Part shown: in pieces, positions 1-64,000 of the stretch
How positions within the stretch are numbered: position 1 is the first letter of the stretch
How the letters are laid out: each line of letters opens with the position of its first letter
Source: Metallumcola ferriviriculae
GTDB lineage: Bacteria; Bacillota; JADQBR01
DNA: 64,000 nucleotides
Direction of reading: 5' to 3'
Assembly (NCBI RefSeq): GCF_035573695.1
Contig: NZ_CP121694.1
Location: 1,464,501 to 1,528,500, forward strand
The notes under the pieces: generated by a model
Told to the model about the DNA's origin: nothing
Seen by the model: the letters and a program-made list of their open reading frames with translations, nothing else
Databases searched by the model: none
Made by a program: the position numbers and the translations under genes

Positions 1-1
1 A

Positions 2-922
2 GACCCAAGAACCATAGCGATGCTGGTGAAAGATGGGAGATATCTGATACCATACTTTCCCAAAGGTCATTATGCAGAAATGAGAAAAGCCTATGAAATT
101 AGGGAAAACCAATTGCAAAAGAAGTGGGCCATAAAGAACCGCGTACAAAGATGGCTTGACATTTACTTTCCCGAGTTTACCCAAGTATTTAAGAGTTGGG
201 AAGGCAAGGCTGCATTGATGACACTAGAGAAATTCCCCACACCAACAGAGATAGTAGAACTTGGCGCAGAAAAGATACTAGCGGCCTGGAGAGAGAAAGT
301 GAAACGCGCAGTAGGTATTAAAAAAGCAGAAGCACTTGTAAAGATGGCAGAAGAAACAGTAGGAATACAAGCTGGGCTAGAGATGGCAAAATACGAACTT
401 GAGTGCATGCTTCAGGAATATCAGGCAATACGCAACATGTTGGAGATGACAGAACAGAAATTAGAGACATTAGCGTCCCTGATCCCTGGAATGGATAAAG
501 TTTTGCAGATAAAAGGTGTAGGGGTCATAACCGCAGCCGGTTTCATTGCGGAGGCTGGTGATTTATCCCGTTTTAACCACCCAAAGCAAATCATAAAGCT
601 TGCAGGACTTAACGTACGAGAAAACAGCTCCGGCAAGCATAAAGGCCAAAGTACAATTAGTAAGCGAGGCAGGAAGCGATTAAGGTCATTACTCTTCAGG
701 GCAATACTGCCATTGGTCGCAAAGAATAAAGAGTTCAAAGAGATTCATAAGTACTACACAACAAGGCCCGTAAATCCACTGAGAAAGAAACAATCACTCA
801 TAGTATTATGCGGGAAATTGATTAGAGTAATCTATGCTTTGCTGACCCAAGGCGTAGAATACAGTCCCGAAAAACTACTTTCGGACATTAAAAGACCAAA
901 AGTAATGACACAAGCAGCATAA
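2..922 (+). CDS. IS110-family transposase (5' truncated by window)
   Basis: This is the recombinase that moves the element with an RuvC-like DEDD catalytic domain plus a C-terminal transposase domain. The frame is open to the window edge (the first visible codons give D-P-R-T-I-A before the ATG at 20), so the N-terminal DEDD domain is mostly missing. The C-terminal half is intact: the segment P-G-M-D-K-V-L-Q-I-K-G-V-G then G-L-N-V-R-E-N-S-S-G and a basic K-R-G-R-K-R-L-R stretch, as in the Tnp_20-type helix-hairpin region that carries the conserved serine. Whether the copy is active cannot be judged from this piece. Confidence 0.85.
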   Translation, partial: DPRTIAMLVKDGRYLIPYFPKGHYAEMRKAYEIRENQLQKKWAIKNRVQRWLDIYFPEFTQVFKSWEGKAALMTLEKFPTPTEIVELGAEKILAAWREKVKRAVGIKKAEALVKMAEETVGIQAGLEMAKYELECMLQEYQAIRNMLEMTEQKLETLASLIPGMDKVLQIKGVGVITAAGFIAEAGDLSRFNHPKQIIKLAGLNVRENSSGKHKGQSTISKRGRKRLRSLLFRAILPLVAKNKEFKEIHKYYTTRPVNPLRKKQSLIVLCGKLIRVIYALLTQGVEYSPEKLLSDIKRPKVMTQAA

Positions 923-924
923 AA

Positions 925-1325
925 GACTGCACCGCCAAGGAGAGTGTACCGCAGCCAAGAAAGCTTATCAAGGGCAAGGACTACGTCTCCGCTACGCGGA
1001 CCCTTGACAACCTTTCATGGCAGCTGGTTAGGGTAGTTAAGCGGTGCGATGGATAAGTATAAACTATTCGTTTTCAATCTTATGATTAGGAAAGACATTG
1101 ATAAAAGTGAGCCGGATAAGTCAGCAGAAATAATATCCATAGGGCATAGACCCAGCAAAGGAGCATGGCTGACGTCCACCTCATGGGCAGGCTGAACGAA
1201 GGAATTTAGGCTACGAGCCAGCGAGACATGGGAGGGTGCGCCCCCGTGAGAAACGTGGATTCCGATGGCCAAAATATGGAAAACAAGGACGTAGTGTAAT
1301 AAGTGGCAACCCTTATATTCCATAT
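925..1325 (+). ncRNA. candidate bridge/seek RNA region of the IS110-family element
   Basis: This is a non-coding stretch directly after the transposase. It holds a nested hairpin (CAAGGG 969-974 with CCCTTG 1001-1006, enclosing TCCGC 988-992/GCGGA 996-1000) and a GC-rich hairpin around 1227-1248. IS110-family elements are known to encode a guide RNA in a non-coding end, and IS1111-type elements place it after the transposase. The assignment is by position and structure only; I cannot identify the target-binding and donor-binding loops. Confidence 0.35.
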
Positions 1326-1440
1326 ATTTGAATATCTGTAATTTAGAGGCCTGCTTTGCGGAACAAGCTCATTTTTGAAAGAATGAATTTCTAAGAATGA
1401 GGGAGAAAAACGAAGAAATTTAAAGATTATAGAGGGAGGG

Positions 1441-2331
1441 ATGGTTATCAAACTGACTGACGGCTTACAACTTATTTTTGGAGAGAATACCGGCGGTTTT
1501 CCGTATTCTAACTCATTGCTGATTACCGGAGAAACCCGGGCATTGGTAGATGCCGGTGCCGGGGTAAATATACTAAAGGATATAGCGGAGCAGGGAATTG
1601 AAACATTAATATTATCTCATTTTCATCCGGATCATGGCCGTGATGCTTATTTATTTAAGGATTCACAGCGCTGGGTACATATTGGCGATGCGCCGGCGGT
1701 TGCTGATAGGCGCAGGTATAAGGAATTTAGGAATTATCAATTGCCGGGCAACGAAGGTTTGATGGCAATTGAAGAGGCATCACCGTTGGGCAAATATCCA
1801 CATTCGCCCGTAGCTAGGGCATTCACCGATGGTGAGGAGCTTGATTTTGGAAAAGGCGCTAGAGTAACAGTAGTGCATACCCCTGGCCATACTGCCGGAC
1901 ACTGCTGTTTCTATGAAGTTGACAGAGAGATACTCTACGCAGCAGATGTTGATGCCGGTCCTTTTGGACCGTGGTACGGCGATGAGGTTAGTGATATTGA
2001 TGATTTTATCCATTCGGTGGATAAGATTATAGAATTAAGGCCCAAATTGCTGGTGCCCGGTCATGGCAAACCGGTAACAGAAAACATTATGGAGAAACTG
2101 ACAAAGTATATCCGGGTTATTGACCGCCGTGAGGATGATATTATCCAGTTTCTTGCAGAAAAACCATCTAGTCTGGATGACCTGGTAGGACAGGGACTGA
2201 TTTACCGGCGTATGCCTGCGCCCGGGGAAATTTTTCGGCTTTTTGAAAAGGGAATGCTGCAGAAGCACCTTCAGCGCTTACTCCGATTCAAAGAGGTAAC
2301 TGTAGATGGGGATTTGTATTATACCTGCTGA
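1441..2331 (+). CDS. MBL-fold metallo-hydrolase
   Basis: This 296-residue protein is a metallo-beta-lactamase-fold hydrolase, probably cytosolic and with a dinuclear metal site. The signature H60-x-H62-x-D64-H65 is followed by H146/H150 (HTPGHTAGH), D169 and H208 (PGHGKP), so all usual metal ligands are present. The glyoxalase-II/RNase-Z-like layout does not give the substrate. The C-terminal 80 residues resemble the winged-helix-like tail of related thioesterase or lactonase-type hydrolases. A GAGGGAGGG run abuts the ATG. It stands alone between the IS element and the acyl-CoA block, and no terminator with a T-run follows. Confidence 0.8.
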   Translation: MVIKLTDGLQLIFGENTGGFPYSNSLLITGETRALVDAGAGVNILKDIAEQGIETLILSHFHPDHGRDAYLFKDSQRWVHIGDAPAVADRRRYKEFRNYQLPGNEGLMAIEEASPLGKYPHSPVARAFTDGEELDFGKGARVTVVHTPGHTAGHCCFYEVDREILYAADVDAGPFGPWYGDEVSDIDDFIHSVDKIIELRPKLLVPGHGKPVTENIMEKLTKYIRVIDRREDDIIQFLAEKPSSLDDLVGQGLIYRRMPAPGEIFRLFEKGMLQKHLQRLLRFKEVTVDGDLYYTC

Positions 2332-2430
2332 TAACAATTCAAAGTCTTAATGAGCTTCGGGTTCAAGCCTGGGGCTTATTTTTATTACGGTGGTAACCGG
2401 GGAAATCTATAGCTCGTTAAAGTTTATTTT

Positions 2431-2446
2431 GGTGTGGATCTGCACC
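2431..2446. promoter_or_regulatory. dyad, candidate upstream activating site
   Basis: GGTGTG-GATC-TGCACC is a 6-4-6 dyad centred about 113 bases upstream of the GG of the sigma-54 promoter at 2549. The same architecture, GGTGCA-AAGA-TGCACC, lies upstream of the sigma-54 promoter at 6803. The shared sequence and placement suggest it binds the activator encoded at 7068-9197. Confidence 0.5.
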
Positions 2447-2548
2447 GGTTATTGCTGAAACACACCGCTTATTTCCCGGCAGAGTTTCTTCCCCGCTAAT
2501 ATCGCCCCATTCAAACTAACTTATACAGAACGGTGGCGCTATTTCCGG

Positions 2549-2566
2549 TTGGCAGCGAAATTGCAT
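2549..2566 (+). promoter_or_regulatory. sigma-54 promoter (-24/-12)
   Basis: TTGGCAGCGAAATTGCA has GG at 2551-2552 and GC at 2563-2564 separated by exactly ten bases, an almost perfect match to TTGGCACG-N4-TTGCW. The start of transcription would be near 2576, giving a leader of about 160 bases before the acyl-CoA ligase. Confidence 0.8.
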
Positions 2567-2603
2567 TTAAAGAAATGCACAATAAGAAACACAGTAGGGC
2601 AGA

Positions 2604-2665
2604 GCACGACTAATAAGGTGGTACTAGGTCGTGAATTTTAAAAATATTCTGATTAGTAGTCGTGC
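2604..2665 (+). repeat. inverted repeat in the leader of the ligase gene
   Basis: GCACGACTA at 2604-2612 pairs with TAGTCGTGC at 2657-2665, with partial extension inward (AATAAG against CTGATTAG). It lies downstream of the sigma-54 promoter, inside the predicted leader, so it would form a stem-loop in the mRNA. It has no T-run. Its role is unknown. Confidence 0.5.
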
Positions 2666-2737
2666 GCTTAAGTGTTAAGCTATGCTGACGTGACATCGGG
2701 GAAGCGAATTAAGAATAACATAAAGGATGGTGAGAAT

Positions 2738-4396
2738 ATGACTAAACCATATTATCAACATTGGCCGCAGCTGCTGCCAAAAGAACTGTATTATCCACAG
2801 GTGCCGCTTTTTGTACTGCTAGAAACATCGGCTCGATTTTATCCAGATAAGACTGCTATTAATTTTTATGGCCGGGAAATCAGCTATAGCCAACTGCAGG
2901 AAAGTATCCTTCACCTGGCAGGTGCATTGGCGGAAATGGGCGTCAGTAAAGGAAGCCGGGTAGCAGTTTATATGCAGGACACGCCCCAGTTTGTTATCAG
3001 TTATTATGCAATTATGCGGGCGAATGCCGTAGTAGTGCCGCTAAATCCAATGCTAGTAGAAGCAGAACTAGAGTTTCTAGTTAAAGACAGCGGCAGTGAG
3101 ATTGTAATTACTACTGCAGATTTGATGCCCAGAATACTGAATATCAAACCGAATACTGCTCTTAAGGAAGTAATTGTTTCTCAATATCAGGATTATCTAC
3201 CGGAAAAAGCCTCACTGCCGGTACCCAGTTCCCTATTAGCGGATTACCCCGTGATTGAAGGGGTAAAGAAATTGCAGGAATTGATTTCTAAAGAACTGCC
3301 GGCACCTCTGGTTGAAGTAGGACCGGAAGACCTTTGTATGCTGCCGTATACATCAGGGTCAACAGGAAACCCCAAGGGCTGTATGCATACCCACGCGACG
3401 GTGATTAGCAATACAGTCAGTGCTTATTATTGGATGGTACATACTTCTGCCACTGTGACATTAGCGGTACTGCCTTTTTTCCATGTTACGGGATTAATAC
3501 ACAGCCTTCTTTCACCGCTTTATGCGGGATCAACCATTATCATGCTGGCACGATGGGACCGGAAGACTGCCCTTCAGGCCATTGAACAAATGCGCTGCAC
3601 ACATTGGGTGAATATATCTACTATGTTGGTTGATTTATTGGCCGCACCAGATATTGAACAGCGTGATTTGAGTTCGCTGATGGGTATAGGTGGTGGAGGA
3701 GCACCTCTACCTAGAGCAGTAGGAGAAAAGTTGGAACAATTGACCGGATTAAAGTATGTGGAAGGTTACGGGCTTACGGAGACTATCTCCCAGACCCATT
3801 TCAACCCACCCCACAGACCTAAGCTACAGTGTATCGGTATCCCTGATTTTGGTGTGGATGCCAGAATAATCGATGTGGACAGTGGAAAGGAAGTACCGCC
3901 TGGCAAAGAAGGTGAATTGATTATTAGCGGGCCTGAAGTATTCAAGGGCTATTGGAATCGCCCGGAAGACAACGAAAATGCTTTCATGGAAATTGAAGGC
4001 AAAGCTTTTTTCAAAACAGGTGACGTCTGCTATATGGATGAGGAGGGATATTTCTTCATTGTTGACCGTACGAAGCGCATGATTAATGCGGCGGGTTTTA
4101 AGGTTTGGCCGGCAGAGGTGGAAAATCATCTTTACAAAAACCCACACATTTTGGAGGCCTGCGTGGTAGGAGTGCCTGACACTAAACGGGTGGAGGAAGT
4201 ACGGGCATATGTGGTGTTAAAGGAAGCATCCCGGGGACAAGTGACCAAAGAGGATATCATCAACTGGTCCAAACAACGCATGTCTGCTTATAAATATCCC
4301 CGACAGGTGAGGTTCGTGGATTCTTTACCAAAAAGTGCATCGGGTAAAATCTTATGGCGGCAAATGGAGACTGAAGCAAAAAAGGAATTTGCCTAA
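2738..4396 (+). CDS. acyl-CoA synthetase (AMP-forming, FadD-like)
   Basis: This 552-residue ANL-superfamily ligase activates a carboxylic acid to its acyl-CoA with ATP. The P-loop-like A3 motif TSGSTGNPKG, the A5 motif GYGLTET, the A7/A8 hinge TGD...VDRTKRMI and the C-terminal lysine motif SASGKILW are all present. ATG 2738 was chosen over the ATG at 2672 because an AAGGATGGTGAG ribosome site precedes it and the longer version only adds a non-conserved stretch. It is first in a unit driven by the sigma-54 promoter at 2549, with a carboxyltransferase next. The substrate (medium/long-chain or aryl acid) cannot be read from the sequence. A second ligase tail follows its stop in the same frame. 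Confidence 0.88.
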   Translation: MTKPYYQHWPQLLPKELYYPQVPLFVLLETSARFYPDKTAINFYGREISYSQLQESILHLAGALAEMGVSKGSRVAVYMQDTPQFVISYYAIMRANAVVVPLNPMLVEAELEFLVKDSGSEIVITTADLMPRILNIKPNTALKEVIVSQYQDYLPEKASLPVPSSLLADYPVIEGVKKLQELISKELPAPLVEVGPEDLCMLPYTSGSTGNPKGCMHTHATVISNTVSAYYWMVHTSATVTLAVLPFFHVTGLIHSLLSPLYAGSTIIMLARWDRKTALQAIEQMRCTHWVNISTMLVDLLAAPDIEQRDLSSLMGIGGGGAPLPRAVGEKLEQLTGLKYVEGYGLTETISQTHFNPPHRPKLQCIGIPDFGVDARIIDVDSGKEVPPGKEGELIISGPEVFKGYWNRPEDNENAFMEIEGKAFFKTGDVCYMDEEGYFFIVDRTKRMINAAGFKVWPAEVENHLYKNPHILEACVVGVPDTKRVEEVRAYVVLKEASRGQVTKEDIINWSKQRMSAYKYPRQVRFVDSLPKSASGKILWRQMETEAKKEFA

Positions 4397-4399
4397 AAG

Positions 4400-4468
4400 G
4401 AAGCTACCAGTTCTGGTAAGGTGCTTCGCCGTTTACTCAAGGAACAGGAAGAGAAGAAGTCATCTTAA
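4400..4468 (+). pseudogene. remnant C-terminus of a second acyl-CoA ligase
   Basis: Directly after the ligase stop (4394-4396), in the same frame, 22 codons read EATSSGKVLRRLLKEQEEKKSS and then stop. This is the classic A10 lysine motif and tail of an acyl-CoA synthetase, but in a version different from the tail of the intact gene (SASGKILWRQ). It is best explained as the leftover 3' end of a neighbouring or duplicated ligase after deletion or recombination. It has no start or ribosome site of its own. Confidence 0.65.
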
Positions 4469-4489
4469 TACATGTTTGGGGGGTAGCTG

Positions 4490-6025
4490 ATGCAGGAAAA
4501 AATCAATGATTTGCTTCGGCGTAAAGAAAAAGCCAAGCTTAACGGTGGTGCGGAAAAAATTGCAAGCCAGCATCGCAAGGGTTATTATACGGCGCGGGAA
4601 AGGATAGATCTGCTGGTGGACCCGGGCAGTTTTTTGGAGCTGGGGATGTTAAATCATTCCGACATGACCGGGGCGGAGGACAAAAGTGCCGGGGACGGTA
4701 TAATCGCCGGACTGGCAAAGGTTCAAGGGCGGCCGGCAGTGGTTCAGGCCGCAGATAAGACAGTGTTTGCCGCTACTGAAGGGACCGTACACATCCGAAA
4801 ATCCAGGGCAATACATCATTATGCATTAAAAAGGGGACTGCCCATGTTCAACCTCACTGAGGGAGGGGGACTGCGTATGCCTGATGGTATGGGGTCGGAC
4901 GGTATCAGCGACAAGCTATTTCCCAGCGAAATGCTGGCTCATTCTCGGCAGGTGCCGACCATCACTGGTGTTTTAGGCGATAGTTATGGCGGCCCTACGT
5001 GGATTTCAGTTTCCTCTGATTTTGTGGCTCAAGTAAAAGGGACCTGTATGGCGGTGGCTGGCCCAAGAATGCTAGAAATGGCTACCGGGGAAGAAGTGTC
5101 CCCTGAGGAACTGGGCGGTTGGAAATTACACGCTAATACAACCGGGCAGGTCGATATTTTTGCTGACGATGAGGAAGAATGTGTGCAGCATATGAAGGAT
5201 TTCTTTAGTTATCTGCCATCGAACTATCAGGAAGAACCGCCTTTTAAAAGTACAGCCGATGACCCCGAGCGTCGAATTGACCAAGTAATTGACGTGGTGC
5301 CTGGGGAAGGAAGACGCACCTATGATATGAAAGAGCTGGTAAGGCTGATAGTGGATGACGGTGAGTATTTCGAATATAAAGGTCTTTATGGTAGAGCATT
5401 GATCACCTGTTTGGCGCGGATAAACGGCAGGGTGGTTGGCATAGTGGCCAATCAACCGATGTTTTCTGCCGGAGCAAGCGGGCCTGACGAATGTGATAAA
5501 GCGATAGACTTTATCTGTCTTTGTGATTCTTACAATATCCCGATGGTATTTCTTCATGATACTCCCGGCTTTAGAATTAGCGTCCAGGCGGAACGGGCAA
5601 AGATGCCAACTAAGATCATGGTCTGGAATCAGGCATTGGCACATTCCACAGTACCAAAAATATCGGTTGTCATTCGAAAAAGTATCGGCGCTGCCTATGG
5701 GAATATGTGCGGCCCTTCTATGGGAGCTGATTTCGTAGTAGCTTGGCCCACGGCAGAAATTAATTTTACCGGCCCGGAAGTAGGCATCAATGTGGTTTAC
5801 GGTCGGCAGTTGGCAGAAGCTTCAGACCGGAAGGAGAAAAGACAGGACCTGCTGAGAAAATGGAGCTTTGACAGTTCACCGTACAAGGCCGCAGCCAAGC
5901 ACTTAATTGATGATGTGATTGACCCAAGGGATACTCGAAGTTTTCTCTGTCGCAGCTTGGCATTCGCCTGTGATAAAGGGGTCAGAAGTGAACGCCGCTT
6001 GGCCAATTGGCCTACCGGCTTTTAA
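4490..6025 (+). CDS. acyl-CoA carboxylase/decarboxylase carboxyltransferase subunit
   Basis: This 511-residue protein has the full length of the propionyl-CoA carboxylase beta / methylmalonyl-CoA decarboxylase alpha family, which moves a carboxyl group between carboxybiotin and an acyl-CoA. Both crotonase-like halves are present: the N-half with GGLRMPDG and GDSYGG, and the C-half with FSAGASGPDECDKAIDFI, DTPGF and SIGAAYGNMCGPSMGADF. A GGGGGGT ribosome site precedes the ATG. No biotin carboxylase, biotin carrier or sodium-pump subunits lie in the window, so carboxylase and decarboxylase roles cannot be separated. It lies 21 bases past the ligase remnant and is probably co-transcribed from the sigma-54 promoter. 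Confidence 0.87.
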   Translation: MQEKINDLLRRKEKAKLNGGAEKIASQHRKGYYTARERIDLLVDPGSFLELGMLNHSDMTGAEDKSAGDGIIAGLAKVQGRPAVVQAADKTVFAATEGTVHIRKSRAIHHYALKRGLPMFNLTEGGGLRMPDGMGSDGISDKLFPSEMLAHSRQVPTITGVLGDSYGGPTWISVSSDFVAQVKGTCMAVAGPRMLEMATGEEVSPEELGGWKLHANTTGQVDIFADDEEECVQHMKDFFSYLPSNYQEEPPFKSTADDPERRIDQVIDVVPGEGRRTYDMKELVRLIVDDGEYFEYKGLYGRALITCLARINGRVVGIVANQPMFSAGASGPDECDKAIDFICLCDSYNIPMVFLHDTPGFRISVQAERAKMPTKIMVWNQALAHSTVPKISVVIRKSIGAAYGNMCGPSMGADFVVAWPTAEINFTGPEVGINVVYGRQLAEASDRKEKRQDLLRKWSFDSSPYKAAAKHLIDDVIDPRDTRSFLCRSLAFACDKGVRSERRLANWPTGF

Positions 6026-6079
6026 TGTTTCAGAGGCAGTTGTGACAGTGCTATCCAGGTAACTTTTTTGGTGCTAAAG

Positions 6080-6108
6080 AAGTCCCTAGCTTCTGCTGGG
6101 GACTTTTT
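6080..6108 (+). terminator. intrinsic terminator after the carboxyltransferase gene
   Basis: AAGTCCC at 6080-6086 pairs with GGGACTT at 6099-6105 and runs into a T tract. Confidence 0.75.
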
Positions 6109-6189
6109 ACCGAGGGTTGTACTATTTAACCGTATGGCCAAATAAAGATATTGTTGGCGGAACTTTTGCAATTTCAGGGAGGTAATCAG

Positions 6190-6717
6190 ATGTTAATTGA
6201 GTTTAACGGTAAAAAACCTAAGGTGGCCAAAGGTGCATTTGTAGCACCCAATGCTACATTAATTGGTGATGTAACCGTGGAAGAAGGAGCAAGCATCTGG
6301 TTTGGTGCACAATTGCGTGGCGACTTCGGCGGGATTATTATTGGTGCCAATAGCAGTATTCAGGATAATGCTGTGGTCCACGTACTGCCCAAAGGGCAGA
6401 CGGTAGTGGAAGAAAATGTGACGGTGGCTCATGGTGCGGTATTGCACAACTGTGTTGTCCGAGAAGGAAGCATTATTGGAATGAATGTCGTAATTTTGGA
6501 CAACGCTGAGGTAGGCGAGCAGGCAATGATTGCTGCTGGAAGTGTTGTGGCCACGGGGTCTAAGATACCTGACCGTTATCTGGCTGCCGGTGCTCCCGCA
6601 AAGCCTAAAAAGGAACTATCTGGAGAATCGTTATGGTGGGTGGAGGCCAGCGCTAAAACATATGTCGACCTGGCGAATGACTATCTCAAACAGGGAATAG
6701 GGAAAATAAACAGCTAA
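6190..6717 (+). CDS. gamma-carbonic-anhydrase-like hexapeptide protein
   Basis: This 175-residue left-handed beta-helix protein belongs to the gamma-CA/PaaY/YrdA family. Hexapeptide repeats run through most of it (IGDVTV, VEENVTV, EGSIIG). The metal-binding histidines are visible in VVHV and in VAHGAVLH, and the LRGD arginine/aspartate motif is present. Relatives act as carbonic anhydrases or, like PaaY, as thioesterases serving CoA pathways; the neighbourhood fits the latter equally well. ATG 6190 follows an AGGGAGGT ribosome site, so the in-frame codons upstream are discounted. A terminator precedes it and a sigma-54 promoter follows it. Confidence 0.85.
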   Translation: MLIEFNGKKPKVAKGAFVAPNATLIGDVTVEEGASIWFGAQLRGDFGGIIIGANSSIQDNAVVHVLPKGQTVVEENVTVAHGAVLHNCVVREGSIIGMNVVILDNAEVGEQAMIAAGSVVATGSKIPDRYLAAGAPAKPKKELSGESLWWVEASAKTYVDLANDYLKQGIGKINS

Positions 6718-6725
6718 ATTTCCGT

Positions 6726-6741
6726 GGTGCAAAGATGCACC
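6726..6741. promoter_or_regulatory. dyad, candidate upstream activating site
   Basis: GGTGCA-AAGA-TGCACC is a perfect 6-4-6 palindrome flanked by a looser AATTTC/GAAATT pair. It is centred about 72 bases before the GG of the sigma-54 promoter at 6803 and matches the dyad at 2431-2446. Confidence 0.55.
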
Positions 6742-6802
6742 GAAATTGCGATAACGCACCAGCATTTCCCGTGAGGAAGTTAGAATTACCTGAATAAAGT
6801 CT

Positions 6803-6820
6803 TTGGCAGCAATCTTGCAA
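6803..6820 (+). promoter_or_regulatory. sigma-54 promoter (-24/-12)
   Basis: TTGGCAGCAATCTTGCAA has GG at 6805-6806 and GC at 6817-6818 with ten bases between. It is oriented toward the activator gene at 7068, suggesting the activator and the thiolase operon behind it are themselves sigma-54 dependent. About 250 bases of leader with decayed coding remnants separate it from that gene. Confidence 0.78.
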
Positions 6821-6934
6821 TAAACTTAACCATATAATTCAAAATATTCTGACCGGAGAGAAGGGAGGTTTCGAGGTAATGCAGGCAGCCGGTGTTCATG
6901 GCGGCGGTTCGCCTATCATGAACGGATAGCAATC

Positions 6935-7042
6935 ATGGGTCAGTATGATATGGAAGCTAAGAAGATGAAATTTCAGTATCTGGCGGGGATAGAGGATTGG
7001 CCCCCAATGTTAGTGTACGGAAACTTGCCGGTGGTGGCTTAG
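6935..7042 (+). pseudogene. possible remnant of a xanthine/uracil (NCS2) permease N-terminus
   Basis: A 35-codon frame contains MKFQYLAGIEDWPPMLVYG, which resembles the start of nucleobase permeases (a K-F-x-Y-G-x-E-D-x-P-P pattern before the first membrane helix), and then stops. No permease body follows. Just upstream, a 16-codon frame at 6879-6929 has a good AAGGGAGG ribosome site but no recognisable content. The stretch between the sigma-54 promoter and the activator therefore looks like deleted former genes. The match is by eye and short. Confidence 0.35.
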
Positions 7043-7067
7043 GGCTATTAAGCTGGGAGGAAATAAA

Positions 7068-9197
7068 ATGTTAAAAATCACTCATGTCATGACAGAGAAT
7101 GTCACCAAAATTTCAACAGAAACCACTATGACGGAAGCAGCATTGGCTTTTAGACAAAAGGATTTGAAAAGGGCGGCTGTGGTTGACGGATCTGAGCGGT
7201 TGGTGGGCATTTTAGAAATGAACAGCTTCATCAAAGCCTTCCTAGCCACCGCAGATATGCATGAAAGAGTAACTAAGTACATGAACCGCTCTTTTCGCAC
7301 CATTTCGGTGGATAGTGACACAGATGCATTAAAGAATGCACCTGTGGAAAGCACTTGGGTAGTAAATGCACAAGGACAGTTGATGGGTTTCTTAAGAAAG
7401 TCAGACATTTTAGCAATTTCCGGAGAACAATGCTGGTTATATAACAGCCAACTTCAGACAGTACTTAATTCTTTGCCTGACGCAGTCATTGTAGTGGATA
7501 CTAAAGGGACAATAGCGCTTTTTAATAAGCCGGCGGAAAGAATGCTGGGCATTGACATCGATGATGCATTAGGTCAGGATGCCCGGAGTATTCTTGCCGA
7601 TGATTTTCTATCAGACTGTCTCAGGAGGGGTGAGTCACGGTATAACGTTAAAGAGACGATTAACGGAAAGAAAGTGCTCCGCGATTGGATGCCGCTTCTT
7701 GATAATGATAAACAAGGTCTTTTGGGCGCGGTAGAGATTATTAGGGATATTTCACACCTAGATCAGGTGTCCACTCAACTAGATGGTGTTAACGAGCTTG
7801 TGAAAGAGTTGGAAGGGATTGTGGAATCTTCTTATGACGGCTTGGTGGTTACTGACGGTAACGGGCGGCTGCTTCGGGTGAGCAGCAGTTATGAGAGAAT
7901 TAGCGGTGTTTCCAGAGAAGAACTTAATTCAAACATTGGTAAGAATATGCAGGAACTGGAGTCCGACGGTACTATATCACATTCAGCAAGCCTATTGGCC
8001 TTACAAAGGAAAGAGCCCGTCACCATTAAGCAGCAGGTCAGAACCGGAAAAGAATTGATGGTTACTGCCAACCCCATTATAGACGAGGACGGTAATGTAT
8101 TGCGGGTTGTTTGTAATATCCGTAATTTGTCAGAGCTTGACCAGCTTCGCAGGGAATTAGCGGAGACCAAAGCGGTTTCAGCTCGTTACCATATCGAATT
8201 AAAAGAATTAAGAGCGCGTCAGTTAAATATAGAGGGTGTGATAAGTAAATCAAAGGAAATGCAGAATGTCCTGGATTTAGCCGCTCGGGTAGCCCGAGTA
8301 GATTCAACCGTATTGCTCACCGGGGAAACCGGTGTTGGCAAGGAGATTATTGCTAAGGTAATCCAGAAAAACAATACTCGCGCCGATGCGCCGTTTGCTA
8401 GAATTAACTGTGGTGCAATTCCCCATGAACTGTTGGAATCGGAACTATTCGGCTACGAAAAAGGATCTTTTACCGGTGCTGGTAAAAACGGCAAAATAGG
8501 TATGTTTGAGGTAGCTAACGGGGGCACTATTTTGTTGGATGAAATTAGCGAAATGCCCCAGTCGCTGCAGGTAAAACTGCTTCGGGTATTGCAGGAGCAC
8601 GAGATTGTACGGGTAGGTGGTGTGAAGTCTATTAAATTAGACGTGCGGGTAATAGCTGCCACCAACCAAGACTTGAGTAAGCTAGTAAAGGAAAATAAAT
8701 TCCGAAAGGACTTATATTACCGTTTAAATGTTGTACCCATATTTATCCCTGCACTGCGCCAGCGTCGGGAGGATATCATACCTCTGGCTGTTCACTTTTT
8801 GAAAAAGTATAACGACCGGTATGGATTTGATAAACACTTTTCTGCCAGGGTATTGGAACTATTCGAGGGCTATGCCTGGCAGGGAAATGTGCGGGAACTG
8901 GAAAATATGGTGGAGCGGTTAGTGGTAATGACTGAGGGAGAAATGATTGAAGTACATTGCCTGCCTCAAAGTTTCCTTAAGATCTTGGAATCTGCAGACA
9001 TTGACGGTATTCATAAGCCAATTACCGTTAATGGCATACTGCCGCTACGGGATGCTTCGGCAATATTGGAGAAAGAATTGCTGGTAAGAGCGTTAGGGGT
9101 TTACCGTACTACTCGAAAGGTAGCGCAGGTCTTAGGTGTGGACCATTCTACGGTAGTGCGTAAGGCCAACAAACACAGTATTGCTCTGACTAATTGA
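7068..9197 (+). CDS. sigma-54-dependent transcriptional activator with CBS and PAS domains
   Basis: This 709-residue enhancer-binding protein opens sigma-54 promoters by ATP hydrolysis. Domain order: CBS pair (about 1-115), two PAS domains (about 125-230 and 245-360), a short coiled coil, AAA+ core (about 395-630) and a C-terminal TyrR/Fis-type helix-turn-helix (about 665-709). Walker A is GETGVGKE at 419-426 and Walker B ends in D491-E492. The sigma-54-contacting loop is GSFTGA (466-471) rather than GAFTGA. CBS pairs bind adenylates and PAS domains bind small ligands, so energy charge and an acid or acyl-CoA are plausible inputs. It sits between two sigma-54 promoters with matching dyads, which it probably binds. 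Confidence 0.92.
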   Translation: MLKITHVMTENVTKISTETTMTEAALAFRQKDLKRAAVVDGSERLVGILEMNSFIKAFLATADMHERVTKYMNRSFRTISVDSDTDALKNAPVESTWVVNAQGQLMGFLRKSDILAISGEQCWLYNSQLQTVLNSLPDAVIVVDTKGTIALFNKPAERMLGIDIDDALGQDARSILADDFLSDCLRRGESRYNVKETINGKKVLRDWMPLLDNDKQGLLGAVEIIRDISHLDQVSTQLDGVNELVKELEGIVESSYDGLVVTDGNGRLLRVSSSYERISGVSREELNSNIGKNMQELESDGTISHSASLLALQRKEPVTIKQQVRTGKELMVTANPIIDEDGNVLRVVCNIRNLSELDQLRRELAETKAVSARYHIELKELRARQLNIEGVISKSKEMQNVLDLAARVARVDSTVLLTGETGVGKEIIAKVIQKNNTRADAPFARINCGAIPHELLESELFGYEKGSFTGAGKNGKIGMFEVANGGTILLDEISEMPQSLQVKLLRVLQEHEIVRVGGVKSIKLDVRVIAATNQDLSKLVKENKFRKDLYYRLNVVPIFIPALRQRREDIIPLAVHFLKKYNDRYGFDKHFSARVLELFEGYAWQGNVRELENMVERLVVMTEGEMIEVHCLPQSFLKILESADIDGIHKPITVNGILPLRDASAILEKELLVRALGVYRTTRKVAQVLGVDHSTVVRKANKHSIALTN

Positions 9198-9280
9198 TTG
9201 TTTGAATGTGCCTTAGAGAGTACTTAATTAAGTCCAACATATAGTATTTGCAGGCAGAGTCTTGCATTAGGAGGGGTATT

Positions 9281-10462
9281 ATGAGAGAAGCAGTGATTGT
9301 TAGCGCTGCTCGAACAGCTATTGGCAAGGAAAACGGTGCTCTAAAGGATGTACCGCCGGAAAACTATGCGGCTTTGGTAATAAGGGAGGCAGTGAAACGC
9401 AGCGGCTTGACCGATCAGCAAATGATTGACGAGGTGGTTTTCGGTCATGTGCTGGGTTCGGTAGGTTGTATGGCCAGGATGGCACTTTTAAAGGCGGGAT
9501 TACCTCAAAGTGTGCCCGGCTTAAGTATTGATCGCCAGTGCGGTTCCGGATCCACTGCCATTAATATGGCGGCAGCATTAATCAAGGGCGGGGCCGGGGA
9601 TATTTATGTCGCCGGTGGTGTGGAAAGCATGACCAGACAGCCGTATCTGTTGGAAAAGCCAACAAAGGCTTACCAGCGGGTGGCCCCTAATTGGATACCT
9701 TTACGGCCGCTGGCACCCAAAGAGATCGGTGACCCGCCCATGGGAATTACCGCCGAAAATGTGGCTGAAAGATGGCAGGTAAGCCGCGAAGAACAGGATG
9801 AATTAGCGTATTTGAGTCAAGTTAAAGCCCAGCGGGCAATCGAAGAAGACCGTTTTGTGGAACAGATAGTACCGGTAGCTATTCCGCAAAGAAAAGGGGA
9901 TTCGGTGATATTTAGCAAAGATGAGCACCCGCGGCTTGGTATTACCAAAGAACAGATTGCAAAGCTTAGACCGGTATTTAAACAAGATGGTACGGTTACC
10001 GCAGGCAACTCATCAGGAATTAATGATGGCGCCGGTGCAGTGGTAGTGGTAGAGGAAGAAAAGGCCCGGGAATTAGGTCTTAATCCACTGGTATCGGTCA
10101 AAGGGTTTGCCTACGCCGGTGTTGACCCCAATATTATGGGAATTGGACCTGTGCCGGCAGTGGAAAAAGTATTCCAGCAGACAGGATTGTCCGTAGAGGA
10201 TATGGATGTGATAGAGCTGAATGAAGCTTTTGCTTCTCAGGCCATTGCCTGCTGCCGCGAACTTGGGATAGATTGGCAGGATGAAGAAAAGTTCAATCCT
10301 AACGGCGGTGCCATTGCACTGGGTCATCCTATAGCCGGTTCTTTAGCCATTTTAGTAATCAAAGCTATTTACGAACTAAAACGAAAGAATGGCAGGTATG
10401 CACTGATTACCGCGTGTTGTGGCGGCGGCCAAGGGGTCGCCACTATTATAGAAAATAAATAA
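9281..10462 (+). CDS. acetyl-CoA acetyltransferase (thiolase)
   Basis: This 393-residue thiolase has all catalytic elements: the nucleophilic cysteine in [10 protein letters not shown], the histidine in [12 protein letters not shown] and the proton-relay cysteine in ACCGGGQG. It cleaves or forms acetoacetyl-CoA/3-ketoacyl-CoA. ATG 9281 follows an AGGAGGGG ribosome site, whereas the in-frame ATG at 9248 lacks one. It heads a tight run with 3-hydroxyacyl-CoA dehydrogenase (23 bases on) and a second ligase, giving a short beta-oxidation or acetoacetyl-CoA module behind the activator. Residue patterns alone do not separate a biosynthetic from a degradative thiolase. Confidence 0.92.
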
Positions 10463-10485
10463 GTAATATCAAGGGGGAAATTGTA

Positions 10486-11355
10486 ATGAACATTAACGAC
10501 ATCAAGCAAATTTGCGTCATCGGCGCAGGTAACATGGGACATCAAATAGCGCTGCGCGGGGCATTGTCAGGTTATAAGGTTATTTGCACCGATGTATCCG
10601 ACGAGCAATTAAAAAAAGCTGAAGCATTTGCTGACAAGTATCTGCCCGGTCGAGTGGCAAAAGGTAAATTAACTGAAGAACAGGCTAAAAGTGCTCGAGA
10701 GAACATATCCTTCTCCAGTAGTCTTGAAGAGGCGGCAAGAGATGCGGACTTTGTTATCGAGGCCGCTACAGAAAAAATGGACTTAAAACTTAATATCTTT
10801 TCTCAGTTGGACAACATTTGTAAGCCCGACACTATTTTAGCCACTAACAGTTCCTTCATCGTCAGCTCTAAAATCGCCGGCTCTGTTAACAGACCGGATA
10901 AGGTCGTGAATATGCATTTCTTTAATCCTGCCTTGGTAATGAAATTGGTAGAAGTGGTCAAAGGCCCGCATGTTTCTCAGGAGACAGCTGATGTGACGAT
11001 GGAATTAGCACGCCGCATGGAGAAAAAGCCGGTATTGCTGAAAAAGGAAATTTACGGTTTTCTTGTGAACTATCTTCTTGCATCTCTTACTCGGGAATCG
11101 CTATATTTATTGGACCAAGGAATTGCCAGCGCCCAGGATATTGACATGGCGGTAGAAAATGCGCTGGGTCATCCCATGGGACCCTTTAAACTGATGGACT
11201 TAACCGGAGTGGACCTTTCCTATCATATTTCTATGGAGCGTTTTTTGGAGACCGGAGAGCGCAAGGATATGCCCAGTCCCACAATAGTGGAAAAATATGT
11301 ACGTAAAGAATGGGGAAAAAAGACCGGTAAAGGTTTTTATGAATACAATAAGTAG
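10486..11355 (+). CDS. 3-hydroxyacyl-CoA dehydrogenase
   Basis: This 289-residue protein oxidises 3-hydroxyacyl-CoA to 3-ketoacyl-CoA with NAD. The N-terminal Rossmann motif GAGNMG, the catalytic histidine in NMHFFNP and the C-terminal domain (GHPMGPFKLMDLTGVD) are all present, and the length is that of a stand-alone 3-hydroxybutyryl-CoA dehydrogenase (Hbd type). The segment after the catalytic region, KEIYGFLVNYLL, departs from the usual PGFVVNR, losing the common proline and arginine, so substrate preference may be altered. An AAGGGGG ribosome site precedes the ATG. Confidence 0.9.
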   Translation: MNINDIKQICVIGAGNMGHQIALRGALSGYKVICTDVSDEQLKKAEAFADKYLPGRVAKGKLTEEQAKSARENISFSSSLEEAARDADFVIEAATEKMDLKLNIFSQLDNICKPDTILATNSSFIVSSKIAGSVNRPDKVVNMHFFNPALVMKLVEVVKGPHVSQETADVTMELARRMEKKPVLLKKEIYGFLVNYLLASLTRESLYLLDQGIASAQDIDMAVENALGHPMGPFKLMDLTGVDLSYHISMERFLETGERKDMPSPTIVEKYVRKEWGKKTGKGFYEYNK

Positions 11356-11371
11356 GTAATTCTAAGCCTGG

Positions 11372-11388
11372 GGGGAGCGAACCTCCCC
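11372..11388 (+). other. intercistronic hairpin
   Basis: GGGGAG at 11372-11377 pairs with CTCCCC at 11383-11388 in the gap between dehydrogenase and ligase. A run of six T starts 13 bases later, so it may be a weak terminator or a processing/stability hairpin inside the operon. Confidence 0.45.
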
Positions 11389-11421
11389 TTGGGTAATAAT
11401 TTTTTAGGGAGGGGTAATAAT

Positions 11422-13041
11422 ATGTCAACAAATCAAGAACAACTATGGTATAAATCGTATCCGGAGCAGGTTGATTTTAACTTGGAATATCCGAAAAAAA
11501 CGCTGCCCCAGTTGATAGATGAGCTAGCAGAGCAGTACAGTGATGTTGATGCCTATGTTTTTGCGGGGAAAAAGGCCAGCTATCGTGAATTTAGTGAGCA
11601 GGTGGGCAGGTTTGCCACCGCATTGACGGATATAGGGATAACAAAGGGCGACCGGGTGGCTGTGATGGCTCCAAACTGCCCGCAATATGTAATTAGTTAC
11701 TATGCAATTTTAAAAATTGGTGCCGTAGTAGTGCAGACCAACCCGATGTATACCCAAAGGGAAGTGGAGCACCAGCTGAAGGATTCAGGCGCTGAGTCCA
11801 TGATAGTTTATGATGCACTTTATCCAACAGTTGCAGCAGTTCGAGGTAAAACTAACCTGAAGAATGTCATCTTATTCAGCCTCGGACAAGAAGTTCCGGC
11901 ACAGGGGGATAATATTGAACGTTTTGAACAACTTTTGGCCGGCACGAAGAACCAGCCTCCTGAAGTGGACGTGGACCTTGAGGATGTGGCTGTTTTTCAG
12001 TATACCGGTGGAACAACTGGTGTATCCAAAGGGGCTATGCTGACCCATATGAATGTCATGTCTGATGCCTATATGGTTAAAACTTGGACTCATGATGCCA
12101 CCATGGGTGCAGAGAAAAGCCTGGTGGTATTGCCCTTATTTCACTCCTACGGCATGTCCACTTCCATGAATACAACCCTTTTAATGGCGGGAACATTAAT
12201 TCTTGTTCCGAGATTTGAGCCCGAGGAAGTGCTTAAACTTATTGAAGCATATCGACCGACTATTTTTAACGGTGTACCAACTATGTATACGGCTCTGCTG
12301 CAGCACCCCAAATTAAAGGACTTTGATCTTTCGTCTATAAGAATATGTATAACAGGCGGCTCAGCCATGCCGGTTGAAGTTCAGCAAAAGTTTCAAAATA
12401 TTACAGGCGCCAAGATTTTAGAAGGGTTTGGCTTGTCTGAATCTTCACCGGTGACTCATTGTAATCCTTTGGGTAAAACCGTAAAGGTAGGCAGTATTGG
12501 TGTGCCTATGCCTGATACCTACTGTAAAATTGTGGACATCGATACCGGCGAGAAGGAATTAGAACCTGGGCAAGAAGGGGAGCTTATTATCAAAGGGCCC
12601 CAGGTAATGAAGGGTTACTGGAATATGGACGAAGAGACGGCGTCTACTCTTCGAAATGGATGGCTTTTTACCGGTGATATCGCCAAAATGGACGATGAAG
12701 GATACTTTTTTATCGTGGACAGAAAGAAAGAGATGATTATTGCCGGCGGTTATAATATCTACCCTCGTGAGGTTGAAGAGGTTTTGTATGAGCACCCAAA
12801 TGTGGCGGAAGCGGCTGTAGCCGGGGTGCCTGATGAATATCGAGGCGAGACGGTATGTGCTTTTGTAGTACCTAAAGCCGGAACTGAACTTGATGAGAAA
12901 GAAGTAATTAAGTTTTGCCGGGAACGGATGGCAGCATATAAAGCGCCGCGAAAAGTAGTGGTGATGGCAGAACTGCCTAAGACAACCGTTGGCAAGATTT
13001 TACGGCGAAAGCTTACCGAACTTTATTCCGAGGCTAAATAA
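11422..13041 (+). CDS. long-chain acyl-CoA ligase (FadD-like)
   Basis: This 539-residue AMP-forming acyl-CoA synthetase has YTGGTTGVSKGA, GFGLSESSP, the TGD...VDRKKEMI hinge and the C-terminal lysine in TTVGKILRR. ATG 11422 was chosen because AGGGAGGGG precedes it. It is closer to canonical fatty-acid FadD than the ligase at 2738, so the region carries two ligases with probably different acids. It is the last gene of the thiolase-dehydrogenase-ligase run, and a stem-loop follows at 13119. Confidence 0.9.
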   Translation: MSTNQEQLWYKSYPEQVDFNLEYPKKTLPQLIDELAEQYSDVDAYVFAGKKASYREFSEQVGRFATALTDIGITKGDRVAVMAPNCPQYVISYYAILKIGAVVVQTNPMYTQREVEHQLKDSGAESMIVYDALYPTVAAVRGKTNLKNVILFSLGQEVPAQGDNIERFEQLLAGTKNQPPEVDVDLEDVAVFQYTGGTTGVSKGAMLTHMNVMSDAYMVKTWTHDATMGAEKSLVVLPLFHSYGMSTSMNTTLLMAGTLILVPRFEPEEVLKLIEAYRPTIFNGVPTMYTALLQHPKLKDFDLSSIRICITGGSAMPVEVQQKFQNITGAKILEGFGLSESSPVTHCNPLGKTVKVGSIGVPMPDTYCKIVDIDTGEKELEPGQEGELIIKGPQVMKGYWNMDEETASTLRNGWLFTGDIAKMDDEGYFFIVDRKKEMIIAGGYNIYPREVEEVLYEHPNVAEAAVAGVPDEYRGETVCAFVVPKAGTELDEKEVIKFCRERMAAYKAPRKVVVMAELPKTTVGKILRRKLTELYSEAK

Positions 13042-13118
13042 AATCGATTAATGCCTCAGGGGAAGTCTGATTTATTTTACAGTGCATATGAATTGCATAT
13101 GAATAAGGAAAGTCTTTG

Positions 13119-13145
13119 TCAGGGGTCATGAACATTGGCCCCTGA
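13119..13145 (+). terminator. stem-loop, probable terminator
   Basis: TCAGGGG at 13119-13125 pairs with CCCCTGA at 13139-13145 and is followed only by TTTAT. The T tract is weak. A direct repeat of TGCATATGAAT lies just upstream (about 13082-13103). Confidence 0.5.
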
Positions 13146-13184
13146 TTTATCAATTAAGGCAGTGACACTGGAGGAGGAATATAA

Positions 13185-14189
13185 ATGAAGAAGATGGTTG
13201 AAGGATTAAAACATTATCCCGGGGTACACTGTTGTTCTACATCAGTGAGGGATATCGTGAATTTTCACGGGCATGAATTGTCCGAGGCCATGTGTTTTGG
13301 CCTAGCCAGCGGGTTGGGTTTTACTTATTGGAAGGATGACAAGGTATCGCCTAGTAGGTGTATGGCCGGGCGGGCAGAATGGATAGCACCACAATTTTTC
13401 CAAAATATTGGCATGCCGTTTACTTGGGAGGTTCAAAAAGAGTTTCCGTGGCCGGAAATGAAAAAATATCTTGATAATGATGTGCCAATTCTACTGCTGA
13501 CAGACATATATTACTTAGAATATTATGGGAGCAGCACTCACTTTGCCGGTCATTGCGTAGTACTGGCCGGATATGATGAAGAGCATGAAACGGTATTTTT
13601 AGGAGATACGGACCGTGAAGGATGGCAGACCGCTTCATTGGCGTCGCTGGAAAAGGCGATGAATTCGGTGGCACTGCCGGTAAGTATCCAAAACTATTGG
13701 CAGCCATTCCCTAAGGTAGAGATAGCCAGCATTGAATCAGCGATTGTTACAGCTTTAATGAGGCAGTATAAGCAGATGCAGCATCCATCGCAGCCAATAG
13801 TAGGATTGACGGGAATGCAGCACTTTGTTAAGGATTTAAAGAATTGGTCGAAAGAGGCAGCCGACTTAGATTGGTGTCTGCGTTTCAGTTATCAAGTAAT
13901 TGAAAAACGGGGCACGGGCGGTGGTAATTTTAGATTAATTTACAGCAGTTTCCTTGAAGAAGCCCACCAATATTTCCCGGGGTCAACGCTTGATGATGCT
14001 GCGGCGGAAATGAAGGAGATTGCCGCTCTCTGGACAGAATTGGCCTATGTTTTTAAAGAACTGAGCGAATCATTCACTGCTAAACAACTTGAAAATGCGA
14101 TCGCTTTAAGCCGCAATGTCTGCAGCCGGGAAAAGGACTTCTACCTAAGACTTTCTCACATATGTGAAAATCTATCCGGCTTGGAGTAG
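13185..14189 (+). CDS. BtrH N-terminal domain protein (cysteine-protease-like fold)
   Basis: This 334-residue protein starts with the BtrH-type signature HYPGVHCCSTS...SEAMCFGLASGLGF, followed by a helical C-terminal domain of the kind annotated as DUF4872. BtrH in butirosin biosynthesis is an acyl-ACP:aminoglycoside acyltransferase with a papain-like fold; the cysteine in HCCST would be the nucleophile, and a histidine appears at THFAGHCVVLAGYD. The substrate here is unknown and no antibiotic cluster surrounds it. The start follows a GGAGGAGG ribosome site. It is a single-gene unit after the acyl-CoA operon. Confidence 0.7.
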   Translation: MKKMVEGLKHYPGVHCCSTSVRDIVNFHGHELSEAMCFGLASGLGFTYWKDDKVSPSRCMAGRAEWIAPQFFQNIGMPFTWEVQKEFPWPEMKKYLDNDVPILLLTDIYYLEYYGSSTHFAGHCVVLAGYDEEHETVFLGDTDREGWQTASLASLEKAMNSVALPVSIQNYWQPFPKVEIASIESAIVTALMRQYKQMQHPSQPIVGLTGMQHFVKDLKNWSKEAADLDWCLRFSYQVIEKRGTGGGNFRLIYSSFLEEAHQYFPGSTLDDAAAEMKEIAALWTELAYVFKELSESFTAKQLENAIALSRNVCSREKDFYLRLSHICENLSGLE

Positions 14190-14225
14190 GCCAGGTCAAA
14201 CTGGGCAAAATAAGAAGGTAATCAA

Positions 14226-14432
14226 TCACTGGGTGTCATCGCGCATGTCATCTATCTGCTTATTAAGTTGATCTTTTACGGCGACTGTGGGAGACACTAG
14301 AGTAAGGTCAATCGTATCAATAAATAAATCCATAGCGTATCCTAGGTTTAATCCAAACAGGCTGCCGAAAGTTAGACCCATCTGATGAATGGTTTTAGTG
14401 CGAATGCCTGGCTGAAACAGCTTTTTATCCAT
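14226..14432 (-). CDS. small protein of unknown function (68 aa)
   Basis: I do not recognise this 68-residue protein. It begins MDKKLFQPGIRTKT, has one moderately hydrophobic, glycine-rich central segment (LTFGSLFGLNLGYAMDLFID) and an acidic end. ATG 14432 follows AAAGGTGG at good spacing and is preferred over an in-frame GTG nine bases upstream. It is divergent from the TGA-interrupted gene at 14500, with about 70 bases between them for both promoters. Confidence 0.6.
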   Translation of the reverse strand: MDKKLFQPGIRTKTIHQMGLTFGSLFGLNLGYAMDLFIDTIDLTLVSPTVAVKDQLNKQIDDMRDDTQ

Positions 14433-14499
14433 GTTAACCACCTTTCACATCGATAGTATTAATTTTACTGGTGTTGATACCACGAAAGGAGAAATAATT

Positions 14500-14817
14500 A
14501 TGCCTTCTTTACGTAATGTTTTTACTAACCCGAATGCAAGGGTGCTGCGAGACGAAATGGTAGACGAGGCTACTAGGAATATGCAGCTTGAGGTAACAGG
14601 TCTAATATGCTACTCGGTGTGAGTTAACCGGGTTAAGCAGGCCTTGGAAGGGCTGCAAGGAGTAAGTCAGGTAACTTTTGATAGAGGGCAAAAAGATATT
14701 TTTAATATTCTGTATCAAGGGCAATATCCTCGGGGTAGTGAGTTTGCTGATGCAGCAAGGCAGCAAGTGGTAGCACCTAATGTTCGCCGTGCTCTTGATC
14801 TGAGCCATCAGCGGTAG
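14500..14817 (+). CDS. heavy-metal-associated (HMA) domain protein with in-frame TGA
   Basis: From ATG 14500 (AAAGGAGA ribosome site) the frame runs 40 codons to TGA at 14620-14622 and continues unbroken to TAG at 14815-14817, for 105 codons. The part after TGA is plainly coding: VNRVKQALEGLQGVSQVTFD matches the core of HMA domains, whose usual motif is GMxCxxC. Here the motif region reads GLICYSV-(TGA)-VNRV, so TGA sits where a second metal-binding cysteine would be, offset by one codon. It is either a selenoprotein (CxxxU) or a nonsense-mutated gene. Downstream RNA can fold into TTAAC/GTTAA right after TGA, and GCAG/CTGC with CC/GG at 14637-14656. Confidence 0.55.
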
Positions 14818-15097
14818 TTTTTTGGGATGCAGTTTTTAGGGCATTGCTGGCGGTGAGGAATAAACCCTGAAGACTTAAGGCGGTAACCTCCGAACTAGCA
14901 CCGATAAATCTACCGATGAGACCCCCCGTTTCTGACCCCATTTCTTCCCAAAGGTTTGTCAGTGAAGGATTGGCCGCAGAGGGTTCTTCATTGAGTGATA
15001 TTTGCAGCTGTCCTTTTTCCGGCAGCTGTAGGAGTAGGTGCTCTATGGCATGTCGAAGTTCGTCTTTATTTTCATAATTAAAGCTAAAACTCTTCAT
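14777..15097 (-). CDS. small conserved-looking protein of unknown function (106 aa)
   Basis: This is a 106-residue protein with an excellent GGAGGTGAT ribosome site before its ATG. The N-terminal 45 residues (MKSFSFNYENKDELRHAIEH) form an alpha/beta segment reminiscent of amphipathic-regulator domains; the C-terminal half is alanine/glycine-rich and weakly hydrophobic (GGLIGRFIGASSEVTALSLQG). I assign no function. It converges on, and overlaps by 41 bases, the end of the HMA-domain gene. Confidence 0.6.
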   Translation of the reverse strand: MKSFSFNYENKDELRHAIEHLLLQLPEKGQLQISLNEEPSAANPSLTNLWEEMGSETGGLIGRFIGASSEVTALSLQGLFLTASNALKTASQKTTADGSDQEHGEH

Positions 15098-15216
15098 TTA
15101 ATATCACCTCCAAAGTTATACTTTGATACTTAACGGCAAATTATCCCTAGGAAGGCATAGTTTGTTTTTTTCAGGGAAAAATACTATACATACTGTATGA
15201 ACTTTGGAGGGAAAGA

Positions 15217-15891
15217 ATGGCCAAGCCAAAACGCTTTACCAGGATACCTAAACATATCGGAGTTATTCCCGACGGAAATCGTCGCTGGGCCTTATCCAAG
15301 GGACTGAATAAGGAAGACGGCTACGGTAATGGGATAGACCCCGGCGTTGAGCTGTACAAACAATGTCTGGAACTTGGTGTAGAGGAAATGTCTTTTTACG
15401 GATTTACTATGGACAATACTAAACGTCCGAGAGAACAGACCAAGGCCTTTCAAAAGGCCTGCGTAGATGCAGTGACAGCATTGACGGATCTTGATGCTTC
15501 TATATTGGTTGTTGGTGATTGTGATTCACTATTATTTCCTAAAGAACTAAAGGATTTTATTCAACGGCGAAGCTTCGGCCGCGGATTGATGCGGGTAAAT
15601 TTCCTGATAAATTACGGCTGGCAATGGGACTTGCGGGCATTGATGGCCAATAGAAAAGAGAAGGTGCCTGGAGGGAAAAACATCGCTGAGGTGCTGGCAT
15701 CATCGGATGTTTCCAGGATAGATCTAGTCATCCGTTGGGGCGGCCGCAGGCGGCTCAGTGGCTTTTTACCAATTCAAACAGTTTACGCCGACTTTTATGT
15801 AGTGGACGAGATGTGGCCCGATTTTAAAGAAGGCCACGTCTATGAGGCGCTAAGCTGGTACCAGGCACAGGATATAACTTTAGGCGGGTGA
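15217..15891 (+). CDS. cis-prenyltransferase (undecaprenyl diphosphate synthase family)
   Basis: This 224-residue protein belongs to the UppS family, which condenses isopentenyl diphosphate onto an allylic diphosphate. The active-site loop reads HIGVIPDGNRRWA, keeping the essential Asp of the usual MDGNGRWA. The C-terminal signature reads RWGGRRRLSGFLPIQTVYADFY and ends DEMWPDF, in place of RTSGExRLSNF. It is short and divergent, so it may be an accessory paralogue rather than the housekeeping enzyme for the lipid carrier. A TTTGGAGGG ribosome site precedes the ATG. It is monocistronic, with a terminator overlapping its stop. Confidence 0.78.
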   Translation: MAKPKRFTRIPKHIGVIPDGNRRWALSKGLNKEDGYGNGIDPGVELYKQCLELGVEEMSFYGFTMDNTKRPREQTKAFQKACVDAVTALTDLDASILVVGDCDSLLFPKELKDFIQRRSFGRGLMRVNFLINYGWQWDLRALMANRKEKVPGGKNIAEVLASSDVSRIDLVIRWGGRRRLSGFLPIQTVYADFYVVDEMWPDFKEGHVYEALSWYQAQDITLGG

Positions 15892-15917
15892 TGCCCAAAA
15901 GGTATACCCGTTTTTTT
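15885..15917 (+). terminator. intrinsic terminator
   Basis: CGGGT from 15885 pairs with ACCCG ending at 15910, extended by AT/AT around a bulged G, then seven T. The stem overlaps the stop codon of the prenyltransferase gene. Confidence 0.75.
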
Positions 15918-15971
15918 AATTATTAGTAGGAAATTATAGGTTTGTAATCTATGCCCATCCATGGGGGTGGG

Positions 15972-15993
15972 TAAGGGGGTCGTCGCCCCCTTA
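15972..15993. repeat. GC-rich inverted repeat
   Basis: TAAGGGGG (15972-15979) pairs with CCCCCTTA (15986-15993) around a six-base loop, with no T tract on either side. It lies in the 325-base gap between the prenyltransferase and the ABC operon. The rest of that gap up to the promoter at 16050 shows nothing I can assign. Confidence 0.55.
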
Positions 15994-16049
15994 TGGTTGC
16001 GGGGTACTCTTGCTGGCTATACCAGTTAATAGCATTTATCTATTAACGG

Positions 16050-16078
16050 TTGACAGGGGCTAATCTTTAGACTAAAAT
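16050..16078 (+). promoter_or_regulatory. sigma-A-type promoter of the ABC operon
   Basis: TTGACA (16050-16055), a 17-base spacer and TAAAAT (16073-16078) make a strong housekeeping promoter. Its transcript would carry a leader of about 130 bases containing the hairpins at 16134-16186. Confidence 0.7.
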
Positions 16079-16133
16079 CAAATTTAAGTATGGTAGGTTT
16101 TTATGAAAAAATAATTAGGATGGCAGGACGGTA

Positions 16134-16186
16134 GTGGGAGATCATTTTGCAGTCAGGCACCCCATGGGTGCTTTTTTTGCTCCCAC
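16134..16186 (+). promoter_or_regulatory. leader attenuator (terminator nested in a larger stem)
   Basis: A perfect terminator, GCACCC-CAT-GGGTGC plus seven T (16157-16178), lies in the leader just before the substrate-binding-protein gene. It is enclosed by GTGGGAG (16134-16140) pairing with CTCCCAC (16180-16186). A terminator between a strong promoter and its own operon implies conditional read-through. I find no T-box sequence and recognise no known aptamer in the roughly 50 bases upstream. Confidence 0.55.
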
Positions 16187-16216
16187 CGACTGCTCGAAAA
16201 ACGGAGGGAGAATAAT

Positions 16217-17194
16217 ATGAAAAAGAGAAGTGTTATTTTATTGGCTTTGTTGATGGTATTGGCTCTTGTAGCTGTGGGCTGTGGTGATGCAGCAGGAACC
16301 CAGGCAGTGAAATTAGGTATTGTTCAAATCGTAGAACACCCGGCACTGGATGCTTCAAGAACCGGTTTTTTGGACGCACTTAACGATAATGGCTTTGCTG
16401 AGGGTGACAACCTGGAAGTTGATTATAAAAATGCTCAGGGAGACCAGTCTACATTAAAAACCATTTCCCAAAAATTTGTTAATGACCAGGTAGACCTGGT
16501 GCTTGCAATTGCCACACCATCTGCTATCACCATGGCCAGTGAGACGCAATCTACACCAATATTGATTACAGCCGTTACTGATCCAGTTGCTGCCAACTTA
16601 GTAAAAAGCAATGAAAATCCGGGAACTAATGTTACCGGCACCACAGACATGACACCGGTAAAGGCTCAGCTGGAAATGTTGAAGCAGTTATCTCCTGATG
16701 TTGAAAAAGTTGGTGTTATCTATAATTCTAGTGAAATTAATTCTGAAGTACAGGTAAATATAGCTAAGGAAGCTGCGGCCGAATTAGGACTCGAAATAGT
16801 AGAGGCAACAGTAACCACCAGTGCAGAGGTAATGCAGGTCAGTCAATCACTGGTAGGGCAAGTTGATGCTATCTATGTTCCTACTGATAATTTGGTGGCT
16901 TCTTCCATCGCCAGTGTTGTCACTGTGGCTGAGGAACATGATATTCCATTGGTTGTTGGTGAATCCGGAATGGTTAACGGTGGTGCTTTAGCTACCATCG
17001 GCATTGATTACTATAAGCTCGGATATCAGACCGGAGAAATGGCTGTACGTGTTATTAATGGTGAAAAGCCAGCTGAAATGGCAATTGAAAGTCAAAAAGA
17101 GTTAGATATCGTAGTAAACTTAGGGGCTGCTGAAAGAATGGGTGTAGAAATTCCCCAGGAGATTATTGATCAGGCCAAAGAAGTTATCGAATAA
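16217..17194 (+). CDS. ABC transporter substrate-binding lipoprotein
   Basis: This 325-residue periplasmic-binding-type protein belongs to the ABC_sub_bind (TrpX/YtgA-like) family. A signal peptide ends in a lipobox with the lipidated cysteine in VGCGD, so it should be anchored outside the membrane. The mature part shows the two-lobe pattern, for example KLGIVQIVEHPALD and GVIYNSSEINS. Members with the same three-gene layout import tryptophan or other aromatic amino acids in streptococci, but the ligand here is not deducible. GGAGGGAG precedes the ATG. It is first gene of a three-gene operon. Confidence 0.87.
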   Translation: MKKRSVILLALLMVLALVAVGCGDAAGTQAVKLGIVQIVEHPALDASRTGFLDALNDNGFAEGDNLEVDYKNAQGDQSTLKTISQKFVNDQVDLVLAIATPSAITMASETQSTPILITAVTDPVAANLVKSNENPGTNVTGTTDMTPVKAQLEMLKQLSPDVEKVGVIYNSSEINSEVQVNIAKEAAAELGLEIVEATVTTSAEVMQVSQSLVGQVDAIYVPTDNLVASSIASVVTVAEEHDIPLVVGESGMVNGGALATIGIDYYKLGYQTGEMAVRVINGEKPAEMAIESQKELDIVVNLGAAERMGVEIPQEIIDQAKEVIE

Positions 17195-17218
17195 AACTTA
17201 ACTGATAGGTGGAGGCAT

Positions 17219-18127
17219 ATGTATTTAAACATCCTGCTAGGGTCGATAGAACAAGGACTACTCTATTCCATTATGGTATTAGGGGTTTACATTACATTTA
17301 GAGTACTTGATTACGCCGATTTAACCGTTGATGGCAGCTTTACCTTAGGTGCTGCGGTAGCGGCCATTATGATCGTCAACGGTTATAACCCCTGGTTGGG
17401 AGTGTTAATTGCAATTTTGGCAGGCGCTGCAGCCGGCATTATGACCGGAGCGCTGCACACAAAGTTGGACATTGCACCGCTTTTGTCAGGAATTTTAAGT
17501 ATGATTGCTTTATACTCAATTAATTTACGAGTAATGGGGAAAGCAAATGTTACATTGCTGCGAATGGATACGGTATTCTCTAGTTTGGTTGACTTAGGTA
17601 TCGCTAAATCATGGGTGGTAATTATCCTGGGCACTTTGGTGACTGTGGTAACGGTACTATTGCTATGGTGGTTCTTAAATACTGAGCTGGGTCTAGCAAT
17701 GCGTGCCACCGGGGATAATACTCAGATGATTCGTAGTCTAGGTGTGAATACCAATACGATGAAGATTATTGGGTTAAGTATCAGTAACGGAATGGTAGCT
17801 TTGTCCGGTGCACTTGTAGCTCAGTACCAAAGTTTTGCAGATATTGGTATGGGTATAGGAATGATCGTGGTAGGCCTTGCTTCGGTCATTATCGGTGAAG
17901 TGTTGTTTGGCACATCAGGAATTATGCGTACACTGCTGGCCGTAGCCATGGGCTCGGTAGTTTACCGGTTAGTAATTGCGATAGTGCTGCAATTAGGGCT
18001 GCAGCCTACCGACTTGAAGATGTTTACCGCGCTGATTGTAACCATTGCATTGGCGTCACCCATTGTTAAGGGCAAACTGCAGCGGTTGTTGAAGACGGGA
18101 AAGGATGGCCAAAATGTTAAGGGCTGA
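17219..18127 (+). CDS. ABC transporter permease
   Basis: This 302-residue integral membrane permease of the branched-chain-amino-acid/ribose (BPD_transp_2) type has about eight hydrophobic helices. The pattern FRVLDYADLTVDGSFTLGAA is typical of permeases paired with ABC_sub_bind proteins. A conserved loop ATGDNTQMIRSLGVNT contacts the ATPase. The gene starts 24 bases after the binding protein behind AGGTGGAGG and overlaps the ATPase gene by 23 bases, indicating coupled translation. Confidence 0.88.
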   Translation: MYLNILLGSIEQGLLYSIMVLGVYITFRVLDYADLTVDGSFTLGAAVAAIMIVNGYNPWLGVLIAILAGAAAGIMTGALHTKLDIAPLLSGILSMIALYSINLRVMGKANVTLLRMDTVFSSLVDLGIAKSWVVIILGTLVTVVTVLLLWWFLNTELGLAMRATGDNTQMIRSLGVNTNTMKIIGLSISNGMVALSGALVAQYQSFADIGMGIGMIVVGLASVIIGEVLFGTSGIMRTLLAVAMGSVVYRLVIAIVLQLGLQPTDLKMFTALIVTIALASPIVKGKLQRLLKTGKDGQNVKG

Positions 18128-18911
18128 TAATGTTTTTAAAACCTTTAATGCCGGCAGTGTTAATGAGAAGACTGCACTGGCCGGAGTTGATCTGCAATTA
18201 AGCTCCGCCGACTTTGTCACTATCATTGGCGGAAATGGTGCGGGTAAGTCCACATTGCTCAATGTGGTGGCAGGTGTTTTTCCCTTAGATAGGGGCGGTA
18301 TTGCTATCGGTGGCGATATGATTGAGAAACAGCCCGAACACCGGCGGGCGGCTGACATCGGTCGGGTATTTCAAGACCCGTTGATGGGTACGGCAGCTAC
18401 CATGACCATAGAAGAAAACCTGTCAATGGCCTATCGCAGGGGCAAAAGGCGCCGACTGAAGTGGGGTATTACAGCAGGCGAAAGGAAATTTTTTAAAGAA
18501 CAACTGGCCCAGCTGGATTTAGGGTTAGAGACTCGATTGAAGAGCAAAGTGGGCTTACTTTCCGGAGGCCAACGCCAGGCGCTGACCTTACTAATGGCGA
18601 CTATGACCGAGCCCAAACTTCTTTTGTTAGATGAGCATACTGCTGCTCTTGACCCTAAAACCGCACAAAAGGTTTTGGAACTTACTGATAAGATTGTGGA
18701 TACACATAAACTGACGACGCTGATGGTGACGCATAACATGCGAGATGCCTTAAAACATGGCAATCGTACTATCATGATGCATGAGGGTAAGATAATCCTT
18801 GACTTGCAGCATGAGCAGAAACAGAAAACTAAGGTAGATGACTTGATGCGTATGTTTGAAAAGGTTAGTGGAAATAAAATGGCCAACGATAGGATGTTGC
18901 TGGCTAATTAA
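18105..18911 (+). CDS. ABC transporter ATP-binding protein
   Basis: This 268-residue ATPase energises the importer. Walker A is GGNGAGKST, the signature reads LLSGGQRQALTL, and Walker B is LLLLDEHTAALD, with histidine after the catalytic glutamate, a common variant in this subfamily. The switch histidine is in VTHNMRDAL. Start 18105 has GGGAAAGG just upstream. It is last in the operon; a strong terminator follows eight bases on. Confidence 0.9.
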   Translation: MAKMLRADNVFKTFNAGSVNEKTALAGVDLQLSSADFVTIIGGNGAGKSTLLNVVAGVFPLDRGGIAIGGDMIEKQPEHRRAADIGRVFQDPLMGTAATMTIEENLSMAYRRGKRRRLKWGITAGERKFFKEQLAQLDLGLETRLKSKVGLLSGGQRQALTLLMATMTEPKLLLLDEHTAALDPKTAQKVLELTDKIVDTHKLTTLMVTHNMRDALKHGNRTIMMHEGKIILDLQHEQKQKTKVDDLMRMFEKVSGNKMANDRMLLAN

Positions 18912-18918
18912 GTATAAA

Positions 18919-18950
18919 AAATCCGGGGACTGATTTCCCCGGATTTTTTT
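18919..18950 (+). terminator. intrinsic terminator
   Basis: AAATCCGGGGA pairs with TCCCCGGATTT around a six-base loop and ends in a run of seven T. It closes the ABC operon. Confidence 0.9.
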
Positions 18951-18978
18951 ATGGGCAGCTAACTGTCGGTTGTGGTTG

Positions 18979-19587
18979 TTATTTGTTTTGATGATAGTAA
19001 GCATAGGTAAGGGGTTCTGCATCACCTAAATTTGCGCCATTGACCACCTGGCCTACAAAGATGGTATGGGTACCTACATCAATTTGGTGTTCAACTTGGC
19101 ACTCAACCCAAGCGGTACACTCTGTAAGCAGAGGCGCACCGGTTTTTTCAGTGGTGTAGGACACATCAGAGAACTTATCAACCTTTTTCCCGGATTGGAA
19201 GCCAAAGTGCTTAACCGTGTCAATCTGGTTTTGGCCGAGGATATTAACCGCGAAGATGCCGCTTTCATTAATATATTCCCAGGTAAGATTGTTCTTATTA
19301 ATGCCTATGGCTATTTTGGCCGGGTCATTGGTGATTTGAAAGGCAGTGTTTGCGGCTTGAGCATTGACCTTATCGCCTTTTTTTGAACTAATTACAAATA
19401 GGCCGTATGTAAATTTCCGAATAGCTGGTTTTGCATTAGTTTTTTCTTCAGCAGTCATCAACTCCTGCTCTGTTTCAACCTTAACCTCTTCAAACATTTC
19501 CGGGCCCACGCCGCATACCGGACAAACATCAGGCGGAGTTTCCCCTTCATGAATGTAATTACAAACAGTACAACGCCATTTTTTCAA
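18979..19587 (-). CDS. flavin reductase with N-terminal rubredoxin-like domain
   Basis: This protein of about 202 residues combines an N-terminal rubredoxin/rubrerythrin-type iron site (WRCTVCNYIHEG...CPVCGVGP, two CxxC) with an FMN-binding split-barrel flavin reductase (FTYGLFVISSKKGDKVNAQAANT...TWEYINESGIFAVNIL). Such fusions hand electrons from NAD(P)H or ferredoxin systems to oxygen or peroxide scavengers in anaerobes. The likely start is TTG 19587, placed eight bases after AAGGAGG; the upstream in-frame codons lack a ribosome site. It is transcribed toward the ABC operon terminator. Confidence 0.85.
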   Translation of the reverse strand: MKKWRCTVCNYIHEGETPPDVCPVCGVGPEMFEEVKVETEQELMTAEEKTNAKPAIRKFTYGLFVISSKKGDKVNAQAANTAFQITNDPAKIAIGINKNNLTWEYINESGIFAVNILGQNQIDTVKHFGFQSGKKVDKFSDVSYTTEKTGAPLLTECTAWVECQVEHQIDVGTHTIFVGQVVNGANLGDAEPLTYAYYHQNK

Positions 19588-19758
19588 AATAACTACCTCC
19601 TTGAGTGATTTTCCTAAACTACAATATATTATAAATAATATCATACATACAGGCTATAAGTGTGAGAAATACCACATTATGCTTGTGCGGCCACGCACTC
19701 TAACATTAGGTTACCTCAGATATAATAGAATTAACAAATTTCTTAAGGAGGTATTACC

Positions 19759-19959
19759 ATGACTAAAGAAAAAACTGTTGCCTGTGCTAGTTGTGATATG
19801 TGTGGTCGTGAGGTACAATCAAATTTTACCTGTACGTTGATTTTGAACAAAGAGGATAATACCGAAGAAGCTTGCTGGTGCGTCTGCCCTGACTGCGCCT
19901 CCAGGTTTAAAAAGGACGTAAAAGACTTTTACGATGCCGTAATCGATGAAGAGAAATAA
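19759..19959 (+). CDS. small zinc-ribbon protein
   Basis: This 66-residue protein has three cysteine pairs or clusters (CASCDMCG, then CWCVCPDC), consistent with one treble-clef or zinc-ribbon site, and an acidic helical end. The function is unknown. TAAGGAGG precedes the ATG, and a TATAAT element (19721-19726) lies 38 bases upstream of the start. It is monocistronic and closed by a terminator. Confidence 0.75.
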   Translation: MTKEKTVACASCDMCGREVQSNFTCTLILNKEDNTEEACWCVCPDCASRFKKDVKDFYDAVIDEEK

Positions 19960-19970
19960 CTGGCGTTAAA

Positions 19971-20001
19971 GACCTTCCCGCGGGAGGGTCATGCTTTTTT
20001 T
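19971..20001 (+). terminator. intrinsic terminator
   Basis: GACCTTCCCGCGGGAGGGTC forms a GC-rich near-perfect palindrome followed by ATGC and seven T. Confidence 0.8.
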
Positions 20002-20065
20002 GTTTTGTATAGATTGCCGGTTCGGGGTGATGCTAGAAGCAGACAGATCTAAAGGAGGCGATTCT

Positions 20066-20305
20066 ATGTTACCGCGGATTGCGGTGCAGGATGCCAATGG
20101 CGATGTGGCCAGAGTATTGAAAGAGCATGGTTACCCGGTTGTAGACTTGATGATTAATCAGGATCCTGTGGACGTGGTGGTGATGCAGTACTGGTCCGGG
20201 TCTGAAGTTGAAGACGGCGTTGCACCGGGGGACAGCCCGATCATCATTAACAGTGTGGGACAGTCACCGGAACAGGTGTTACACAAAGTTGAACAAATGA
20301 TTTAG
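20066..20305 (+). CDS. YkuS-family (UPF0180) protein
   Basis: This 79-residue protein resembles Bacillus YkuS in length and in the pattern of an N-terminal PRIAVQDANGDV helix-strand start, a central hydrophobic strand (DVVVMQYWSG) and a C-terminal SPEQVLHKVEQ helix. No biochemical role is known for the family. ATG 20066 follows a perfect AAAGGAGG. The terminator palindrome begins at its stop codon. Confidence 0.7.
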   Translation: MLPRIAVQDANGDVARVLKEHGYPVVDLMINQDPVDVVVMQYWSGSEVEDGVAPGDSPIIINSVGQSPEQVLHKVEQMI

Positions 20306-20330
20306 GCAGCGATCGCTGCCTATTTTTTTT
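20303..20330 (+). terminator. intrinsic terminator
   Basis: The perfect 20-base palindrome TAGGCAGCGATCGCTGCCTA, starting at the stop codon, runs into a T tract. Confidence 0.88.
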
Positions 20331-20451
20331 GGATATTTAGGGCTTGTAAATTCAGCGGCATGAGAAGCCTGCCTACAAAATGCGCCAAAGGCGATAAAGC
20401 TGGTTTATTGTTCTGCCCAATTAGATATTGCGTACTATTACATAGTGGACT

Positions 20452-20494
20452 AGTGACTTTTGTCACAGTCATAACTCCCAATTGTATTTATGAT
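20452..20494 (+). promoter_or_regulatory. CRP/FNR-family (HcpR-like) site and -10 element of hcp
   Basis: AGTGA-CTTTTG-TCACA (20452-20467) matches the TGTGA-N6-TCACA pattern of the CRP/FNR family, to which the Hcp regulator HcpR belongs. A TATGAT -10 element lies at 20489-20494. If transcription starts near 20501, the site is centred at -41.5, the classic class II activating position. There is no good -35 box, as expected for an activated promoter. Confidence 0.62.
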
Positions 20495-20549
20495 ATAGGT
20501 GAGGGTTAACGAAACCAAAATAAAACATATTTCAAGGAGGTAGTTATTA

Positions 20550-21839
20550 ATGTTTTGTTATCAGTGTTCACAGACACCCAAAGGTGGGTGCACCAAGGTT
20601 GGCGTTTGCGGGAAAAGTGAGGATTTGGCTAGTTTACAGGATACTATCATGATTGGTTTAAAAGGTGTAGCTGCGTATGCCTTCCACGCCCGTGAGTTAG
20701 GTTATACCGACCCAGAGGTGGATGCCATAACTCAGGAAGCTTTGTTCAGTACCTTGACCAACACAAACTTTAATGTAGATGACACTATTGGTATGGCGTT
20801 AAAGGTAGGTTCGGCCACTGTCAAGTCGATGGACCTTTTGGACCGGGCGCATACTGACCTACTGGGAATACCTGAGCCGGTGAAAGTAGCTCAAGATCGA
20901 GTTGAAGGTAAAAGTATTTTGGTCACTGGTCACGACCTATATGCATTGAAGGAACTATTAAAGCAGACAGAAGGTAAAGGTATTAACATTTATACTCACT
21001 CTGAAATGTTGCCGGCCCATGGTTATCCGGAGCTAAAAAAATACTCTCATCTGAAAGGTAACGTCGGCGGTTCCTGGGTGAAACAGCGGAAACTGTTTGA
21101 AGAGTTTCCTGGCGCCATTCTAGGTACTACTAACTGTGTTTTACCGGTACGGGAAAGCAGCAATTACGGTGGCCGCTTCTTTACGTATGGTATTGCCGGC
21201 TTGGAAGGGGTACAAAAGATCGAGAATGATGACTTCACGCCAGTAATCGAGCAGGCACTATCGCTGCCTGCTGTCAACGTAGAATCCGAGAAAAGTCTTA
21301 TGACTGGCTTCCATCATGAGAATGTGCTGCCATTGGCAGGCAAGATTGTTGAAGCTGTGAAAGCTGGTAAGATTAGAAGATTCTTTGTCGTTGCCGGCTG
21401 CGATACACCGCTAAAGGGTCATGATTATTACCGAGAACTTGCACAAGCGATACCCAAGGACTGTGTAATTCTGACCACTTCCTGCGGTAAGTTCCGTTTT
21501 AACGACCTTGACTTTGGTGACATTGATGGCATTCCCCGTCTAATTGATTTAGGGCAGTGTAATAACTCCGGCTCTGCGGTGAAAATTGCCCTGGCTCTTG
21601 CTGATGCTTTTGACTGCGGTGTCAACGATCTGCCGCTGTCCATCGTACTTTCCTGGTTTGAGCAAAAGGCCGTGGCTATTCTCTTAGGATTATTTAGCCT
21701 TGGAGTTAAGAACGTTTACGTAGGGCCTAAAGCACCGGAATTCCTCACTGAAGGAGTAGTAAAAGTGCTGCAGGACAACTTCAATCTACAGCTCACCAGT
21801 GGCGATGCAAAAGCTGATTTGGAAAAAATGTTGGGCTAA
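20550..21839 (+). CDS. hcp: hybrid-cluster protein (hydroxylamine reductase), short class
   Basis: This is a 429-residue hybrid-cluster protein, which reduces hydroxylamine in vitro and probably NO in cells using a [4Fe-4S] and a hybrid Fe-S-O cluster. The N-terminal cluster motif is C3-x2-C6-x7-C14-x5-C20. The hybrid-cluster ligand regions are visible at VVAGCDTP, TTSCGKFRFN and DLGQCNNSGSA. Canonical Hcp is about 550 residues; this length fits the class lacking the internal helical insert, known from thermophiles and some anaerobes. TTCAAGGAGG precedes the ATG. An FNR-family site lies upstream and a terminator follows. No Hcr reductase partner is adjacent. Confidence 0.92.
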   Translation: MFCYQCSQTPKGGCTKVGVCGKSEDLASLQDTIMIGLKGVAAYAFHARELGYTDPEVDAITQEALFSTLTNTNFNVDDTIGMALKVGSATVKSMDLLDRAHTDLLGIPEPVKVAQDRVEGKSILVTGHDLYALKELLKQTEGKGINIYTHSEMLPAHGYPELKKYSHLKGNVGGSWVKQRKLFEEFPGAILGTTNCVLPVRESSNYGGRFFTYGIAGLEGVQKIENDDFTPVIEQALSLPAVNVESEKSLMTGFHHENVLPLAGKIVEAVKAGKIRRFFVVAGCDTPLKGHDYYRELAQAIPKDCVILTTSCGKFRFNDLDFGDIDGIPRLIDLGQCNNSGSAVKIALALADAFDCGVNDLPLSIVLSWFEQKAVAILLGLFSLGVKNVYVGPKAPEFLTEGVVKVLQDNFNLQLTSGDAKADLEKMLG

Positions 21840-21862
21840 ACAAAATAATAATGCAATCGGAA

Positions 21863-21898
21863 AGAGAGCGGCTAAAAAGCAAAGCCGCTCTCTTTTTT
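21863..21898 (+). terminator. intrinsic terminator
   Basis: AGAGAGCGGCT pairs with AGCCGCTCTCT and is followed by a run of T. It closes the hcp unit. Confidence 0.9.
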
Positions 21899-21916
21899 CG
21901 TCTATGCCGGTCAGGA

Positions 21917-21960
21917 ATACTGCCACACCCGCTGAACCCGGCTGTGCGTGAAGGCAGTAT
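21917..21960. repeat. two-tier inverted repeat
   Basis: ATACTGCC (21917-21924) pairs perfectly with GGCAGTAT (21953-21960), and inside it CACA pairs with TGTG around a proline-codon-like CCCGCTGAACCCGGC loop. It lies at the 3' side of the minus-strand cytochrome gene and has no T tract. It may be an RNA structure or a residue of a mobile sequence. Confidence 0.4.
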
Positions 21961-22005
21961 GCGCCAAGCCTTCATTAAATTTGGACCTGCTTAAGCCAAG
22001 GATTT

Positions 22006-22482
22006 TTACTTAGCCAATCTTTCTTCGAGACCAAAGTAATGTTCATGGCCGGTGTTCTGATGACATTCAGTACACGGTCGTTGCCGGGTGATAAGGTCTC
22101 CATGATCCACAGGCTCTTTGGGCAGGAGCGGTGCTTCAGGAAAATCCTTATTGCTGCCTAAATGGCACGAGATGCACTTGCTTTCATAAAAAATACCTTT
22201 CACAGGTATAGGGTCTTTTTGGGTATAATAGGCGACAAGATAGCTTAACCCTCGTGCTTTTGACTCGATGAAGCCTCCTGGCCGCTGGTACTCGTGACAG
22301 CCGAAACAGTGAACTTCCTGATGCGGGGACTGCTCCCAAGACTCTACAAACGGTTTAACTTCGTGGCAGCTTTTACAAAAATCGGTGGAGGATGTAGCCC
22401 CATAAGTTGCAAAAAATGCAGCTATGCCAAAAAGAAAAATAATGCCGAGATACCCCAATGCTTTTAATAAGAATTTGATCAT
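22006..22482 (-). CDS. NapC/NirT-family tetrahaem cytochrome c
   Basis: This 158-residue protein has one N-terminal membrane anchor and four CxxCH haem sites (CKSCH, CFGCH, CISCH, CTECH). NapC/NrfH-type proteins take electrons from menaquinol and pass them to an extracytoplasmic reductase. The spacing of the first two sites and the helix of about 20 hydrophobic residues fit that fold. No catalytic nitrite reductase (NrfA) is adjacent. It is divergent from a related cytochrome at 22713; the 230-base gap must hold both promoters but shows no clear operator. Confidence 0.85.
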   Translation of the reverse strand: MIKFLLKALGYLGIIFLFGIAAFFATYGATSSTDFCKSCHEVKPFVESWEQSPHQEVHCFGCHEYQRPGGFIESKARGLSYLVAYYTQKDPIPVKGIFYESKCISCHLGSNKDFPEAPLLPKEPVDHGDLITRQRPCTECHQNTGHEHYFGLEERLAK

Positions 22483-22712
22483 GCACCAAAAGCTCCTTCA
22501 ACGCGGCGTTTGCCATTAGTATAGACAGTATTCGACATATAATTCAGCGTTTTGACCGTGGCCAACAAACTTGTCTAGAGAATAATTCCAAAAAAACAAG
22601 ATTTTCTTTTATATTGAATTACTTTGCATCTATGTCAAATACTTTGCAGTCTGCTTTATGCCAATCAGGGAAAATTAAGACTAGATAAAGCACAAAAATG
22701 GGAGGCAGTAAA

Positions 22713-23183
22713 GTGGCTAAAAGAAATTTAAAATTGATAATCCTGGTTTCGGGATTTTTACTTATCGCAGTGACAATTCTTGGTGTGGAATTTTCTTCGC
22801 AGCCGCGCTTTTGCTACAACTGCCATGAGATGGGCATGGTCTATGAAGCATGGCAGACCGGCTTTCATCAGGATATTTCATGCCTCAAATGCCACGCTGA
22901 ACCCGGAATAGACGGCTTAATAAGGACTAAGGCAAAGGGATTACGGGAAGTATACGTACATTTTACTAACCCCCAGATCGAGCCGAAAGCCGAAGCGGAT
23001 ACCTGGGAATTTTCTCAAAGGTGCCTAGCCTGCCACGATATTAAAGGTAAGGGCGGCCCTCACAACGAAAAGCACTTCGCAATGGAATTCACCTGTGTCA
23101 GCTGCCATAAGGGTATTGGGCATGACCCAGATAAAAATGACAAATTGCCGTCTAGAGATATTTGCCAGAAGTGCCATGGGTAG
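22713..23183 (+). CDS. NapC/NrfH-like multihaem cytochrome c (five CxxCH)
   Basis: This protein of about 156 residues has an N-terminal anchor helix and five haem motifs (CYNCH, CLKCH, CLACH, CVSCH, CQKCH). GTG 22713 was chosen because GGGAGG lies seven bases before it; the ATG at 22698 overlaps that ribosome site. Like its divergent partner it should be a quinol-linked, outward-facing electron carrier. The fifth site at the very C-terminus (CQKCHG) is absent from the partner. The two probably form one electron-transfer module next to hcp. Confidence 0.83.
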   Translation: MAKRNLKLIILVSGFLLIAVTILGVEFSSQPRFCYNCHEMGMVYEAWQTGFHQDISCLKCHAEPGIDGLIRTKAKGLREVYVHFTNPQIEPKAEADTWEFSQRCLACHDIKGKGGPHNEKHFAMEFTCVSCHKGIGHDPDKNDKLPSRDICQKCHG

Positions 23184-23192
23184 AGAAAAATT

Positions 23193-23217
23193 GCGGGAAA
23201 CTCCCCGTATTTTTTTT
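23193..23217 (+). terminator. intrinsic terminator
   Basis: GCGGG pairs with CCCCG-type sequence (23193-23207) followed by TATTTTTTTT. Confidence 0.75.
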
Positions 23218-23281
23218 ATTGACCGCGTCATGAGGTTAGGATTATTGGGAAATAACTTAGAAATGTAATTGATTTTGATAA

Positions 23282-23333
23282 AAAATAGGTGATCCCCGGC
23301 AGCTAAAGGCAACTACAGGGGATCACCTATTTT
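23282..23333. terminator. bidirectional terminator
   Basis: A 16-base perfect inverted repeat, AAAATAGGTGATCCCC against GGGGATCACCTATTTT, lies between the converging cytochrome gene and the minus-strand small-protein gene. The A-rich 5' flank gives a T-run on the minus strand. Confidence 0.88.
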
Positions 23334-23334
23334 A

Positions 23335-23508
23335 TTATCTGTTTTTAATAGTAGGTCTGTACATGTCTAAAACGCCAAGGACAACATGAGCTGCACCAAA
23401 TCCAGCTATCCCGGCAGCAATTGGCCCGGAAAAGGCTGTCACGCCGACAGTGGTTACGGCAGCTCCTAAACCTGTAACTACCCAGCTTGTGGTATTACGA
23501 GTTTTCAT
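23335..23508 (-). CDS. small glycine-rich membrane protein (57 aa)
   Basis: This 57-residue hydrophobic protein starts MKTRNTTSW and contains a glycine/alanine-rich helix pair and the motif GAAHVVLG near the C-terminus. ATG 23508 follows GGAGGTG at nine bases. The same start (MKT) and the GAAHVxxLG-like motif recur in the 53-residue protein at 27526-27687, so the two look like paralogues. It lies downstream of the riboswitch-controlled LytTR gene and may share its transcript. Confidence 0.6.
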   Translation of the reverse strand: MKTRNTTSWVVTGLGAAVTTVGVTAFSGPIAAGIAGFGAAHVVLGVLDMYRPTIKNR

Positions 23509-23613
23509 GCGGTTAAGCACCTCCATTTAAATGACTTTTCTATAGTATTTGCATTTGGGGTAGTTAGGTTTCAAAATGTTTCTACCAAAAAAGGATTAAT
23601 TCTCCGAAAGGGT

Positions 23614-24009
23614 TTATTCCAGGTTTAAAGTTTCCTGTAATTTTTTATATTTATCGGCAGTCATGTACGCCACATTCCTTGTTTTACTGAAAATTACAAG
23701 ATAACTTCCTCGGGACCAAGGCTGAATTTCCACGACTTTATCGAGGTTAATGATATAACTTTTGTGTGATCGGAAGAATGTTTCCTGGCTCAAGCGTTGT
23801 TCGAGGTTTTCCAGAGTTTCATTAATGTATATTGCATTGCCATCGGTAGCATAGATTATAGTCTTCCTATTTTTGCGGCTAATAAAGACAATATCATTTG
23901 TTTCAAGAAAGATGAGGTTACGTTCGATTTTTAATGCAAGTTTATTTATAATCTTTTTTCTGATGGAATTTATAGGTTTATCAGATTTTTTAATTGCAAC
24001 TGTGCTCAA
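23614..24009 (-). CDS. LytTR-family DNA-binding regulator without receiver domain
   Basis: This protein of about 131 residues consists mostly of a LytTR DNA-binding domain (IVFISRKNRKTIIYATDGNAIYINETLENLEQRL...FFRSHKSYIINLDKVVEI). There is no phosphoacceptor receiver domain, so it is a stand-alone regulator. TTG 24009 has ACGGAGGTG six bases upstream and is preferred over the longer frame from 24039. A c-di-GMP-I riboswitch and a terminator lie directly upstream, so its expression should follow c-di-GMP. The small membrane protein at 23335 is the likely downstream cistron. Confidence 0.82.
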   Translation of the reverse strand: MSTVAIKKSDKPINSIRKKIINKLALKIERNLIFLETNDIVFISRKNRKTIIYATDGNAIYINETLENLEQRLSQETFFRSHKSYIINLDKVVEIQPWSRGSYLVIFSKTRNVAYMTADKYKKLQETLNLE

Positions 24010-24041
24010 CCTGTTCACCTCCGTCAAAATTACCTTCAATG

Positions 24042-24065
24042 AAAAAAACTACCCGAAAGGATAGC
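24042..24065 (-). terminator. riboswitch expression-platform terminator
   Basis: On the minus strand CTATCC pairs with GGGTAG around TTTC and ends in seven T, between the aptamer and the LytTR ribosome site. It is the regulatory stem of the riboswitch. Confidence 0.8.
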
Positions 24066-24084
24066 CTCATTAGTCTGCACATCC

Positions 24085-24168
24085 TTCGGCAACTGGCTGC
24101 CATGCCCCTAAGGGTTTAGGCCCTATAGCTTTGCGCCCCCGCTTTTTAGCGAGTTTGCCATTATCGAG
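24085..24168 (-). promoter_or_regulatory. cyclic di-GMP-I (GEMM-I) riboswitch aptamer
   Basis: Read on the minus strand, the stretch contains the conserved GEMM-I core in order: GGCAAAC, a variable stem, GGGGGCGCAAAGC, GGGCCTAAA, then CATGGCAGCCAGTTGCC. These are the c-di-GMP-binding and tetraloop-receptor positions of class I. It precedes a terminator and the LytTR gene. Whether ligand turns the gene on or off depends on an antiterminator pairing I cannot compute. Confidence 0.9.
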
Positions 24169-24513
24169 ATAGATTTGTATTCTCTTACTTAGGTAAATTC
24201 CATTATTAGGTATATTTTTCCTGCAAGAAGATAGGTTTTATTTCCTACATTTAGAGTGATAAAGCCCTATTTTCTGCGGTTTATCCTAATAGTACCACCT
24301 TCATCGCCGCCCGACTTAGAACTTGCTCTTTTAATACTTTTAGATTCGGTGTATATATGTGAAGTTTTAGACAAGCAAATGGAGGTTTGGTACAAGGTTA
24401 GAAGCGGGCATTCCATGGTTATGATAAGCTTTATTTAGACCCCTAGTTTAACTCTCATCAAGGTATGGGTAAGGTGAACTTACTTAAAAAACTTTGGAGG
24501 GGGGTGAATTTAA

Positions 24514-24783
24514 ATGTTTACCTATGGTATTTTAGGTACTTTGGCCGGTGCGGTTACAGCGACTGTTTTGGTTGTGGAATTTTTAAAAGGAATGGGACCG
24601 ATAAGAAGTGTGCCAACACGCTGGATGGCCTTGGCAGTAGCATACTTGATTATTATTTCTACATCTATGGCCACGGGCCAGTTCAATCTACGGGATTTAC
24701 TTCTTTATTTTCTAAACAGCTTGCTTGTAGCTGCTTCAGCATTAGGCAGCTGGGAGGTACTTAAAGGTAAACTTTTTGGCTGA
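24514..24783 (+). CDS. small membrane protein, holin-like
   Basis: This 89-residue protein has three predicted membrane helices (residues about 3-23, 38-56 and 60-80) separated by a short basic loop (MGPIRSVPTRW). TTGGAGGGG precedes the ATG. Size and topology recall phage-type holins, but no endolysin or phage gene is near and I cannot confirm the family. It is divergent from the c-di-GMP-controlled LytTR unit. The stretch 24190-24513 upstream otherwise shows nothing I can assign. Confidence 0.55.
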   Translation: MFTYGILGTLAGAVTATVLVVEFLKGMGPIRSVPTRWMALAVAYLIIISTSMATGQFNLRDLLLYFLNSLLVAASALGSWEVLKGKLFG

Positions 24784-24870
24784 AAAAGGGGTATCAATAC
24801 CGGGTATCTAACCGGTGACAAAGGAGTGACAATTTCCTAAATGACAGAAGAATTAAATGATACTAATATT

Positions 24871-24905
24871 AAGTGACCCTGCGGCGGCGAGCTGCAGGGT
24901 CACTT
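24871..24905. terminator. strong inverted repeat, probable terminator
   Basis: AAGTGACCCTGC (24871-24882) pairs perfectly with GCAGGGTCACTT (24894-24905). Neither side has a clear T-run. It could end transcription from the holin-like gene or from the minus-strand frame at 24915. Confidence 0.5.
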
Positions 24906-24914
24906 GTAACTTGT

Positions 24915-25025
24915 CTAAAAGCCCTTTAAAGTTGCTATGTCCTTAACGGAGCGTATATCTAAACTTTCGATAGCTAACTCAGTCGTTGGATTTAATTGAG
25001 AAAAAATTTTGCTTCCAATCGGCAT
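24915..25025 (-). other. small minus-strand reading frame, doubtful
   Basis: A 36-codon frame (MPIGSKIFSQLNPTTELAIE and onward, ending TLKGF) has coding-like composition. A different frame starting at 25074 reads MALPTIYEEALQDIDTYADW and merges with it if one base is removed in the AAAATTTTTT run. This may be a frameshifted small gene or a chance frame. The ribosome site is weak. Confidence 0.2.
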
Positions 25026-25027
25026 AA

Positions 25028-25276
25028 GTGTCAATATCCTGTAGTGCTTCTTCATATATAGTCGGCAGCGCCATCAGCTTCTACCAGAATGAAGGAAAAG
25101 TAGTTTTTCAGTACTTCGATCCAACTTGGCGGAACTCCGTGAAGTTAATCAGCGTGATTTTACTTATGGGAGGGGCATTGGCCAATGCACTATCATCTGC
25201 AGCCCAGGTTGAGCTAAACTTTTTGCCGCTTACTCCGGAAGCCATATGGAAACAAAAAGGGGGTAGCATGCAGTGA
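25028..25276 (+). pseudogene. C-terminal remnant of a xanthine-dehydrogenase-type molybdenum subunit
   Basis: This frame ends with GGALANALSSAAQVELNFLPLTPEAIW-type sequence, the characteristic last residues of molybdopterin-binding subunits (an A-x-A-N-A segment, then L-P-L-T-P-E). The other 700 or so residues are missing, and upstream DNA lacks the frame. It overlaps the next gene by four bases (GTGA), the normal coupling of these operons, so it marks the old gene order. It is almost certainly non-functional. Confidence 0.6.
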
Positions 25277-26043
25277 TAGCTCATGATTTTGAATACTATA
25301 AGCCGGAATTCCTTGAAGAGGCCCTGGAAATATATCGTGTTTTGGAATCGGAGGGGAAAAAGCCGGTCTATTACGGCGGCGGTACGGAGATAATTACCAT
25401 GGCCAGGGTAAATAATTTCTTTACTAAGGCTGTGATTGACATCAAGGGAATTCCCGAATGCAGAAAGATGGAATTTGAGGGAGATCAATTAGTAATCGGC
25501 GCAGGCGTAACCTTGACGGACATTGGCGAGTCCGGCTTATTCCCCATGCTGGGTGCTGCAGGAGGAAGGATTGCTGATCATTCGGTCCAGGGTAAAATTA
25601 CCTTGGGGGGAAATATCGCCGGCACCATTATTTATCATGAAGCGATACTGCCACTGCTTCACGCTCTTCGTAACCAATTAGGCCTTACCGGACCAAAGCC
25701 AGGCTGTGAAAACGGGGATTGCGGTGCATGTACGGTGCTGGTTGATGGTTGGCCCATCAAGTCCTGTCTGATGCTGGCAGTAGAGGCGGTGGATCATGAG
25801 ATAACTACTGTGGAAGGGTTACAAGGGGCCCTTGTCCAACAAGCTTTTGTAGACAATTGGGCGTTTCAATGCGGCTATTGTACCTCAGGATTTTTAATGG
25901 TATGTCACTCGTTAGCAACAATTCATCCCGATGCGGACGACCTAACTATCCAGGCCTGGCTGCAATCAAATCTCTGTAGGTGTACCGGTTATGAAGAAAT
26001 AAAAAATGCAGTGAAAGCTGTATTGGCCGGGCAATCGAGCTAA
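25273..26043 (+). pseudogene. in-frame fusion of truncated FAD subunit and truncated 2Fe-2S subunit (xanthine dehydrogenase type)
   Basis: Residues 1 to about 120 match the start of the FAD-binding subunit (YYGGGTEIITMARVNN, then KITLGGNIAGTIIYHEAILPLL). The frame then passes straight into the 2Fe-2S subunit at LRNQLGLTGPKPGC. All eight cluster cysteines remain (C-x4-C-x2-C...C, QCGYC, LCRC), but the first beta strands of the ferredoxin domain and the remaining 150 or so residues of the FAD subunit are gone. An internal deletion that happens to keep the frame explains this. With the molybdenum subunit also lost, the enzyme should be inactive, although the chimera could still be expressed from GTG 25273. 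Confidence 0.7.
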
Positions 26044-26111
26044 AAAATAAAAGAATTTCATGCCATTCGCACTTAATAGGAAACTATCCATAACCTAAAT
26101 TTACAACTTAC

Positions 26112-26141
26112 AAAAAAGGCCAGCGGTTTGCCCGTTGGCCT
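26112..26141 (-). terminator. intrinsic terminator (minus strand)
   Basis: AGGCCA-x-CGG pairs with CCG-x-TGGCCT, and the A-run at 26112-26117 is the T tract for minus-strand transcripts. It ends the YIEGIA unit. Confidence 0.85.
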
Positions 26142-26160
26142 GATAGTTTTCACTGTGGTT

Positions 26161-26364
26161 TTATACCTGTACTATCAAGTAATCTCCGGTTTTCATCTTT
26201 ATCACATCTGCCTTAATTCCTTTGGCAATTTCCAGAGTCATATTTTTTTGTTCCTCTTCATTTTGGGCTAACAGGGTCAGCTGCTTACCGCCTAACACCC
26301 GTTCTTTATTTAAAGTGATTATAGCCAAAATTTCTGCCTTAGGTTTTCCTATATTTTCGCTCAC
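26161..26364 (-). CDS. capping complex subunit for YIEGIA
   Basis: This 67-residue protein is of the type found immediately after YIEGIA genes in spore-forming Firmicutes (AEILAIITLNKERVLGGKQLTLLAQNEEEQ...ADVIKMKTGDYLIVQ). It is predicted soluble with an alpha/beta fold. The start follows the YIEGIA stop by three bases, so the pair is translationally linked. The biochemical role of the complex is not established; the naming follows family annotation. Confidence 0.8.
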   Translation of the reverse strand: MSENIGKPKAEILAIITLNKERVLGGKQLTLLAQNEEEQKNMTLEIAKGIKADVIKMKTGDYLIVQV

Positions 26365-26367
26365 GGA

Positions 26368-27279
26368 TTATTCCCTCCCTGCCAGATTGGTATCCATTAC
26401 ATGTGGTGTTTTCCGAATGGCTTCCAATAATGGAGTGTTCTTAACCGTTCGAATCATGCGTTCAATTTCGCCCTCAATAGGCACTATCATGATGACCAGG
26501 CGGCCCTTTTGATAATCTTTACGGGTAAAACTATATCTTTTTACCCCCAGGGATCGGGCGGCATCAAAAAGTATGGCCTGCCTTTGGCCGAAATTGTCCA
26601 GCATGATGCGGAAACGCTCTTCCCGAGGGTAGATGATTACTGCCAGCCCTTCTTCGGAAACCAATTGCTGCCCCCGCTCGAGACCGACAAGATTGGTAAC
26701 GTAGATATCATCAACATATAACTCATCGTTCTTCATGGTTATCTTTGCTTCTTTAACGTCAGCTATATCACCTACCGTTTTACCCTTGGAAAGCCGGTGA
26801 AGCAGGTAGAGCACTGTCAGTCCCACTGCGATGCCAATACCCATGTCTAATACCAACCATAACTTGTTAAAAAATTGCATTGTCAGACTGGTGCTGAAGG
26901 ATACCAGCAGGGCGACGTAGTTTCGGGCCTCAAATGTTTTAGAAATACCGTCAATGTATGCTGCTCCCCGCTTTGTGAACTCAGTCTGCTCCAAGTTTGC
27001 CAGGCTTGTCGCTTCCATTTTTCTTACTTCCCGAAACTGCTGGATTGCCAAAGCGAGAAAAGTCACAGCGACGAAGTTCTTTGTTACCAAAGCAGGAATA
27101 GCAACTGCACCTAAAGCAGCTGCAATAAATCCTATTACAAGGTGAATTAGATATCCGTTGGGGTAGCTGGGGTACTGCCGATAATCCTCTTTTAGAGTGA
27201 TTGTCCGGGCAAATGTACCGATTACAGTACCGGTAATGATCATTAATATTTGGTGAGAGGTGATTAAACCTTGATTCAC
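26368..27279 (-). CDS. YIEGIA-domain membrane protein
   Basis: This protein of about 303 residues has N-terminal membrane helices, the family landmark DYRQYPSYPNGYLIHL, and a YIDGIS variant of the YIEGIA motif, followed by a soluble C-terminal domain. GTG 27279 is chosen because CAGGAGG lies eight bases before it and because it gives the usual N-terminus (ILMIITGTVIGTFAR). The frame is open for 72 further codons upstream, but that stretch contains a terminator at 27442-27471 and no ribosome site. The family is largely restricted to spore formers; its function is unknown. Confidence 0.82.
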   Translation of the reverse strand: MNQGLITSHQILMIITGTVIGTFARTITLKEDYRQYPSYPNGYLIHLVIGFIAAALGAVAIPALVTKNFVAVTFLALAIQQFREVRKMEATSLANLEQTEFTKRGAAYIDGISKTFEARNYVALLVSFSTSLTMQFFNKLWLVLDMGIGIAVGLTVLYLLHRLSKGKTVGDIADVKEAKITMKNDELYVDDIYVTNLVGLERGQQLVSEEGLAVIIYPREERFRIMLDNFGQRQAILFDAARSLGVKRYSFTRKDYQKGRLVIMIVPIEGEIERMIRTVKNTPLLEAIRKTPHVMDTNLAGRE

Positions 27280-27441
27280 TAAGCGCGCCTCCTGGATTAA
27301 TTCTAGTGTGGCCTCACCAAATATTATCCACAGTATTGGGTTTTCTAATTCTAAATGGGATAGAAATCTTTTTGTTGTCGTTCTAAAGTAGAGGGGAGCA
27401 TTAAGGAGTAGCCCTGTTACCAACCATTTAATAATAAACAA

Positions 27442-27471
27442 CAAAAAGGGCTTCAACATTTGTTGAAACCC
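27442..27471 (-). terminator. intrinsic terminator (minus strand)
   Basis: Read on the minus strand, GGG-T-TTCAACA pairs with TGTTGAA-G-CCC and is followed by TTTTT. It ends the unit from 28532 to 27526 and shows that the YIEGIA gene has its own promoter. Confidence 0.8.
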
Positions 27472-27525
27472 GTAAGCTATTGGCTTGCCAAACACCGCGT
27501 TATAGATACGTAATATTGTCCGGCA

Positions 27526-27687
27526 CTAGACCTTTTTACGAGCGAGACTACCCAAAATTATTACATGCGCGGCAGCACCGCCGCCTAATATTGGTATCAG
27601 TTTACCGAAAGATTCGGGTGCCGCAACAGCCGCACCAAAAATAACTGCCGCCCAAATTATCGCGCTGCCCGTAAGAGCTGTTTTCAT
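27526..27687 (-). CDS. small glycine/alanine-rich membrane protein (53 aa)
   Basis: This 53-residue hydrophobic protein (MKTALTGSAIIWAAV...GGGAAAHVIILGSLARKKV) follows an AGGGGGGG ribosome site. It shares the MKT start and the AAHVxxLG motif with the 57-residue protein at 23335-23508, suggesting a small paralogous family. It is last in the minus-strand unit with the XRE regulator. The role is unknown. Confidence 0.6.
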   Translation of the reverse strand: MKTALTGSAIIWAAVIFGAAVAAPESFGKLIPILGGGAAAHVIILGSLARKKV

Positions 27688-27709
27688 TTTTATACCCCCC
27701 CTAAATATA

Positions 27710-28129
27710 CTAATCACTATCGACATTTCTTTTTTCCCACCGCCGGTAAAGAAGGAACAAGACATACAATGTCACGCTGCTGCAAATTAAAGCTATAACA
27801 AATGTAAGAACCCCTTCTACAAACGATACCACTGTTCCCTGGAAAATCTGTACTGCTAAGATTGAGCCTGCCATCATCAATGGCACCGCCCAAAACTTGT
27901 AGCGGCTGCTACCAAAGGGATTAACTCCCTGCAGAACCTCGCCAAAAGCAACATAAAACGAAGCAGCGATCCAGATAATAAAATAGTCACCATAGTCACT
28001 GAATTCCTGGTTAAGATAAAACTGCCGGTAAAGGGTAACAACCAGGAAACCCCATAGCATAATATAAAATGCCCTGGAACTAATTTTCCTTTTGGTTTCC
28101 ACAATACGCTCGTCAAATTGCCTTTTCAA
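27710..28129 (-). CDS. DUF6773-like membrane protein
   Basis: This 139-residue protein has four predicted membrane helices after a charged start (KRQFDERIVETKRKISSRAFYIM). That start and the position after a small XRE regulator match membrane proteins annotated as DUF6773, which usually accompany such regulators. TTG 28129 has AGGGGG at good distance; no ATG is suitable. The function is unknown, possibly the membrane partner or target of the adjacent repressor. Confidence 0.6.
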   Translation of the reverse strand: MKRQFDERIVETKRKISSRAFYIMLWGFLVVTLYRQFYLNQEFSDYGDYFIIWIAASFYVAFGEVLQGVNPFGSSRYKFWAVPLMMAGSILAVQIFQGTVVSFVEGVLTFVIALICSSVTLYVLFLLYRRWEKRNVDSD

Positions 28130-28191
28130 AATTTATGCCCCCTAAATTACGAATTCAAACTAATATCTGTCAGTAGTCATGCCTGGATAAA

Positions 28192-28386
28192 CTAATCTTC
28201 CCAAAACAGATCGTTGAGTGTTTTAGACAGTGCTTTACAAATCGAGATACATAAATTGAGGGTAGGATTGTATTTCCCCGACTCAATCAGACCTATTGTT
28301 TGTCTTGATACTCCAACTATTTTTGCCAACTCTTCTTGGGACAGGTCTTTTTCCACTCGAGCCATTTTCATTTTAATGTTCTTCAT
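28192..28386 (-). CDS. XRE-family transcriptional regulator
   Basis: This protein of about 64 residues is a single lambda-repressor-type helix-turn-helix (LSQEELAKIVGVSRQTIGLIESGKYNPTL), similar to the short regulators that control small membrane-protein operons in Firmicutes. ATG 28386 is used; a GTG nine bases upstream is an alternative. It lies between a 40-residue membrane peptide and a DUF6773-like protein, all on one strand. Confidence 0.85.
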   Translation of the reverse strand: MKNIKMKMARVEKDLSQEELAKIVGVSRQTIGLIESGKYNPTLNLCISICKALSKTLNDLFWED

Positions 28387-28409
28387 ATTGCTCACATCCA
28401 GTATATGAT

Positions 28410-28532
28410 TTAATCATCCCAATCTTCCCAGCTTTTTTTACTGGCCTTTCGAGCTACGGCATCGGTTATTACCATAAAGGCGATAAAAAAGGGGCAATAG
28501 ATCATTAAAGATGCGAAAAAGGTTTCATCCAC
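28410..28532 (-). CDS. 40-residue single-helix membrane protein
   Basis: This short gene starts at GTG 28532 and ends 15-24 bases before the XRE regulator. It encodes an N-terminal hydrophobic helix (FFASLMIYCPFFIAFMVIT) and a charged tail ending SWEDWDD. The tail resembles the tryptophan/aspartate ending of small proteins paired with such regulators. The ribosome site is moderate (ACAGGT). Composition, position and the intact frame make it likely real. Confidence 0.5.
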   Translation of the reverse strand: MDETFFASLMIYCPFFIAFMVITDAVARKASKKSWEDWDD

Positions 28533-28802
28533 TATCGTAGACCTGTTAAAAATCGTCACCCATATCACCCCAAAAGAGTTTTTTTCTTATAGTCATTATA
28601 ATATATATGCGACTAAATGTAAACTATATATTGCATTTTGCAGTTTATAATTTACTATGTCAGTTTATGGTAAGAATTTTATTGATTAACAGTGGCAGGA
28701 GGGGAGAGGGCATAACTTTGGCAACTACATTCAGGGCGGGGTGTATAAAGGCAGCCTAACTCATATAAGAGAAATGGACTACTAGGAGTCCAAGATGGCA
28801 AT

Positions 28803-28842
28803 AAAAAAGGTTTGGGCAGCTTTTCTTAATCTGCACAAACCT
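28803..28842 (-). terminator. intrinsic terminator (minus strand)
   Basis: AGGTTTG-G-GCAG pairs with CTGC-A-CAAACCT, and the A-run at 28803-28808 supplies the T tract on the minus strand. It ends the ybjQ unit. The rest of 28548-28802 shows nothing assignable apart from AT-rich promoter-like DNA for the 28532 unit. Confidence 0.82.
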
Positions 28843-28879
28843 CAAATCTTAAAAGTTGGGAGACAGGAAGTAATTAAAA

Positions 28880-29200
28880 CTATTTTTTATTTAGTTTTAC
28901 CGCAGTACCGTAAACAAGTATTTCCGCCGCCCCCTGCATTACGTTGGATGTGGTGAAACGAATATTAATAACTGCATCAGCGCCTAGTTTTTCCGCTTCC
29001 GCCACCATTTTGGCGGTAGAAATTTTCCGTGATTCGTTGATCATTTCACTGTACTCCTTCAACTCACCGCCAACAAGTTGTCTAAACATAGCCAATAGAT
29101 CTTTTCCCACGTGTTTTGCTCTAATGGTGCTTCCTTTAACTAAATCTAATACTTCAGTTACTTCGTAGCTCGGTACATAATCAATATTTGTTAAGATCAT
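28880..29200 (-). CDS. YbjQ-family (UPF0145) protein
   Basis: This 106-residue protein has the family pattern (GADAVINIRFTTSNVMQG near the end and STIRAKHVGKDL in the middle). Members form pentameric dodecin-like assemblies annotated as putative heavy-metal binding; the role is not established. AAGGAGG precedes the ATG. It overlaps the 3' end of the upstream membrane-protein gene by 20 bases, so the pair is an operon. Confidence 0.85.
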   Translation of the reverse strand: MILTNIDYVPSYEVTEVLDLVKGSTIRAKHVGKDLLAMFRQLVGGELKEYSEMINESRKISTAKMVAEAEKLGADAVINIRFTTSNVMQGAAEILVYGTAVKLNKK

Positions 29201-29396
29201 CTTTTTCCGCCTCCTTATCTTTAATCCTCTCTCTAATTAATAAAATTAACAGCAGCCCACCGCTTATTATGGCCGTAACCACCGATACTCCAACAACAAA
29301 GGGAATTAATGGCGGGGATAAAAATGCCATAACCATAATGCTGAAAAAATATAAAACTATGCATAAAACTAAAATCCAACTAAGCAATTTAATCAT
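29181..29396 (-). CDS. small two-helix membrane protein
   Basis: This 71-residue protein has two long hydrophobic helices (about 3-27 and 31-54) and a charged tail (RERIKDKEAEKDDLNKY). The family is unknown. Its end overlaps the start of the YbjQ gene, indicating co-translation and perhaps joint function. Confidence 0.6.
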   Translation of the reverse strand: MIKLLSWILVLCIVLYFFSIMVMAFLSPPLIPFVVGVSVVTAIISGGLLLILLIRERIKDKEAEKDDLNKY

Positions 29397-29474
29397 TTAA
29401 ATACTCCCTTTTTTTAGCAGGTACTTTTGCTTTTTTGGCAAACTAGTAAGAAGTCAATCATTATTCATACAATT

Positions 29475-29514
29475 AAAACCATATAATGTTGATATAATTA
29501 TATCATATGGTTTT
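29475..29514. promoter_or_regulatory. AT-rich inverted repeat upstream of the ABC exporter
   Basis: AAAACCATAT (29475-29484) pairs with ATATGGTTTT (29505-29514) around a second palindromic ATATAATTATAT core. It sits about 90 bases before the ABC ATPase start and could be an operator overlapping its promoter, or a weak bidirectional terminator. Confidence 0.4.
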
Positions 29515-29602
29515 TAAAAAGGGGCAAAGAACTCGCTATGTAAATTACTTAATTTTATTGTTTGAGTAATGGAAATATGTTTTACCAAGATGGAGGTTAA
29601 TT

Positions 29603-30322
29603 ATGTTAAAGGTTACGCGGTTGACAAAAACATTTAAAAAGACAACGGCTGTGGACAACATAAGTTTTACTTTAAATGATGGGGACATTGTCGGGTTACT
29701 TGGGCCAAACGGCGCAGGAAAGAGTACTACCATAAAAACTATTGCCGGACTGCTGCGTAAGAATACTGGTGAGATCACCATAGCGGGTCATAAAAATACT
29801 CTGTTAGAAGCAAAAAAACATTTTACTTACGTACCCGAGGTCCCGGAACTGTACGATATGCTGACAGTAAGAGAACATTTGCAGTTTATCGCTTATGCTT
29901 ACGATGTACCTGACTGGAAGGAGAAGGTGGAAGGTCTTTTTGCAAGATACGATCTTTTAGACAAACAGGAAAAGCTGGCAAAGGAGCTTTCCAAAGGGAT
30001 GAAACAAAAGGTATCTATCTGTTCAGGGCTGCTTCCGAATCCTGATCTGTATCTTTTTGATGAGCCGATGATAGGTCTAGATCCCAAAGCTATTCGAGAA
30101 ACTAAGCGGATTTTTCAGGAGCTAAGCGCTCAGGGAAAAACCATTTTCATCAGCACACATCTGTTAGATAGTATTGAAAACCTATGTCACCGCGTGTTGG
30201 TGATGAAAAATGGGCGGATTATAGCCGATGGCGATAGAGCTGCCCTAAAGGCCCAGTTGGGAGACGGCAGTAAAGATTATACCCTGGAAGAGTTATTCTT
30301 AGAGGTGACCGGGGATGAATGA
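29603..30322 (+). CDS. ABC exporter ATP-binding protein
   Basis: This 239-residue ATPase has Walker A GPNGAGKST, a Q-loop in YVPEVPELYDMLT, the signature LSKGMKQKV and Walker B LYLFDEPMIGLD with the switch histidine in ISTHLLD. The style (K-G-M-K-Q-K) is that of drug/lipid or ABC-2 exporters. It overlaps the membrane subunit by eight bases. No regulator gene is attached. Confidence 0.9.
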   Translation: MLKVTRLTKTFKKTTAVDNISFTLNDGDIVGLLGPNGAGKSTTIKTIAGLLRKNTGEITIAGHKNTLLEAKKHFTYVPEVPELYDMLTVREHLQFIAYAYDVPDWKEKVEGLFARYDLLDKQEKLAKELSKGMKQKVSICSGLLPNPDLYLFDEPMIGLDPKAIRETKRIFQELSAQGKTIFISTHLLDSIENLCHRVLVMKNGRIIADGDRAALKAQLGDGSKDYTLEELFLEVTGDE

Positions 30323-31910
30323 TTATAAGTTATTAGTAAAAAAAGATGTGTGGACAATAAAAAATCATATCCTCGACATTAAAGGTAACCCCAAACGATT
30401 GGTTCCATATTTGTTGGGGCTTTTTTGGGTTGCCTCATTGGTGTTATCTGCATTCATGCGTTTAAAGCAGGGACCAACGAAAATCCAGGCCACTATTGGT
30501 CCGGAAATTATTGGGGCAGTCTTTACCGCGCTGGCCACGGCATTACTCTTGTATAATTTGTATCGTGGAACTCAGGAAGCGGCCACATTCTTTTCGTTGG
30601 GTGATGTGCACTTCCTCTTCCCGGCACCTGTATCATCAAAGAAAATTCTTCTTTACAATATGATAAAGCAGAGTTTGCAGTATTTTTTTCTGTACGGTAT
30701 CGTTATTTTGGCCTTTACGCCATCTATATTACAGATAGCCACTATAAACTTTCAATATGTGTATTTAATGTATCTGGGCTATATCACAATCGTTCTCATG
30801 CTTTGGCCCTTGAATTTTTTGATATTTGCTGCCGGTACGAAATATAGAATTCTGGGAATGCTGCAGTTTGCGGTTTATCTTTTCATAGCCGTCTTTCTTC
30901 TCTACATCGGCGGCAGTATTATTTTTGCGGGAAATATTGTGCAGGGTTTTTTGAAAGGATTAAATGCTTCATTCATTAACTATCTTCCCATAATTGGCTG
31001 GGGGAAGACCGCATTCATGACTGCCATATCAGGGTATAACCCATTTAGTATCACGGCCGCAATAATGCAATTAGCACTTTTATCAATAGTAATCTTTTTT
31101 TCCTACTGGCTGGCCGATGACTATTATGAGGATGTCTTGGGAGCAACGGAAAAAAGAGCCCAGCGCAAAAGGCAGAAGCAGGGACTAGAAAAGAAACAGT
31201 TCACCATGTTTCATCGTAAAGGAAAGGTATCTGTTCAAAAGATAGGCACCGGTCCGTGGGCTCTGTTATGGAGAGCCCGGGTGGAATATAGCCGTACCGA
31301 CTTGCATCCGTATTTTAGTTTATTGACAGTAGCTGCTCTGGCTGTGGGACTTATAGTGGGTTATTTTATCAGTCAATCCGCGGAGAAAGCAATTCCGGTC
31401 TACGTAGTTAACGGAGTAGCCGCCTACATAATCTTTATCTTTACCGCAAGCCAAAGTAGGTTTGACCAGTGGAGCAAACCATATATCTACCTAATACCGG
31501 GGAGCCCTTTGCAAAAGATTATTGCGGTAAATATGCTGGATATTATCCGTATGACTATCAATATATTTGTACTAAATGCTGCTGTTTTTGTTTGGTTAAA
31601 AACTTCACCTTTAATTATGGCTGTGATGATTTTGTTTGTGATTAGCTTTTATGTGCTTAATTTAAGTGCAAGTTTTATTATGCGGGTGATCTTCCCCGAT
31701 GCGGTGGATCATAAGAATTTATTTCCTTTATTCCTAATGCTGCAAATTCTTTTATTGCTATTCCCCGGATTAATTGGCGGAGCTGTGCTGGCGTTTGTCT
31801 TTCGTACACCCTTAGCATTCTTTCAAGGTGTTGTGCTGACAAACCTTGTTACTATTACTATATTACTAGTTATAGGCAATAAAGCTTTTGCATATCTGGA
31901 GTGGAGGTAA
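30315..31910 (+). CDS. ABC exporter membrane subunit
   Basis: This 531-residue integral membrane protein has about twelve hydrophobic segments in two halves separated by a basic cytoplasmic loop (EKRAQRKRQKQGLEKKQ). It fits the putative ABC exporter family partnered with single ATPases. The substrate is unknown. It is the second and last gene of the operon. Confidence 0.78.
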   Translation: MNDYKLLVKKDVWTIKNHILDIKGNPKRLVPYLLGLFWVASLVLSAFMRLKQGPTKIQATIGPEIIGAVFTALATALLLYNLYRGTQEAATFFSLGDVHFLFPAPVSSKKILLYNMIKQSLQYFFLYGIVILAFTPSILQIATINFQYVYLMYLGYITIVLMLWPLNFLIFAAGTKYRILGMLQFAVYLFIAVFLLYIGGSIIFAGNIVQGFLKGLNASFINYLPIIGWGKTAFMTAISGYNPFSITAAIMQLALLSIVIFFSYWLADDYYEDVLGATEKRAQRKRQKQGLEKKQFTMFHRKGKVSVQKIGTGPWALLWRARVEYSRTDLHPYFSLLTVAALAVGLIVGYFISQSAEKAIPVYVVNGVAAYIIFIFTASQSRFDQWSKPYIYLIPGSPLQKIIAVNMLDIIRMTINIFVLNAAVFVWLKTSPLIMAVMILFVISFYVLNLSASFIMRVIFPDAVDHKNLFPLFLMLQILLLLFPGLIGGAVLAFVFRTPLAFFQGVVLTNLVTITILLVIGNKAFAYLEWR

Positions 31911-31982
31911 TACCTTAGGAGTGAAGGGTTTATTGGCCCTTAACCAACCTTGGATAATAACATGAAGAAGAGGGGTTAAAAT

Positions 31983-32954
31983 TTGAAATCTATCATACTT
32001 GGCATATTAGCCTCTTCATTTTTTGCTATGACATTTATTTTAAACAGGGCGATGGACCTTTCAGGGGGCAGTTGGGTCTGGAGTGCGGTGTTGAGATTCG
32101 TATTTATGGTGCCGTTCCTCTTAGTGATAGTAGGCTTACGGGGAGATTTAAAGGGACTCTTATCGGAGCTAAGCGCAAAACCTTTGACCTGGTTAACATG
32201 GAGTTCCGTTGGCTTCGGGTTATTTTATGCCCCTATCTGTTTCGCTGCAGCTTACGGACCTTCCTGGCTGGTGGCGAGTATGTGGCAAATAACAATTGTC
32301 GCCGGGTCTTTACTGGTTCCATTTTTTAGTGATGTAATTGAAACACCAGAAGGAACAAAAACCGTTAGACAAAGAATACCGGTAAAAGGGCTATTTATTT
32401 CGTTGATAATATTAGTCGGTATTGCTGTAATGCAGATTGAGCAGGCAAAGCACTTATCTACAACGGAAGTTGTCATTGGCATCGTTCCGGTAATTTTTGC
32501 GGCATTTGCTTATCCGTTGGGTAATCGTAAGATGAGGGCGGTTTGCGAAGGACGTTTAGACACATATCAAAGGGTCTTAGGAATGACGCTGGCAAGTTTA
32601 CCATTTTGGCTGATTCTTTCTGTCTATGGCTTAGCCTCTGCAGGTTCACCTAGCTTTTCACAGACTGTGCAGGCTTTAATCGTGGCGGTCAGCTCAGGGG
32701 TAATCGCAACACTATTATTTTTCTATGCTACAGACATTACCAAGGGAGACGTTCATAAACTTGCCGCTGTGGAGGCTACCCAATCAGGCGAAGTGATATT
32801 TGCATTAATGGGAGAAATATTTTTACTGCGCGGCAAAATGCCGTCAATTATGTCTGTGGCAGGAATGAGCTTAGTGATAATCGGAATGGTTTTGCACAGC
32901 TTTGCTTCGCAGTCTAAAAGTATTGATATAAATGGGGGGATAGTTGGTGATTAA
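31983..32954 (+). CDS. DMT-superfamily (EmrE-type) efflux transporter
   Basis: This 323-residue protein has about ten membrane helices in two repeats and is of the multidrug-resistance EmrE family found in Firmicutes. The start TTG 31983 follows AGAGGGG; no better start is near. Its 3' end overlaps the sigma-54 activator gene by eight bases, so both lie on one transcript and the transporter may move the acid whose catabolism the activator controls. That link is inference. Confidence 0.78.
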   Translation: MKSIILGILASSFFAMTFILNRAMDLSGGSWVWSAVLRFVFMVPFLLVIVGLRGDLKGLLSELSAKPLTWLTWSSVGFGLFYAPICFAAAYGPSWLVASMWQITIVAGSLLVPFFSDVIETPEGTKTVRQRIPVKGLFISLIILVGIAVMQIEQAKHLSTTEVVIGIVPVIFAAFAYPLGNRKMRAVCEGRLDTYQRVLGMTLASLPFWLILSVYGLASAGSPSFSQTVQALIVAVSSGVIATLLFFYATDITKGDVHKLAAVEATQSGEVIFALMGEIFLLRGKMPSIMSVAGMSLVIIGMVLHSFASQSKSIDINGGIVGD

Positions 32955-34674
32955 ACGGTCTGACGATTTGCAGCAATTTTTTAAGGAAAAATTGCCAATG
33001 CTTTGGGAATATACCTTTGACAGCATCATTGTAGTGGATCGCTCATTAAAAATTAGATACATTAATCCGGAGGCGGACAGGATGCTGAAACAACTTGAAG
33101 AAGAGACTGATACCCTAAAACCATTTGAGGCGCTGACGAACCATCTCGATGTGAATGAAGTGCTGGATCAACAACGGCCGAAATTTAACATTAGCATCTC
33201 TTTTGAAGGAAAATTTTTTACCAGCAATGTCATACCGGTTGATGAGAATCTTTGCCTTGCAATAATAAAAGATTTGACAAAAGTCAAAGAAGCCGAAGAA
33301 AAAATTGAAGCCATAGAAGAAACGAATAAAGAATTGAATGATATTATTGATCTTAGTGCTGATGGGCTGGTCAGCATCGATGGGAATGGTATACTCCTTC
33401 GGATGAACGAGGCTTATGAGAAGATAGTTAATATTCGAGCAAAGGATTTTCTTGGAAAGCCGGCAATTTTGCTGAAAGAAAAGGGTGTTTTACCGGATTT
33501 GGTGAGCACCCATGTATTAAAGGACTTAAAGCCAAAAGACCTTTATTTAACTATCCGGGGAAAGGAAGTATTGCTAACCGGAAGACCGGTATTTAATAGC
33601 GGTGGCAAACTTATCCGGATAGTGGCAAATATCAGGGACTTGACAGAGCTGAATAATCTCAAAGAACAAATCCAACGGTTTTATAAGTTGACCAGCCGGT
33701 ATAAGACAGAATTGGAGAGGTTAAGAGCAAAAGAGCTTGAAGGAGACCTAATAGGCAGCAGCGTTAAAATGAAAAAAGTAGTGGAGTTAGTAGTACAAGT
33801 TGCCGAAGTAGGCTCTACGGTGTTGATATATGGTGAAACGGGTACCGGTAAGGAGATTACCGCTAGAATGGTACACCGAAACAGCCGGCGTAAAGAAGGC
33901 CCCTTTATAACGGTCAATTGCGGTGCACTTACTACATCATTATTAGAGTCCGAGCTGTTTGGTTATGTAGCCGGGGCATTTACGGGAGCGGATAAAAATG
34001 GCAAGATGGGGCTTTTTGAAGCTGCTGAAGGGGGTACGTTGTTTTTAGATGAAATTGGTGAAATGCCAATGGAGATGCAGGTGAAGTTATTAAGGGCAAT
34101 ACAGGAGAAAAAAATACGGCGCATTGGCGGTAACAAAGAAATATCAGTCAATGTGCGTCTGGTTGCTGCTACGAATAAAGATTTAAAGAGTATGGTTGAG
34201 AAAGGGGAATTCAGAGAGGATTTGTTTTACAGGTTAAATGTACTTAAAATATCTCTTCCTCCTCTTAGAGTGCGTAAAGAAGATATTCCGGATCTAGTTG
34301 ACTATTTTCTCGAAAGGTTTAATCGGAAATATGGATTTCAACAAGTGCTGCCAAAAGGTATGATAGCTAGATTAGTGTCTTTTGATTGGCCGGGAAATGT
34401 AAGGCAGTTGGAAAATACCATTGAAAGGCTTGTTGTCTTAAGCCGCGGTCTAAATTTAGATCATGAACTACTTAACGATATTATCGATCCCGGGGAACAG
34501 ATCATTATGGACAATAAACCACTGAAAGAGATTTTGGAATACACCGAACGAGAAATTATTTTTAAAGCATATAAGAAATATGGGAGCACAAGAAAGGCGG
34601 CGCGAAAGCTGGGTATCAGCCAGGCAACGGTTTCCCGGAAATTACAGAAGTACAAGCACGATGAACTAAACTGA
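32947..34674 (+). CDS. sigma-54-dependent transcriptional activator with PAS domains
   Basis: This enhancer-binding protein of about 575 residues has two PAS domains (about 15-115 and 125-240), a coiled-coil linker, AAA+ core and C-terminal Fis-type helix-turn-helix (STRKAARKLGISQATVSRKL). Walker A is GETGTGKE at 296-303, and the sigma-54 loop is canonical GAFTGA at 343-348. GTG 32947 is preferred over TTG 32944 for spacing to GGGGGG. It ends about 180 bases before a sigma-54 promoter that drives the CoA-transferase/mutase operon, with two dyads in between, so it almost certainly activates that operon, probably on sensing the substrate acid or its CoA ester. Confidence 0.92.
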   Translation: MIKRSDDLQQFFKEKLPMLWEYTFDSIIVVDRSLKIRYINPEADRMLKQLEEETDTLKPFEALTNHLDVNEVLDQQRPKFNISISFEGKFFTSNVIPVDENLCLAIIKDLTKVKEAEEKIEAIEETNKELNDIIDLSADGLVSIDGNGILLRMNEAYEKIVNIRAKDFLGKPAILLKEKGVLPDLVSTHVLKDLKPKDLYLTIRGKEVLLTGRPVFNSGGKLIRIVANIRDLTELNNLKEQIQRFYKLTSRYKTELERLRAKELEGDLIGSSVKMKKVVELVVQVAEVGSTVLIYGETGTGKEITARMVHRNSRRKEGPFITVNCGALTTSLLESELFGYVAGAFTGADKNGKMGLFEAAEGGTLFLDEIGEMPMEMQVKLLRAIQEKKIRRIGGNKEISVNVRLVAATNKDLKSMVEKGEFREDLFYRLNVLKISLPPLRVRKEDIPDLVDYFLERFNRKYGFQQVLPKGMIARLVSFDWPGNVRQLENTIERLVVLSRGLNLDHELLNDIIDPGEQIIMDNKPLKEILEYTEREIIFKAYKKYGSTRKAARKLGISQATVSRKLQKYKHDELN

Positions 34675-34683
34675 TGCAGAAAG

Positions 34684-34699
34684 GTAACACTGCTGTTAC
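34684..34699. promoter_or_regulatory. dyad, candidate activator-binding site
   Basis: GTAACA-CTGC-TGTTAC is a perfect 6-4-6 palindrome inside a larger inverted repeat (AAACTGATGCA 34668-34678 with TGCATCAGTTT 34705-34715). It has the same GxxACA-N4-TGTxxC form as the dyad at 34765-34780. It lies about 165 bases upstream of the sigma-54 promoter GG. Confidence 0.5.
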
Positions 34700-34750
34700 A
34701 GTAATGCATCAGTTTGATTAAGCGCCTTGTTGACAGGAAAAGACTCCTAT

Positions 34751-34799
34751 ACTAAGCCGCAAGTGATACAGAAATGTATCGCTTGCGGCTTAGTTTTAT
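34751..34799 (+). terminator. long hairpin terminator containing a second dyad
   Basis: ACTAAGCCGCAAG pairs with CTTGCGGCTTAGT (13 bp) and continues, after a T-G pair, with GATAC/GTATC; TTTTATT follows. It ends the activator transcript. Its tip, GATACA-GAAA-TGTATC (34765-34780), is a 6-4-6 palindrome related to the one at 34684 and may double as a protein-binding site in DNA. Confidence 0.75.
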
Positions 34800-34854
34800 T
34801 GGTCAACAAAGGCTAGAATCCCTTGTGTAGTGCGATAATTCAGAAAAGTGCGAA

Positions 34855-34872
34855 TTGGTATAACGCTTGCAT
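34855..34872 (+). promoter_or_regulatory. sigma-54 promoter (-24/-12) of the mutase operon
   Basis: TTGGTATAACGCTTGCAT has GG at 34857-34858 and GC at 34869-34870, ten bases apart. The -24 element has T for the usual C after GG. The start would be near 34881, leaving a 200-base leader before 35088 in which I see no known riboswitch. Confidence 0.75.
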
Positions 34873-35087
34873 AATAAATTAGGAAAATTCGTTTTATTGA
34901 TACCATTATAATGTTTTCGATCTTAATAGCCAGGTTTTTATGCCAATCTATTGATGAAGATGATGTTTTATCGTGACGGAGAACGGCTGTGTGTTGATCT
35001 CAAGTGTACCTCGGCAACTATTCGAAGTTCACGGATAATTGCAAATCGAGGCGACTGAATTTTTAAAAAATTTAGGATGGTGGAGAA

Positions 35088-36086
35088 ATGGGCGCAATTA
35101 GCAAAAGAATCTTGTTGGAAAATGTTCCGGATTATATTCAGGAGGGGGACCGGGTGTGGACCGGTGGTTGGACTGTTGTACGTAAACCCATGGCCATGGT
35201 TTATGAAATCATCAAAAGGGAAAAAAGGAACCTGCACATGGTGGCTAATCCCGGCGGACCCGAAATTGATTTAATGACCGGGTGCGGGTGTGTTACTAAA
35301 ACAGAAAGCAACTACATTGGTAATGAGGTCTTCGGCCATCCTTATAATTTCCGGCGTCGGTTGGAGGACTCGCGGTACAAGGGAGAGTTCTTCCATGATG
35401 ACTGGACGGTGACCACCGGTGCTCTGAGAATTATGGCCGGGGCCATGGGCATTCCCTTTATCCCCACTAAATGTCTTAAGGGAACAGATATCATCAATCC
35501 CGAAATGGATGGGTTTCATACTCTCAGGGGCAAAGATGCAAAAGTTCCTAAAAAGAAAGCAGTCTTGATGGAGGACCCCTTTTGGGAAGGGGAGACAGTG
35601 GTTTTAATTCCTGCTCTGCGGCCCGATGTTTGTCTCATCCATGCTCAAGAGGTAGGTGAGGACGGAACGGTCCGCATCAGCGGCGGGGCCTTCCTTGACT
35701 ATTACGCTGCTGTAGCTGCCAAGATAACAATTGTCTCAGCTGAAAGGATTGTTCCTATTGAGGAAATGGAGCAAACTGCCGAGGCCAATACTATTCCGGG
35801 TGAGGTGGTAGATGGTATTTTGGAAGTTCCCTATGGTGCTCATCCCACGGCTTTACAGGGCTTTTATGATAATGACCCGTGGTGGTTTAAAGAATATATG
35901 GAAGCTTCCAAAGATACTGAAAAAATGGATACGTGGGTCCGAAAATGGATTTATGAAGTGAAGAGTTTTGAAGAGTATCTACTAAAGGTAGGGATGAAAA
36001 GAATACAGAAACTTCGAGCTGATACGGTTTTAGGCTACAATCCCGATATTAAGAGACGGCTCGATAAGTTAGAGGAGGTGAAATAA
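35088..36086 (+). CDS. CoA-transferase subunit A (glutaconate CoA-transferase type)
   Basis: This 332-residue protein is the alpha-subunit type of family I CoA-transferases related to glutaconate CoA-transferase (GctA). Landmarks are the G-D-R-V-W-T-G-G-W start of the fold and GGAFLDYYAAVAAKITIVSAERIVP near the C-terminal third. With the next gene it would move CoA from acetyl-CoA or succinyl-CoA to a carboxylic acid, making the acyl-CoA substrate for the mutase. It is first gene of the sigma-54-driven operon; TTTAGGATGGTGG precedes the ATG. Confidence 0.85.
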   Translation: MGAISKRILLENVPDYIQEGDRVWTGGWTVVRKPMAMVYEIIKREKRNLHMVANPGGPEIDLMTGCGCVTKTESNYIGNEVFGHPYNFRRRLEDSRYKGEFFHDDWTVTTGALRIMAGAMGIPFIPTKCLKGTDIINPEMDGFHTLRGKDAKVPKKKAVLMEDPFWEGETVVLIPALRPDVCLIHAQEVGEDGTVRISGGAFLDYYAAVAAKITIVSAERIVPIEEMEQTAEANTIPGEVVDGILEVPYGAHPTALQGFYDNDPWWFKEYMEASKDTEKMDTWVRKWIYEVKSFEEYLLKVGMKRIQKLRADTVLGYNPDIKRRLDKLEEVK

Positions 36087-36914
36087 GTGGTCGTGGAAAA
36101 AAGGACCGAGGAAGCTGCCTATAACGCCCCACGTCCATATAGTCAACTAGAAATGATGGTAATAGCCTCCAGCAGACTGCTGCAGGATCGTGAGAGAGTA
36201 TTAGTGGGAACAGGCCTTCCGTTGGTGGGGGCAGGTCTCGCCAAGAACATCCACGCCAAGGATATGGTGGTGATTATGGAGGCTGTTGCTTTTGACAGTG
36301 ATCCCCAAGCATTGCCGTTTTGTGTGGCCGACCCTAGGGCGGTGTACAAAACAAGGTGGGTACCGACGGCGATAGAGGTTATGGGGCAGTTCCTCCAGAG
36401 TGGCAAAATCGATGTTGGTTTTTTGGGCGGTGCACAGGTTGATAAGTACGGAAATATTAATTCTACAATTATCGGCAATTATCATAATCCTCGAAAGCGT
36501 TTTGAAGGATCGGGCGGTGCAAGTGATATAGCTGGCCTGTCCAAAAGAACTATTATTATCATGGTTCATGAGCCAAAAAGGTTTGTGGAAGAGGTTGATT
36601 ACATTACCAGCACAGGTTGGAAATGCCGTTCTTTTGACGGAAATTTGCTGGTAGACAGGGATGAACTGGGCCTTGGTGGAGGACCTGATGCGGTGGTATC
36701 TACGATGGGAGTTATGAAGTTTGATAAATCAAGTAAAGAGATGTATGTACAGTACTACTATGCCCACCTGGGTGTTACTGTTGAAAAGATCCAACAAGCC
36801 ACGAGTTTTGACATAGATATCTCGCGGGCAAAACCCATGGATCCGCCTACCTCAATTGAACTTGAGGTTTTAAGAAAGAAGGTTGACCCAGAAGGGATTT
36901 ACATGAAATATTAA
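36087..36914 (+). CDS. CoA-transferase subunit B (glutaconate CoA-transferase type)
   Basis: This 275-residue beta-subunit partner starts at GTG 36087 immediately after the stop of subunit A, behind GGAGGTG. The family I fold is visible (VGTGLPLVGAGLAK, GFLGGAQVDKYGNINSTIIG, GSGGASDIAGLSKRTIIIM). The catalytic glutamate in this family resides in the beta subunit; the glutamate in VIMEAVAFD is my tentative candidate. The adjacent start and stop imply a 1:1 complex. Confidence 0.85.
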   Translation: MVVEKRTEEAAYNAPRPYSQLEMMVIASSRLLQDRERVLVGTGLPLVGAGLAKNIHAKDMVVIMEAVAFDSDPQALPFCVADPRAVYKTRWVPTAIEVMGQFLQSGKIDVGFLGGAQVDKYGNINSTIIGNYHNPRKRFEGSGGASDIAGLSKRTIIIMVHEPKRFVEEVDYITSTGWKCRSFDGNLLVDRDELGLGGGPDAVVSTMGVMKFDKSSKEMYVQYYYAHLGVTVEKIQQATSFDIDISRAKPMDPPTSIELEVLRKKVDPEGIYMKY

Positions 36915-36938
36915 CAATGCTTTTGAGCAAGGGGGTGA

Positions 36939-37889
36939 ATGCTTATCATTGAAAAGTTTATAGGGGCATTTGAACAGGGGGATAAAGTGGCTTTAGGCAG
37001 GTTGCTTAAAGAAGTAGAAAACCAGACCCCATTAGGTTACGAAATGCTGAAGCAGACCATTTCCAGGGAAGGAAATTCCCATATTGTGGGGATTACCGGT
37101 CCCCCGGGCGCTGGGAAGAGCACCATTATTACGAAACTGTGTCAAGTGTTATCCAAACGGGGATTAAATGTGGGAGTGGTATGTATTGATCCCAGCAGCC
37201 CTTTTAATGGAGGAGCTCTGCTGGGTGATAGAGTCAGAATGCAGGACGCGGCAAAGCTTCCGCAGGTTTTTATTAAAAGCCTAGCTACTAGAGGAAATCT
37301 TGGAGGTCTGGCTGTCTCTACCGCTGATATCGTTCAAGTGCTTGATGCATTTGGCAAAGATTTAATCATTGTCGAAACAGTAGGCGTCGGACAGGTCGAA
37401 TTTGATGTCTTGGATATCGCGGATACGGTAGTGCTTGTCACTGTTCCAGGTTTAGGTGATGCTATTCAGACATATAAAGCCGGTATCATGGAGATAGCAG
37501 ATTTATATGTGGTAAATCAGGCCGACAGAGGCGGCGCAGATGAAACTGCCAGAGACCTACGGATGATGGTTGAGGAAAGCGGCAAAAAAGATTGGCAGCC
37601 ACCCGTGATAAAAACGGTGGCAATTAATAGGCAGGGAATAGAAAAATTGTCGGAGGAAATTCAGCGGCACAGGAGTTATTTACTGCAGGCGCAGTTATGG
37701 CAGAAAAAGCGTAGAGAACGTAATGCCAAAAAACTTACTAGAATGCTCGAAGCGTTATTCAATGTCAAAGCCGCCCAATACATCGAAAGTCATCGGGAAG
37801 TGGAACAGTTGGTAGAGCGGGTCAGAGAAGGTAACCATGACCCATATTCTGCCGCTATTGAAATATTGGAAAATATGCTCAAAAGCTAA
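36939..37889 (+). CDS. MeaB-type G-protein chaperone of B12-dependent mutase
   Basis: This 316-residue P-loop GTPase of the MeaB/ArgK family gates adenosylcobalamin loading and protects the acyl-CoA mutase from inactivation. Walker A is GPPGAGKST, and GVVCIDPSSPFNGGALLGDRVRM and ETVGVGQVEFD are family signatures. A C-terminal dimerisation helix is present. The ATG at 36939 follows AAGGGGGTGA. Its place directly before the mutase large subunit fixes the mutase as its client. Confidence 0.93.
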   Translation: MLIIEKFIGAFEQGDKVALGRLLKEVENQTPLGYEMLKQTISREGNSHIVGITGPPGAGKSTIITKLCQVLSKRGLNVGVVCIDPSSPFNGGALLGDRVRMQDAAKLPQVFIKSLATRGNLGGLAVSTADIVQVLDAFGKDLIIVETVGVGQVEFDVLDIADTVVLVTVPGLGDAIQTYKAGIMEIADLYVVNQADRGGADETARDLRMMVEESGKKDWQPPVIKTVAINRQGIEKLSEEIQRHRSYLLQAQLWQKKRRERNAKKLTRMLEALFNVKAAQYIESHREVEQLVERVREGNHDPYSAAIEILENMLKS

Positions 37890-37915
37890 TATGAAATAAG
37901 AGTAGGGGGTTTAAC

Positions 37916-39607
37916 ATGGCAAATTCAGAAAAAAAGCTGTTTGACCAAGAAATGCTTCAAAGAATTGAAGCTGAGAAAGTCCGCTGGAACAAAGAAACTC
38001 TAAAGGGAAAAGCGGGAGAGGAAAATTATTATACCGAATCCGGTATACCCATTGATATTTTATATACACCGGCACACCTCAAGGAGTTAGATTATTTCCA
38101 AGACCTTGGCTTTCCCGGTGAGGCACCATACGTACGTGGTGTATACCCGAATATGTACCGTGGACGTTTGTTTACGGTCCGCCAGCTTTCAGGTTTTGGC
38201 GCTCCTGAAGATTGCAACATACGCATTAAGTTTCTGCTCGATAACGGTGCAACTGGTGTTAATATAGTCTTTGATTTGCCCACAGTTCGAGGCTACAATT
38301 CTGATGATCCTGAGGCTGAAGGTAATGTCGGCGCCTGCGGCGTGGCGATAGATTCCCTGGAGGACATGGAAGCGCTGTTTGAAGGGGTGCCTATTGATGA
38401 GATTTCTTCGTCGGTGGTTACCCATATGCCCAGTACTACGGTGGTGCTGATGGCAATGTACACAGTTATGGCAGAAAAGCGCGGCATACCTCTGGAAAAA
38501 CTATCTGGGACAAACCAAAACGATTTTTTGATGGAAACCACTATTGGCAGTGCCCCAGAAATATTACCTCCTAAGGCATCATTTAGGCTGCAATGTGATG
38601 CCATTGAATACGCCAGCAAAAATCTTCCCCGATGGAATCCTGTCAGTTATAACGGTTATAACTTACGAGAAGCAGGTACCAGCGCAGTTCAGGAAGTGGC
38701 CATTGCCATTGCAAATGCTATAGCGACAGCAGAAGAATTAATTAGGAGAGGGAATAAAATTGATGACTTTGCAAAAAGAATGTCTTTCTTCTGGGATTTA
38801 TGCAATGACTTCTTTGAGGAAATTGCCAAATGCAGGGCTTCGAGGATTGTATTTCAGGAAGTAATGCGCGATAGGTTTAATGCTAAGGATATCAAATCCC
38901 AATTGATGCGTTTCCATGTTCAAACGGCCGGCATCACTTTAACCGCTGTGGAACCACTTAATAATATTGCCCGCTCGGCAATTCAGGGATTGGCGGCAAT
39001 CCTTGGAGGATCGCAATCCCTGCACATTGATTCCTTTGATGAAGCATATTCCGCGCCAACTGAAGAAGCTGCTTTGGTTTCATTGCGAACTCAACAGATT
39101 TTACAGACTGAAACAAATGTGGTAAATACTGTAGATCCACTGGCTGGTTCATACTATGTGGAAACTCTAACCCAGGAAATGGCGAAACTAATCCGCGAAT
39201 ACGTTGCGACAATTGAAGCCAAGGGAGGCTTGGTTGCTGTAACTGAGAACGGCTGGCTGCACAGGGAGATTTCTGACTTTGCATATAAGCAGCAGAAAAA
39301 GATTGAAAGCGGCGAACATAAAATAGTCGGGGTCAACTATTTCCCAATGGAGCACAAAGAAACTGACATTGATGTTTTTAGGTATCCTGAGACAGAAGGA
39401 AGACAAAAGGAGAAACTGGCTCAATTGCGCCAAAAAAGAGATCAGGGAAAATTGGATAAAGCCCTGGGTATTTTAAGAGATAAATGTCATTCGGATGAAA
39501 ATATCATGCCATATGTCAAGGATGCAGTAGAAGCATTGGCTACGTTGGGTGAAATTGAAGAGATCTTCCGTGAAGAATTTGGCCTCTGGCAATTTCCGTT
39601 GGCCTAA
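37916..39607 (+). CDS. adenosylcobalamin-dependent acyl-CoA mutase, large subunit (divergent active site)
   Basis: This 563-residue TIM-barrel subunit has clear homology to methylmalonyl-CoA, isobutyryl-CoA and 2-hydroxyisobutyryl-CoA mutases and has the split-subunit length. The key positions differ. The RQY of Tyr89 is RQL (Leu91). The residue at Ser114 is Asn116. Gln197 is kept (TNQND, Gln201), but Arg207, which holds the substrate carboxylate, is replaced by Gly/Ser (211-212). Catalytic His244 in GYH is Asn249 in GYN. The product is therefore a mutase for an acyl-CoA other than methylmalonyl-CoA, and not a plain isobutyryl- or 2-hydroxyisobutyryl-type enzyme (Phe or Ile at position 89). 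The substrate is unknown. Confidence 0.88.
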   Translation: MANSEKKLFDQEMLQRIEAEKVRWNKETLKGKAGEENYYTESGIPIDILYTPAHLKELDYFQDLGFPGEAPYVRGVYPNMYRGRLFTVRQLSGFGAPEDCNIRIKFLLDNGATGVNIVFDLPTVRGYNSDDPEAEGNVGACGVAIDSLEDMEALFEGVPIDEISSSVVTHMPSTTVVLMAMYTVMAEKRGIPLEKLSGTNQNDFLMETTIGSAPEILPPKASFRLQCDAIEYASKNLPRWNPVSYNGYNLREAGTSAVQEVAIAIANAIATAEELIRRGNKIDDFAKRMSFFWDLCNDFFEEIAKCRASRIVFQEVMRDRFNAKDIKSQLMRFHVQTAGITLTAVEPLNNIARSAIQGLAAILGGSQSLHIDSFDEAYSAPTEEAALVSLRTQQILQTETNVVNTVDPLAGSYYVETLTQEMAKLIREYVATIEAKGGLVAVTENGWLHREISDFAYKQQKKIESGEHKIVGVNYFPMEHKETDIDVFRYPETEGRQKEKLAQLRQKRDQGKLDKALGILRDKCHSDENIMPYVKDAVEALATLGEIEEIFREEFGLWQFPLA

Positions 39608-39633
39608 ACGATAAGAATGGGGGAGAAGAGAGC

Positions 39634-40023
39634 ATGGAAAAGAGAATAAAAGTTGTCATGGCAAAACTTGGGTTGGATATCCACTGGCGTGGTGCCGTTG
39701 TAGTTTCCAGAATGCTAAGGGATGAGGGGATGGAAGTTGTCTACTTGGGCAATCAGTTTCCTGAACAGATTGTGGAGGCAGCATCCCAGGAAGGCGCCGA
39801 TGTAGTGGGCTTAAGTACTTTGGGCGGCAATCACAGTATTCTGGGACCAAAAGTTGTAAGGCTGCTCAAGGAAAAGGGATTAGATGATGTATTAGTTCTC
39901 ATGGGGGGAGTTATTCCTCCGGATGATATTCCTAAACTCAAAGAAGCTGGCGTTGCAGAGGTTTTTGGCCCGGAAAGCAGAATTGATACAATTTCTACAT
40001 TTATAAGAAGCAAGGTTATATAG
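39634..40023 (+). CDS. acyl-CoA mutase small subunit (B12-binding)
   Basis: This 129-residue Rossmann-like cobalamin-binding subunit has the base-off/His-on signature D15-x-H17-x-x-G20 (LGLDIHWRG), then the GLSTLGG and LMGGVIPP motifs. The histidine replaces dimethylbenzimidazole as lower cobalt ligand. Separate large and small subunits occur in isobutyryl-CoA- and 2-hydroxyisobutyryl-CoA-type mutases and in archaeal enzymes. It sits 27 bases after the large subunit behind GGGGGAGAAGAG. Confidence 0.92.
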   Translation: MEKRIKVVMAKLGLDIHWRGAVVVSRMLRDEGMEVVYLGNQFPEQIVEAASQEGADVVGLSTLGGNHSILGPKVVRLLKEKGLDDVLVLMGGVIPPDDIPKLKEAGVAEVFGPESRIDTISTFIRSKVI

Positions 40024-40084
40024 TAAAATGGGCTGTGTCTAAGCGCACTTGCAACCCCATGCCAAAAGAGGAGTGAGGAAGACT

Positions 40085-40825
40085 ATGAAAATGGACGGGA
40101 AAGTGGTATTAATTACTGGCGGCGCCAAGGGCATCGGTAAAAAAACGGCGGAAAAGTTCTTAAAAGAAGGAGCCAAGGTGGTCATTGCGGATTTTGATGC
40201 AGCTGCAGGAGCGGCAGCTTTGGAGGAATTTGGAGCAGGTGAAGATGTCAAGTTTATTCAGGTTGATGTTACGACTACTCAGCATGTTGAAGCAATGGTT
40301 AAGTTCACTAAAGACGCATATGGTAAAGTGGACGTACTGATCAACAACGCTGGAATAACCATTGACGGCTTTCTCACAAAAATGGAAGATAGTTTCTGGG
40401 AGAAGGTCATTGCCGTTAATCTAACCGGGGTTTTTAAATGCACCAGAGCAATTGCTCCGCTAATGATTGAGCAGGGGTCGGGAGTGATACTTAATGCTTC
40501 CTCGGTAGTAGGATTGTACGGTAATGTAGGACAGACCAATTACTCAGCCACTAAAGCCGGCGTAATCGGCCTTACTAAAAGTTGGGCGAAAGAATTAGGC
40601 CCAAAGGGGATAAGGGTGAATGCGGTAGCGCCGGGTTTTATTGTAACAGATATGACCGCTAAAGTGCCGCAAAAGGTACTTGATTTAATGGAAAATAAAA
40701 CACCTCTCAGGAAACTTGGTCGGCCGGAAGACATTGCATCGGCATATTTATTCCTTGGGTCCGATGATGCCAGTTTCATAAACGGGGCGGTGCTTAGTGT
40801 TGACGGAGGATTGGTAATGGGCTGA
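40085..40825 (+). CDS. short-chain dehydrogenase (FabG/acetoacetyl-CoA reductase-like)
   Basis: This 246-residue SDR has the TGGAKGIG cofactor loop, NNAG, and the catalytic Ser-Tyr-Lys set (NASSVVGLYG, Y-S-A-T-K). ATG 40085 is chosen over an in-frame start at 40049 because GAGGAGTGAGGA precedes it. In this operon it would oxidise a 3-hydroxyacyl-CoA made by the mutase, or a precursor alcohol, rather than serve fatty-acid synthesis. That role is inferred from context. It is the last gene before a strong terminator. Confidence 0.88.
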   Translation: MKMDGKVVLITGGAKGIGKKTAEKFLKEGAKVVIADFDAAAGAAALEEFGAGEDVKFIQVDVTTTQHVEAMVKFTKDAYGKVDVLINNAGITIDGFLTKMEDSFWEKVIAVNLTGVFKCTRAIAPLMIEQGSGVILNASSVVGLYGNVGQTNYSATKAGVIGLTKSWAKELGPKGIRVNAVAPGFIVTDMTAKVPQKVLDLMENKTPLRKLGRPEDIASAYLFLGSDDASFINGAVLSVDGGLVMG

Positions 40826-40881
40826 AGTAAGAGCAAGCTTGATATGAATAAAGAGAGGCTATTCTGGGGTGCGAAACCAAC

Positions 40882-40922
40882 AAAGTTCCGAAGTTTTCAT
40901 TAGTGAAAATTTCGGAACTTTT
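40882..40922 (+). terminator. intrinsic terminator of the mutase operon
   Basis: AAAGTTCCGAA-G-TTTTC pairs with GAAAA-TTTCGGAACTTT, ending in TTTT. It closes the CoA-transferase/mutase/SDR operon. Confidence 0.88.
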
Positions 40923-41038
40923 GATAATATGAATTGGGGCCAAGGAGGAGCCTTATTAACAGTGATAGTGGTGGTAGAAAGATAGGTAAAATGATAATAT
41001 ATTAATTAAGATTAAATATAGAAACTGGGGGAGAAGAC

Positions 41039-41119
41039 ATGCTAGAAAAATATACTTTAGGAAAGACGGGGTTGGAGGTTACGGAATTTTGCTTAGGCGT
41101 ACTGCCTGTGGGGTCGTAG
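41039..41119 (+). pseudogene. truncated aldo/keto reductase N-terminus
   Basis: Behind a GGGGGAGAAG ribosome site, 26 codons read MLEKYTLGKTGLEVTEFCLG and a few more residues, the standard first strand and turn of aldo/keto reductases, then TAG. The rest of the roughly 320-residue enzyme is absent. The 230 bases after it carry no recognisable frame. It is a deletion remnant. Confidence 0.65.
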
Positions 41120-41352
41120 CTTGAAGTTTAATTAGTTTTATATTTTTACGCGATGCGTAGGACTTTAAGGTTTTCACCGCACATGACTATAAATCGAATT
41201 CATATAAGTCTAATTGCAAACTCAGGGCACACGGGACTGCAATAACCGCGGAGTAAGCATTTATCCCGATCAACTTCCGCTTTGCCTTCCCGTTAACACT
41301 GATGTTTAGAAAATAATGGAAGGAATATGGTGTTGGTTGGTGAATATTTTGA

Positions 41353-41529
41353 AGTGTAGTAATAGTAGTAAATGTTTTGGGTACTGTTATACCGGTCATC
41401 GGTTGGTTTATAATTTTACCGTTGGGTGATCTCTTGGTCCTGATTTTGGCAATTATCGGAATAATTAATGCCGCCAAAGGTGAAACAAAAGCACTTCCCC
41501 TTTTAGGTAATATCACAATTCTAAAGTAA
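41353..41529 (+). pseudogene. C-terminal fragment of a DUF4870-like membrane protein
   Basis: After a TGA, 58 codons encode two hydrophobic helices ending INAAKGETKALPLLGNITILK and a stop. The I-x-x-A-x-x-G-E-x-x-x-L-P-x-x-G ending is typical of DUF4870 membrane proteins (about 110 residues). The N-terminal half and a start are missing. A terminator follows seven bases on, as it would after the intact gene. Confidence 0.5.
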
Positions 41530-41535
41530 GTAAAG

Positions 41536-41560
41536 GACCCGAGGATTATCCTCGGGTCTT
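41536..41560 (+). terminator. intrinsic terminator
   Basis: GACCCGAGGA pairs with TCCTCGGGTC around a TTA loop. The T tract is short (TTAAT). Confidence 0.65.
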
Positions 41561-41699
41561 AATATATCTATGGATAGCGTAATTGTAAACCTGGTCCACG
41601 TTGATGGCGGTCTTTTAGCTTATGTAATTTGCCTGTCTAGTATATTTCCATCTGCACTCAGTATGGTGAGTTCTCAAATAAACGTTTTCTCAGTTTTGC

Positions 41700-41755
41700 T
41701 TGACAAGAACTTAGTAACTGTTTATTATTAAACAGTGTTAAATAAATTAAACAGT
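41700..41755 (+). promoter_or_regulatory. promoter overlapped by a perfect palindromic operator (TetR gene)
   Basis: TTGACA (41700-41705), 17 bases and TATTAT (41723-41728) form a strong promoter. It is overlapped by the perfect palindrome ACTGTTTATTATTAAACAGT (41717-41736); a further half-site, TAAACAGT, lies at 41748-41755 within a repeated TTAAACAGTGTTAA. This is a textbook position for autorepression by the TetR protein encoded at 41909. The leader from about 41736 to 41908 shows nothing else. Confidence 0.7.
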
Positions 41756-41908
41756 GTTAAGCTAGGCTTTAAACTAAATAGGGCTTAATCATAACTATGA
41801 AAAAGGGGCACTTTTTTATGGCTTTCGGGCTGACTGCTCATCGAAGATGGTGGAGGACAGTTTCGATACTGTAGCAAGTATAAGAGTCAAATAGGGAGGA
41901 TGTTTATC

Positions 41909-42523
41909 TTGGGTAAAGAACGTCAATTACGCCAAAGGGAAGCAACAAAAAATGAAATTTTGGATGCAGCACGGGAAATAGTTTTTAAAGAAGGTTTTCA
42001 GGGACTGTCAGTACGTAAGATCACTAATCAACTAGACTACTCTCCCGCCATTATCTATCATTATTTTAAAAACAAGAACGAGATAATTGAAACATTGGTA
42101 AGCGAGGGATATAAACGAATATTTGCTGCCGTAAGTTCAATTACAAGAAACGAGGATGAACCTGAAAAAGAGATTAGGGAGGCATTTACAAATTTATTAA
42201 AAGCAGCCCTAGACTCCTCGGAAGAATATAAAGCTGTTATGCTTAATGATGATGCCGCCGTACTGCAGAAGACAGCCCTTCTGAAACCAGGGGTCCCGGA
42301 AAAGAGCCCAACTTTGAAGATGTTATGCGAAAACCTTCGAAGGGGCATAGGCCAAGGCCGTTATTCGTGTTATGACCCTGAACTTACGGCACAGGTGCTT
42401 TGGACTGCTATATTCGGTTTAATCATAAAAGTAATAATTGAGAAAGACGTTTCCCAAGAACAAATAAATCGGCTGTTAGACCATCATTTTACTGTATTGT
42501 TTAACGGGATTTTAAAAAGATAA
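41909..42523 (+). CDS. TetR-family transcriptional regulator
   Basis: This repressor of about 204 residues has an N-terminal helix-turn-helix (EILDAAREIVFKEGFQGLSVRKITNQL...YHYFKNKNEIIETL). TTG 41909 lies nine bases after AGGGAGG and is preferred over the ATG at 41900, which abuts the ribosome site. The ligand-binding domain is unassigned. It is followed 39 bases later by a flavodoxin gene and a membrane-protein gene, its likely targets along with itself. Confidence 0.87.
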   Translation: MGKERQLRQREATKNEILDAAREIVFKEGFQGLSVRKITNQLDYSPAIIYHYFKNKNEIIETLVSEGYKRIFAAVSSITRNEDEPEKEIREAFTNLLKAALDSSEEYKAVMLNDDAAVLQKTALLKPGVPEKSPTLKMLCENLRRGIGQGRYSCYDPELTAQVLWTAIFGLIIKVIIEKDVSQEQINRLLDHHFTVLFNGILKR

Positions 42524-42562
42524 GAAATTTGGTTTTAAGTATTTTAATTACGGAGGTGCAGC

Positions 42563-43066
42563 ATGAATACATTAGTGGCTTATGCCAGCAAGTACGGGTG
42601 CACAGAAAACTGTGCGAGAATGCTATCAGAAAAGCTGACTGGGGAGGTTGATTTATGTGATTTGAAGACGGCGAAGATTGTAGATCTCTCAAAGTACGAC
42701 AAGGTGATTGTCGGTGGTTCAATTTATGCTGGTAAGGTTCGAAAAGAAGTTAGTGATTTTTGCTCGACAAACCTGAATGTATTAAAAGAGAAAAACCTTG
42801 GACTCTTCGTATGTGGTATGCTAGAGGACCAGGCCGAAATGGAACTAAACAATTCTTATCCTTCCGAACTGTTAACTAAGGCTTTAGTCAAGGAATTCAT
42901 GGGAGGAAAATTTCAATTTAAGAAGATGAAACTCCCGGAGAAATTTATAGTAAAGATGGTCTCTAAAGCAGACAAGAGTCGTCCTGCATTGGACACTAGT
43001 AAAGATGTTTCGACTATATCGGAGCAAACTATCACTAGATTCGCAGCCGCAATGAATAATGCTTAA
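42563..43066 (+). CDS. flavodoxin-domain protein
   Basis: This 167-residue protein has the FMN phosphate loop at its very start (LVAYASKYGCTENCA) and the second FMN-loop region VIVGGSIYAGKV, matching the long-loop-less flavodoxins annotated as HemG-like protoporphyrinogen oxidase or flavodoxin-domain proteins. The C-terminal part carries a basic segment (FQFKKMKLPEKF). It probably acts as a cytosolic FMN electron carrier or reductase. ACGGAGGTG precedes the ATG. It lies in the TetR operon. Confidence 0.8.
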   Translation: MNTLVAYASKYGCTENCARMLSEKLTGEVDLCDLKTAKIVDLSKYDKVIVGGSIYAGKVRKEVSDFCSTNLNVLKEKNLGLFVCGMLEDQAEMELNNSYPSELLTKALVKEFMGGKFQFKKMKLPEKFIVKMVSKADKSRPALDTSKDVSTISEQTITRFAAAMNNA

Positions 43067-43120
43067 GAGAACTTGACTGAAGGGTTATTTTGTTCATAAT
43101 AGGGGGGAAAGGAGTATATT

Positions 43121-44014
43121 ATGAAATTTCAAAAAAACATTAGTATCCTTGTTTTTTGTATTATAATAGTATCCTTAATCGCCACTACAAGTGGGATATT
43201 ATCTAACCACGGGCCGGGAGCTTATGAATATCAGTCTGTTCGTGGGGAAACTGTTACTATTTACGGCAGAGGGTTATACCAGCACATGTCGTCAGAAGTT
43301 GCCGTGCAAGGCATTGCCCAAGACTATGTCACTTTATTTATAGGGATACCTTTGCTGATAGCAGCACTTTTTCTAGTACGAAAGGGTTCTGTTAAAGGGA
43401 AATTTCTTTTAACAGGAGTGTTGGGGTATTTTCTTGTAACTTACCTTTTTTATTTAGTAATGGCTATGTATAACCCTCTTTTCTTGGCTTATGCTTTCTT
43501 AATGGGTGCTTCATTTTTTGGCTTTACTTTAGCTATGTTTTCTTTCGAAGTTGATAGTTTGCCGGAATCATTTAAAGAGAATACTCCAGTAAAGTCTGCA
43601 GGAGTATTTTTAGTAGCGCAGTCTTTCCTAATAGCTTTTCTATGGTTAAGTATCGTAGTTCCGCCGTTAATAAATGGAGAAATTTATCCGCAACAAGTAG
43701 AACACTACACAACTCTTATTGTTCAAGGCATGGACTTAGGCCTATTATTACCAGCAGCTATCATTTCGGGTATCCTCTTAATAAAGAAGCAGACGTATGG
43801 TTACTTACTTGGTCCCGTGTACTTTGTTTTCTTATCAATCTTAATGACTGCTTTGACGGCCAAAGTTATTGCTATGGGAATATCAGGCTATAACATTATT
43901 CCAGTAATTTTTATCATACCAACATTTGCGCTTATTTCAATATTCTTTTCGGTTCTATTAATTAAAAATGTAATCGGGAAGCCGGGCAGCGCTGAAAAAC
44001 CGCTTGTCATTTGA
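43121..44014 (+). CDS. polytopic membrane protein of unknown function
   Basis: This 297-residue protein has about eight hydrophobic helices and a polar extracytoplasmic loop after the first (HGPGAYEYQSVRGETVTIYG). I do not recognise a family. AAAGGAGT precedes the ATG, and it lies 54 bases after the flavodoxin gene, so the TetR, flavodoxin and membrane genes form one unit. A redox-linked membrane role is only a guess from the neighbour. Confidence 0.6.
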   Translation: MKFQKNISILVFCIIIVSLIATTSGILSNHGPGAYEYQSVRGETVTIYGRGLYQHMSSEVAVQGIAQDYVTLFIGIPLLIAALFLVRKGSVKGKFLLTGVLGYFLVTYLFYLVMAMYNPLFLAYAFLMGASFFGFTLAMFSFEVDSLPESFKENTPVKSAGVFLVAQSFLIAFLWLSIVVPPLINGEIYPQQVEHYTTLIVQGMDLGLLLPAAIISGILLIKKQTYGYLLGPVYFVFLSILMTALTAKVIAMGISGYNIIPVIFIIPTFALISIFFSVLLIKNVIGKPGSAEKPLVI

Positions 44015-44113
44015 AGCATTATAACAAAGGTTGGCCTGGACCAAGATATATAGAACCGTTGAGTATTCATTGCAGTGGTTGAATAATAGAAAGAGCAAAA
44101 GAGGGGGCACAGC

Positions 44114-44806
44114 ATGCGTAATATTGAATCTGAGAAGGTTATTGTAAAGTTAGACCCGGATAAACAGTTAACCCAATTAGCTGAGCAAGTTATTGCCGAG
44201 CTTCCCCTTAATACTATAGTTATAGGCGGTACGCAAAATATTGCCGCGGAAAATAGCCGGCGGCTTTTTAAGTTAATAAAAAGTTTAGGCTATCAAGGCC
44301 GGGTATTCCAGGAACTGTCCTCGCCGGATGCTATTATTTTTGAAGCAGACGGTTATCTCTTACCTCTGATTTTAAATTCTACTAACCTTTATTGGTTGCG
44401 AGATGCCCATTTGGCTGCCATTAAGAAGTACGGGGATTTTATACCTTGGGACAACATAACGGTAGAGGGTTACTTAGTATGTAATCCCCATTCGGCAGTA
44501 TCTAAGAAAACTGGGGCAGTGTGTCAAGATTCTGAAGATGCCGCGGTGTATGTCCGACTAGCCGAAGAAGTCTATAATTTACCCAATTTTTACATCGAAT
44601 ATAGTGGCACATACGGTGACACAAATTTGGTACAGGCATGTGCTGATGCCAGAGAAAGCATCCATTTAATATATGGCGGGGGAATAGCTACCTTAGAACA
44701 GGCTGAGGGGATGCTCAGCCTAGTGGATACCATAGTGATAGGTAATTTGATTTATGATGATGCGAAAGAATTGATGAAGATAGTAAACTGTTTGTACAAC
44801 AGATGA
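44114..44806 (+). CDS. pcrB: heptaprenylglyceryl phosphate synthase (PcrB family)
   Basis: This 230-residue TIM-barrel prenyltransferase joins a polyprenyl diphosphate to glycerol-1-phosphate. Family features include KLDPDKQL at the start, the glycine-rich IVIGGTQNI, the tyrosine-glutamate active-site motif YIEYSGTYGD and phosphate-binding LIYGGGI plus VIGNLIYDD. Firmicute PcrB enzymes make heptaprenylglyceryl phosphate for an archaea-like ether lipid. GAGGGGG precedes the ATG. It appears monocistronic. Confidence 0.85.
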   Translation: MRNIESEKVIVKLDPDKQLTQLAEQVIAELPLNTIVIGGTQNIAAENSRRLFKLIKSLGYQGRVFQELSSPDAIIFEADGYLLPLILNSTNLYWLRDAHLAAIKKYGDFIPWDNITVEGYLVCNPHSAVSKKTGAVCQDSEDAAVYVRLAEEVYNLPNFYIEYSGTYGDTNLVQACADARESIHLIYGGGIATLEQAEGMLSLVDTIVIGNLIYDDAKELMKIVNCLYNR

Positions 44807-44919
44807 AGGTGTAAAAAACTTAAATATTTCTAATTATTGAAGGGCCCCGGTCACGATCTGATTGGGGTTTAGTTATGACCTTATAGTTGTATAACGATAA
44901 CAATAATACAACGCTTATA

Positions 44920-44956
44920 AATATACATTGACAGTCGTGGTAATTTAATGTATATT
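44920..44956 (+). promoter_or_regulatory. promoter flanked by inverted repeat (PadR gene)
   Basis: TTGACA (44928-44933), 17 bases and TATATT (44951-44956) make a strong promoter. AATATACATT (44920-44929) and AATGTATATT (44947-44956) form a 10-base inverted repeat covering both promoter elements. PadR proteins bind ATGT...ACAT-type repeats over their own promoters, so this is the likely autoregulatory operator. Confidence 0.7.
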
Positions 44957-44976
44957 ATAGTTATGGAGGTGATACT

Positions 44977-45306
44977 ATGGTCGATAATAAAATTCCCTCC
45001 GATTTACTTAGAGGGCACACCGATACAATTATCCTTAAGCTGTTATTGAGTGGAGATAAATATGGCTATGAAATAACGAAATTAATACTTTTAAACTCCA
45101 GGGGCGAGTATGAACTGAAAGAATCCACAATGTTTTCGAGCCTAAAGAGAATGGAGAAGGACGGTAATGTAACTTCATATTGGGGTGATGAGAGCCAGGG
45201 CGGGAGAAGAAAGTACTATAAGATTACAGAAAGAGGAAAAAAGATTTATTCTGAAAACAAACGGAATTGGGAAAATGCCAAGCGTGTCTTAGATCAATTG
45301 CTATAA
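44977..45306 (+). CDS. PadR-family transcriptional regulator
   Basis: This 109-residue winged-helix regulator of the short PadR type (LLRGHTDTIILKLLLSGDKYGYEI, then YELKESTMFSSLKRMEKDG and GRRKYYKITERGKK) is probably a dimeric repressor. ATGGAGGTGAT precedes the ATG. It is coupled to the pentapeptide-repeat protein 18 bases downstream, the usual arrangement of PadR with a permease-prefix-domain protein. Confidence 0.9.
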   Translation: MVDNKIPSDLLRGHTDTIILKLLLSGDKYGYEITKLILLNSRGEYELKESTMFSSLKRMEKDGNVTSYWGDESQGGRRKYYKITERGKKIYSENKRNWENAKRVLDQLL

Positions 45307-45324
45307 ACGAAAGGTGGAGATAAA

Positions 45325-46110
45325 ATGCAAGAGAAATTAATGAAATATTTAGATGGGGTATTTGCACCCTATAAAGACTTATATGCAGTTAAGGAACTGA
45401 AAGAAGAGCTATATGTTGATTTACAGGAAAGGTTGAATGATTTTAGAAACCAGGGCTATGATGATGAAGCTGCATATAGTATGACCATCGATTCTATTGG
45501 GGATATTGACGAGATCTTAGAAAGCATCATCGATAAGACAAGGGATGCCGGACCAAGCGAGAAGAAGTCCGATAAAGGTACAATTAGGGAAAGCATTACC
45601 GATAAGATAAAAGGGCTGCGGCAGACGGTGAAAAGGGATATGTCTATGAGCAACCTTCAAGGTTCCGATTTAAAAGGGGTAAAAGTACAGGATGGGAAGT
45701 TTAACTGCAGTTCCTTAAATGGGTCAGACTTCAGCGGCTCAGATTTAACAAACAGCTCCTTTAAATACAGTGATTTAAGAAACGCTATATTTGACGGTGC
45801 TGACCTTACTGGAGCAAAAATAATTGCGTCCGCATTGAAAGATGCAAGTTTTAAAAACTGTGTTTTGAATAACACAGTTTTCAATAGTTCAGATTTGTCC
45901 GGGGTATGTTTCGACGATCAAACGCTTATTGGTACAGTTTTTAAAAATACGGGCCTAGCAGGAACGTCTTTCAAAAATGCCATATTAAGAGACGTTATTT
46001 TTAAGACAGATGTAAAAAAAACTGTCTTTGACGGTGCCACAATGGATAAACTGACTTACGCCCTTTTGAAAGGCAGTAATGCGAACCTGACGAATGTCAT
46101 GGTCATTTAG
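45325..46110 (+). CDS. permease-prefix-domain protein with pentapeptide repeats
   Basis: This 261-residue protein starts with an N-terminal helical domain of the kind that normally precedes membrane permeases and follows PadR genes (YLDGVFAPYKDLYAVKELKEELYVDL...YDDEAAYSMTIDSIGDIDEI). From about residue 108 it carries roughly 25 pentapeptide repeats (A/S-D/N-L/F-x-x units such as GSDFS, GSDLT, NSSFK). Pentapeptide repeats fold into a right-handed beta helix that can mimic DNA or act as scaffold. It has no membrane helix, unusual for the N-domain. AAAGGTGGAG precedes the ATG. Confidence 0.8.
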   Translation: MQEKLMKYLDGVFAPYKDLYAVKELKEELYVDLQERLNDFRNQGYDDEAAYSMTIDSIGDIDEILESIIDKTRDAGPSEKKSDKGTIRESITDKIKGLRQTVKRDMSMSNLQGSDLKGVKVQDGKFNCSSLNGSDFSGSDLTNSSFKYSDLRNAIFDGADLTGAKIIASALKDASFKNCVLNNTVFNSSDLSGVCFDDQTLIGTVFKNTGLAGTSFKNAILRDVIFKTDVKKTVFDGATMDKLTYALLKGSNANLTNVMVI

Positions 46111-46290
46111 GTAATTATGATGAAAACAGATATAGCGATTTCCCTAAGTGGCATCGAATACAGAAGTTGAAGATTCCGCCGCAAATAGTAATCTTTTTAA
46201 CCTGTGCGGTATTATTTTAAAAATTAATTCCATGGGGCCCTTTTTATGCATAGGATGTATCAACAATGTTTTGTAAGGAGGCTTTACGTT

Positions 46291-46866
46291 TTGAGTAAAA
46301 AAAGATATACACACGCCATGGTTCCTATGCAGGGGGATATTATTCCAAGCCCACCAGAAAGTTGTGAAGGCCAGTTATACACTGTACGGGCCGGGGATAC
46401 ACTCTTCTTAATTGCTCGTAGATTTGGAGTAACGCTCCAGCAGATTCGCGCTGCAAACCCACAGATTGTAAATCCAAATATTATCTTTATCGGCCAGGTA
46501 ATCTGCATCCCTACAGTTACACCCGAGCCAAGTGAGCAGCTACGCGTCCTATCACTTAGATTTTTAACGGAAACAGGTCAACAGCTCCCCATGGTGGATA
46601 ATGCAGTTCAACTTATTGACAGAGTAATCGTACGAGCAACGTTTACTCGTCCGGTTTCACGAGCGTTTTTCTTTCTGGAACCTACCGGCACAGAAACTTG
46701 TGAAGCAGCCAGTCTAATCGGGATTGACTGTCCCAGTGCAGTTACCGGTGTTGCAGAGATACTTTGGCAGGTTCCTAGAGGTACTTTAGGACGCGTATTT
46801 GTTGTGGCATGCATCGATAGCGTTTGTGCAAAGTCAGATGAAATTCTTGTTATTCGTAATGAATAG
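46291..46866 (+). CDS. LysM-domain protein
   Basis: This protein of about 191 residues has one LysM domain near its start (QLYTVRAGDTLFLIARRFGVTLQQIRAANPQIVNPNIIFIGQVICIP) and a C-terminal beta-rich domain with four cysteines. LysM binds peptidoglycan or spore cortex glycan. No signal peptide is visible, so it may be a spore-coat or mother-cell protein. TTG 46291 follows AAGGAGG; ATG codons upstream lack such a site. A strong terminator follows. Confidence 0.8.
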   Translation: MSKKRYTHAMVPMQGDIIPSPPESCEGQLYTVRAGDTLFLIARRFGVTLQQIRAANPQIVNPNIIFIGQVICIPTVTPEPSEQLRVLSLRFLTETGQQLPMVDNAVQLIDRVIVRATFTRPVSRAFFFLEPTGTETCEAASLIGIDCPSAVTGVAEILWQVPRGTLGRVFVVACIDSVCAKSDEILVIRNE

Positions 46867-46870
46867 CACA

Positions 46871-46896
46871 AACCGTGGACTCGTCCACGGTTTTTA
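46871..46896 (+). terminator. intrinsic terminator
   Basis: AACCGTGGAC pairs with GTCCACGGTT around TC and ends in T residues. Confidence 0.88.
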
Positions 46897-47075
46897 CATT
46901 AAACGCTAAATTATTAACTTTTTTGAGTCTAAGCCTTTAAAAAACAAATGACCATGTAACAAAACAAAATTTCATTAGGACATATTTTTGGGAATATAAG
47001 GTTTTTTATGATAACATACATAAGTAGAAGAATTGATATTTACTCCCGGACCATAAGAAAGATTGGGGTGTACAT

Positions 47076-47858
47076 ATGGACTCACCTTGTTTTTCCAACT
47101 TAATAGAGAAATATAATAAAAAAGTATATAACCTTGCTTACCACATTACAGGCAGTAGACAAGATGCTGAAGACGCTGTCCAAGAAACATTTCTTCAGGT
47201 CTATAAGCATCTGGATGATTTTCGAGGTGATAGCAGTATCTATACATGGATATATAGGATTACAGTAAATATATGTTTCCAGTTAAAGAAACAAAATGAT
47301 AAAGCCTATGTTGAGAACTTAGAAGAGAAAATCGACCTATACCGGGATAAGATACCTTTTCCACAACAGGCTAACAACAGTAATCCGGAGGAAGCAGTAT
47401 TAATTAACGAAATAACCAAAGTTATTAGAAATGAATGTCAGCAAATAGTGATGCGTAAGCTTCCGGAGAAGCAAAGAATTGTTTTTGTAATGAGGGTAGT
47501 TCTGGACCTTTCATATCAGGAGATTTCCGATACATTAGGAATATCGGAGAATGTTATCAAGGCAAGACTGCACAGGGCCAGAATAAGTCTTCTGAGCCAT
47601 TTCCAAAACAAATGCCAGTGGTACATACAAGGAGAACCAAGCTCCTGTTGTCGGGAAAAAGCTGGTTATATTTTAACTCAGGATACCGAAGCGCTTAAAA
47701 GGGTTTTTGAGGGGATGAAAGACTGTAATTCTGATAATGAAAATGCAAACACTTCTGAACAGGAGTGTCAGAAACTGGAACAAATTTATAAACAAGTACA
47801 AATTCCACACCAGAAACCAAGTGTGGAACTGATAAAGAATTATGTTTTTCAAGCTTAG
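47076..47858 (+). CDS. ECF-type sigma factor with cysteine-containing C-terminal extension
   Basis: This 260-residue protein has sigma region 2 (YNLAYHITGSRQDAEDAVQETFLQVYKHLDDFRG) and region 4 (LPEKQRIVFVMRVVLDLSYQEISDTLGISENVIKARLHRAR) joined by a longer linker than usual. About 75 extra residues follow region 4 with cysteines at QCW/KCQW, SSCCREK, KDC and QEC. Standard ECF factors end near residue 190, so the tail may be a built-in zinc or redox regulatory segment. No separate anti-sigma gene is adjacent. GGGGTG precedes the ATG. Confidence 0.83.
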   Translation: MDSPCFSNLIEKYNKKVYNLAYHITGSRQDAEDAVQETFLQVYKHLDDFRGDSSIYTWIYRITVNICFQLKKQNDKAYVENLEEKIDLYRDKIPFPQQANNSNPEEAVLINEITKVIRNECQQIVMRKLPEKQRIVFVMRVVLDLSYQEISDTLGISENVIKARLHRARISLLSHFQNKCQWYIQGEPSSCCREKAGYILTQDTEALKRVFEGMKDCNSDNENANTSEQECQKLEQIYKQVQIPHQKPSVELIKNYVFQA

Positions 47859-47888
47859 GATAAAAAACTACAAAAAAGCCGTAACCTG

Positions 47889-47940
47889 CCTTTCGTTTTT
47901 TTCTCTAAATAAGTAGAGAAAGCGAAAGGTTTTAATTTTT
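47889..47940 (+). terminator. two-tier intrinsic terminator
   Basis: CCTTTCG pairs with CGAAAGG, enclosing TTCTCT/AGAGAA, and a T-rich tail follows. It lies just before the ribosome site of the next gene. Confidence 0.8.
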
Positions 47941-47958
47941 TATTAAAGGAGATGTATT

Positions 47959-48327
47959 ATGTACAATTCACTTCAAGGATTAATCATTAGTGGAATATTT
48001 GCGTTGATGCTGCTGGCATTGGTTTTTTCCGGTACCAGTATTCCTTTTATATCTGAATATTGGAATGCTACAATTATACTTTTGGTTTTAGGTTTGTTCA
48101 TGTGTACCTTTGGGGCCATGGGATACATTCTGGCAAAATCCACGTTCAGCCCGATTACACTGGTTGGAAGTTTTTTGGGAGTACTAGCTCTAGTAATTGG
48201 GGCATTGAGTTTTTTCAATAAAACTATCCCTTTTCTGCATGGTGAGCGCCAAGCATTTATCGCAATAGCAGTTATTATACTTCTGAAGGTTATTCTGGCA
48301 CGAATCCAGCTTTATGTTATTAAGTAG
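47959..48327 (+). CDS. four-helix membrane protein of unknown function
   Basis: This 122-residue protein consists of four hydrophobic helices joined by short loops (first about 8-28, last about 98-118). I do not recognise a family. AAAGGAGATG precedes the ATG. It lies between the ECF sigma factor and a ferredoxin-nitroreductase and is separated from the former by a terminator. Confidence 0.6.
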   Translation: MYNSLQGLIISGIFALMLLALVFSGTSIPFISEYWNATIILLVLGLFMCTFGAMGYILAKSTFSPITLVGSFLGVLALVIGALSFFNKTIPFLHGERQAFIAIAVIILLKVILARIQLYVIK

Positions 48328-48413
48328 ACTGTGTTTTTTGGGTGATTAGCCATAACCTCGTTACTTTTTATTACTCTAAGTAGATAGAAAAGAAAAGAAA
48401 GGGTGTTATTTAA

Positions 48414-49295
48414 ATGAGTAAAAACTTTATAATTGACGAGAAACTTTGTACTTGTTGTGGACTGTGTGTGAAGGAATGTGTACGACACGTCAAAATTCCT
48501 CACCAGAATCATGTTAATCCTCAAAATCCGGCCTGCAGTAAATGCTACCATTGCTTAACTGTTTGTCCTAATGAGGCAATTAAAGTTAAGGATACAGATA
48601 CAGATATTGCACCTGATTTTGATAACCAACTGCTGACTTCCATCGATGAGGATAACTTGATGCAATTCTTTTCTTTTAGACGAAGCCATAGGAAATATGA
48701 GAAGAAGATGGTTGATGAAAGAACCCTAGAAAAACTTGTTAGCGCGGCTAGTTACATTCCCTCAGGTGGTAACAGCCATTCTTATGAGTTTACGGTAATT
48801 AAGAGTGAACAAGTAAAGAAAGCACTAAAAAAGGAATTGGCCGCCTTTTATGCAAGAAAAAATACTATCATAAATAATGCTTTGCTAAGAAACATAGCGG
48901 CCCTATTTACAAACGCCTCTACCCGGGGGTTTCTAAAAGATCCTGCCTACCGCAACCGAATGAAAGATCTATTTAATAGAATTAGCACAGGGGAAGATCC
49001 TTTGTTCTATGGTGCACCGGTTATTATAATTATCCATTCCAAGGAAGAGGTGCCTACTCCAAAAGAAGACAGCATCCTTGCCGGTTACAATATGACCTTA
49101 ATGGCACAGGCCCTTGGGTTAGGTACTTGCTTTGTAACGCTTGCTCAAAAGGCTATTAACTCCAGCAGCCAATGCAAAAAAATATTAAATTTGTCAAAGG
49201 AAGATAACATCAACGCAGTCCTTTTACTTGGATACCCCTTGGTGAACTATCTTAGACCCGCACCAAGGTTTAGAAAGGAAATTAAATGCCTTTGA
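48414..49295 (+). CDS. ferredoxin-nitroreductase fusion
   Basis: This 293-residue protein combines an N-terminal two-[4Fe-4S] ferredoxin domain (CTCCGLCVKEC, then CSKCYHCLTVCP) with a C-terminal FMN nitroreductase domain (FRRSHRKYEKKMVDERTLEKL...YIPSGGNSHSYEF; later GAPVIIIIHSKEE and AQALGLGTCFV). Such fusions are common in clostridia and reduce nitro-compounds, flavins or unknown physiological substrates with ferredoxin-level electrons. AAAGGGTG precedes the ATG. It appears monocistronic. Confidence 0.9.
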   Translation: MSKNFIIDEKLCTCCGLCVKECVRHVKIPHQNHVNPQNPACSKCYHCLTVCPNEAIKVKDTDTDIAPDFDNQLLTSIDEDNLMQFFSFRRSHRKYEKKMVDERTLEKLVSAASYIPSGGNSHSYEFTVIKSEQVKKALKKELAAFYARKNTIINNALLRNIAALFTNASTRGFLKDPAYRNRMKDLFNRISTGEDPLFYGAPVIIIIHSKEEVPTPKEDSILAGYNMTLMAQALGLGTCFVTLAQKAINSSSQCKKILNLSKEDNINAVLLLGYPLVNYLRPAPRFRKEIKCL

Positions 49296-49409
49296 CATCT
49301 TAGACGTTTAAGATATTAACAAACAAATTAGCCGGTGGTTTGAAAACTGGAAATGGAAGTAAAGGTTAGAACAATATTATTTAAGAGTTCGCTTAGGGAG
49401 GAAATAGAA

Positions 49410-49787
49410 ATGAACGAGATGAGCGTTATTTTTCGAATACTTATTGGGGACTTTTTGATTTTGCATGGTCTTGTACTTCCGATTATGGCCCTGGTACCCA
49501 GCGACAAAGTCGAAGGCGCCCCAGTGGGGAGTTTTTGGGCGGAATCCTGGCTTTTTGGGACAGGGATGGGAGTGAAATTTGCGATTTATGGATTATCAGC
49601 AGTTTCAGCAGTGTTATTTATCCTTAGTGGAATGAGTTTTATGGGTTTGCTTGTACCCTACCGCGCATTTAATACGTTACTTTTAGCCGGCGCAAGCGTC
49701 TCATTGGTTCTAATTACAGTTTTTTGGCTCCCCTGGTTTATTATTGGAATCGCGCTCAATTTATTAATTCTAATAGTGGCAGTTTAG
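49410..49787 (+). CDS. four-helix membrane protein of unknown function
   Basis: This 125-residue protein has four membrane helices and a polar loop after the first (PSDKVEGAPVGSFWAESW). ATG 49410 follows TAGGGAGGAAA. It is followed 33 bases later by another membrane-protein gene, so the two probably form a unit. I assign no family. Confidence 0.55.
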   Translation: MNEMSVIFRILIGDFLILHGLVLPIMALVPSDKVEGAPVGSFWAESWLFGTGMGVKFAIYGLSAVSAVLFILSGMSFMGLLVPYRAFNTLLLAGASVSLVLITVFWLPWFIIGIALNLLILIVAV

Positions 49788-49820
49788 TGTGCATGTGAAA
49801 TAAATATGGGAGGTTTTTAT

Positions 49821-50480
49821 ATGAATACCACAGAAGTAAAATTGGGATTTTGGGCATCAGTTTTGTCAGCACTCTTTAGTATTATATGGTTTATTACCTA
49901 TAATTTGCGAGATGCATTTCAGGCTGTACCAAACTGGAAAGACCTGCAGGCATATGCCGATGCATTTCGTGTGGTGAGGTTGGCCTATGTTTATCCCTCA
50001 TTATTATTGGCTCTAACTTATATCATTCTTTTGGCATGTATCCATAGGGTGGTTTCAGAAGAGAAGAAAATTTGGAGTTTGATTGCTTTATCTATCGGAA
50101 TTCTATATTCGGTGATGGCGAGTATCAATTATAACATTCAGGCAGTGGCTGTACGCCTAAGCCTTGCGGCAGGGGAAACACACGGTATTGAAATGTTGAT
50201 TCCGGATAATTTAAACTCAATTTTCAATGCCCTGGCGAACTCTTATGTTTATATGGCTTTATCTATGTATTTTCTAGGATTTGTATTTTCAAAGGGAAGA
50301 AATGAGCGATGGATTAAGGGCCTGTTACTAGTACAAGTGGTAACTGCCATCGGCCAGGTAGGCTATTCTATGTTTGATATGAACACTGGCATCTTCATCG
50401 CGACTAGCATGGTATGGGTTATCGGGGCTCCTCTGGTATTCATCCTGATAGCAGTCTGGTTCAACCGCCAAAGAATATAG
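49821..50480 (+). CDS. polytopic membrane protein, DUF4386-like
   Basis: This 219-residue protein has about six hydrophobic helices. Length and pattern recall DUF4386-type membrane proteins (an N-terminal helix, then a polar stretch with YADAFR, then paired helices), but the match is by eye. ATG 49821 follows TGGGAGG. The function is unknown. Confidence 0.5.
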   Translation: MNTTEVKLGFWASVLSALFSIIWFITYNLRDAFQAVPNWKDLQAYADAFRVVRLAYVYPSLLLALTYIILLACIHRVVSEEKKIWSLIALSIGILYSVMASINYNIQAVAVRLSLAAGETHGIEMLIPDNLNSIFNALANSYVYMALSMYFLGFVFSKGRNERWIKGLLLVQVVTAIGQVGYSMFDMNTGIFIATSMVWVIGAPLVFILIAVWFNRQRI

Positions 50481-50598
50481 TAACAGGCGTTTTTTTTGCT
50501 AAGCACATCCATTATGGTAAGCATCTAAAAAACATAAAGAATATTAAGCTGCGTTTTCGTAAATGCTATGCGTAAATATTTTAGGAGGTATTTATAAG

Positions 50599-50778
50599 AT
50601 GGATACGCAACGGGCTAAGGAAATTGTCACTTCACCGATTATGGCAAATGTAACTCTCGATGGAGAGGCCGTCTATATTGAACAGGTGAACGACCAAGAA
50701 AACACAGCCAGAATTTATCCCCTTAATCAGCCTGATAAAGAACAAGAGGTCTCCTTGAATAATCTAAAGGAGCACTAG
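50599..50778 (+). CDS. H-type small acid-soluble spore protein (SspH family)
   Basis: This 59-residue protein matches the SspH pattern: MDTQRAKEIVTSPIMANVTLDG, then VYIEQV, ARIYPL and a short acidic end. In Bacillus such proteins accumulate in the forespore under sigma-G control and are found in spores. ATG 50599 follows TTAGGAGG. Its presence is direct support for an endospore-forming host. I could not see a convincing sigma-G promoter. Confidence 0.82.
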   Translation: MDTQRAKEIVTSPIMANVTLDGEAVYIEQVNDQENTARIYPLNQPDKEQEVSLNNLKEH

Positions 50779-50811
50779 AATTATCGTTAATGGCTAGACC
50801 AAGTAGGAATT

Positions 50812-50842
50812 AAAGACCCGGGAGAATTACCCCGGGTCTTTA
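50812..50842. terminator. inverted-repeat terminator
   Basis: AAAGACCCGGG pairs with CCCGGGTCTTT around a seven-base loop. T-rich sequence follows on both strands. Confidence 0.75.
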
Positions 50843-50977
50843 ATTCTTTTCCCGTATGAGAAATACCTTATAAAAGGGCTTAAGGGCCCGGAATACTGTT
50901 TTTTAGTCTTCTCCTGGAACTTGCAGATGCGCCTTTGCGTCTAAAGAGATATCAAGCTTTTAATGGGAGATGTTTAC

Positions 50978-52210
50978 ATGAAAAGCCGGTTGTTTTTAAT
51001 ACTTTGTGTTTTACTGGCAGTGGGCTTGTTCGCTGGGTGTTCCGGTGAGTTTTCGCCATTCGGTCAAAATGGAGCCTTTGATAAAGCTAAGATCAGCGTG
51101 GAGACTGTTAGCGGAAACTCCCAATTTGCTTTTAACATTTTCAAGCAGTTGGATAAGGAGGACAGGGATCAGAGTATCTTCACATCGCCACTAAGCATTT
51201 CAACGGCACTAACAATGACTTACCAGGGAGCGGAAACGACAACTAAGGAAGCGATGGCAAAGACTTTAGGCTATACGGGTATTGAAGACGGACAACTCAA
51301 TGAAAGCTACAAGAACTTGATTCGGTACTTGAAGCAGTTGGACAAAAAGGTGGAAATGAATATCGGCAATTCGTTGTGGGTTAGGGCTGGAGAGGATATT
51401 AATGAAGAGTTTTTGGCTGTAAACAAGGACATATTCGATGCTTCAGTGACACAGCTGGACTTTTCCAAAGAAACTGCCGCAGGCGAAATTAATCAGTGGA
51501 TATCCGATGCTACGAATGAGAAAATCGAAAAGATGATTGATCCGCCAATATCAGCAAATGTCGTGATGTATCTGATTAATGCCATATACTTTAAGGGGGA
51601 CTGGGCAGAGCAATTTGATAAGGATAATACCTACGCTGCACAATTTCATGCAGGGGACGGCAGTACCCGTGAAGTGATGATGATGAGCAAAAACGGAAAA
51701 GTGGAATACGGACAGGGAGATAACTTCAAAGCAGTCAGGCTCCCATATGGCAGCGGGAACGTGGCCTTTTACAGTATTCTGCCGGATGAAAATGTACCTA
51801 TCAGCGATTTTATTGCTGAACTGAATTTAAACCGCTGGGAGGCTATCAGGGATAGTATTTCAGAGAAAGAAGAGGTTCAATTACGGCTGCCGCGGTTTAA
51901 ATTGGAATATGGAATCAAAAAACTGAAGGACAGCTTGGTGAGATTAGGAATGGGGGAAGCGTTTTCAGTTACAGCCGACTTTTCAGGTATTCGCGATGGT
52001 ATTAGTATCAGCAGGGTGCTCCACAAGGCGGTAATCGAAGTCAATGAACAAGGCAGTGAAGCCGCAGCGGCAACCGTGGTGGAGATGAAAGAATCAGCAG
52101 CGGCCGAACCGCTGACATTCATTGCCAACCGTCCTTTTCTATTTATCATCGCAGACGATGAGACCGGAACCATTCTATTTTTAGGGAAACTTTATGATGT
52201 GAAACCCTAA
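50978..52210 (+). CDS. serpin-family protease inhibitor, lipoprotein
   Basis: This 410-residue serpin has a lipoprotein signal (LLAVGLFAGCSG, with the lipidated cysteine after LFAG), so it should be membrane-anchored outside the cell. The fold is full length: INAIYFKGDWAEQF is a shutter/breach signature, and the C-terminal end has NRPFLFII. The reactive-centre hinge reads EVNEQGSEAAAATVV, with the small residues at P14-P9 needed for strand insertion, so it should be inhibitory. Counting from that hinge puts the scissile bond in EMKESAAA. Bacterial serpins are uncommon. GGGAGATG precedes ATG 50978. Confidence 0.92.
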   Translation: MKSRLFLILCVLLAVGLFAGCSGEFSPFGQNGAFDKAKISVETVSGNSQFAFNIFKQLDKEDRDQSIFTSPLSISTALTMTYQGAETTTKEAMAKTLGYTGIEDGQLNESYKNLIRYLKQLDKKVEMNIGNSLWVRAGEDINEEFLAVNKDIFDASVTQLDFSKETAAGEINQWISDATNEKIEKMIDPPISANVVMYLINAIYFKGDWAEQFDKDNTYAAQFHAGDGSTREVMMMSKNGKVEYGQGDNFKAVRLPYGSGNVAFYSILPDENVPISDFIAELNLNRWEAIRDSISEKEEVQLRLPRFKLEYGIKKLKDSLVRLGMGEAFSVTADFSGIRDGISISRVLHKAVIEVNEQGSEAAAATVVEMKESAAAEPLTFIANRPFLFIIADDETGTILFLGKLYDVKP

Positions 52211-52348
52211 GAAGTTAAAATAATCCCATAAGAACTTCCAAAAAGGAATAAAGGCTAGAACGGGAGTTCCATCAGCGAATTGGATTAGTCCTGTATGTAT
52301 ATTTTATAAGGTACGGCTCTTATTTTGGCTTACAAAAGTAGTTCATAT

Positions 52349-52390
52349 AAAAATATCAAGGTAGGGGGTTATCCATACCTTGATATTTTT
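52349..52390. terminator. bidirectional terminator
   Basis: AAAAATATCAAGGTA pairs perfectly over 15 bases with TACCTTGATATTTTT. It lies in the gap between the serpin and the converging CstA gene and can serve both strands. The rest of 52211-52577 shows only a second hairpin at 52538. Confidence 0.85.
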
Positions 52391-52537
52391 ATAACAGTAA
52401 GACTAAACATTAAAGTATTGTTTTTGTATTAAAAGATGATGCCGAAGGTGGAGTTGGTAATTAATATCGTACAATTTTGAAATTAGATTTGCAAGTTATG
52501 ACGTTATCTTTTTGATTTTCATTTGCTGGATGTGATT

Positions 52538-52566
52538 GGAGCAGCCTGATATTCGCAGGCTGCTCC
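52538..52566. terminator. hairpin at the 3' end of the CstA gene
   Basis: GGAGCAGCCTG pairs perfectly with CAGGCTGCTCC around seven bases, 11 bases past the minus-strand CstA stop. There is no T-run, so it may be a stabilising hairpin or factor-assisted terminator. Confidence 0.6.
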
Positions 52567-52577
52567 TTCAATATGGG

Positions 52578-54008
52578 TTATTTTGCGATTGTTTTTTTAG
52601 AATGAGTATTGGACTTCTTTGAGAATTTCACAAGGAAAATACCCAGTGCTGCTGCTGCGACACCAAATCCTAAGGGATATGAAATACTGGTTGCCAGGTG
52701 AAAACCTTCAGGAGCCTGTAGGATATAGGTTACGGTTACAGCCGACATAAAGGTCGCGGGAATTGTGGTAATCCAGTGCAGTTTACCTTCTTGGGCCAGG
52801 TAAGCAGAAGCGGTCCACAGCATCATCATGGCTAGAGTTTGATTGGACCAGGCAAAGTAACGCCAAATAATGCTAAAGTCTACCTGCGAGATCAGGAAGC
52901 CTACGGCTATCAGAGGTAAGGCTAGAGCGAGACGTTTAATAATCGGTTTTTGTTCGAATTTAAATGCATCGGCAATGGCCAAACGCGCGCTTCTGAATGC
53001 GGTGTCACCTGAAGTGATGGGACAGGCAATAACACCAAGCACTGCCAGCAATCCGCCGACTTTGCCAAGGAGTGTGGTGGATATGATATGCACTACAGCT
53101 CCGGGACCGCCGTTAGCCAAGGCTGTCTGCAGCCCTTCTGTTCCATTAAAGAAAGTCATGGCTGCAGCAGCCCAAATTAGAGCAATCATGCCTTCGGCAA
53201 TCATTGAACCATAGAATATCTTTCTGCCCTGTGTTTCGTTTTGTACGCATCTGGCCATCAACGGTGATTGAGTGGCATGGAAACCACTGATGGCACCGCA
53301 GGAAATAGTGATAAACAAGAGCGGCCAGAGGGGCAGCCCTTTGGGGTGAAGGTTAGTCAATGCCAGTTCGGGTATTTGATATCCGCCGAAAACTAGGCCG
53401 CCGGTTATTCCTACTGCCATAATCAGCAATGCAGCACCAAAGAGGGGGTAGAACCTGCCGATTATTTTATCCACCGGTAAAATAGTTGCCAGGAAGTAGT
53501 AGAGAATAATGGCAGCCAGCCACCAAGTTACAGTGAGGCTGTTTGGTGTCAGGGCGGCAAGAAGCTCAGCCGGTCCCACCATAAACACAGTCCCTACCAG
53601 TATCAGCAGTACCACAGTGAAAACACGCATGATCTGCTTTGCGGTACCTCCCAGGTAGATGCCTACTAGTTCAGGGATGCTAGCCCCATTGTGTTTAATG
53701 GATAACATGCCAGAGAAATAATCGTGTACCGCCCCCGCAAAGATGGAGCCAAAAACAATCCACAAGAATGCTGCGGGTCCCCACAATGCACCGGCTATTG
53801 CACCGTAGATGGGTCCCAAACCGGCAATGTTAAGAAACTGAATTAAAAATATTCTCGGCCAGCTCATAGGCACATAGTCAATGCCGTCAGCGGAAGCAAC
53901 CGCGGGAGTTTGGGCACTAGGATCCACACCTAAAACACCTTCAACGAATTTTCCGTAAAAAACATAACCTGCTACGAGTATGACGAGAGACAGGAAAAAA
54001 GTGATCAT
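52578..54008 (-). CDS. CstA-family (peptide/pyruvate) transporter
   Basis: This 476-residue CstA-family protein has about thirteen membrane helices and family landmarks in the first third (PRIFLIQFLNIAGLGPIYGAI, GAVHDYFSGMLSIKHNGASIPE) and GFHATQSPLMARC in the middle. E. coli CstA/BtsT (about 700 residues) import peptides or pyruvate; shorter Gram-positive members like this one lack part of the C-terminus. GGAGGAGGC precedes the ATG. A LytS/LytR pair lies just upstream on the same strand, as in pyruvate-sensing BtsSR/YpdAB systems, so pyruvate uptake is the likeliest role. Confidence 0.87.
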   Translation of the reverse strand: MITFFLSLVILVAGYVFYGKFVEGVLGVDPSAQTPAVASADGIDYVPMSWPRIFLIQFLNIAGLGPIYGAIAGALWGPAAFLWIVFGSIFAGAVHDYFSGMLSIKHNGASIPELVGIYLGGTAKQIMRVFTVVLLILVGTVFMVGPAELLAALTPNSLTVTWWLAAIILYYFLATILPVDKIIGRFYPLFGAALLIMAVGITGGLVFGGYQIPELALTNLHPKGLPLWPLLFITISCGAISGFHATQSPLMARCVQNETQGRKIFYGSMIAEGMIALIWAAAAMTFFNGTEGLQTALANGGPGAVVHIISTTLLGKVGGLLAVLGVIACPITSGDTAFRSARLAIADAFKFEQKPIIKRLALALPLIAVGFLISQVDFSIIWRYFAWSNQTLAMMMLWTASAYLAQEGKLHWITTIPATFMSAVTVTYILQAPEGFHLATSISYPLGFGVAAAALGIFLVKFSKKSNTHSKKTIAK

Positions 54009-54087
54009 ATTATTGCCTCCTCCTAAATATTATTTGGTCACTATTAATTACATCATAAGATAGAGGGGGAGGCTGCATATTTGGTCT

Positions 54088-54129
54088 AAAATGCAAATAA
54101 TCAGGTATGAACTGCCTGATTATTTGCAT
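54088..54129 (-). terminator. terminator between LytR and CstA genes (minus strand)
   Basis: ATGCAAATAATCAGG (54091-54105) pairs perfectly with CCTGATTATTTGCAT (54115-54129), with TTTT following on the minus strand. The CstA gene therefore has its own promoter between about 54010 and 54088, where LytR would act. I could not identify the LytTR direct repeats. Confidence 0.75.
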
Positions 54130-54137
54130 AAACATCA

Positions 54138-54887
54138 CTAAATATTTAATATTTTTTTGAATTCTTTGATCTGCTTTCGACTGACGGGGATGGGCTGGTC
54201 GTGGCCGGCTATTCTTACCTGGTAGGTGTTATGAAACCAGGGTATCACTTCTGTGATCTTTTCCAGGTTTATCAGGTAACTGCGGTGTATCCTAAAAAAG
54301 GATAAATCTTTAAGCCGGTATTCTAATTCTGATAAATTATAGCGGGAATGATATTGTTTCTTTTGTTCAGTATGGACAACGGTACTTTTTCCTTCTGTTT
54401 CCACAAAGGTAATATCCTCAGGTGGAATGATGATTACTTTGTCATTTTTATTGACGGCGACACGGTGAAGCTGTTTTTTGGGTGCCTGCTGGTTCAAAAG
54501 GCTTATTAGCCGTTTCATCTGGCTGCTATCCTGCTGCAGGAAGCGGGATAGAGTATTGCTCAGCCGGTTTTTGGTTACCGGTTTAAGCAGATAGTCCACG
54601 GCATTAATTTCAAATGCTTTAACGGCGTACTGATCATAAGCTGTGACAAATACTATTTGGGGGGGAGTGGGTAGCTTAATCAGTTCTCTGGCCACAGTAA
54701 AGCCATCCATATCAGGCATTTTTATATCTAAAAACACCAGGTCTGGGGAGAGGTCAAGCACTTTTCTAATAGTCTCTGCCCCCGTACTGGTTTCACCCAC
54801 AACCTGAAAATCTTCTAGCATGTCCAGGAGATAGACTATTTCTTCACGGGCTGGTTTCTCATCGTCCACTACCAGTACTTTATGCAT
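54138..54887 (-). CDS. LytR/AlgR-type response regulator
   Basis: This 249-residue protein has an N-terminal receiver domain (VVDDEKPAREE, phospho-acceptor in VFLDIKMPDMDG, lysine in LLKPV) and a C-terminal LytTR DNA-binding domain (VIIPPEDITFVETEGKSTVVHT...FFRIHRSYLINLEKITEVIPW). ATG 54887 follows AAAGGAGGT. It overlaps the kinase gene by eight bases. It likely activates the CstA gene downstream. Confidence 0.92.
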   Translation of the reverse strand: MHKVLVVDDEKPAREEIVYLLDMLEDFQVVGETSTGAETIRKVLDLSPDLVFLDIKMPDMDGFTVARELIKLPTPPQIVFVTAYDQYAVKAFEINAVDYLLKPVTKNRLSNTLSRFLQQDSSQMKRLISLLNQQAPKKQLHRVAVNKNDKVIIIPPEDITFVETEGKSTVVHTEQKKQYHSRYNLSELEYRLKDLSFFRIHRSYLINLEKITEVIPWFHNTYQVRIAGHDQPIPVSRKQIKEFKKILNI

Positions 54888-56580
54888 TAATTTTACCTCC
54901 TTTTTCAGCAGGCAGTACAATTCTTACTTTAGTGCCTTCGTTTTTCCTGCTGCTGATAGCCAAGCCAAAGCTGCTGCCAAAATGAGACTTGAGTCTATTG
55001 TTTACATTGCTGATGCCGATGTGATCAGCGGAGTCGTTGGGACTGAGGTAAAGTTTGATATCGTTGGGGTTCATCCCTACACCGTCATCTTCAACTATCA
55101 ATATGATTTTGTGTTTAGTCTGCTCCAAACTGATATAAATGTTTCCTGGTGCGTTTTTTGGGTAGAGACCGTGTTTGACAGCATTTTCTACTATGGGCTG
55201 CAGCGTAAAGGGAGGAAGTTTTCGCTTGACAGTTTCGTCAATATTCCAGTGGACCTGTAAATGTTCTTCAAAGCGCGCCTGTTCGATTGCCAGATATGAC
55301 TTGACGTGCTGTACCTCCCTGGCTATTGATACCATTTCTTTACATGACTGTAGATTTGTCCGGAAATAGTCTGCCAAATGTGCCAATAGGTCCCTGGATT
55401 TCTCCGGGTTGGTACGTACCAGGGATCTAACTGTATTCAGCGCGTTAAATAGAAAATGAGGATTAACCTGCGCTTGTAAAGCTCTCAGCTCGGCTTGGTC
55501 TAGCAGCTTGGCCTGGTATTCCACTTTTGCTAATTCCAGCTGGGTGGAAAACATCTGCGCTAGGCCGAGAGCCAACTGAGTTTCAATAGAGGTTATACCG
55601 TTTTCTCTGTTTTGGTAAATTTTCAGGCAGCCGATTACCTCATCGTTCTCTTTCAAAGGAACGATAATGGCAGAAGCCAGGCGGCAGCCCTGGGTACTGC
55701 ACTGGATAGAGTCTTTTCTTTGGGCAATATGATACTGTCCAGTGGTAATTACTTTTTTTGTTCCTTCGGTCAGGTAGGAAAGACCGGGTTTATGGTGGTC
55801 CTGACCTAGTCCGACATGCGCCAATATTTTGTCTTTATTTGTGATTGCTACCGCTGCGGTGTCAATATGGCTATAGATAATTCCACATGCCTCCCGGGCA
55901 GTGACTGTATTTAGACCTTTTCTAAGAATTGGTAGAGTTTGATTCGCTATGGTTAATGCCAGTTGTGCCTGGTAAGCGCCAGCCCGGGCTTTTTCCCAGA
56001 AAATATTCTGTATGATACCCATCATGGCTGCGGCCCCCATGCTGTTGACCAGTATCATGGGCAGCCAGATAACGTTGACCAAGGCTACTGCGCTATCTAA
56101 AGGTTTGGCAATCAATAGGATGATAATCATTTGTATTATTTCGGCAGTCATTCCAATAAAGAAAGTCGGCAGCCACTTATTTTTTTTGGCCATTACATAT
56201 TTGTGCAGTACCCCGCCCATGACACCCGCAACAATGGTTGATACGGCACAAGCTAGGGCAGTAAAACCGTTAATATCTATAGCCCAACGGTGCAGGCCCG
56301 CTATCGTACCGGCTATCAAACCTACCACAGGCCCTCCCAGGAGACCGCCAACTAGCGGACCAATTACTCTTGAATTTGCTATGGCCCCCTTTACGGGTAT
56401 GCCTGAATAAGTGCCTAATATGCCAATAAGTCCAAAAACTAAAGCGAGTAGAAATTTTTCGCGTTTCTCAATGCTTTGTTTTATAAACAGTCGTTTAAAA
56501 GGTGCCATTCTGCTTAAGAGATATGCTAGTAGAATGATAAATCCCAGTCGACTGAGAAGGGTTTCAAATATGGAAGCCAT
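54880..56580 (-). CDS. LytS-family sensor histidine kinase
   Basis: This kinase of about 566 residues has an N-terminal 5TM-LYT membrane sensor (GTYSGIPVKGAIANSRVIGPLVGGLLGGPVVGL), then a GAF domain, the His_kinase motif (QVNPHFLFNALNTV, phospho-acceptor His) and an HATPase (VENAVKHGL...EDDGVGM). This is the architecture of BtsS/LytS kinases, which sense pyruvate or membrane state. ATG 56580 follows AGGCAGGTG. With the response regulator and CstA it forms one signalling-transport unit. Confidence 0.92.
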   Translation of the reverse strand: MASIFETLLSRLGFIILLAYLLSRMAPFKRLFIKQSIEKREKFLLALVFGLIGILGTYSGIPVKGAIANSRVIGPLVGGLLGGPVVGLIAGTIAGLHRWAIDINGFTALACAVSTIVAGVMGGVLHKYVMAKKNKWLPTFFIGMTAEIIQMIIILLIAKPLDSAVALVNVIWLPMILVNSMGAAAMMGIIQNIFWEKARAGAYQAQLALTIANQTLPILRKGLNTVTAREACGIIYSHIDTAAVAITNKDKILAHVGLGQDHHKPGLSYLTEGTKKVITTGQYHIAQRKDSIQCSTQGCRLASAIIVPLKENDEVIGCLKIYQNRENGITSIETQLALGLAQMFSTQLELAKVEYQAKLLDQAELRALQAQVNPHFLFNALNTVRSLVRTNPEKSRDLLAHLADYFRTNLQSCKEMVSIAREVQHVKSYLAIEQARFEEHLQVHWNIDETVKRKLPPFTLQPIVENAVKHGLYPKNAPGNIYISLEQTKHKIILIVEDDGVGMNPNDIKLYLSPNDSADHIGISNVNNRLKSHFGSSFGLAISSRKNEGTKVRIVLPAEKGGKINA

Positions 56581-56678
56581 GATAGACACCTGCCTTTCTG
56601 ACAAATATGGTAACATAAATAGATTAATAGTTGTAGCAAAGATTGCTGGCAGCTGTTCCAGGAAAAAACAGGGAAGTC

Positions 56679-56716
56679 AAAAAGGTTATGCAGAACCACT
56701 AGGGGTCTGCATAACC
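56679..56716 (-). terminator. terminator after the tRNA gene (minus strand)
   Basis: GGTTATGCAGA pairs with TCTGCATAACC, and the AAAAA on its low-coordinate side gives TTTTT on the minus strand. Confidence 0.78.
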
Positions 56717-56729
56717 TTAAGGTTTTTGG

Positions 56730-56813
56730 TGCCGAAGGTGGGAGTCGAACCCACACGAGTGTTACCTCACTGGATTTTGAATCCAGCGCGTCTGCCAGTT
56801 CCACCACTTCGGC
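56730..56813 (-). tRNA. tRNA-Leu (anticodon CAA)
   Basis: Read on the minus strand, GCCGAAG pairs with CTTCGGC as acceptor stem. The D-arm contains TGGCAGACG, the anticodon arm is CTGGA-TTCAAAA-TCCAG with anticodon CAA, a long variable arm GAGGTAACACTC follows, and the T-loop is GTTCGACTC. The long variable arm is the class II type of tRNA-Leu. The CCA end is not encoded. Confidence 0.95.
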
Positions 56814-56938
56814 ACGATATTCTTTTGTTGCCGTAAACCAGGCAAGTTATATTGTACAATTTCTGCTGCCGATTTGCAAGTATAATTAAGATTAACTAGT
56901 CGAATTTTATTGGAAGGAGTTCCAATAATTGATATTAC

Positions 56939-58942
56939 TCAGCGGTTATCCATTCCCGATAACTGTTTTGTCCTCAACAAAGCAACAAATGTTTTCACAA
57001 CTTCCGGATCAAATTGATTCCCGGCGCAGACGGTTAATTCCATAATTGCTTCATCGAAGGATTTTTGCGATTGGTAAGGCCGCTGGGAAGTCATTGCATC
57101 GTAACTGTCTGCAGCAGCAACTATCCTTGCAAATAGTGGGATTTCCTCACCTTTAAGGCCGGATGGGTAGCCATGACCGTCATATCTTTCGTGATGATAT
57201 AAGATAATAGGTAGACATTCCTTTATCGTCTTAATGGGTTTGACCAATTCGTAGCCATGTTTGGTGTGTTCCCGGATGGCTTTAAATTCGTCTTGGGTCA
57301 AAGGGCCGTTTTTAACCAATAAGTTTCGGGGAATTTTGATTTTTCCGATATCGTGGAGATAAGCACCGTATCTAACGATATTGCATTGATATTTATTTAG
57401 CCCCATGGCTTCAGCTATGATGGTGGCGTGAATAGATACCCGTTCGGAATGATGAAAGGTGTAATCGTCCTTATTGTTAATTTTCATCAACAGTTTTCTT
57501 ATTTGTTTAAGAGTATCATGTTCCGCTGCTTCAGTTTTGGAATAAAGTTCATCGATAATGCTGAAGTATCCTTCTGCCCGGTTTCTGCCTCCTCGTTTTG
57601 CGGTATATAGGGCCAGATCAGCACAGCTTATCAACTCATTTTTACTTTCACAATGCTCTGGAAAACTGGCAACTCCTATGGAAATGGTTAAAGGATTACC
57701 AGCTTGCTTTCCTCTAAATTCGAAGGGATGCCTATGCACAGTTTCTCTTATTTTTTCAGCGGTTTTTAAAGCTTCCCGATAAGTTGCACCGGGTAGTACC
57801 ACAGCAAATTCCTCGCCGCCGTATCGGGCTATGAATTTTTCTGCTCCCAAGATAAGTCGGAATAGACCCGCCAATTCTTTTAATAATCTATCCCCGGCCA
57901 TATGACCGAAAGTGTCATTAAACCTTTTGAAGTGGTCGATGTCTATCATTAATAAGCTTACGGGTTTGTTTATGTTATATGCTGAAGCTATCGTATCGGA
58001 CAATTCTTGTTGAAAGTAGCGGTGGTTGAATAGTCCCGTTAAATCATCAATATAAGAGAGTTTTTCCATATACTCAAACATTTGGGCATTGTAAATTGCA
58101 GCACCCACCAAATCAGCAATTTCTGAGAAAAGTTTTTTTTCTTTCAGTGAAAACTTACGTACTGTCTGAGCATCAAAGGCAATGACCCCTACCAAGTGAT
58201 CCTTTACAATCATGGGATAGCCGATGCTTGACTTGTTGAGGTGAATTTTACGTGCATAGGGGTCAATATTGGGGTTAGTTTGTAGGTTTTCTATATACAT
58301 AGGTTTTCGCATGGAGGCTATTTTCCCTGGGGCTCCTTCACCCAGCGGTATCCGAAGCTTCTCTAATTGTTGTTTCGTAAAAACATTACATGCCACCAGG
58401 CGAAGAAGCTCATTGCTTTCTTCATAAAGAAATATGGCTCCCGATGATAGACCCAAATAATTTACTACCAGCTCGATAGTTTTGTCCAGCACCTCTTTTA
58501 AATGTAAATGAAGATGCAGATTTTTTGTGATTTCCGACAAGACATGTTCTTGGGCATCATCAATCATATATAATACTGCCTGAACTCGTCCCTTGCTGTC
58601 AGTAAGTCCATTTGCGGATAACAATACCGGCAGCGAGGAACCGTTTTTATGAACAAATACAGCGGAACGTTTAAATGATTTTCCGACTTCCATTAAATCC
58701 TTAAAAATATTATCCAATTCGTTATAGACTTCTTTCGAGAAAGTAGTAATTATTTTTATAAATTCAGTGCGACTCATACTGAGAAGCTCGGATTGCTCAT
58801 AACCGACAAATTGGCAGAGCCATTGGTTCACGTGACAAATGCGCTGTTTTTCATCAATAATAATAATTCCTTGATTTAAATGACTAATCAAGTCGGGAAC
58901 AATACATTTAGTATCGGTGCTGTAGCATGGATTTACCGGCAT
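56939..58942 (-). CDS. PAS-GAF-GGDEF-HD-GYP signalling protein
   Basis: This 667-residue cytosolic protein reads, in order: PAS (about 10-125), GAF (about 150-285), GGDEF diguanylate cyclase with intact GGEEF (RYGGEEFAVVLPG), and HD-GYP phosphodiesterase with HDIGK and DGHGYPSGLKG. It carries both catalytic signatures for making and breaking c-di-GMP. No RxxD inhibitory site is evident before GGEEF. It could set the signal read by the c-di-GMP riboswitch at 24085. It appears monocistronic. Confidence 0.92.
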   Translation of the reverse strand: MPVNPCYSTDTKCIVPDLISHLNQGIIIIDEKQRICHVNQWLCQFVGYEQSELLSMSRTEFIKIITTFSKEVYNELDNIFKDLMEVGKSFKRSAVFVHKNGSSLPVLLSANGLTDSKGRVQAVLYMIDDAQEHVLSEITKNLHLHLHLKEVLDKTIELVVNYLGLSSGAIFLYEESNELLRLVACNVFTKQQLEKLRIPLGEGAPGKIASMRKPMYIENLQTNPNIDPYARKIHLNKSSIGYPMIVKDHLVGVIAFDAQTVRKFSLKEKKLFSEIADLVGAAIYNAQMFEYMEKLSYIDDLTGLFNHRYFQQELSDTIASAYNINKPVSLLMIDIDHFKRFNDTFGHMAGDRLLKELAGLFRLILGAEKFIARYGGEEFAVVLPGATYREALKTAEKIRETVHRHPFEFRGKQAGNPLTISIGVASFPEHCESKNELISCADLALYTAKRGGRNRAEGYFSIIDELYSKTEAAEHDTLKQIRKLLMKINNKDDYTFHHSERVSIHATIIAEAMGLNKYQCNIVRYGAYLHDIGKIKIPRNLLVKNGPLTQDEFKAIREHTKHGYELVKPIKTIKECLPIILYHHERYDGHGYPSGLKGEEIPLFARIVAAADSYDAMTSQRPYQSQKSFDEAIMELTVCAGNQFDPEVVKTFVALLRTKQLSGMDNR

Positions 58943-59100
58943 TTGGATTTGCTCCTATCTGCTCGTAAATTCTACCAATATAATAAATGTTTCGCCCAGT
59001 ATGTATAAAAATCCTCTCTCGAAGGGGGGGCTATTGTCCACTGGTTTAGCCAAAAGTTCCGCCATATTTTAGAAGTATACCGCGAACTATATTAATGGTT

Positions 59101-59135
59101 GATGCGAAATGAGCTAGAATAGCTCATTTCGCATC
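59101..59135. terminator. perfect hairpin at the 3' end of the TerC gene
   Basis: GATGCGAAATGAGCTA (59101-59116) pairs over 16 bases with TAGCTCATTTCGCATC (59120-59135) around GAA. There is no T-run. It lies ten bases past the minus-strand TerC stop. The rest of 58943-59100 shows only promoter-like AT-rich DNA for the GGDEF gene. Confidence 0.65.
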
Positions 59136-59145
59136 ACCTAGAATA

Positions 59146-59817
59146 CTAGCTCTCTTCACCTGAGGCCTGTCTTACCTGCATCCAGCCCCAAAGCAGTACT
59201 ACCAGGGCAATACCCCAGGAAACTGCCATTGTTGTGGTATGGTTAAGATAGTGGGTCAAATCCAAACCGTGATCTTTTAATATCATATCGATAGATGTGT
59301 GCGCCAGAATGGCACCACCGATATAGATAATTACCGGATAACGGTTCATGACTTTTGCCAGCAGGTTGCTGCCGAATACTACGATAGGTATGCTAATCAG
59401 CAGACCTAAGATTAATAAAAGGGTATTTCCGTTAGCTGCGCCGGCAATTCCCATGACATTATCAAAGGACATGGTTAAATCGGCAATAATAATTGTGGTG
59501 ATTGCCCCCCACATGGTGGTATCTGATTTTACGTTAGCTTCGTCATTATTGCCGGAAATTAAGCTCCATGTAATCCCAATTAGGATGACTCCGCCGATAA
59601 ATTCCAGGTAGGGAATGGTAATCAATACCCCGGCTATCACAGTGAGAATGACCCTTAGCAGCACTGCGCCGCCGGCACCAATAATTGCAGCTTTTTTACG
59701 ATTGTCCTCAGAAAGGTCTTTAATGGCCAAACCAATGACAGCAGCGTTATCACCTGAAAGTACCAGGTTAATAAGGATAATTGAAAAAATAGGACCAAGT
59801 AATGTAGATAAGTGCAT
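59146..59817 (-). CDS. TerC-family membrane protein (Mn-riboswitch controlled)
   Basis: This 223-residue protein of the TerC/YjbE family has about seven membrane helices, with the conserved acidic metal-site motifs LSGDNAAVIG and MSFDNVMGIAG. Firmicute members under yybP-ykoY control are linked to manganese efflux or metalation of exported enzymes. AAGGAGT precedes the ATG. The adjacent riboswitch and terminator show it is induced by Mn2+. Confidence 0.88.
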   Translation of the reverse strand: MHLSTLLGPIFSIILINLVLSGDNAAVIGLAIKDLSEDNRKKAAIIGAGGAVLLRVILTVIAGVLITIPYLEFIGGVILIGITWSLISGNNDEANVKSDTTMWGAITTIIIADLTMSFDNVMGIAGAANGNTLLLILGLLISIPIVVFGSNLLAKVMNRYPVIIYIGGAILAHTSIDMILKDHGLDLTHYLNHTTTMAVSWGIALVVLLWGWMQVRQASGEES

Positions 59818-59861
59818 TGCTATCGACTCCTTCCTGTTAAATGGTTAATTTGGGGGAAATC

Positions 59862-59898
59862 AAAAAAAAGACCTTTGCGTGGTAAACGCAAAGGTCTT
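59862..59898 (-). terminator. riboswitch expression-platform terminator
   Basis: On the minus strand AGACCTTTGCGT pairs with ACGCAAAGGTCT and ends in eight T. It overlaps the last bases of the Mn2+ aptamer (GGCAAGACC), the usual switch in this class. Confidence 0.9.
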
Positions 59899-59976
59899 GC
59901 CAGCTCTATTTTTGAGCCCATGAGGCCGGGCTGCTACCGTTTTGACGACCTCATAGCGATATGGCTACTCCCCTTT
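59895..59976 (-). promoter_or_regulatory. yybP-ykoY (Mn2+) riboswitch aptamer
   Basis: Read on the minus strand the order is AAAGGGGAGTAGCC, a variable stem, GTCGTCAA, ACGGTAGCAGCCCGGCCTCATGGGCTC, then GAGCTGGCAAGACC. The GGGGAGTAGC and ACGGTAGC loops are the paired metal-binding loops of the yybP-ykoY class. It precedes the TerC gene. Confidence 0.93.
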
Positions 59977-60083
59977 AGCTATATAATTCTACTCCTATTA
60001 GGAGCAAATGTCAACTTATGTCGAAAGCTGTCGGCGAAATCGAAGTCCCTATTCTCAAAGGATATAATGGAGTTACGGTTACT

Positions 60084-60131
60084 TTGTCCTTTTGGAAATG
60101 TTTTGATATAATTCAAGTGAACATTTGTTTG
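60084..60131 (+). promoter_or_regulatory. dinB promoter with LexA-type SOS box
   Basis: TTGTCC (60084-60089), 17 bases and TATAAT (60107-60112) form the promoter. TGAAC-ATTT-GTTTG (60118-60131), just after it, matches the Firmicute LexA box CGAAC-N4-GTTCG at eight of ten outer positions. It would block initiation until SOS induction. Confidence 0.62.
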
Positions 60132-60143
60132 GGTGGTGGCTCT

Positions 60144-61316
60144 ATGAGTGGGCTGTATATCATTCATGTGGATATGGATGCCTTTTATGCGGCAGTGGAA
60201 CAGCGGGATGACCCGAAATTAATGGGTAAGCCGGTGATTATAGGTGGCGCGGACCCTACCAAGCGTGGCGTGGTGTCTACAGCATCCTATGAGGCAAGAA
60301 AGTGTGGCGTGCACTCGGCTATGCCGCTTAAAGAGGCGTATCGGCGCTGTCCTCGCGGCTTTTATCTGCCGGTAAATATGAAAAAGTATAAGTCGGTCTC
60401 AAAGGAGATTTTTCAGCTTTTTGGCGAATACACACCTTTAGTTGAGACGATTGCCCTTGATGAGGCGTTTTTGGATGTGACCGGATCGGTGCGGTTATTT
60501 GGGCCGGCGGAAAAAATAGGTCAGCTAATTAAGGAACGCATCAAGCGGGAGTTGGATTTAACTGCATCCATTGGCATTTCTTATAATAAGTACCTTGCCA
60601 AGCTGGCCTCAGACCTTAACAAGCCTGATGGTTTTTTAATGGTTAATAAGGGGAACTTAGAAAGAATAGTACATCCTCTACCGGTGACACGGCTTTGGGG
60701 TGTGGGGGCTAAGATGGCTTTAAAGTTAAATGCCGCTGGTCATAACACTATTGGCAACATAGCTAAAGCTGACCCAGTAGATTTACGCAGGCAGTTTGGC
60801 GTGTTGGGGGAGCATATTTCTCTACTTAGCCGTGGTATTGACCAAAGGCAGGTGATACCTGATCATGAGGCCAAATCGGTAGGCAGGGAGACCACTTTTC
60901 CCCGGGACGTTAGCAGCAGAGAAATTTTGCTTAGCGTCTTGATGCAGCTGGTGGAAGATGTCTGCTATAGGCTGCGGGCAGAGGATTTACGGGGCTATTG
61001 TGTGACGGTCAAAATTCGATATGAAGATTTCGAGACCCATACCAAGCAGGCTACTTTGGACCGAATGACCAATCTTGAACATGAAGTTTTCGAGACTGCC
61101 AGGAGCTTATTTAATGAACTGCATTCCCGGCGAGCGGTTCGGTTGCTCGGGATATCAGTGTCAAGGTTAAGCAGTGAAAATGAGGAACAGCTGGATTTAT
61201 TCGGTGAGAATCGGCAAAAACATGACGTTTTGGCCCGCACTTCTGATATGCTGCGAAAAAAGTATGGGCGCCCGTTGATAACTCGGGCTCGGGGTGTGGA
61301 TAAAGATAACGACTAG
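60144..61316 (+). CDS. dinB: DNA polymerase IV (Y-family)
   Basis: This 390-residue Y-family translesion polymerase has catalytic carboxylates in HVDMDAFYAAVE and ALDEAFLDVTGS, the finger motif STASYEARKCGVHSAM and a little-finger domain with KSVGRETTFPRD. A clamp-binding-like QLDLFG lies near the C-terminus. ATG 60144 follows GGGTGGTGG and gives the usual N-terminus; the frame is open further upstream across the promoter. It is followed closely by a methyltransferase gene. Confidence 0.93.
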   Translation: MSGLYIIHVDMDAFYAAVEQRDDPKLMGKPVIIGGADPTKRGVVSTASYEARKCGVHSAMPLKEAYRRCPRGFYLPVNMKKYKSVSKEIFQLFGEYTPLVETIALDEAFLDVTGSVRLFGPAEKIGQLIKERIKRELDLTASIGISYNKYLAKLASDLNKPDGFLMVNKGNLERIVHPLPVTRLWGVGAKMALKLNAAGHNTIGNIAKADPVDLRRQFGVLGEHISLLSRGIDQRQVIPDHEAKSVGRETTFPRDVSSREILLSVLMQLVEDVCYRLRAEDLRGYCVTVKIRYEDFETHTKQATLDRMTNLEHEVFETARSLFNELHSRRAVRLLGISVSRLSSENEEQLDLFGENRQKHDVLARTSDMLRKKYGRPLITRARGVDKDND

Positions 61317-61330
61317 GTGGAGGGGTAACG

Positions 61331-62185
61331 ATGATAACTTTTAAAAGTGCTGACTTTTGGCTTGAAGCATGGCAGGAAGGGAAAAAGGATGCGCTGAATG
61401 CTCTGCGGGATGAGGTGCATACTGACGGACATTACTGGGATCAGCGTGCCAAAGGCTTTGCTAAATTGGGAAAGACTGATGAAATCGAGGAGCGGGCGAA
61501 AAAGTTAGCAGAGATTTTGGCGGCTCGGGGCAGGGCTAGTAAGGATATGCATTTATTGGATATTGGTTCCGGCACCGGTAATTATGTCATTCCGTTAGCG
61601 CATAAACTAGGACAAGTAATGGCTCTTGACCCTTCAGGGGAGATGCTGCGTTTACTAAGAGAGCGGGCTGATGCTGAGGGTCTAGATAATATCGATACCG
61701 GACAATTGTATTGGGAAAAGGTAGATTTAGCGGCTAAAGGATGGGAGCAGGGATTTGATGTTGTGATGGCTACAATGTCACCGGGGATCAGTGAGGTCGC
61801 TACCCTAAAGAAAATGATAGATGCCAGTCGAGGCAGTTGTCTGCTCGTCGGACACTTAAGTAGAGAAGATACCGGCAGACAAGAATTATGGGGACGTCTG
61901 CTGGGCAGCGAGATGCGGCCTGTTTGCCCTGATATCTTTTATATCTTTCATTTGTTATATTCCTGGGGCTATCGCCCTATGTTGGATACTGAGGAAAAGG
62001 TGATAGTGCGTTACTTGGGTCCCGAGGAAATTATTGAAGTATATAAAACCCACTTTTACCCTTATCTTAATATGACTAAAGCAATGGAAGGGAAAATAGC
62101 TGATTATGTCAGGGAGAAAACGATGGACGGACGCTATCGGGAGGAACGCCGGTTTACCATAGGTTACCTTTGCTGGGATGTTTAA
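61331..62185 (+). CDS. class I SAM-dependent methyltransferase
   Basis: This 284-residue protein has the SAM-binding motif LLDIGSGTGNYVIPLA and the acidic end of strand 2 (MALDPSGEML). The catalytic target is unknown. GGTGGAGGGG precedes the ATG, only 14 bases after dinB, so it is probably co-transcribed and SOS-induced. Its function next to dinB is unclear. Confidence 0.8.
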   Translation: MITFKSADFWLEAWQEGKKDALNALRDEVHTDGHYWDQRAKGFAKLGKTDEIEERAKKLAEILAARGRASKDMHLLDIGSGTGNYVIPLAHKLGQVMALDPSGEMLRLLRERADAEGLDNIDTGQLYWEKVDLAAKGWEQGFDVVMATMSPGISEVATLKKMIDASRGSCLLVGHLSREDTGRQELWGRLLGSEMRPVCPDIFYIFHLLYSWGYRPMLDTEEKVIVRYLGPEEIIEVYKTHFYPYLNMTKAMEGKIADYVREKTMDGRYREERRFTIGYLCWDV

Positions 62186-62281
62186 ATAATTTAACTGTAA
62201 CAACCCATTAAACTATAGCATGTGACCATTAAGACATGTTAAACTGATAGGTGAAGATTAACCGAAGGGTGGTTTTTTGCT

Positions 62282-62527
62282 ATGAGCTTGGAGCAGCGGT
62301 TCCAGGAAGAATTTAAATGTAGCAAATGTGGCAATTTGGGGGCACATACGAAAAAGTTGGCCATGACCGGTACAGGTCTTTCTAAAATGTTTGACATTCA
62401 AATGAACAAATATTTATTTGTGTCCTGTACAAGCTGTGGTTTTAGTGAAGTTTATAACCTGCGCACTTTAGAGGGTAAAAGTGGTATGGATGCGACAGAT
62501 ATTTTCGATGTTCTCTTTGGTGGATAA
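62282..62527 (+). CDS. zinc-ribbon nucleic-acid-binding-type protein
   Basis: This 81-residue protein has two CxxC pairs (CSKCG and CTSCG) framing a central strand region, and the tail GFSEVYN, typical of small zinc-ribbon proteins widespread in Firmicutes. The molecular role is not known. GAAGGGTGG precedes the ATG at 62282. It is monocistronic with a terminator. Confidence 0.75.
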   Translation: MSLEQRFQEEFKCSKCGNLGAHTKKLAMTGTGLSKMFDIQMNKYLFVSCTSCGFSEVYNLRTLEGKSGMDATDIFDVLFGG

Positions 62528-62547
62528 TTTATCCTTAGCAGCAAGTT

Positions 62548-62577
62548 AGTCCACGCTTTGGTGGACTTATTTTTTTA
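62548..62577 (+). terminator. intrinsic terminator
   Basis: AGTCCAC pairs with GTGGACT around six bases and is followed by TATTTTTTT. Confidence 0.88.
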
Positions 62578-62586
62578 ATAGTACTT

Positions 62587-62611
62587 GGAACAAAATTATT
62601 ATACTGTCGTC
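62587..62611 (+). promoter_or_regulatory. ECF-type promoter, probably autoregulatory
   Basis: GGAAC (62587-62591) and CGTC (62608-62611) are separated by exactly 16 bases, the form of SigW/SigX-class ECF promoters (GAAAC/GGAAC-N16-CGTC). It directly precedes the ECF sigma gene, so self-activation is likely. Confidence 0.6.
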
Positions 62612-62648
62612 TAATACCATGAGGGCTGTCATGAAAGGGGGCCTTGAA

Positions 62649-63251
62649 GTGAGTTTGACCAATGATCGGCTGCTTGAGAGAAGCAGAGCCGGTGATGTGG
62701 ATGCTTTTCAAGAGTTGATTAATCAGTACGAAAAAAAGATATATACTATTGCTTATAGGTTTATGGGTAATCATGAGGATGCCAGTGATCTGGCCCAAGA
62801 GGCAATGTTGAAGGCCTTTAGGTCTATCAGTAAGTTTCGCGGTGAAGCGTCCTTTAAAACCTGGCTTTATCACATAACCGCCAATGTTTGTCGGGATGAA
62901 TTACGTAAAAGGAGCCGCCGGCACGAGGTATCGCTGGATGAACCGCTGGTTTTTGACGAAGGTGAGGTACCAAAGCAAACCGCTGATTGGTCCGGGGTAC
63001 CGGAAAAGCTTTATGAGGAACGGGAACTGCAGGAATATCTCAACGGCCTAATTCAAAAGCTTACTCCTGAGTACCGAATGGTGATAGTAATGCGGGAAAT
63101 CCAAGAACTGAGTTATGAGGAAATAGCCATTAAGCTGGATTGCTCGTTGGGAACGGTGAAATCTCGCTTGAACAGGGCGCGGAAAGCGCTTAAGGATAAA
63201 ATAGTCTCTGACCGGGAACAAATGACTGAAGGAAAGCGTCTAACCAAGTGA
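62649..63251 (+). CDS. ECF sigma factor (SigW/RpoE type)
   Basis: This sigma factor of about 200 residues has region 2 (YTIAYRFMGNHEDASDLAQEAMLKAFRSISKFRG) and region 4 (LTPEYRMVIVMREIQELSYEEIAIKLDCSLGTVKSRLNRARKAL), with the R2.4 segment FKTWLYHITANVCRDELRKR. GTG 62649 lies seven bases after AAGGGGG and is preferred over the upstream ATG codons. It is paired 14 bases on with an anti-sigma factor, the standard envelope-stress arrangement. Confidence 0.92.
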   Translation: MSLTNDRLLERSRAGDVDAFQELINQYEKKIYTIAYRFMGNHEDASDLAQEAMLKAFRSISKFRGEASFKTWLYHITANVCRDELRKRSRRHEVSLDEPLVFDEGEVPKQTADWSGVPEKLYEERELQEYLNGLIQKLTPEYRMVIVMREIQELSYEEIAIKLDCSLGTVKSRLNRARKALKDKIVSDREQMTEGKRLTK

Positions 63252-63265
63252 AAGGAGGGAGGACA

Positions 63266-64000
63266 ATGGCATGCGAAAAATTCCAAGAAATGCTTTCGGC
63301 TTACCTCGACCAGGCATTAAATCCAGCCGATGTTGAACTGTTAGAAGCACATTTGGAAGAATGTGAGCAATGTCGTCAGGAATTGGCGGATTTAAAGGAT
63401 ACAGTTACTATGCTGCGTTCAATGGCAGAAATTGAACCGCCGGCTGAATTCAAGCAGCAGCTGCGGGAGCGTCTGCAGGCGGAAAAACAGCAAGTAAAGA
63501 ATCAGAGTCCCTCCTTGATGCGTAGAGTGATACGTTCTCCTTGGCTTCCGTTATCTGCAGCAGCCGCTTTGTTTTTCGTGTTCATTGGTGTTTTTGGTAT
63601 TAGTTTTTGGCTGCAACCCATGGGTAGGAGTGCCGATACGGCTAAACAAGAGCAGTCAGTCGCCCCGGAAATGGGATTTGATGAACAAAATAAATCTGCT
63701 GCTCCCATGGAGTATGCCGATGATGCTGAATTTGACCAGCCGGAGATAGCCAGAGACCAGGGTCAGCTGGAAAGTCAGGATATGAAAATAGCCGGTAGTG
63801 CGGCGGGGATTGCCAAAGAGGAAGCGCTGCCACCCGCTGCGGTTAAATATGAGCAACGTGTAGAGCGTAAGGTTGTTCGCCGGGCAAGCTTTACACTTGA
63901 AGTAAAGGATGTGCCAGGGGCGGAACAAAGTCTGCGCCAGTCTGTGGAAAAGTTTGGCGGTTATGTTGAGTCGGCTAATATGCAGAAACAAACGGAAGAC
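63266..64000 (+). CDS. anti-sigma factor, zinc finger plus DUF4349 (3' truncated by window)
   Basis: The frame starts at ATG 63266 behind AAAGGAGGGAGG and is open to the window end (245 codons seen). The N-terminus is a ZAS zinc-binding anti-sigma domain (H-x3-C-x2-C in A-H-L-E-E-C-E-Q-C). One membrane helix follows (LSAAAALFFVFIGVFGISFWL), then an acidic linker and the start of an extracytoplasmic DUF4349 domain (RKVVRRASFTLEVKDVPGAEQ). It should hold the ECF sigma factor of 62649 at the membrane until an envelope signal is sensed. Confidence 0.88.
   Translation, partial: MACEKFQEMLSAYLDQALNPADVELLEAHLEECEQCRQELADLKDTVTMLRSMAEIEPPAEFKQQLRERLQAEKQQVKNQSPSLMRRVIRSPWLPLSAAAALFFVFIGVFGISFWLQPMGRSADTAKQEQSVAPEMGFDEQNKSAAPMEYADDAEFDQPEIARDQGQLESQDMKIAGSAAGIAKEEALPPAAVKYEQRVERKVVRRASFTLEVKDVPGAEQSLRQSVEKFGGYVESANMQKQTED

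Follow-up and report, generated by a model that had tools for sequence, protein, structure and literature searches.

An in-frame TGA at the second metal-ligand position of a small HMA-type protein of Metallumcola ferriviriculae is very probably decoded as selenocysteine (Sec), a computational assessment that covers the decoding and not the binding of a metal. This reading follows from the Sec machinery of the host, the conservation of the TGA in all 17 family members and a stable, covarying SECIS hairpin behind it. The family to which the protein belongs is Sec-only, it occurs across several families of one phylum, and its CxxU motif is lengthened to CxxxU in the lineage of the gene described here. 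An earlier sequence-only reading had suggested selenocysteine in a metal-binding-type protein, and the machinery and the conserved TGA support that suggestion.

The window that we analysed is the whole 64,000-nt stretch from 1,464,501 to 1,528,500 of NZ_CP121694.1 (GCF_035573695.1), a complete chromosome of 3.72 Mb. The open reading frame starts with an ATG at 14500, contains a single in-frame TGA at codon 41 and ends with a TAG at 14815-14817 (Table 1). When the TGA is translated as U, the protein sequence is MPSLRNVFTNPNARVLRDEMVDEATRNMQLEVTGLICYSVUVNRVKQALEGLQGVSQVTFDRGQKDIFNILYQGQYPRGSEFADAARQQVVAPNVRRALDLSHQR, and the TGA lies in the context TGLICYSV-U-VNRV within the HMA-like domain.

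Table 1. Features of the predicted selenoprotein gene and its conserved neighbours (positions in the window)
Feature	Position	Strand	Basis
HMA-type selenoprotein gene (predicted), 105 residues, Sec41	14500..14817	+	translation with TGA = U; 17-member alignment; PDB profile homology
Shine-Dalgarno-like AGGAG, 8 nt upstream of the ATG	14487..14491	+	sequence
Cys37, invariant (17/17), at the first of the two ligand positions in C-x(2-3)-U	14608..14610	+	alignment
In-frame TGA (Sec41), second Cys position of the HMA CxxC motif; TGA in 17/17	14620..14622	+	alignment
Bacterial SECIS hairpin; stem 14638-14645/14649-14656, apical loop GGA 14646-14648	14638..14656	+	covariation, consensus fold, shuffle test
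Extra N-terminal beta strand, residues 12-20, outside the standard HMA domain	14533..14559	+	AlphaFold2 model; conserved NIxVNP region
C-terminal helix, residues 93-102, consensus PGVRxxLG, in place of the last HMA strand	14776..14805	+	alignment; model
71-aa glycine-zipper-like small protein, divergent, conserved neighbour	14226..14441	-	adjoins the gene in G000, G001, G002 and G090
106-aa paralogue of the 71-aa protein, convergent, overlaps the 3' end of the Sec gene	14777..15097	-	same four genomes
Polyprenyl (undecaprenyl) diphosphate synthase-like, conserved neighbour	15217..15891	+	ends TGA, orthologues TAA

Conservation of the TGA across the family

We searched 398 genomes, a sample of one phylum, and found family members in 17 of them, each with one TGA within the domain. 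All 17 TGAs share one alignment column, where HMA domains have the second Cys of CxxC, and the 16 homologues align across the TGA over approximately 100 residues; both the placement of the TGA at a metal-site motif and the coding character of its two sides, as the sequence-only reading had seen them, are thereby confirmed. The gene is also present in two other genomes of the class, which belong to two other genera; identity is 52-55%, and the TGA has the same position. The motif has the form CxxU (CGGU, CGLU, CFLU or CDAU) in 13 members and C-x-x-x-U in four, namely the window gene and three other genomes with CYSVU, CYSLU or CYTLU. The additional codon relative to CxxC is thus real, as had been noted, but inherited; the best tree requires two changes for its origin, and a single change may have sufficed.

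Fourteen columns of the 17-member alignment show no variation. Among them are Cys37, the TGA column and, downstream of the TGA, Arg44, Val45, Leu49, Tyr72, Arg96 and Leu99. In close pairs, selection on the part behind the TGA is purifying (dN 0.04-0.08 versus dS 0.26-1.6; dN/dS about 0.04-0.16). Nine long-form members possess a further N-terminal stretch of roughly 60-80 residues.

The weakest TGA-containing member scored 108.8 bits, and the next match in the phylum, a CxxC-type HMA protein, scored 46.2 bits. Matches of 46 bits or less have no internal stop and are mostly copper-ATPase-sized and short HMA frames; the one frame among them that was translated in full has CxxC. No Cys orthologue was found among the 398 genomes, and every close homologue has TGA, never Cys, at this position, which is occupied by Cys in remote HMA paralogues (CopZ, CopA). 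A pattern scan of genome contigs, which also covered other phyla, gave no match with the single protein, and a scan with a three-protein alignment returned the two known relatives only; this method finds close relatives only.

The hairpin downstream of the TGA

The 45 nt from the TGA onwards align gap-free in 17 of 17 members. Columns 19-26 pair with columns 30-37 in a stem that reaches eight pairs at most, and its loop, of the GGA type, lies 23 nt behind the UGA. Published features of bacterial SECIS elements are a hairpin immediately downstream of the UGA and a small apical loop with a G (PMC1088965), and the hairpin of the window gene, in which the inner six pairs (14640-14645/14649-14654) form, agrees with these through its GGA loop at the same distance of 23 nt. 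Two-sided compensatory changes occur in six of the eight stem pairs, and RNAalifold recovered the same six inner pairs unaided.

Paired cells amounted to 86%; paired cells, covariation score and double-change count were reached by 0-1 of 500 shuffles, the covariation score by none, and every slid register scored lower. Compared with synonymous-codon, protein-preserving shuffles, the summed hairpin energy was -154.7 versus -79.7 +/- 10.8 kcal/mol and the number of inner pairs formed was 98 versus 77.7 +/- 3.1. Because related sequences are treated as independent, all of these shuffle statistics and z-scores are inflated. The stem is imperfect in the family register in G112 and G059. Two SECIS-like hairpins had been proposed from the sequence: the second one is conserved and covaries as a SECIS element, and the first is absent from the consensus fold of the family. 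A scan at Rfam gathering thresholds yielded no named element at the Sec gene.

In the mechanism that we propose, SelB carrying Sec-tRNA(UCA) would bind the hairpin just behind the UGA, and Sec would be inserted as residue 41, where the ferredoxin-like, MerP/CopZ-type HMA domain has its second metal-ligand position. The product is probably cytosolic, as a signal peptide was not seen.

Selenocysteine machinery of the host and of the family members

The genes to which the sequence-only reading had pointed as a check are all present in the host genome: SelA (615 bits versus a cut-off of 268), SelB (633 aa, encoded directly behind selA), a tRNA-Sec with the anticodon TCA (UCA; 74.6 bits) and SelD. 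The selD gene (L014:1501-2424; C1:414315-415238 of the host genome) carries an in-frame TGA of its own and probably encodes a selenoprotein itself.

Among the 17 member genomes, 16 have a strong tRNA-Sec (69-76 bits). Sixteen of the 17 also carry selA, a gene that 257 of the 398 sampled genomes of the phylum possess (Fisher p = 0.005). G235 is the exception, a genome that is 75% complete and has a tRNA match of only 50 bits.

HMA domain and predicted fold

A profile search with the family against the PDB matched the HMA domains of CopA, CopZ and MerP, and MerP (1osd) superimposes on the predicted model at 2.1 A with a TM score of 0.78 of the target, which bears out the HMA-type domain recognised earlier. 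The three members tested exceed the gathering score of 24.8 for PF00403 (HMA) with 30.9, 33.4 and 25.7 bits; the window protein remains below it at 19.1, probably because of its extra codon. The AlphaFold2 model (pLDDT 79.5) has the order strand-strand-helix-strand-strand-helix-helix, that is, the beta-alpha-beta-beta-alpha core of an HMA domain with an added N-terminal strand and with a C-terminal helix for the last HMA strand. In this model, the extra N-terminal strand may stand in for the absent final one. Most HMA matches in Foldseek have an rmsd near 2 and a TM score of 0.66-0.78 of the target. The top Foldseek matches (RNA polymerase subunit L, gyrase) were discarded as loose, with TM scores of about 0.4-0.5 and an rmsd mostly near 6.

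Genomic neighbourhood

In four genomes from two families, those of the window's class and G090, the two glycine-zipper-like genes adjoin the Sec gene; in G090, which belongs to another family, the Sec gene and both of these genes lie on one strand. Neither neighbour has a Pfam or NCBIfam match. The idea that the N-terminal extension of the long-form members is a fused glycine-zipper neighbour found no support (hhalign probability 0.1-0.3%). A BtrH_N/DUF4872 protein is encoded upstream of the Sec gene at 13185-14189, and it was not seen beside the gene in the two relatives.

At two other loci (L043/L054, genomes G111 and G112), the Sec gene is located directly behind genes for a FixC-like ETF:quinone oxidoreductase and a FixX-like ferredoxin, and a small ferredoxin gene lies downstream of it in three other genomes. 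The surroundings of the long-form members are partly conserved, with an aldo/keto reductase, a ferredoxin-type membrane protein and a small ferredoxin, and indicate no single pathway.

Decoding, function and alternative explanations

With regard to decoding, the sequence-only reading had itself raised the possibility of a broken gene, in which a small insertion created the stop and the downstream frame is a relic. The window copy does have a motif one codon longer than CxxC, yet this codon is common to four genera, the TGA is present in 17 genomes and the downstream protein is under purifying selection. Because four genera share the extra codon and 17 genomes share the TGA, we regard the insertion or pseudogene explanation as excluded for practical purposes. 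An equally negligible probability attaches to readthrough of the UGA as another amino acid, such as Trp or Gly, or to a variant genetic code, for which no supporting point was found. The neighbouring synthase gene ends in a TGA at the codon at which both orthologues end in TAA, so UGA is an ordinary stop elsewhere in the host genome; this termination of ordinary genes, the Sec machinery of the host and the coincidence of the TGA with a Cys ligand position led us to reject these readings in favour of Sec.

For the Sec protein itself, the HMA fold and the motif suggest, with chances that we consider about evenly balanced, that Cys and Sec together coordinate a soft metal, for example Cu(I) or Hg(II), as happens in other HMA domains. 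In the loci examined, we recognised neither a gene for metal transport nor one for metal sensing next to the Sec gene, so that it is the fold and the motif that carry this putative role. The main alternative is that the same selenoprotein has a redox function, in selenenylsulfide chemistry or electron transfer, rather than one in metal binding, which we take to be possible but less than probable. It would fit the absence of Cys orthologues, which suggests that the chemistry of selenium is needed, the position directly behind the FixC- and FixX-like genes, the downstream ferredoxin genes and the fact that CxxU is a common redox motif (PMC13188914). On the other side, the domain is an HMA domain, the studied members of which bind metals, C-x-x-x-U, as present in four members, is an uncommon spacing for a redox motif, and the neighbourhood varies between lineages. 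A more speculative proposal, less likely than not, is that the family depends strictly on selenium because Sec, in the second ligand position, provides chemistry for which Cys is no substitute. It might act as a selenol relay coupled to electron transfer of the FixCX type, or form a selenolate metal site with an unusual C-x-x-x-U geometry, and would then not simply be a faster CopZ or MerP.

Whichever function applies, the family is computationally well supported and brings to the metal-binding HMA fold a selenoprotein whose Sec sits in an unusual position. It raises the testable question of why a metal-site protein would depend on selenium, and provides with its C-x-x-x-U form a natural variant of ligand spacing. 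Homology-based searches for selenoproteins rely on Cys/TGA pairs. Because such pairs are sought, a family without a Cys orthologue would escape these searches, and its genes would be annotated as truncated or missed.

Comparison with known HMA-type selenoproteins

HMA-type selenoproteins are in themselves a known kind, represented by the UxxU family NF041115, MerP-like proteins (PMC2398784) and an ATPase with UxxC (PMC13188914). Among NCBIfam models, the window protein matches NF041115 best (26.8 bits). NF041115 too is a small domain of HMA type in which Sec occupies ligand positions, but it has two Sec residues (UxxU) instead of one at the second position only, and with 74 residues it is without the N- and C-terminal extensions of the present family, the tested members of which score only 18-39 bits against its cut-off of 95. 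The MerP and MerP-like selenoproteins of the GOS inventory (PMC2398784) share the HMA fold; classical MerP, however, is periplasmic, has Cys and belongs to mer operons, whereas neither a signal peptide nor recognisable mer genes nearby were seen for the present protein, which reaches 16.7 bits against the cut-off of 92.55 of the MerP model TIGR02052. CopZ and the N-terminal HMA domains of CopA show profile homology over residues about 24-86 but have Cys at both ligand positions, the second of which is Sec and never Cys in the present family in the genomes searched. The E1-E2 cation-transporting ATPase (TIGR01525, UxxC) is a selenoprotein of metal transport that also pairs Sec with Cys (PMC13188914); it is a large transporter with Sec first, in contrast to the small present proteins with Sec second.

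We found no HMA selenoprotein with CxxU in the literature, and a 2026 inventory of 119 selenoprotein families contains no stand-alone HMA protein with this motif (PMC13188914). The Sec-only C-x(2-3)-U HMA family with its conserved N- and C-terminal extensions therefore looks new at the family level and seems to be uncatalogued. That it is already known under another name, e.g. as the selenoprotein 'putative mercuric transport protein' (C/SxxU, ABB16073.1) or through an unnamed GenBank annotation, appears quite improbable to us. The ABB16073.1 entry likewise has a CxxU motif (PMC13188914, Table 1), but the inventory assigns it to the membrane protein MerT (PF02411), and the present family shows HMA only and no MerT match. 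In addition, no NCBIfam model passes its own cut-off with the present family.

Other TGA-containing HMA genes and further elements

The genome of the window encodes a second, different HMA protein with an in-frame TGA, at L099:1823-1984 (C1:1310322-1310483). It is lipoprotein-like and has a UxxC motif (FTUASC) with Sec at the first ligand position; UxxC relatives are present at L105, L101 and L102, and a similar gene (TUKPEAC) at L100. Short HMA proteins with two in-frame TGAs, a UxxU motif (MTUTSU) and hairpins after the TGA were observed at L103 and L104 (G097, G013), and they score well below the NF041115 cut-off. Elsewhere in the window, 19759-19959 encodes a 66-aa Cys-rich small protein with a weak TRASH-type resemblance below the Pfam cut-off, and a c-di-GMP-I riboswitch (76.9 bits) is located at 24085-24169 on the minus strand.
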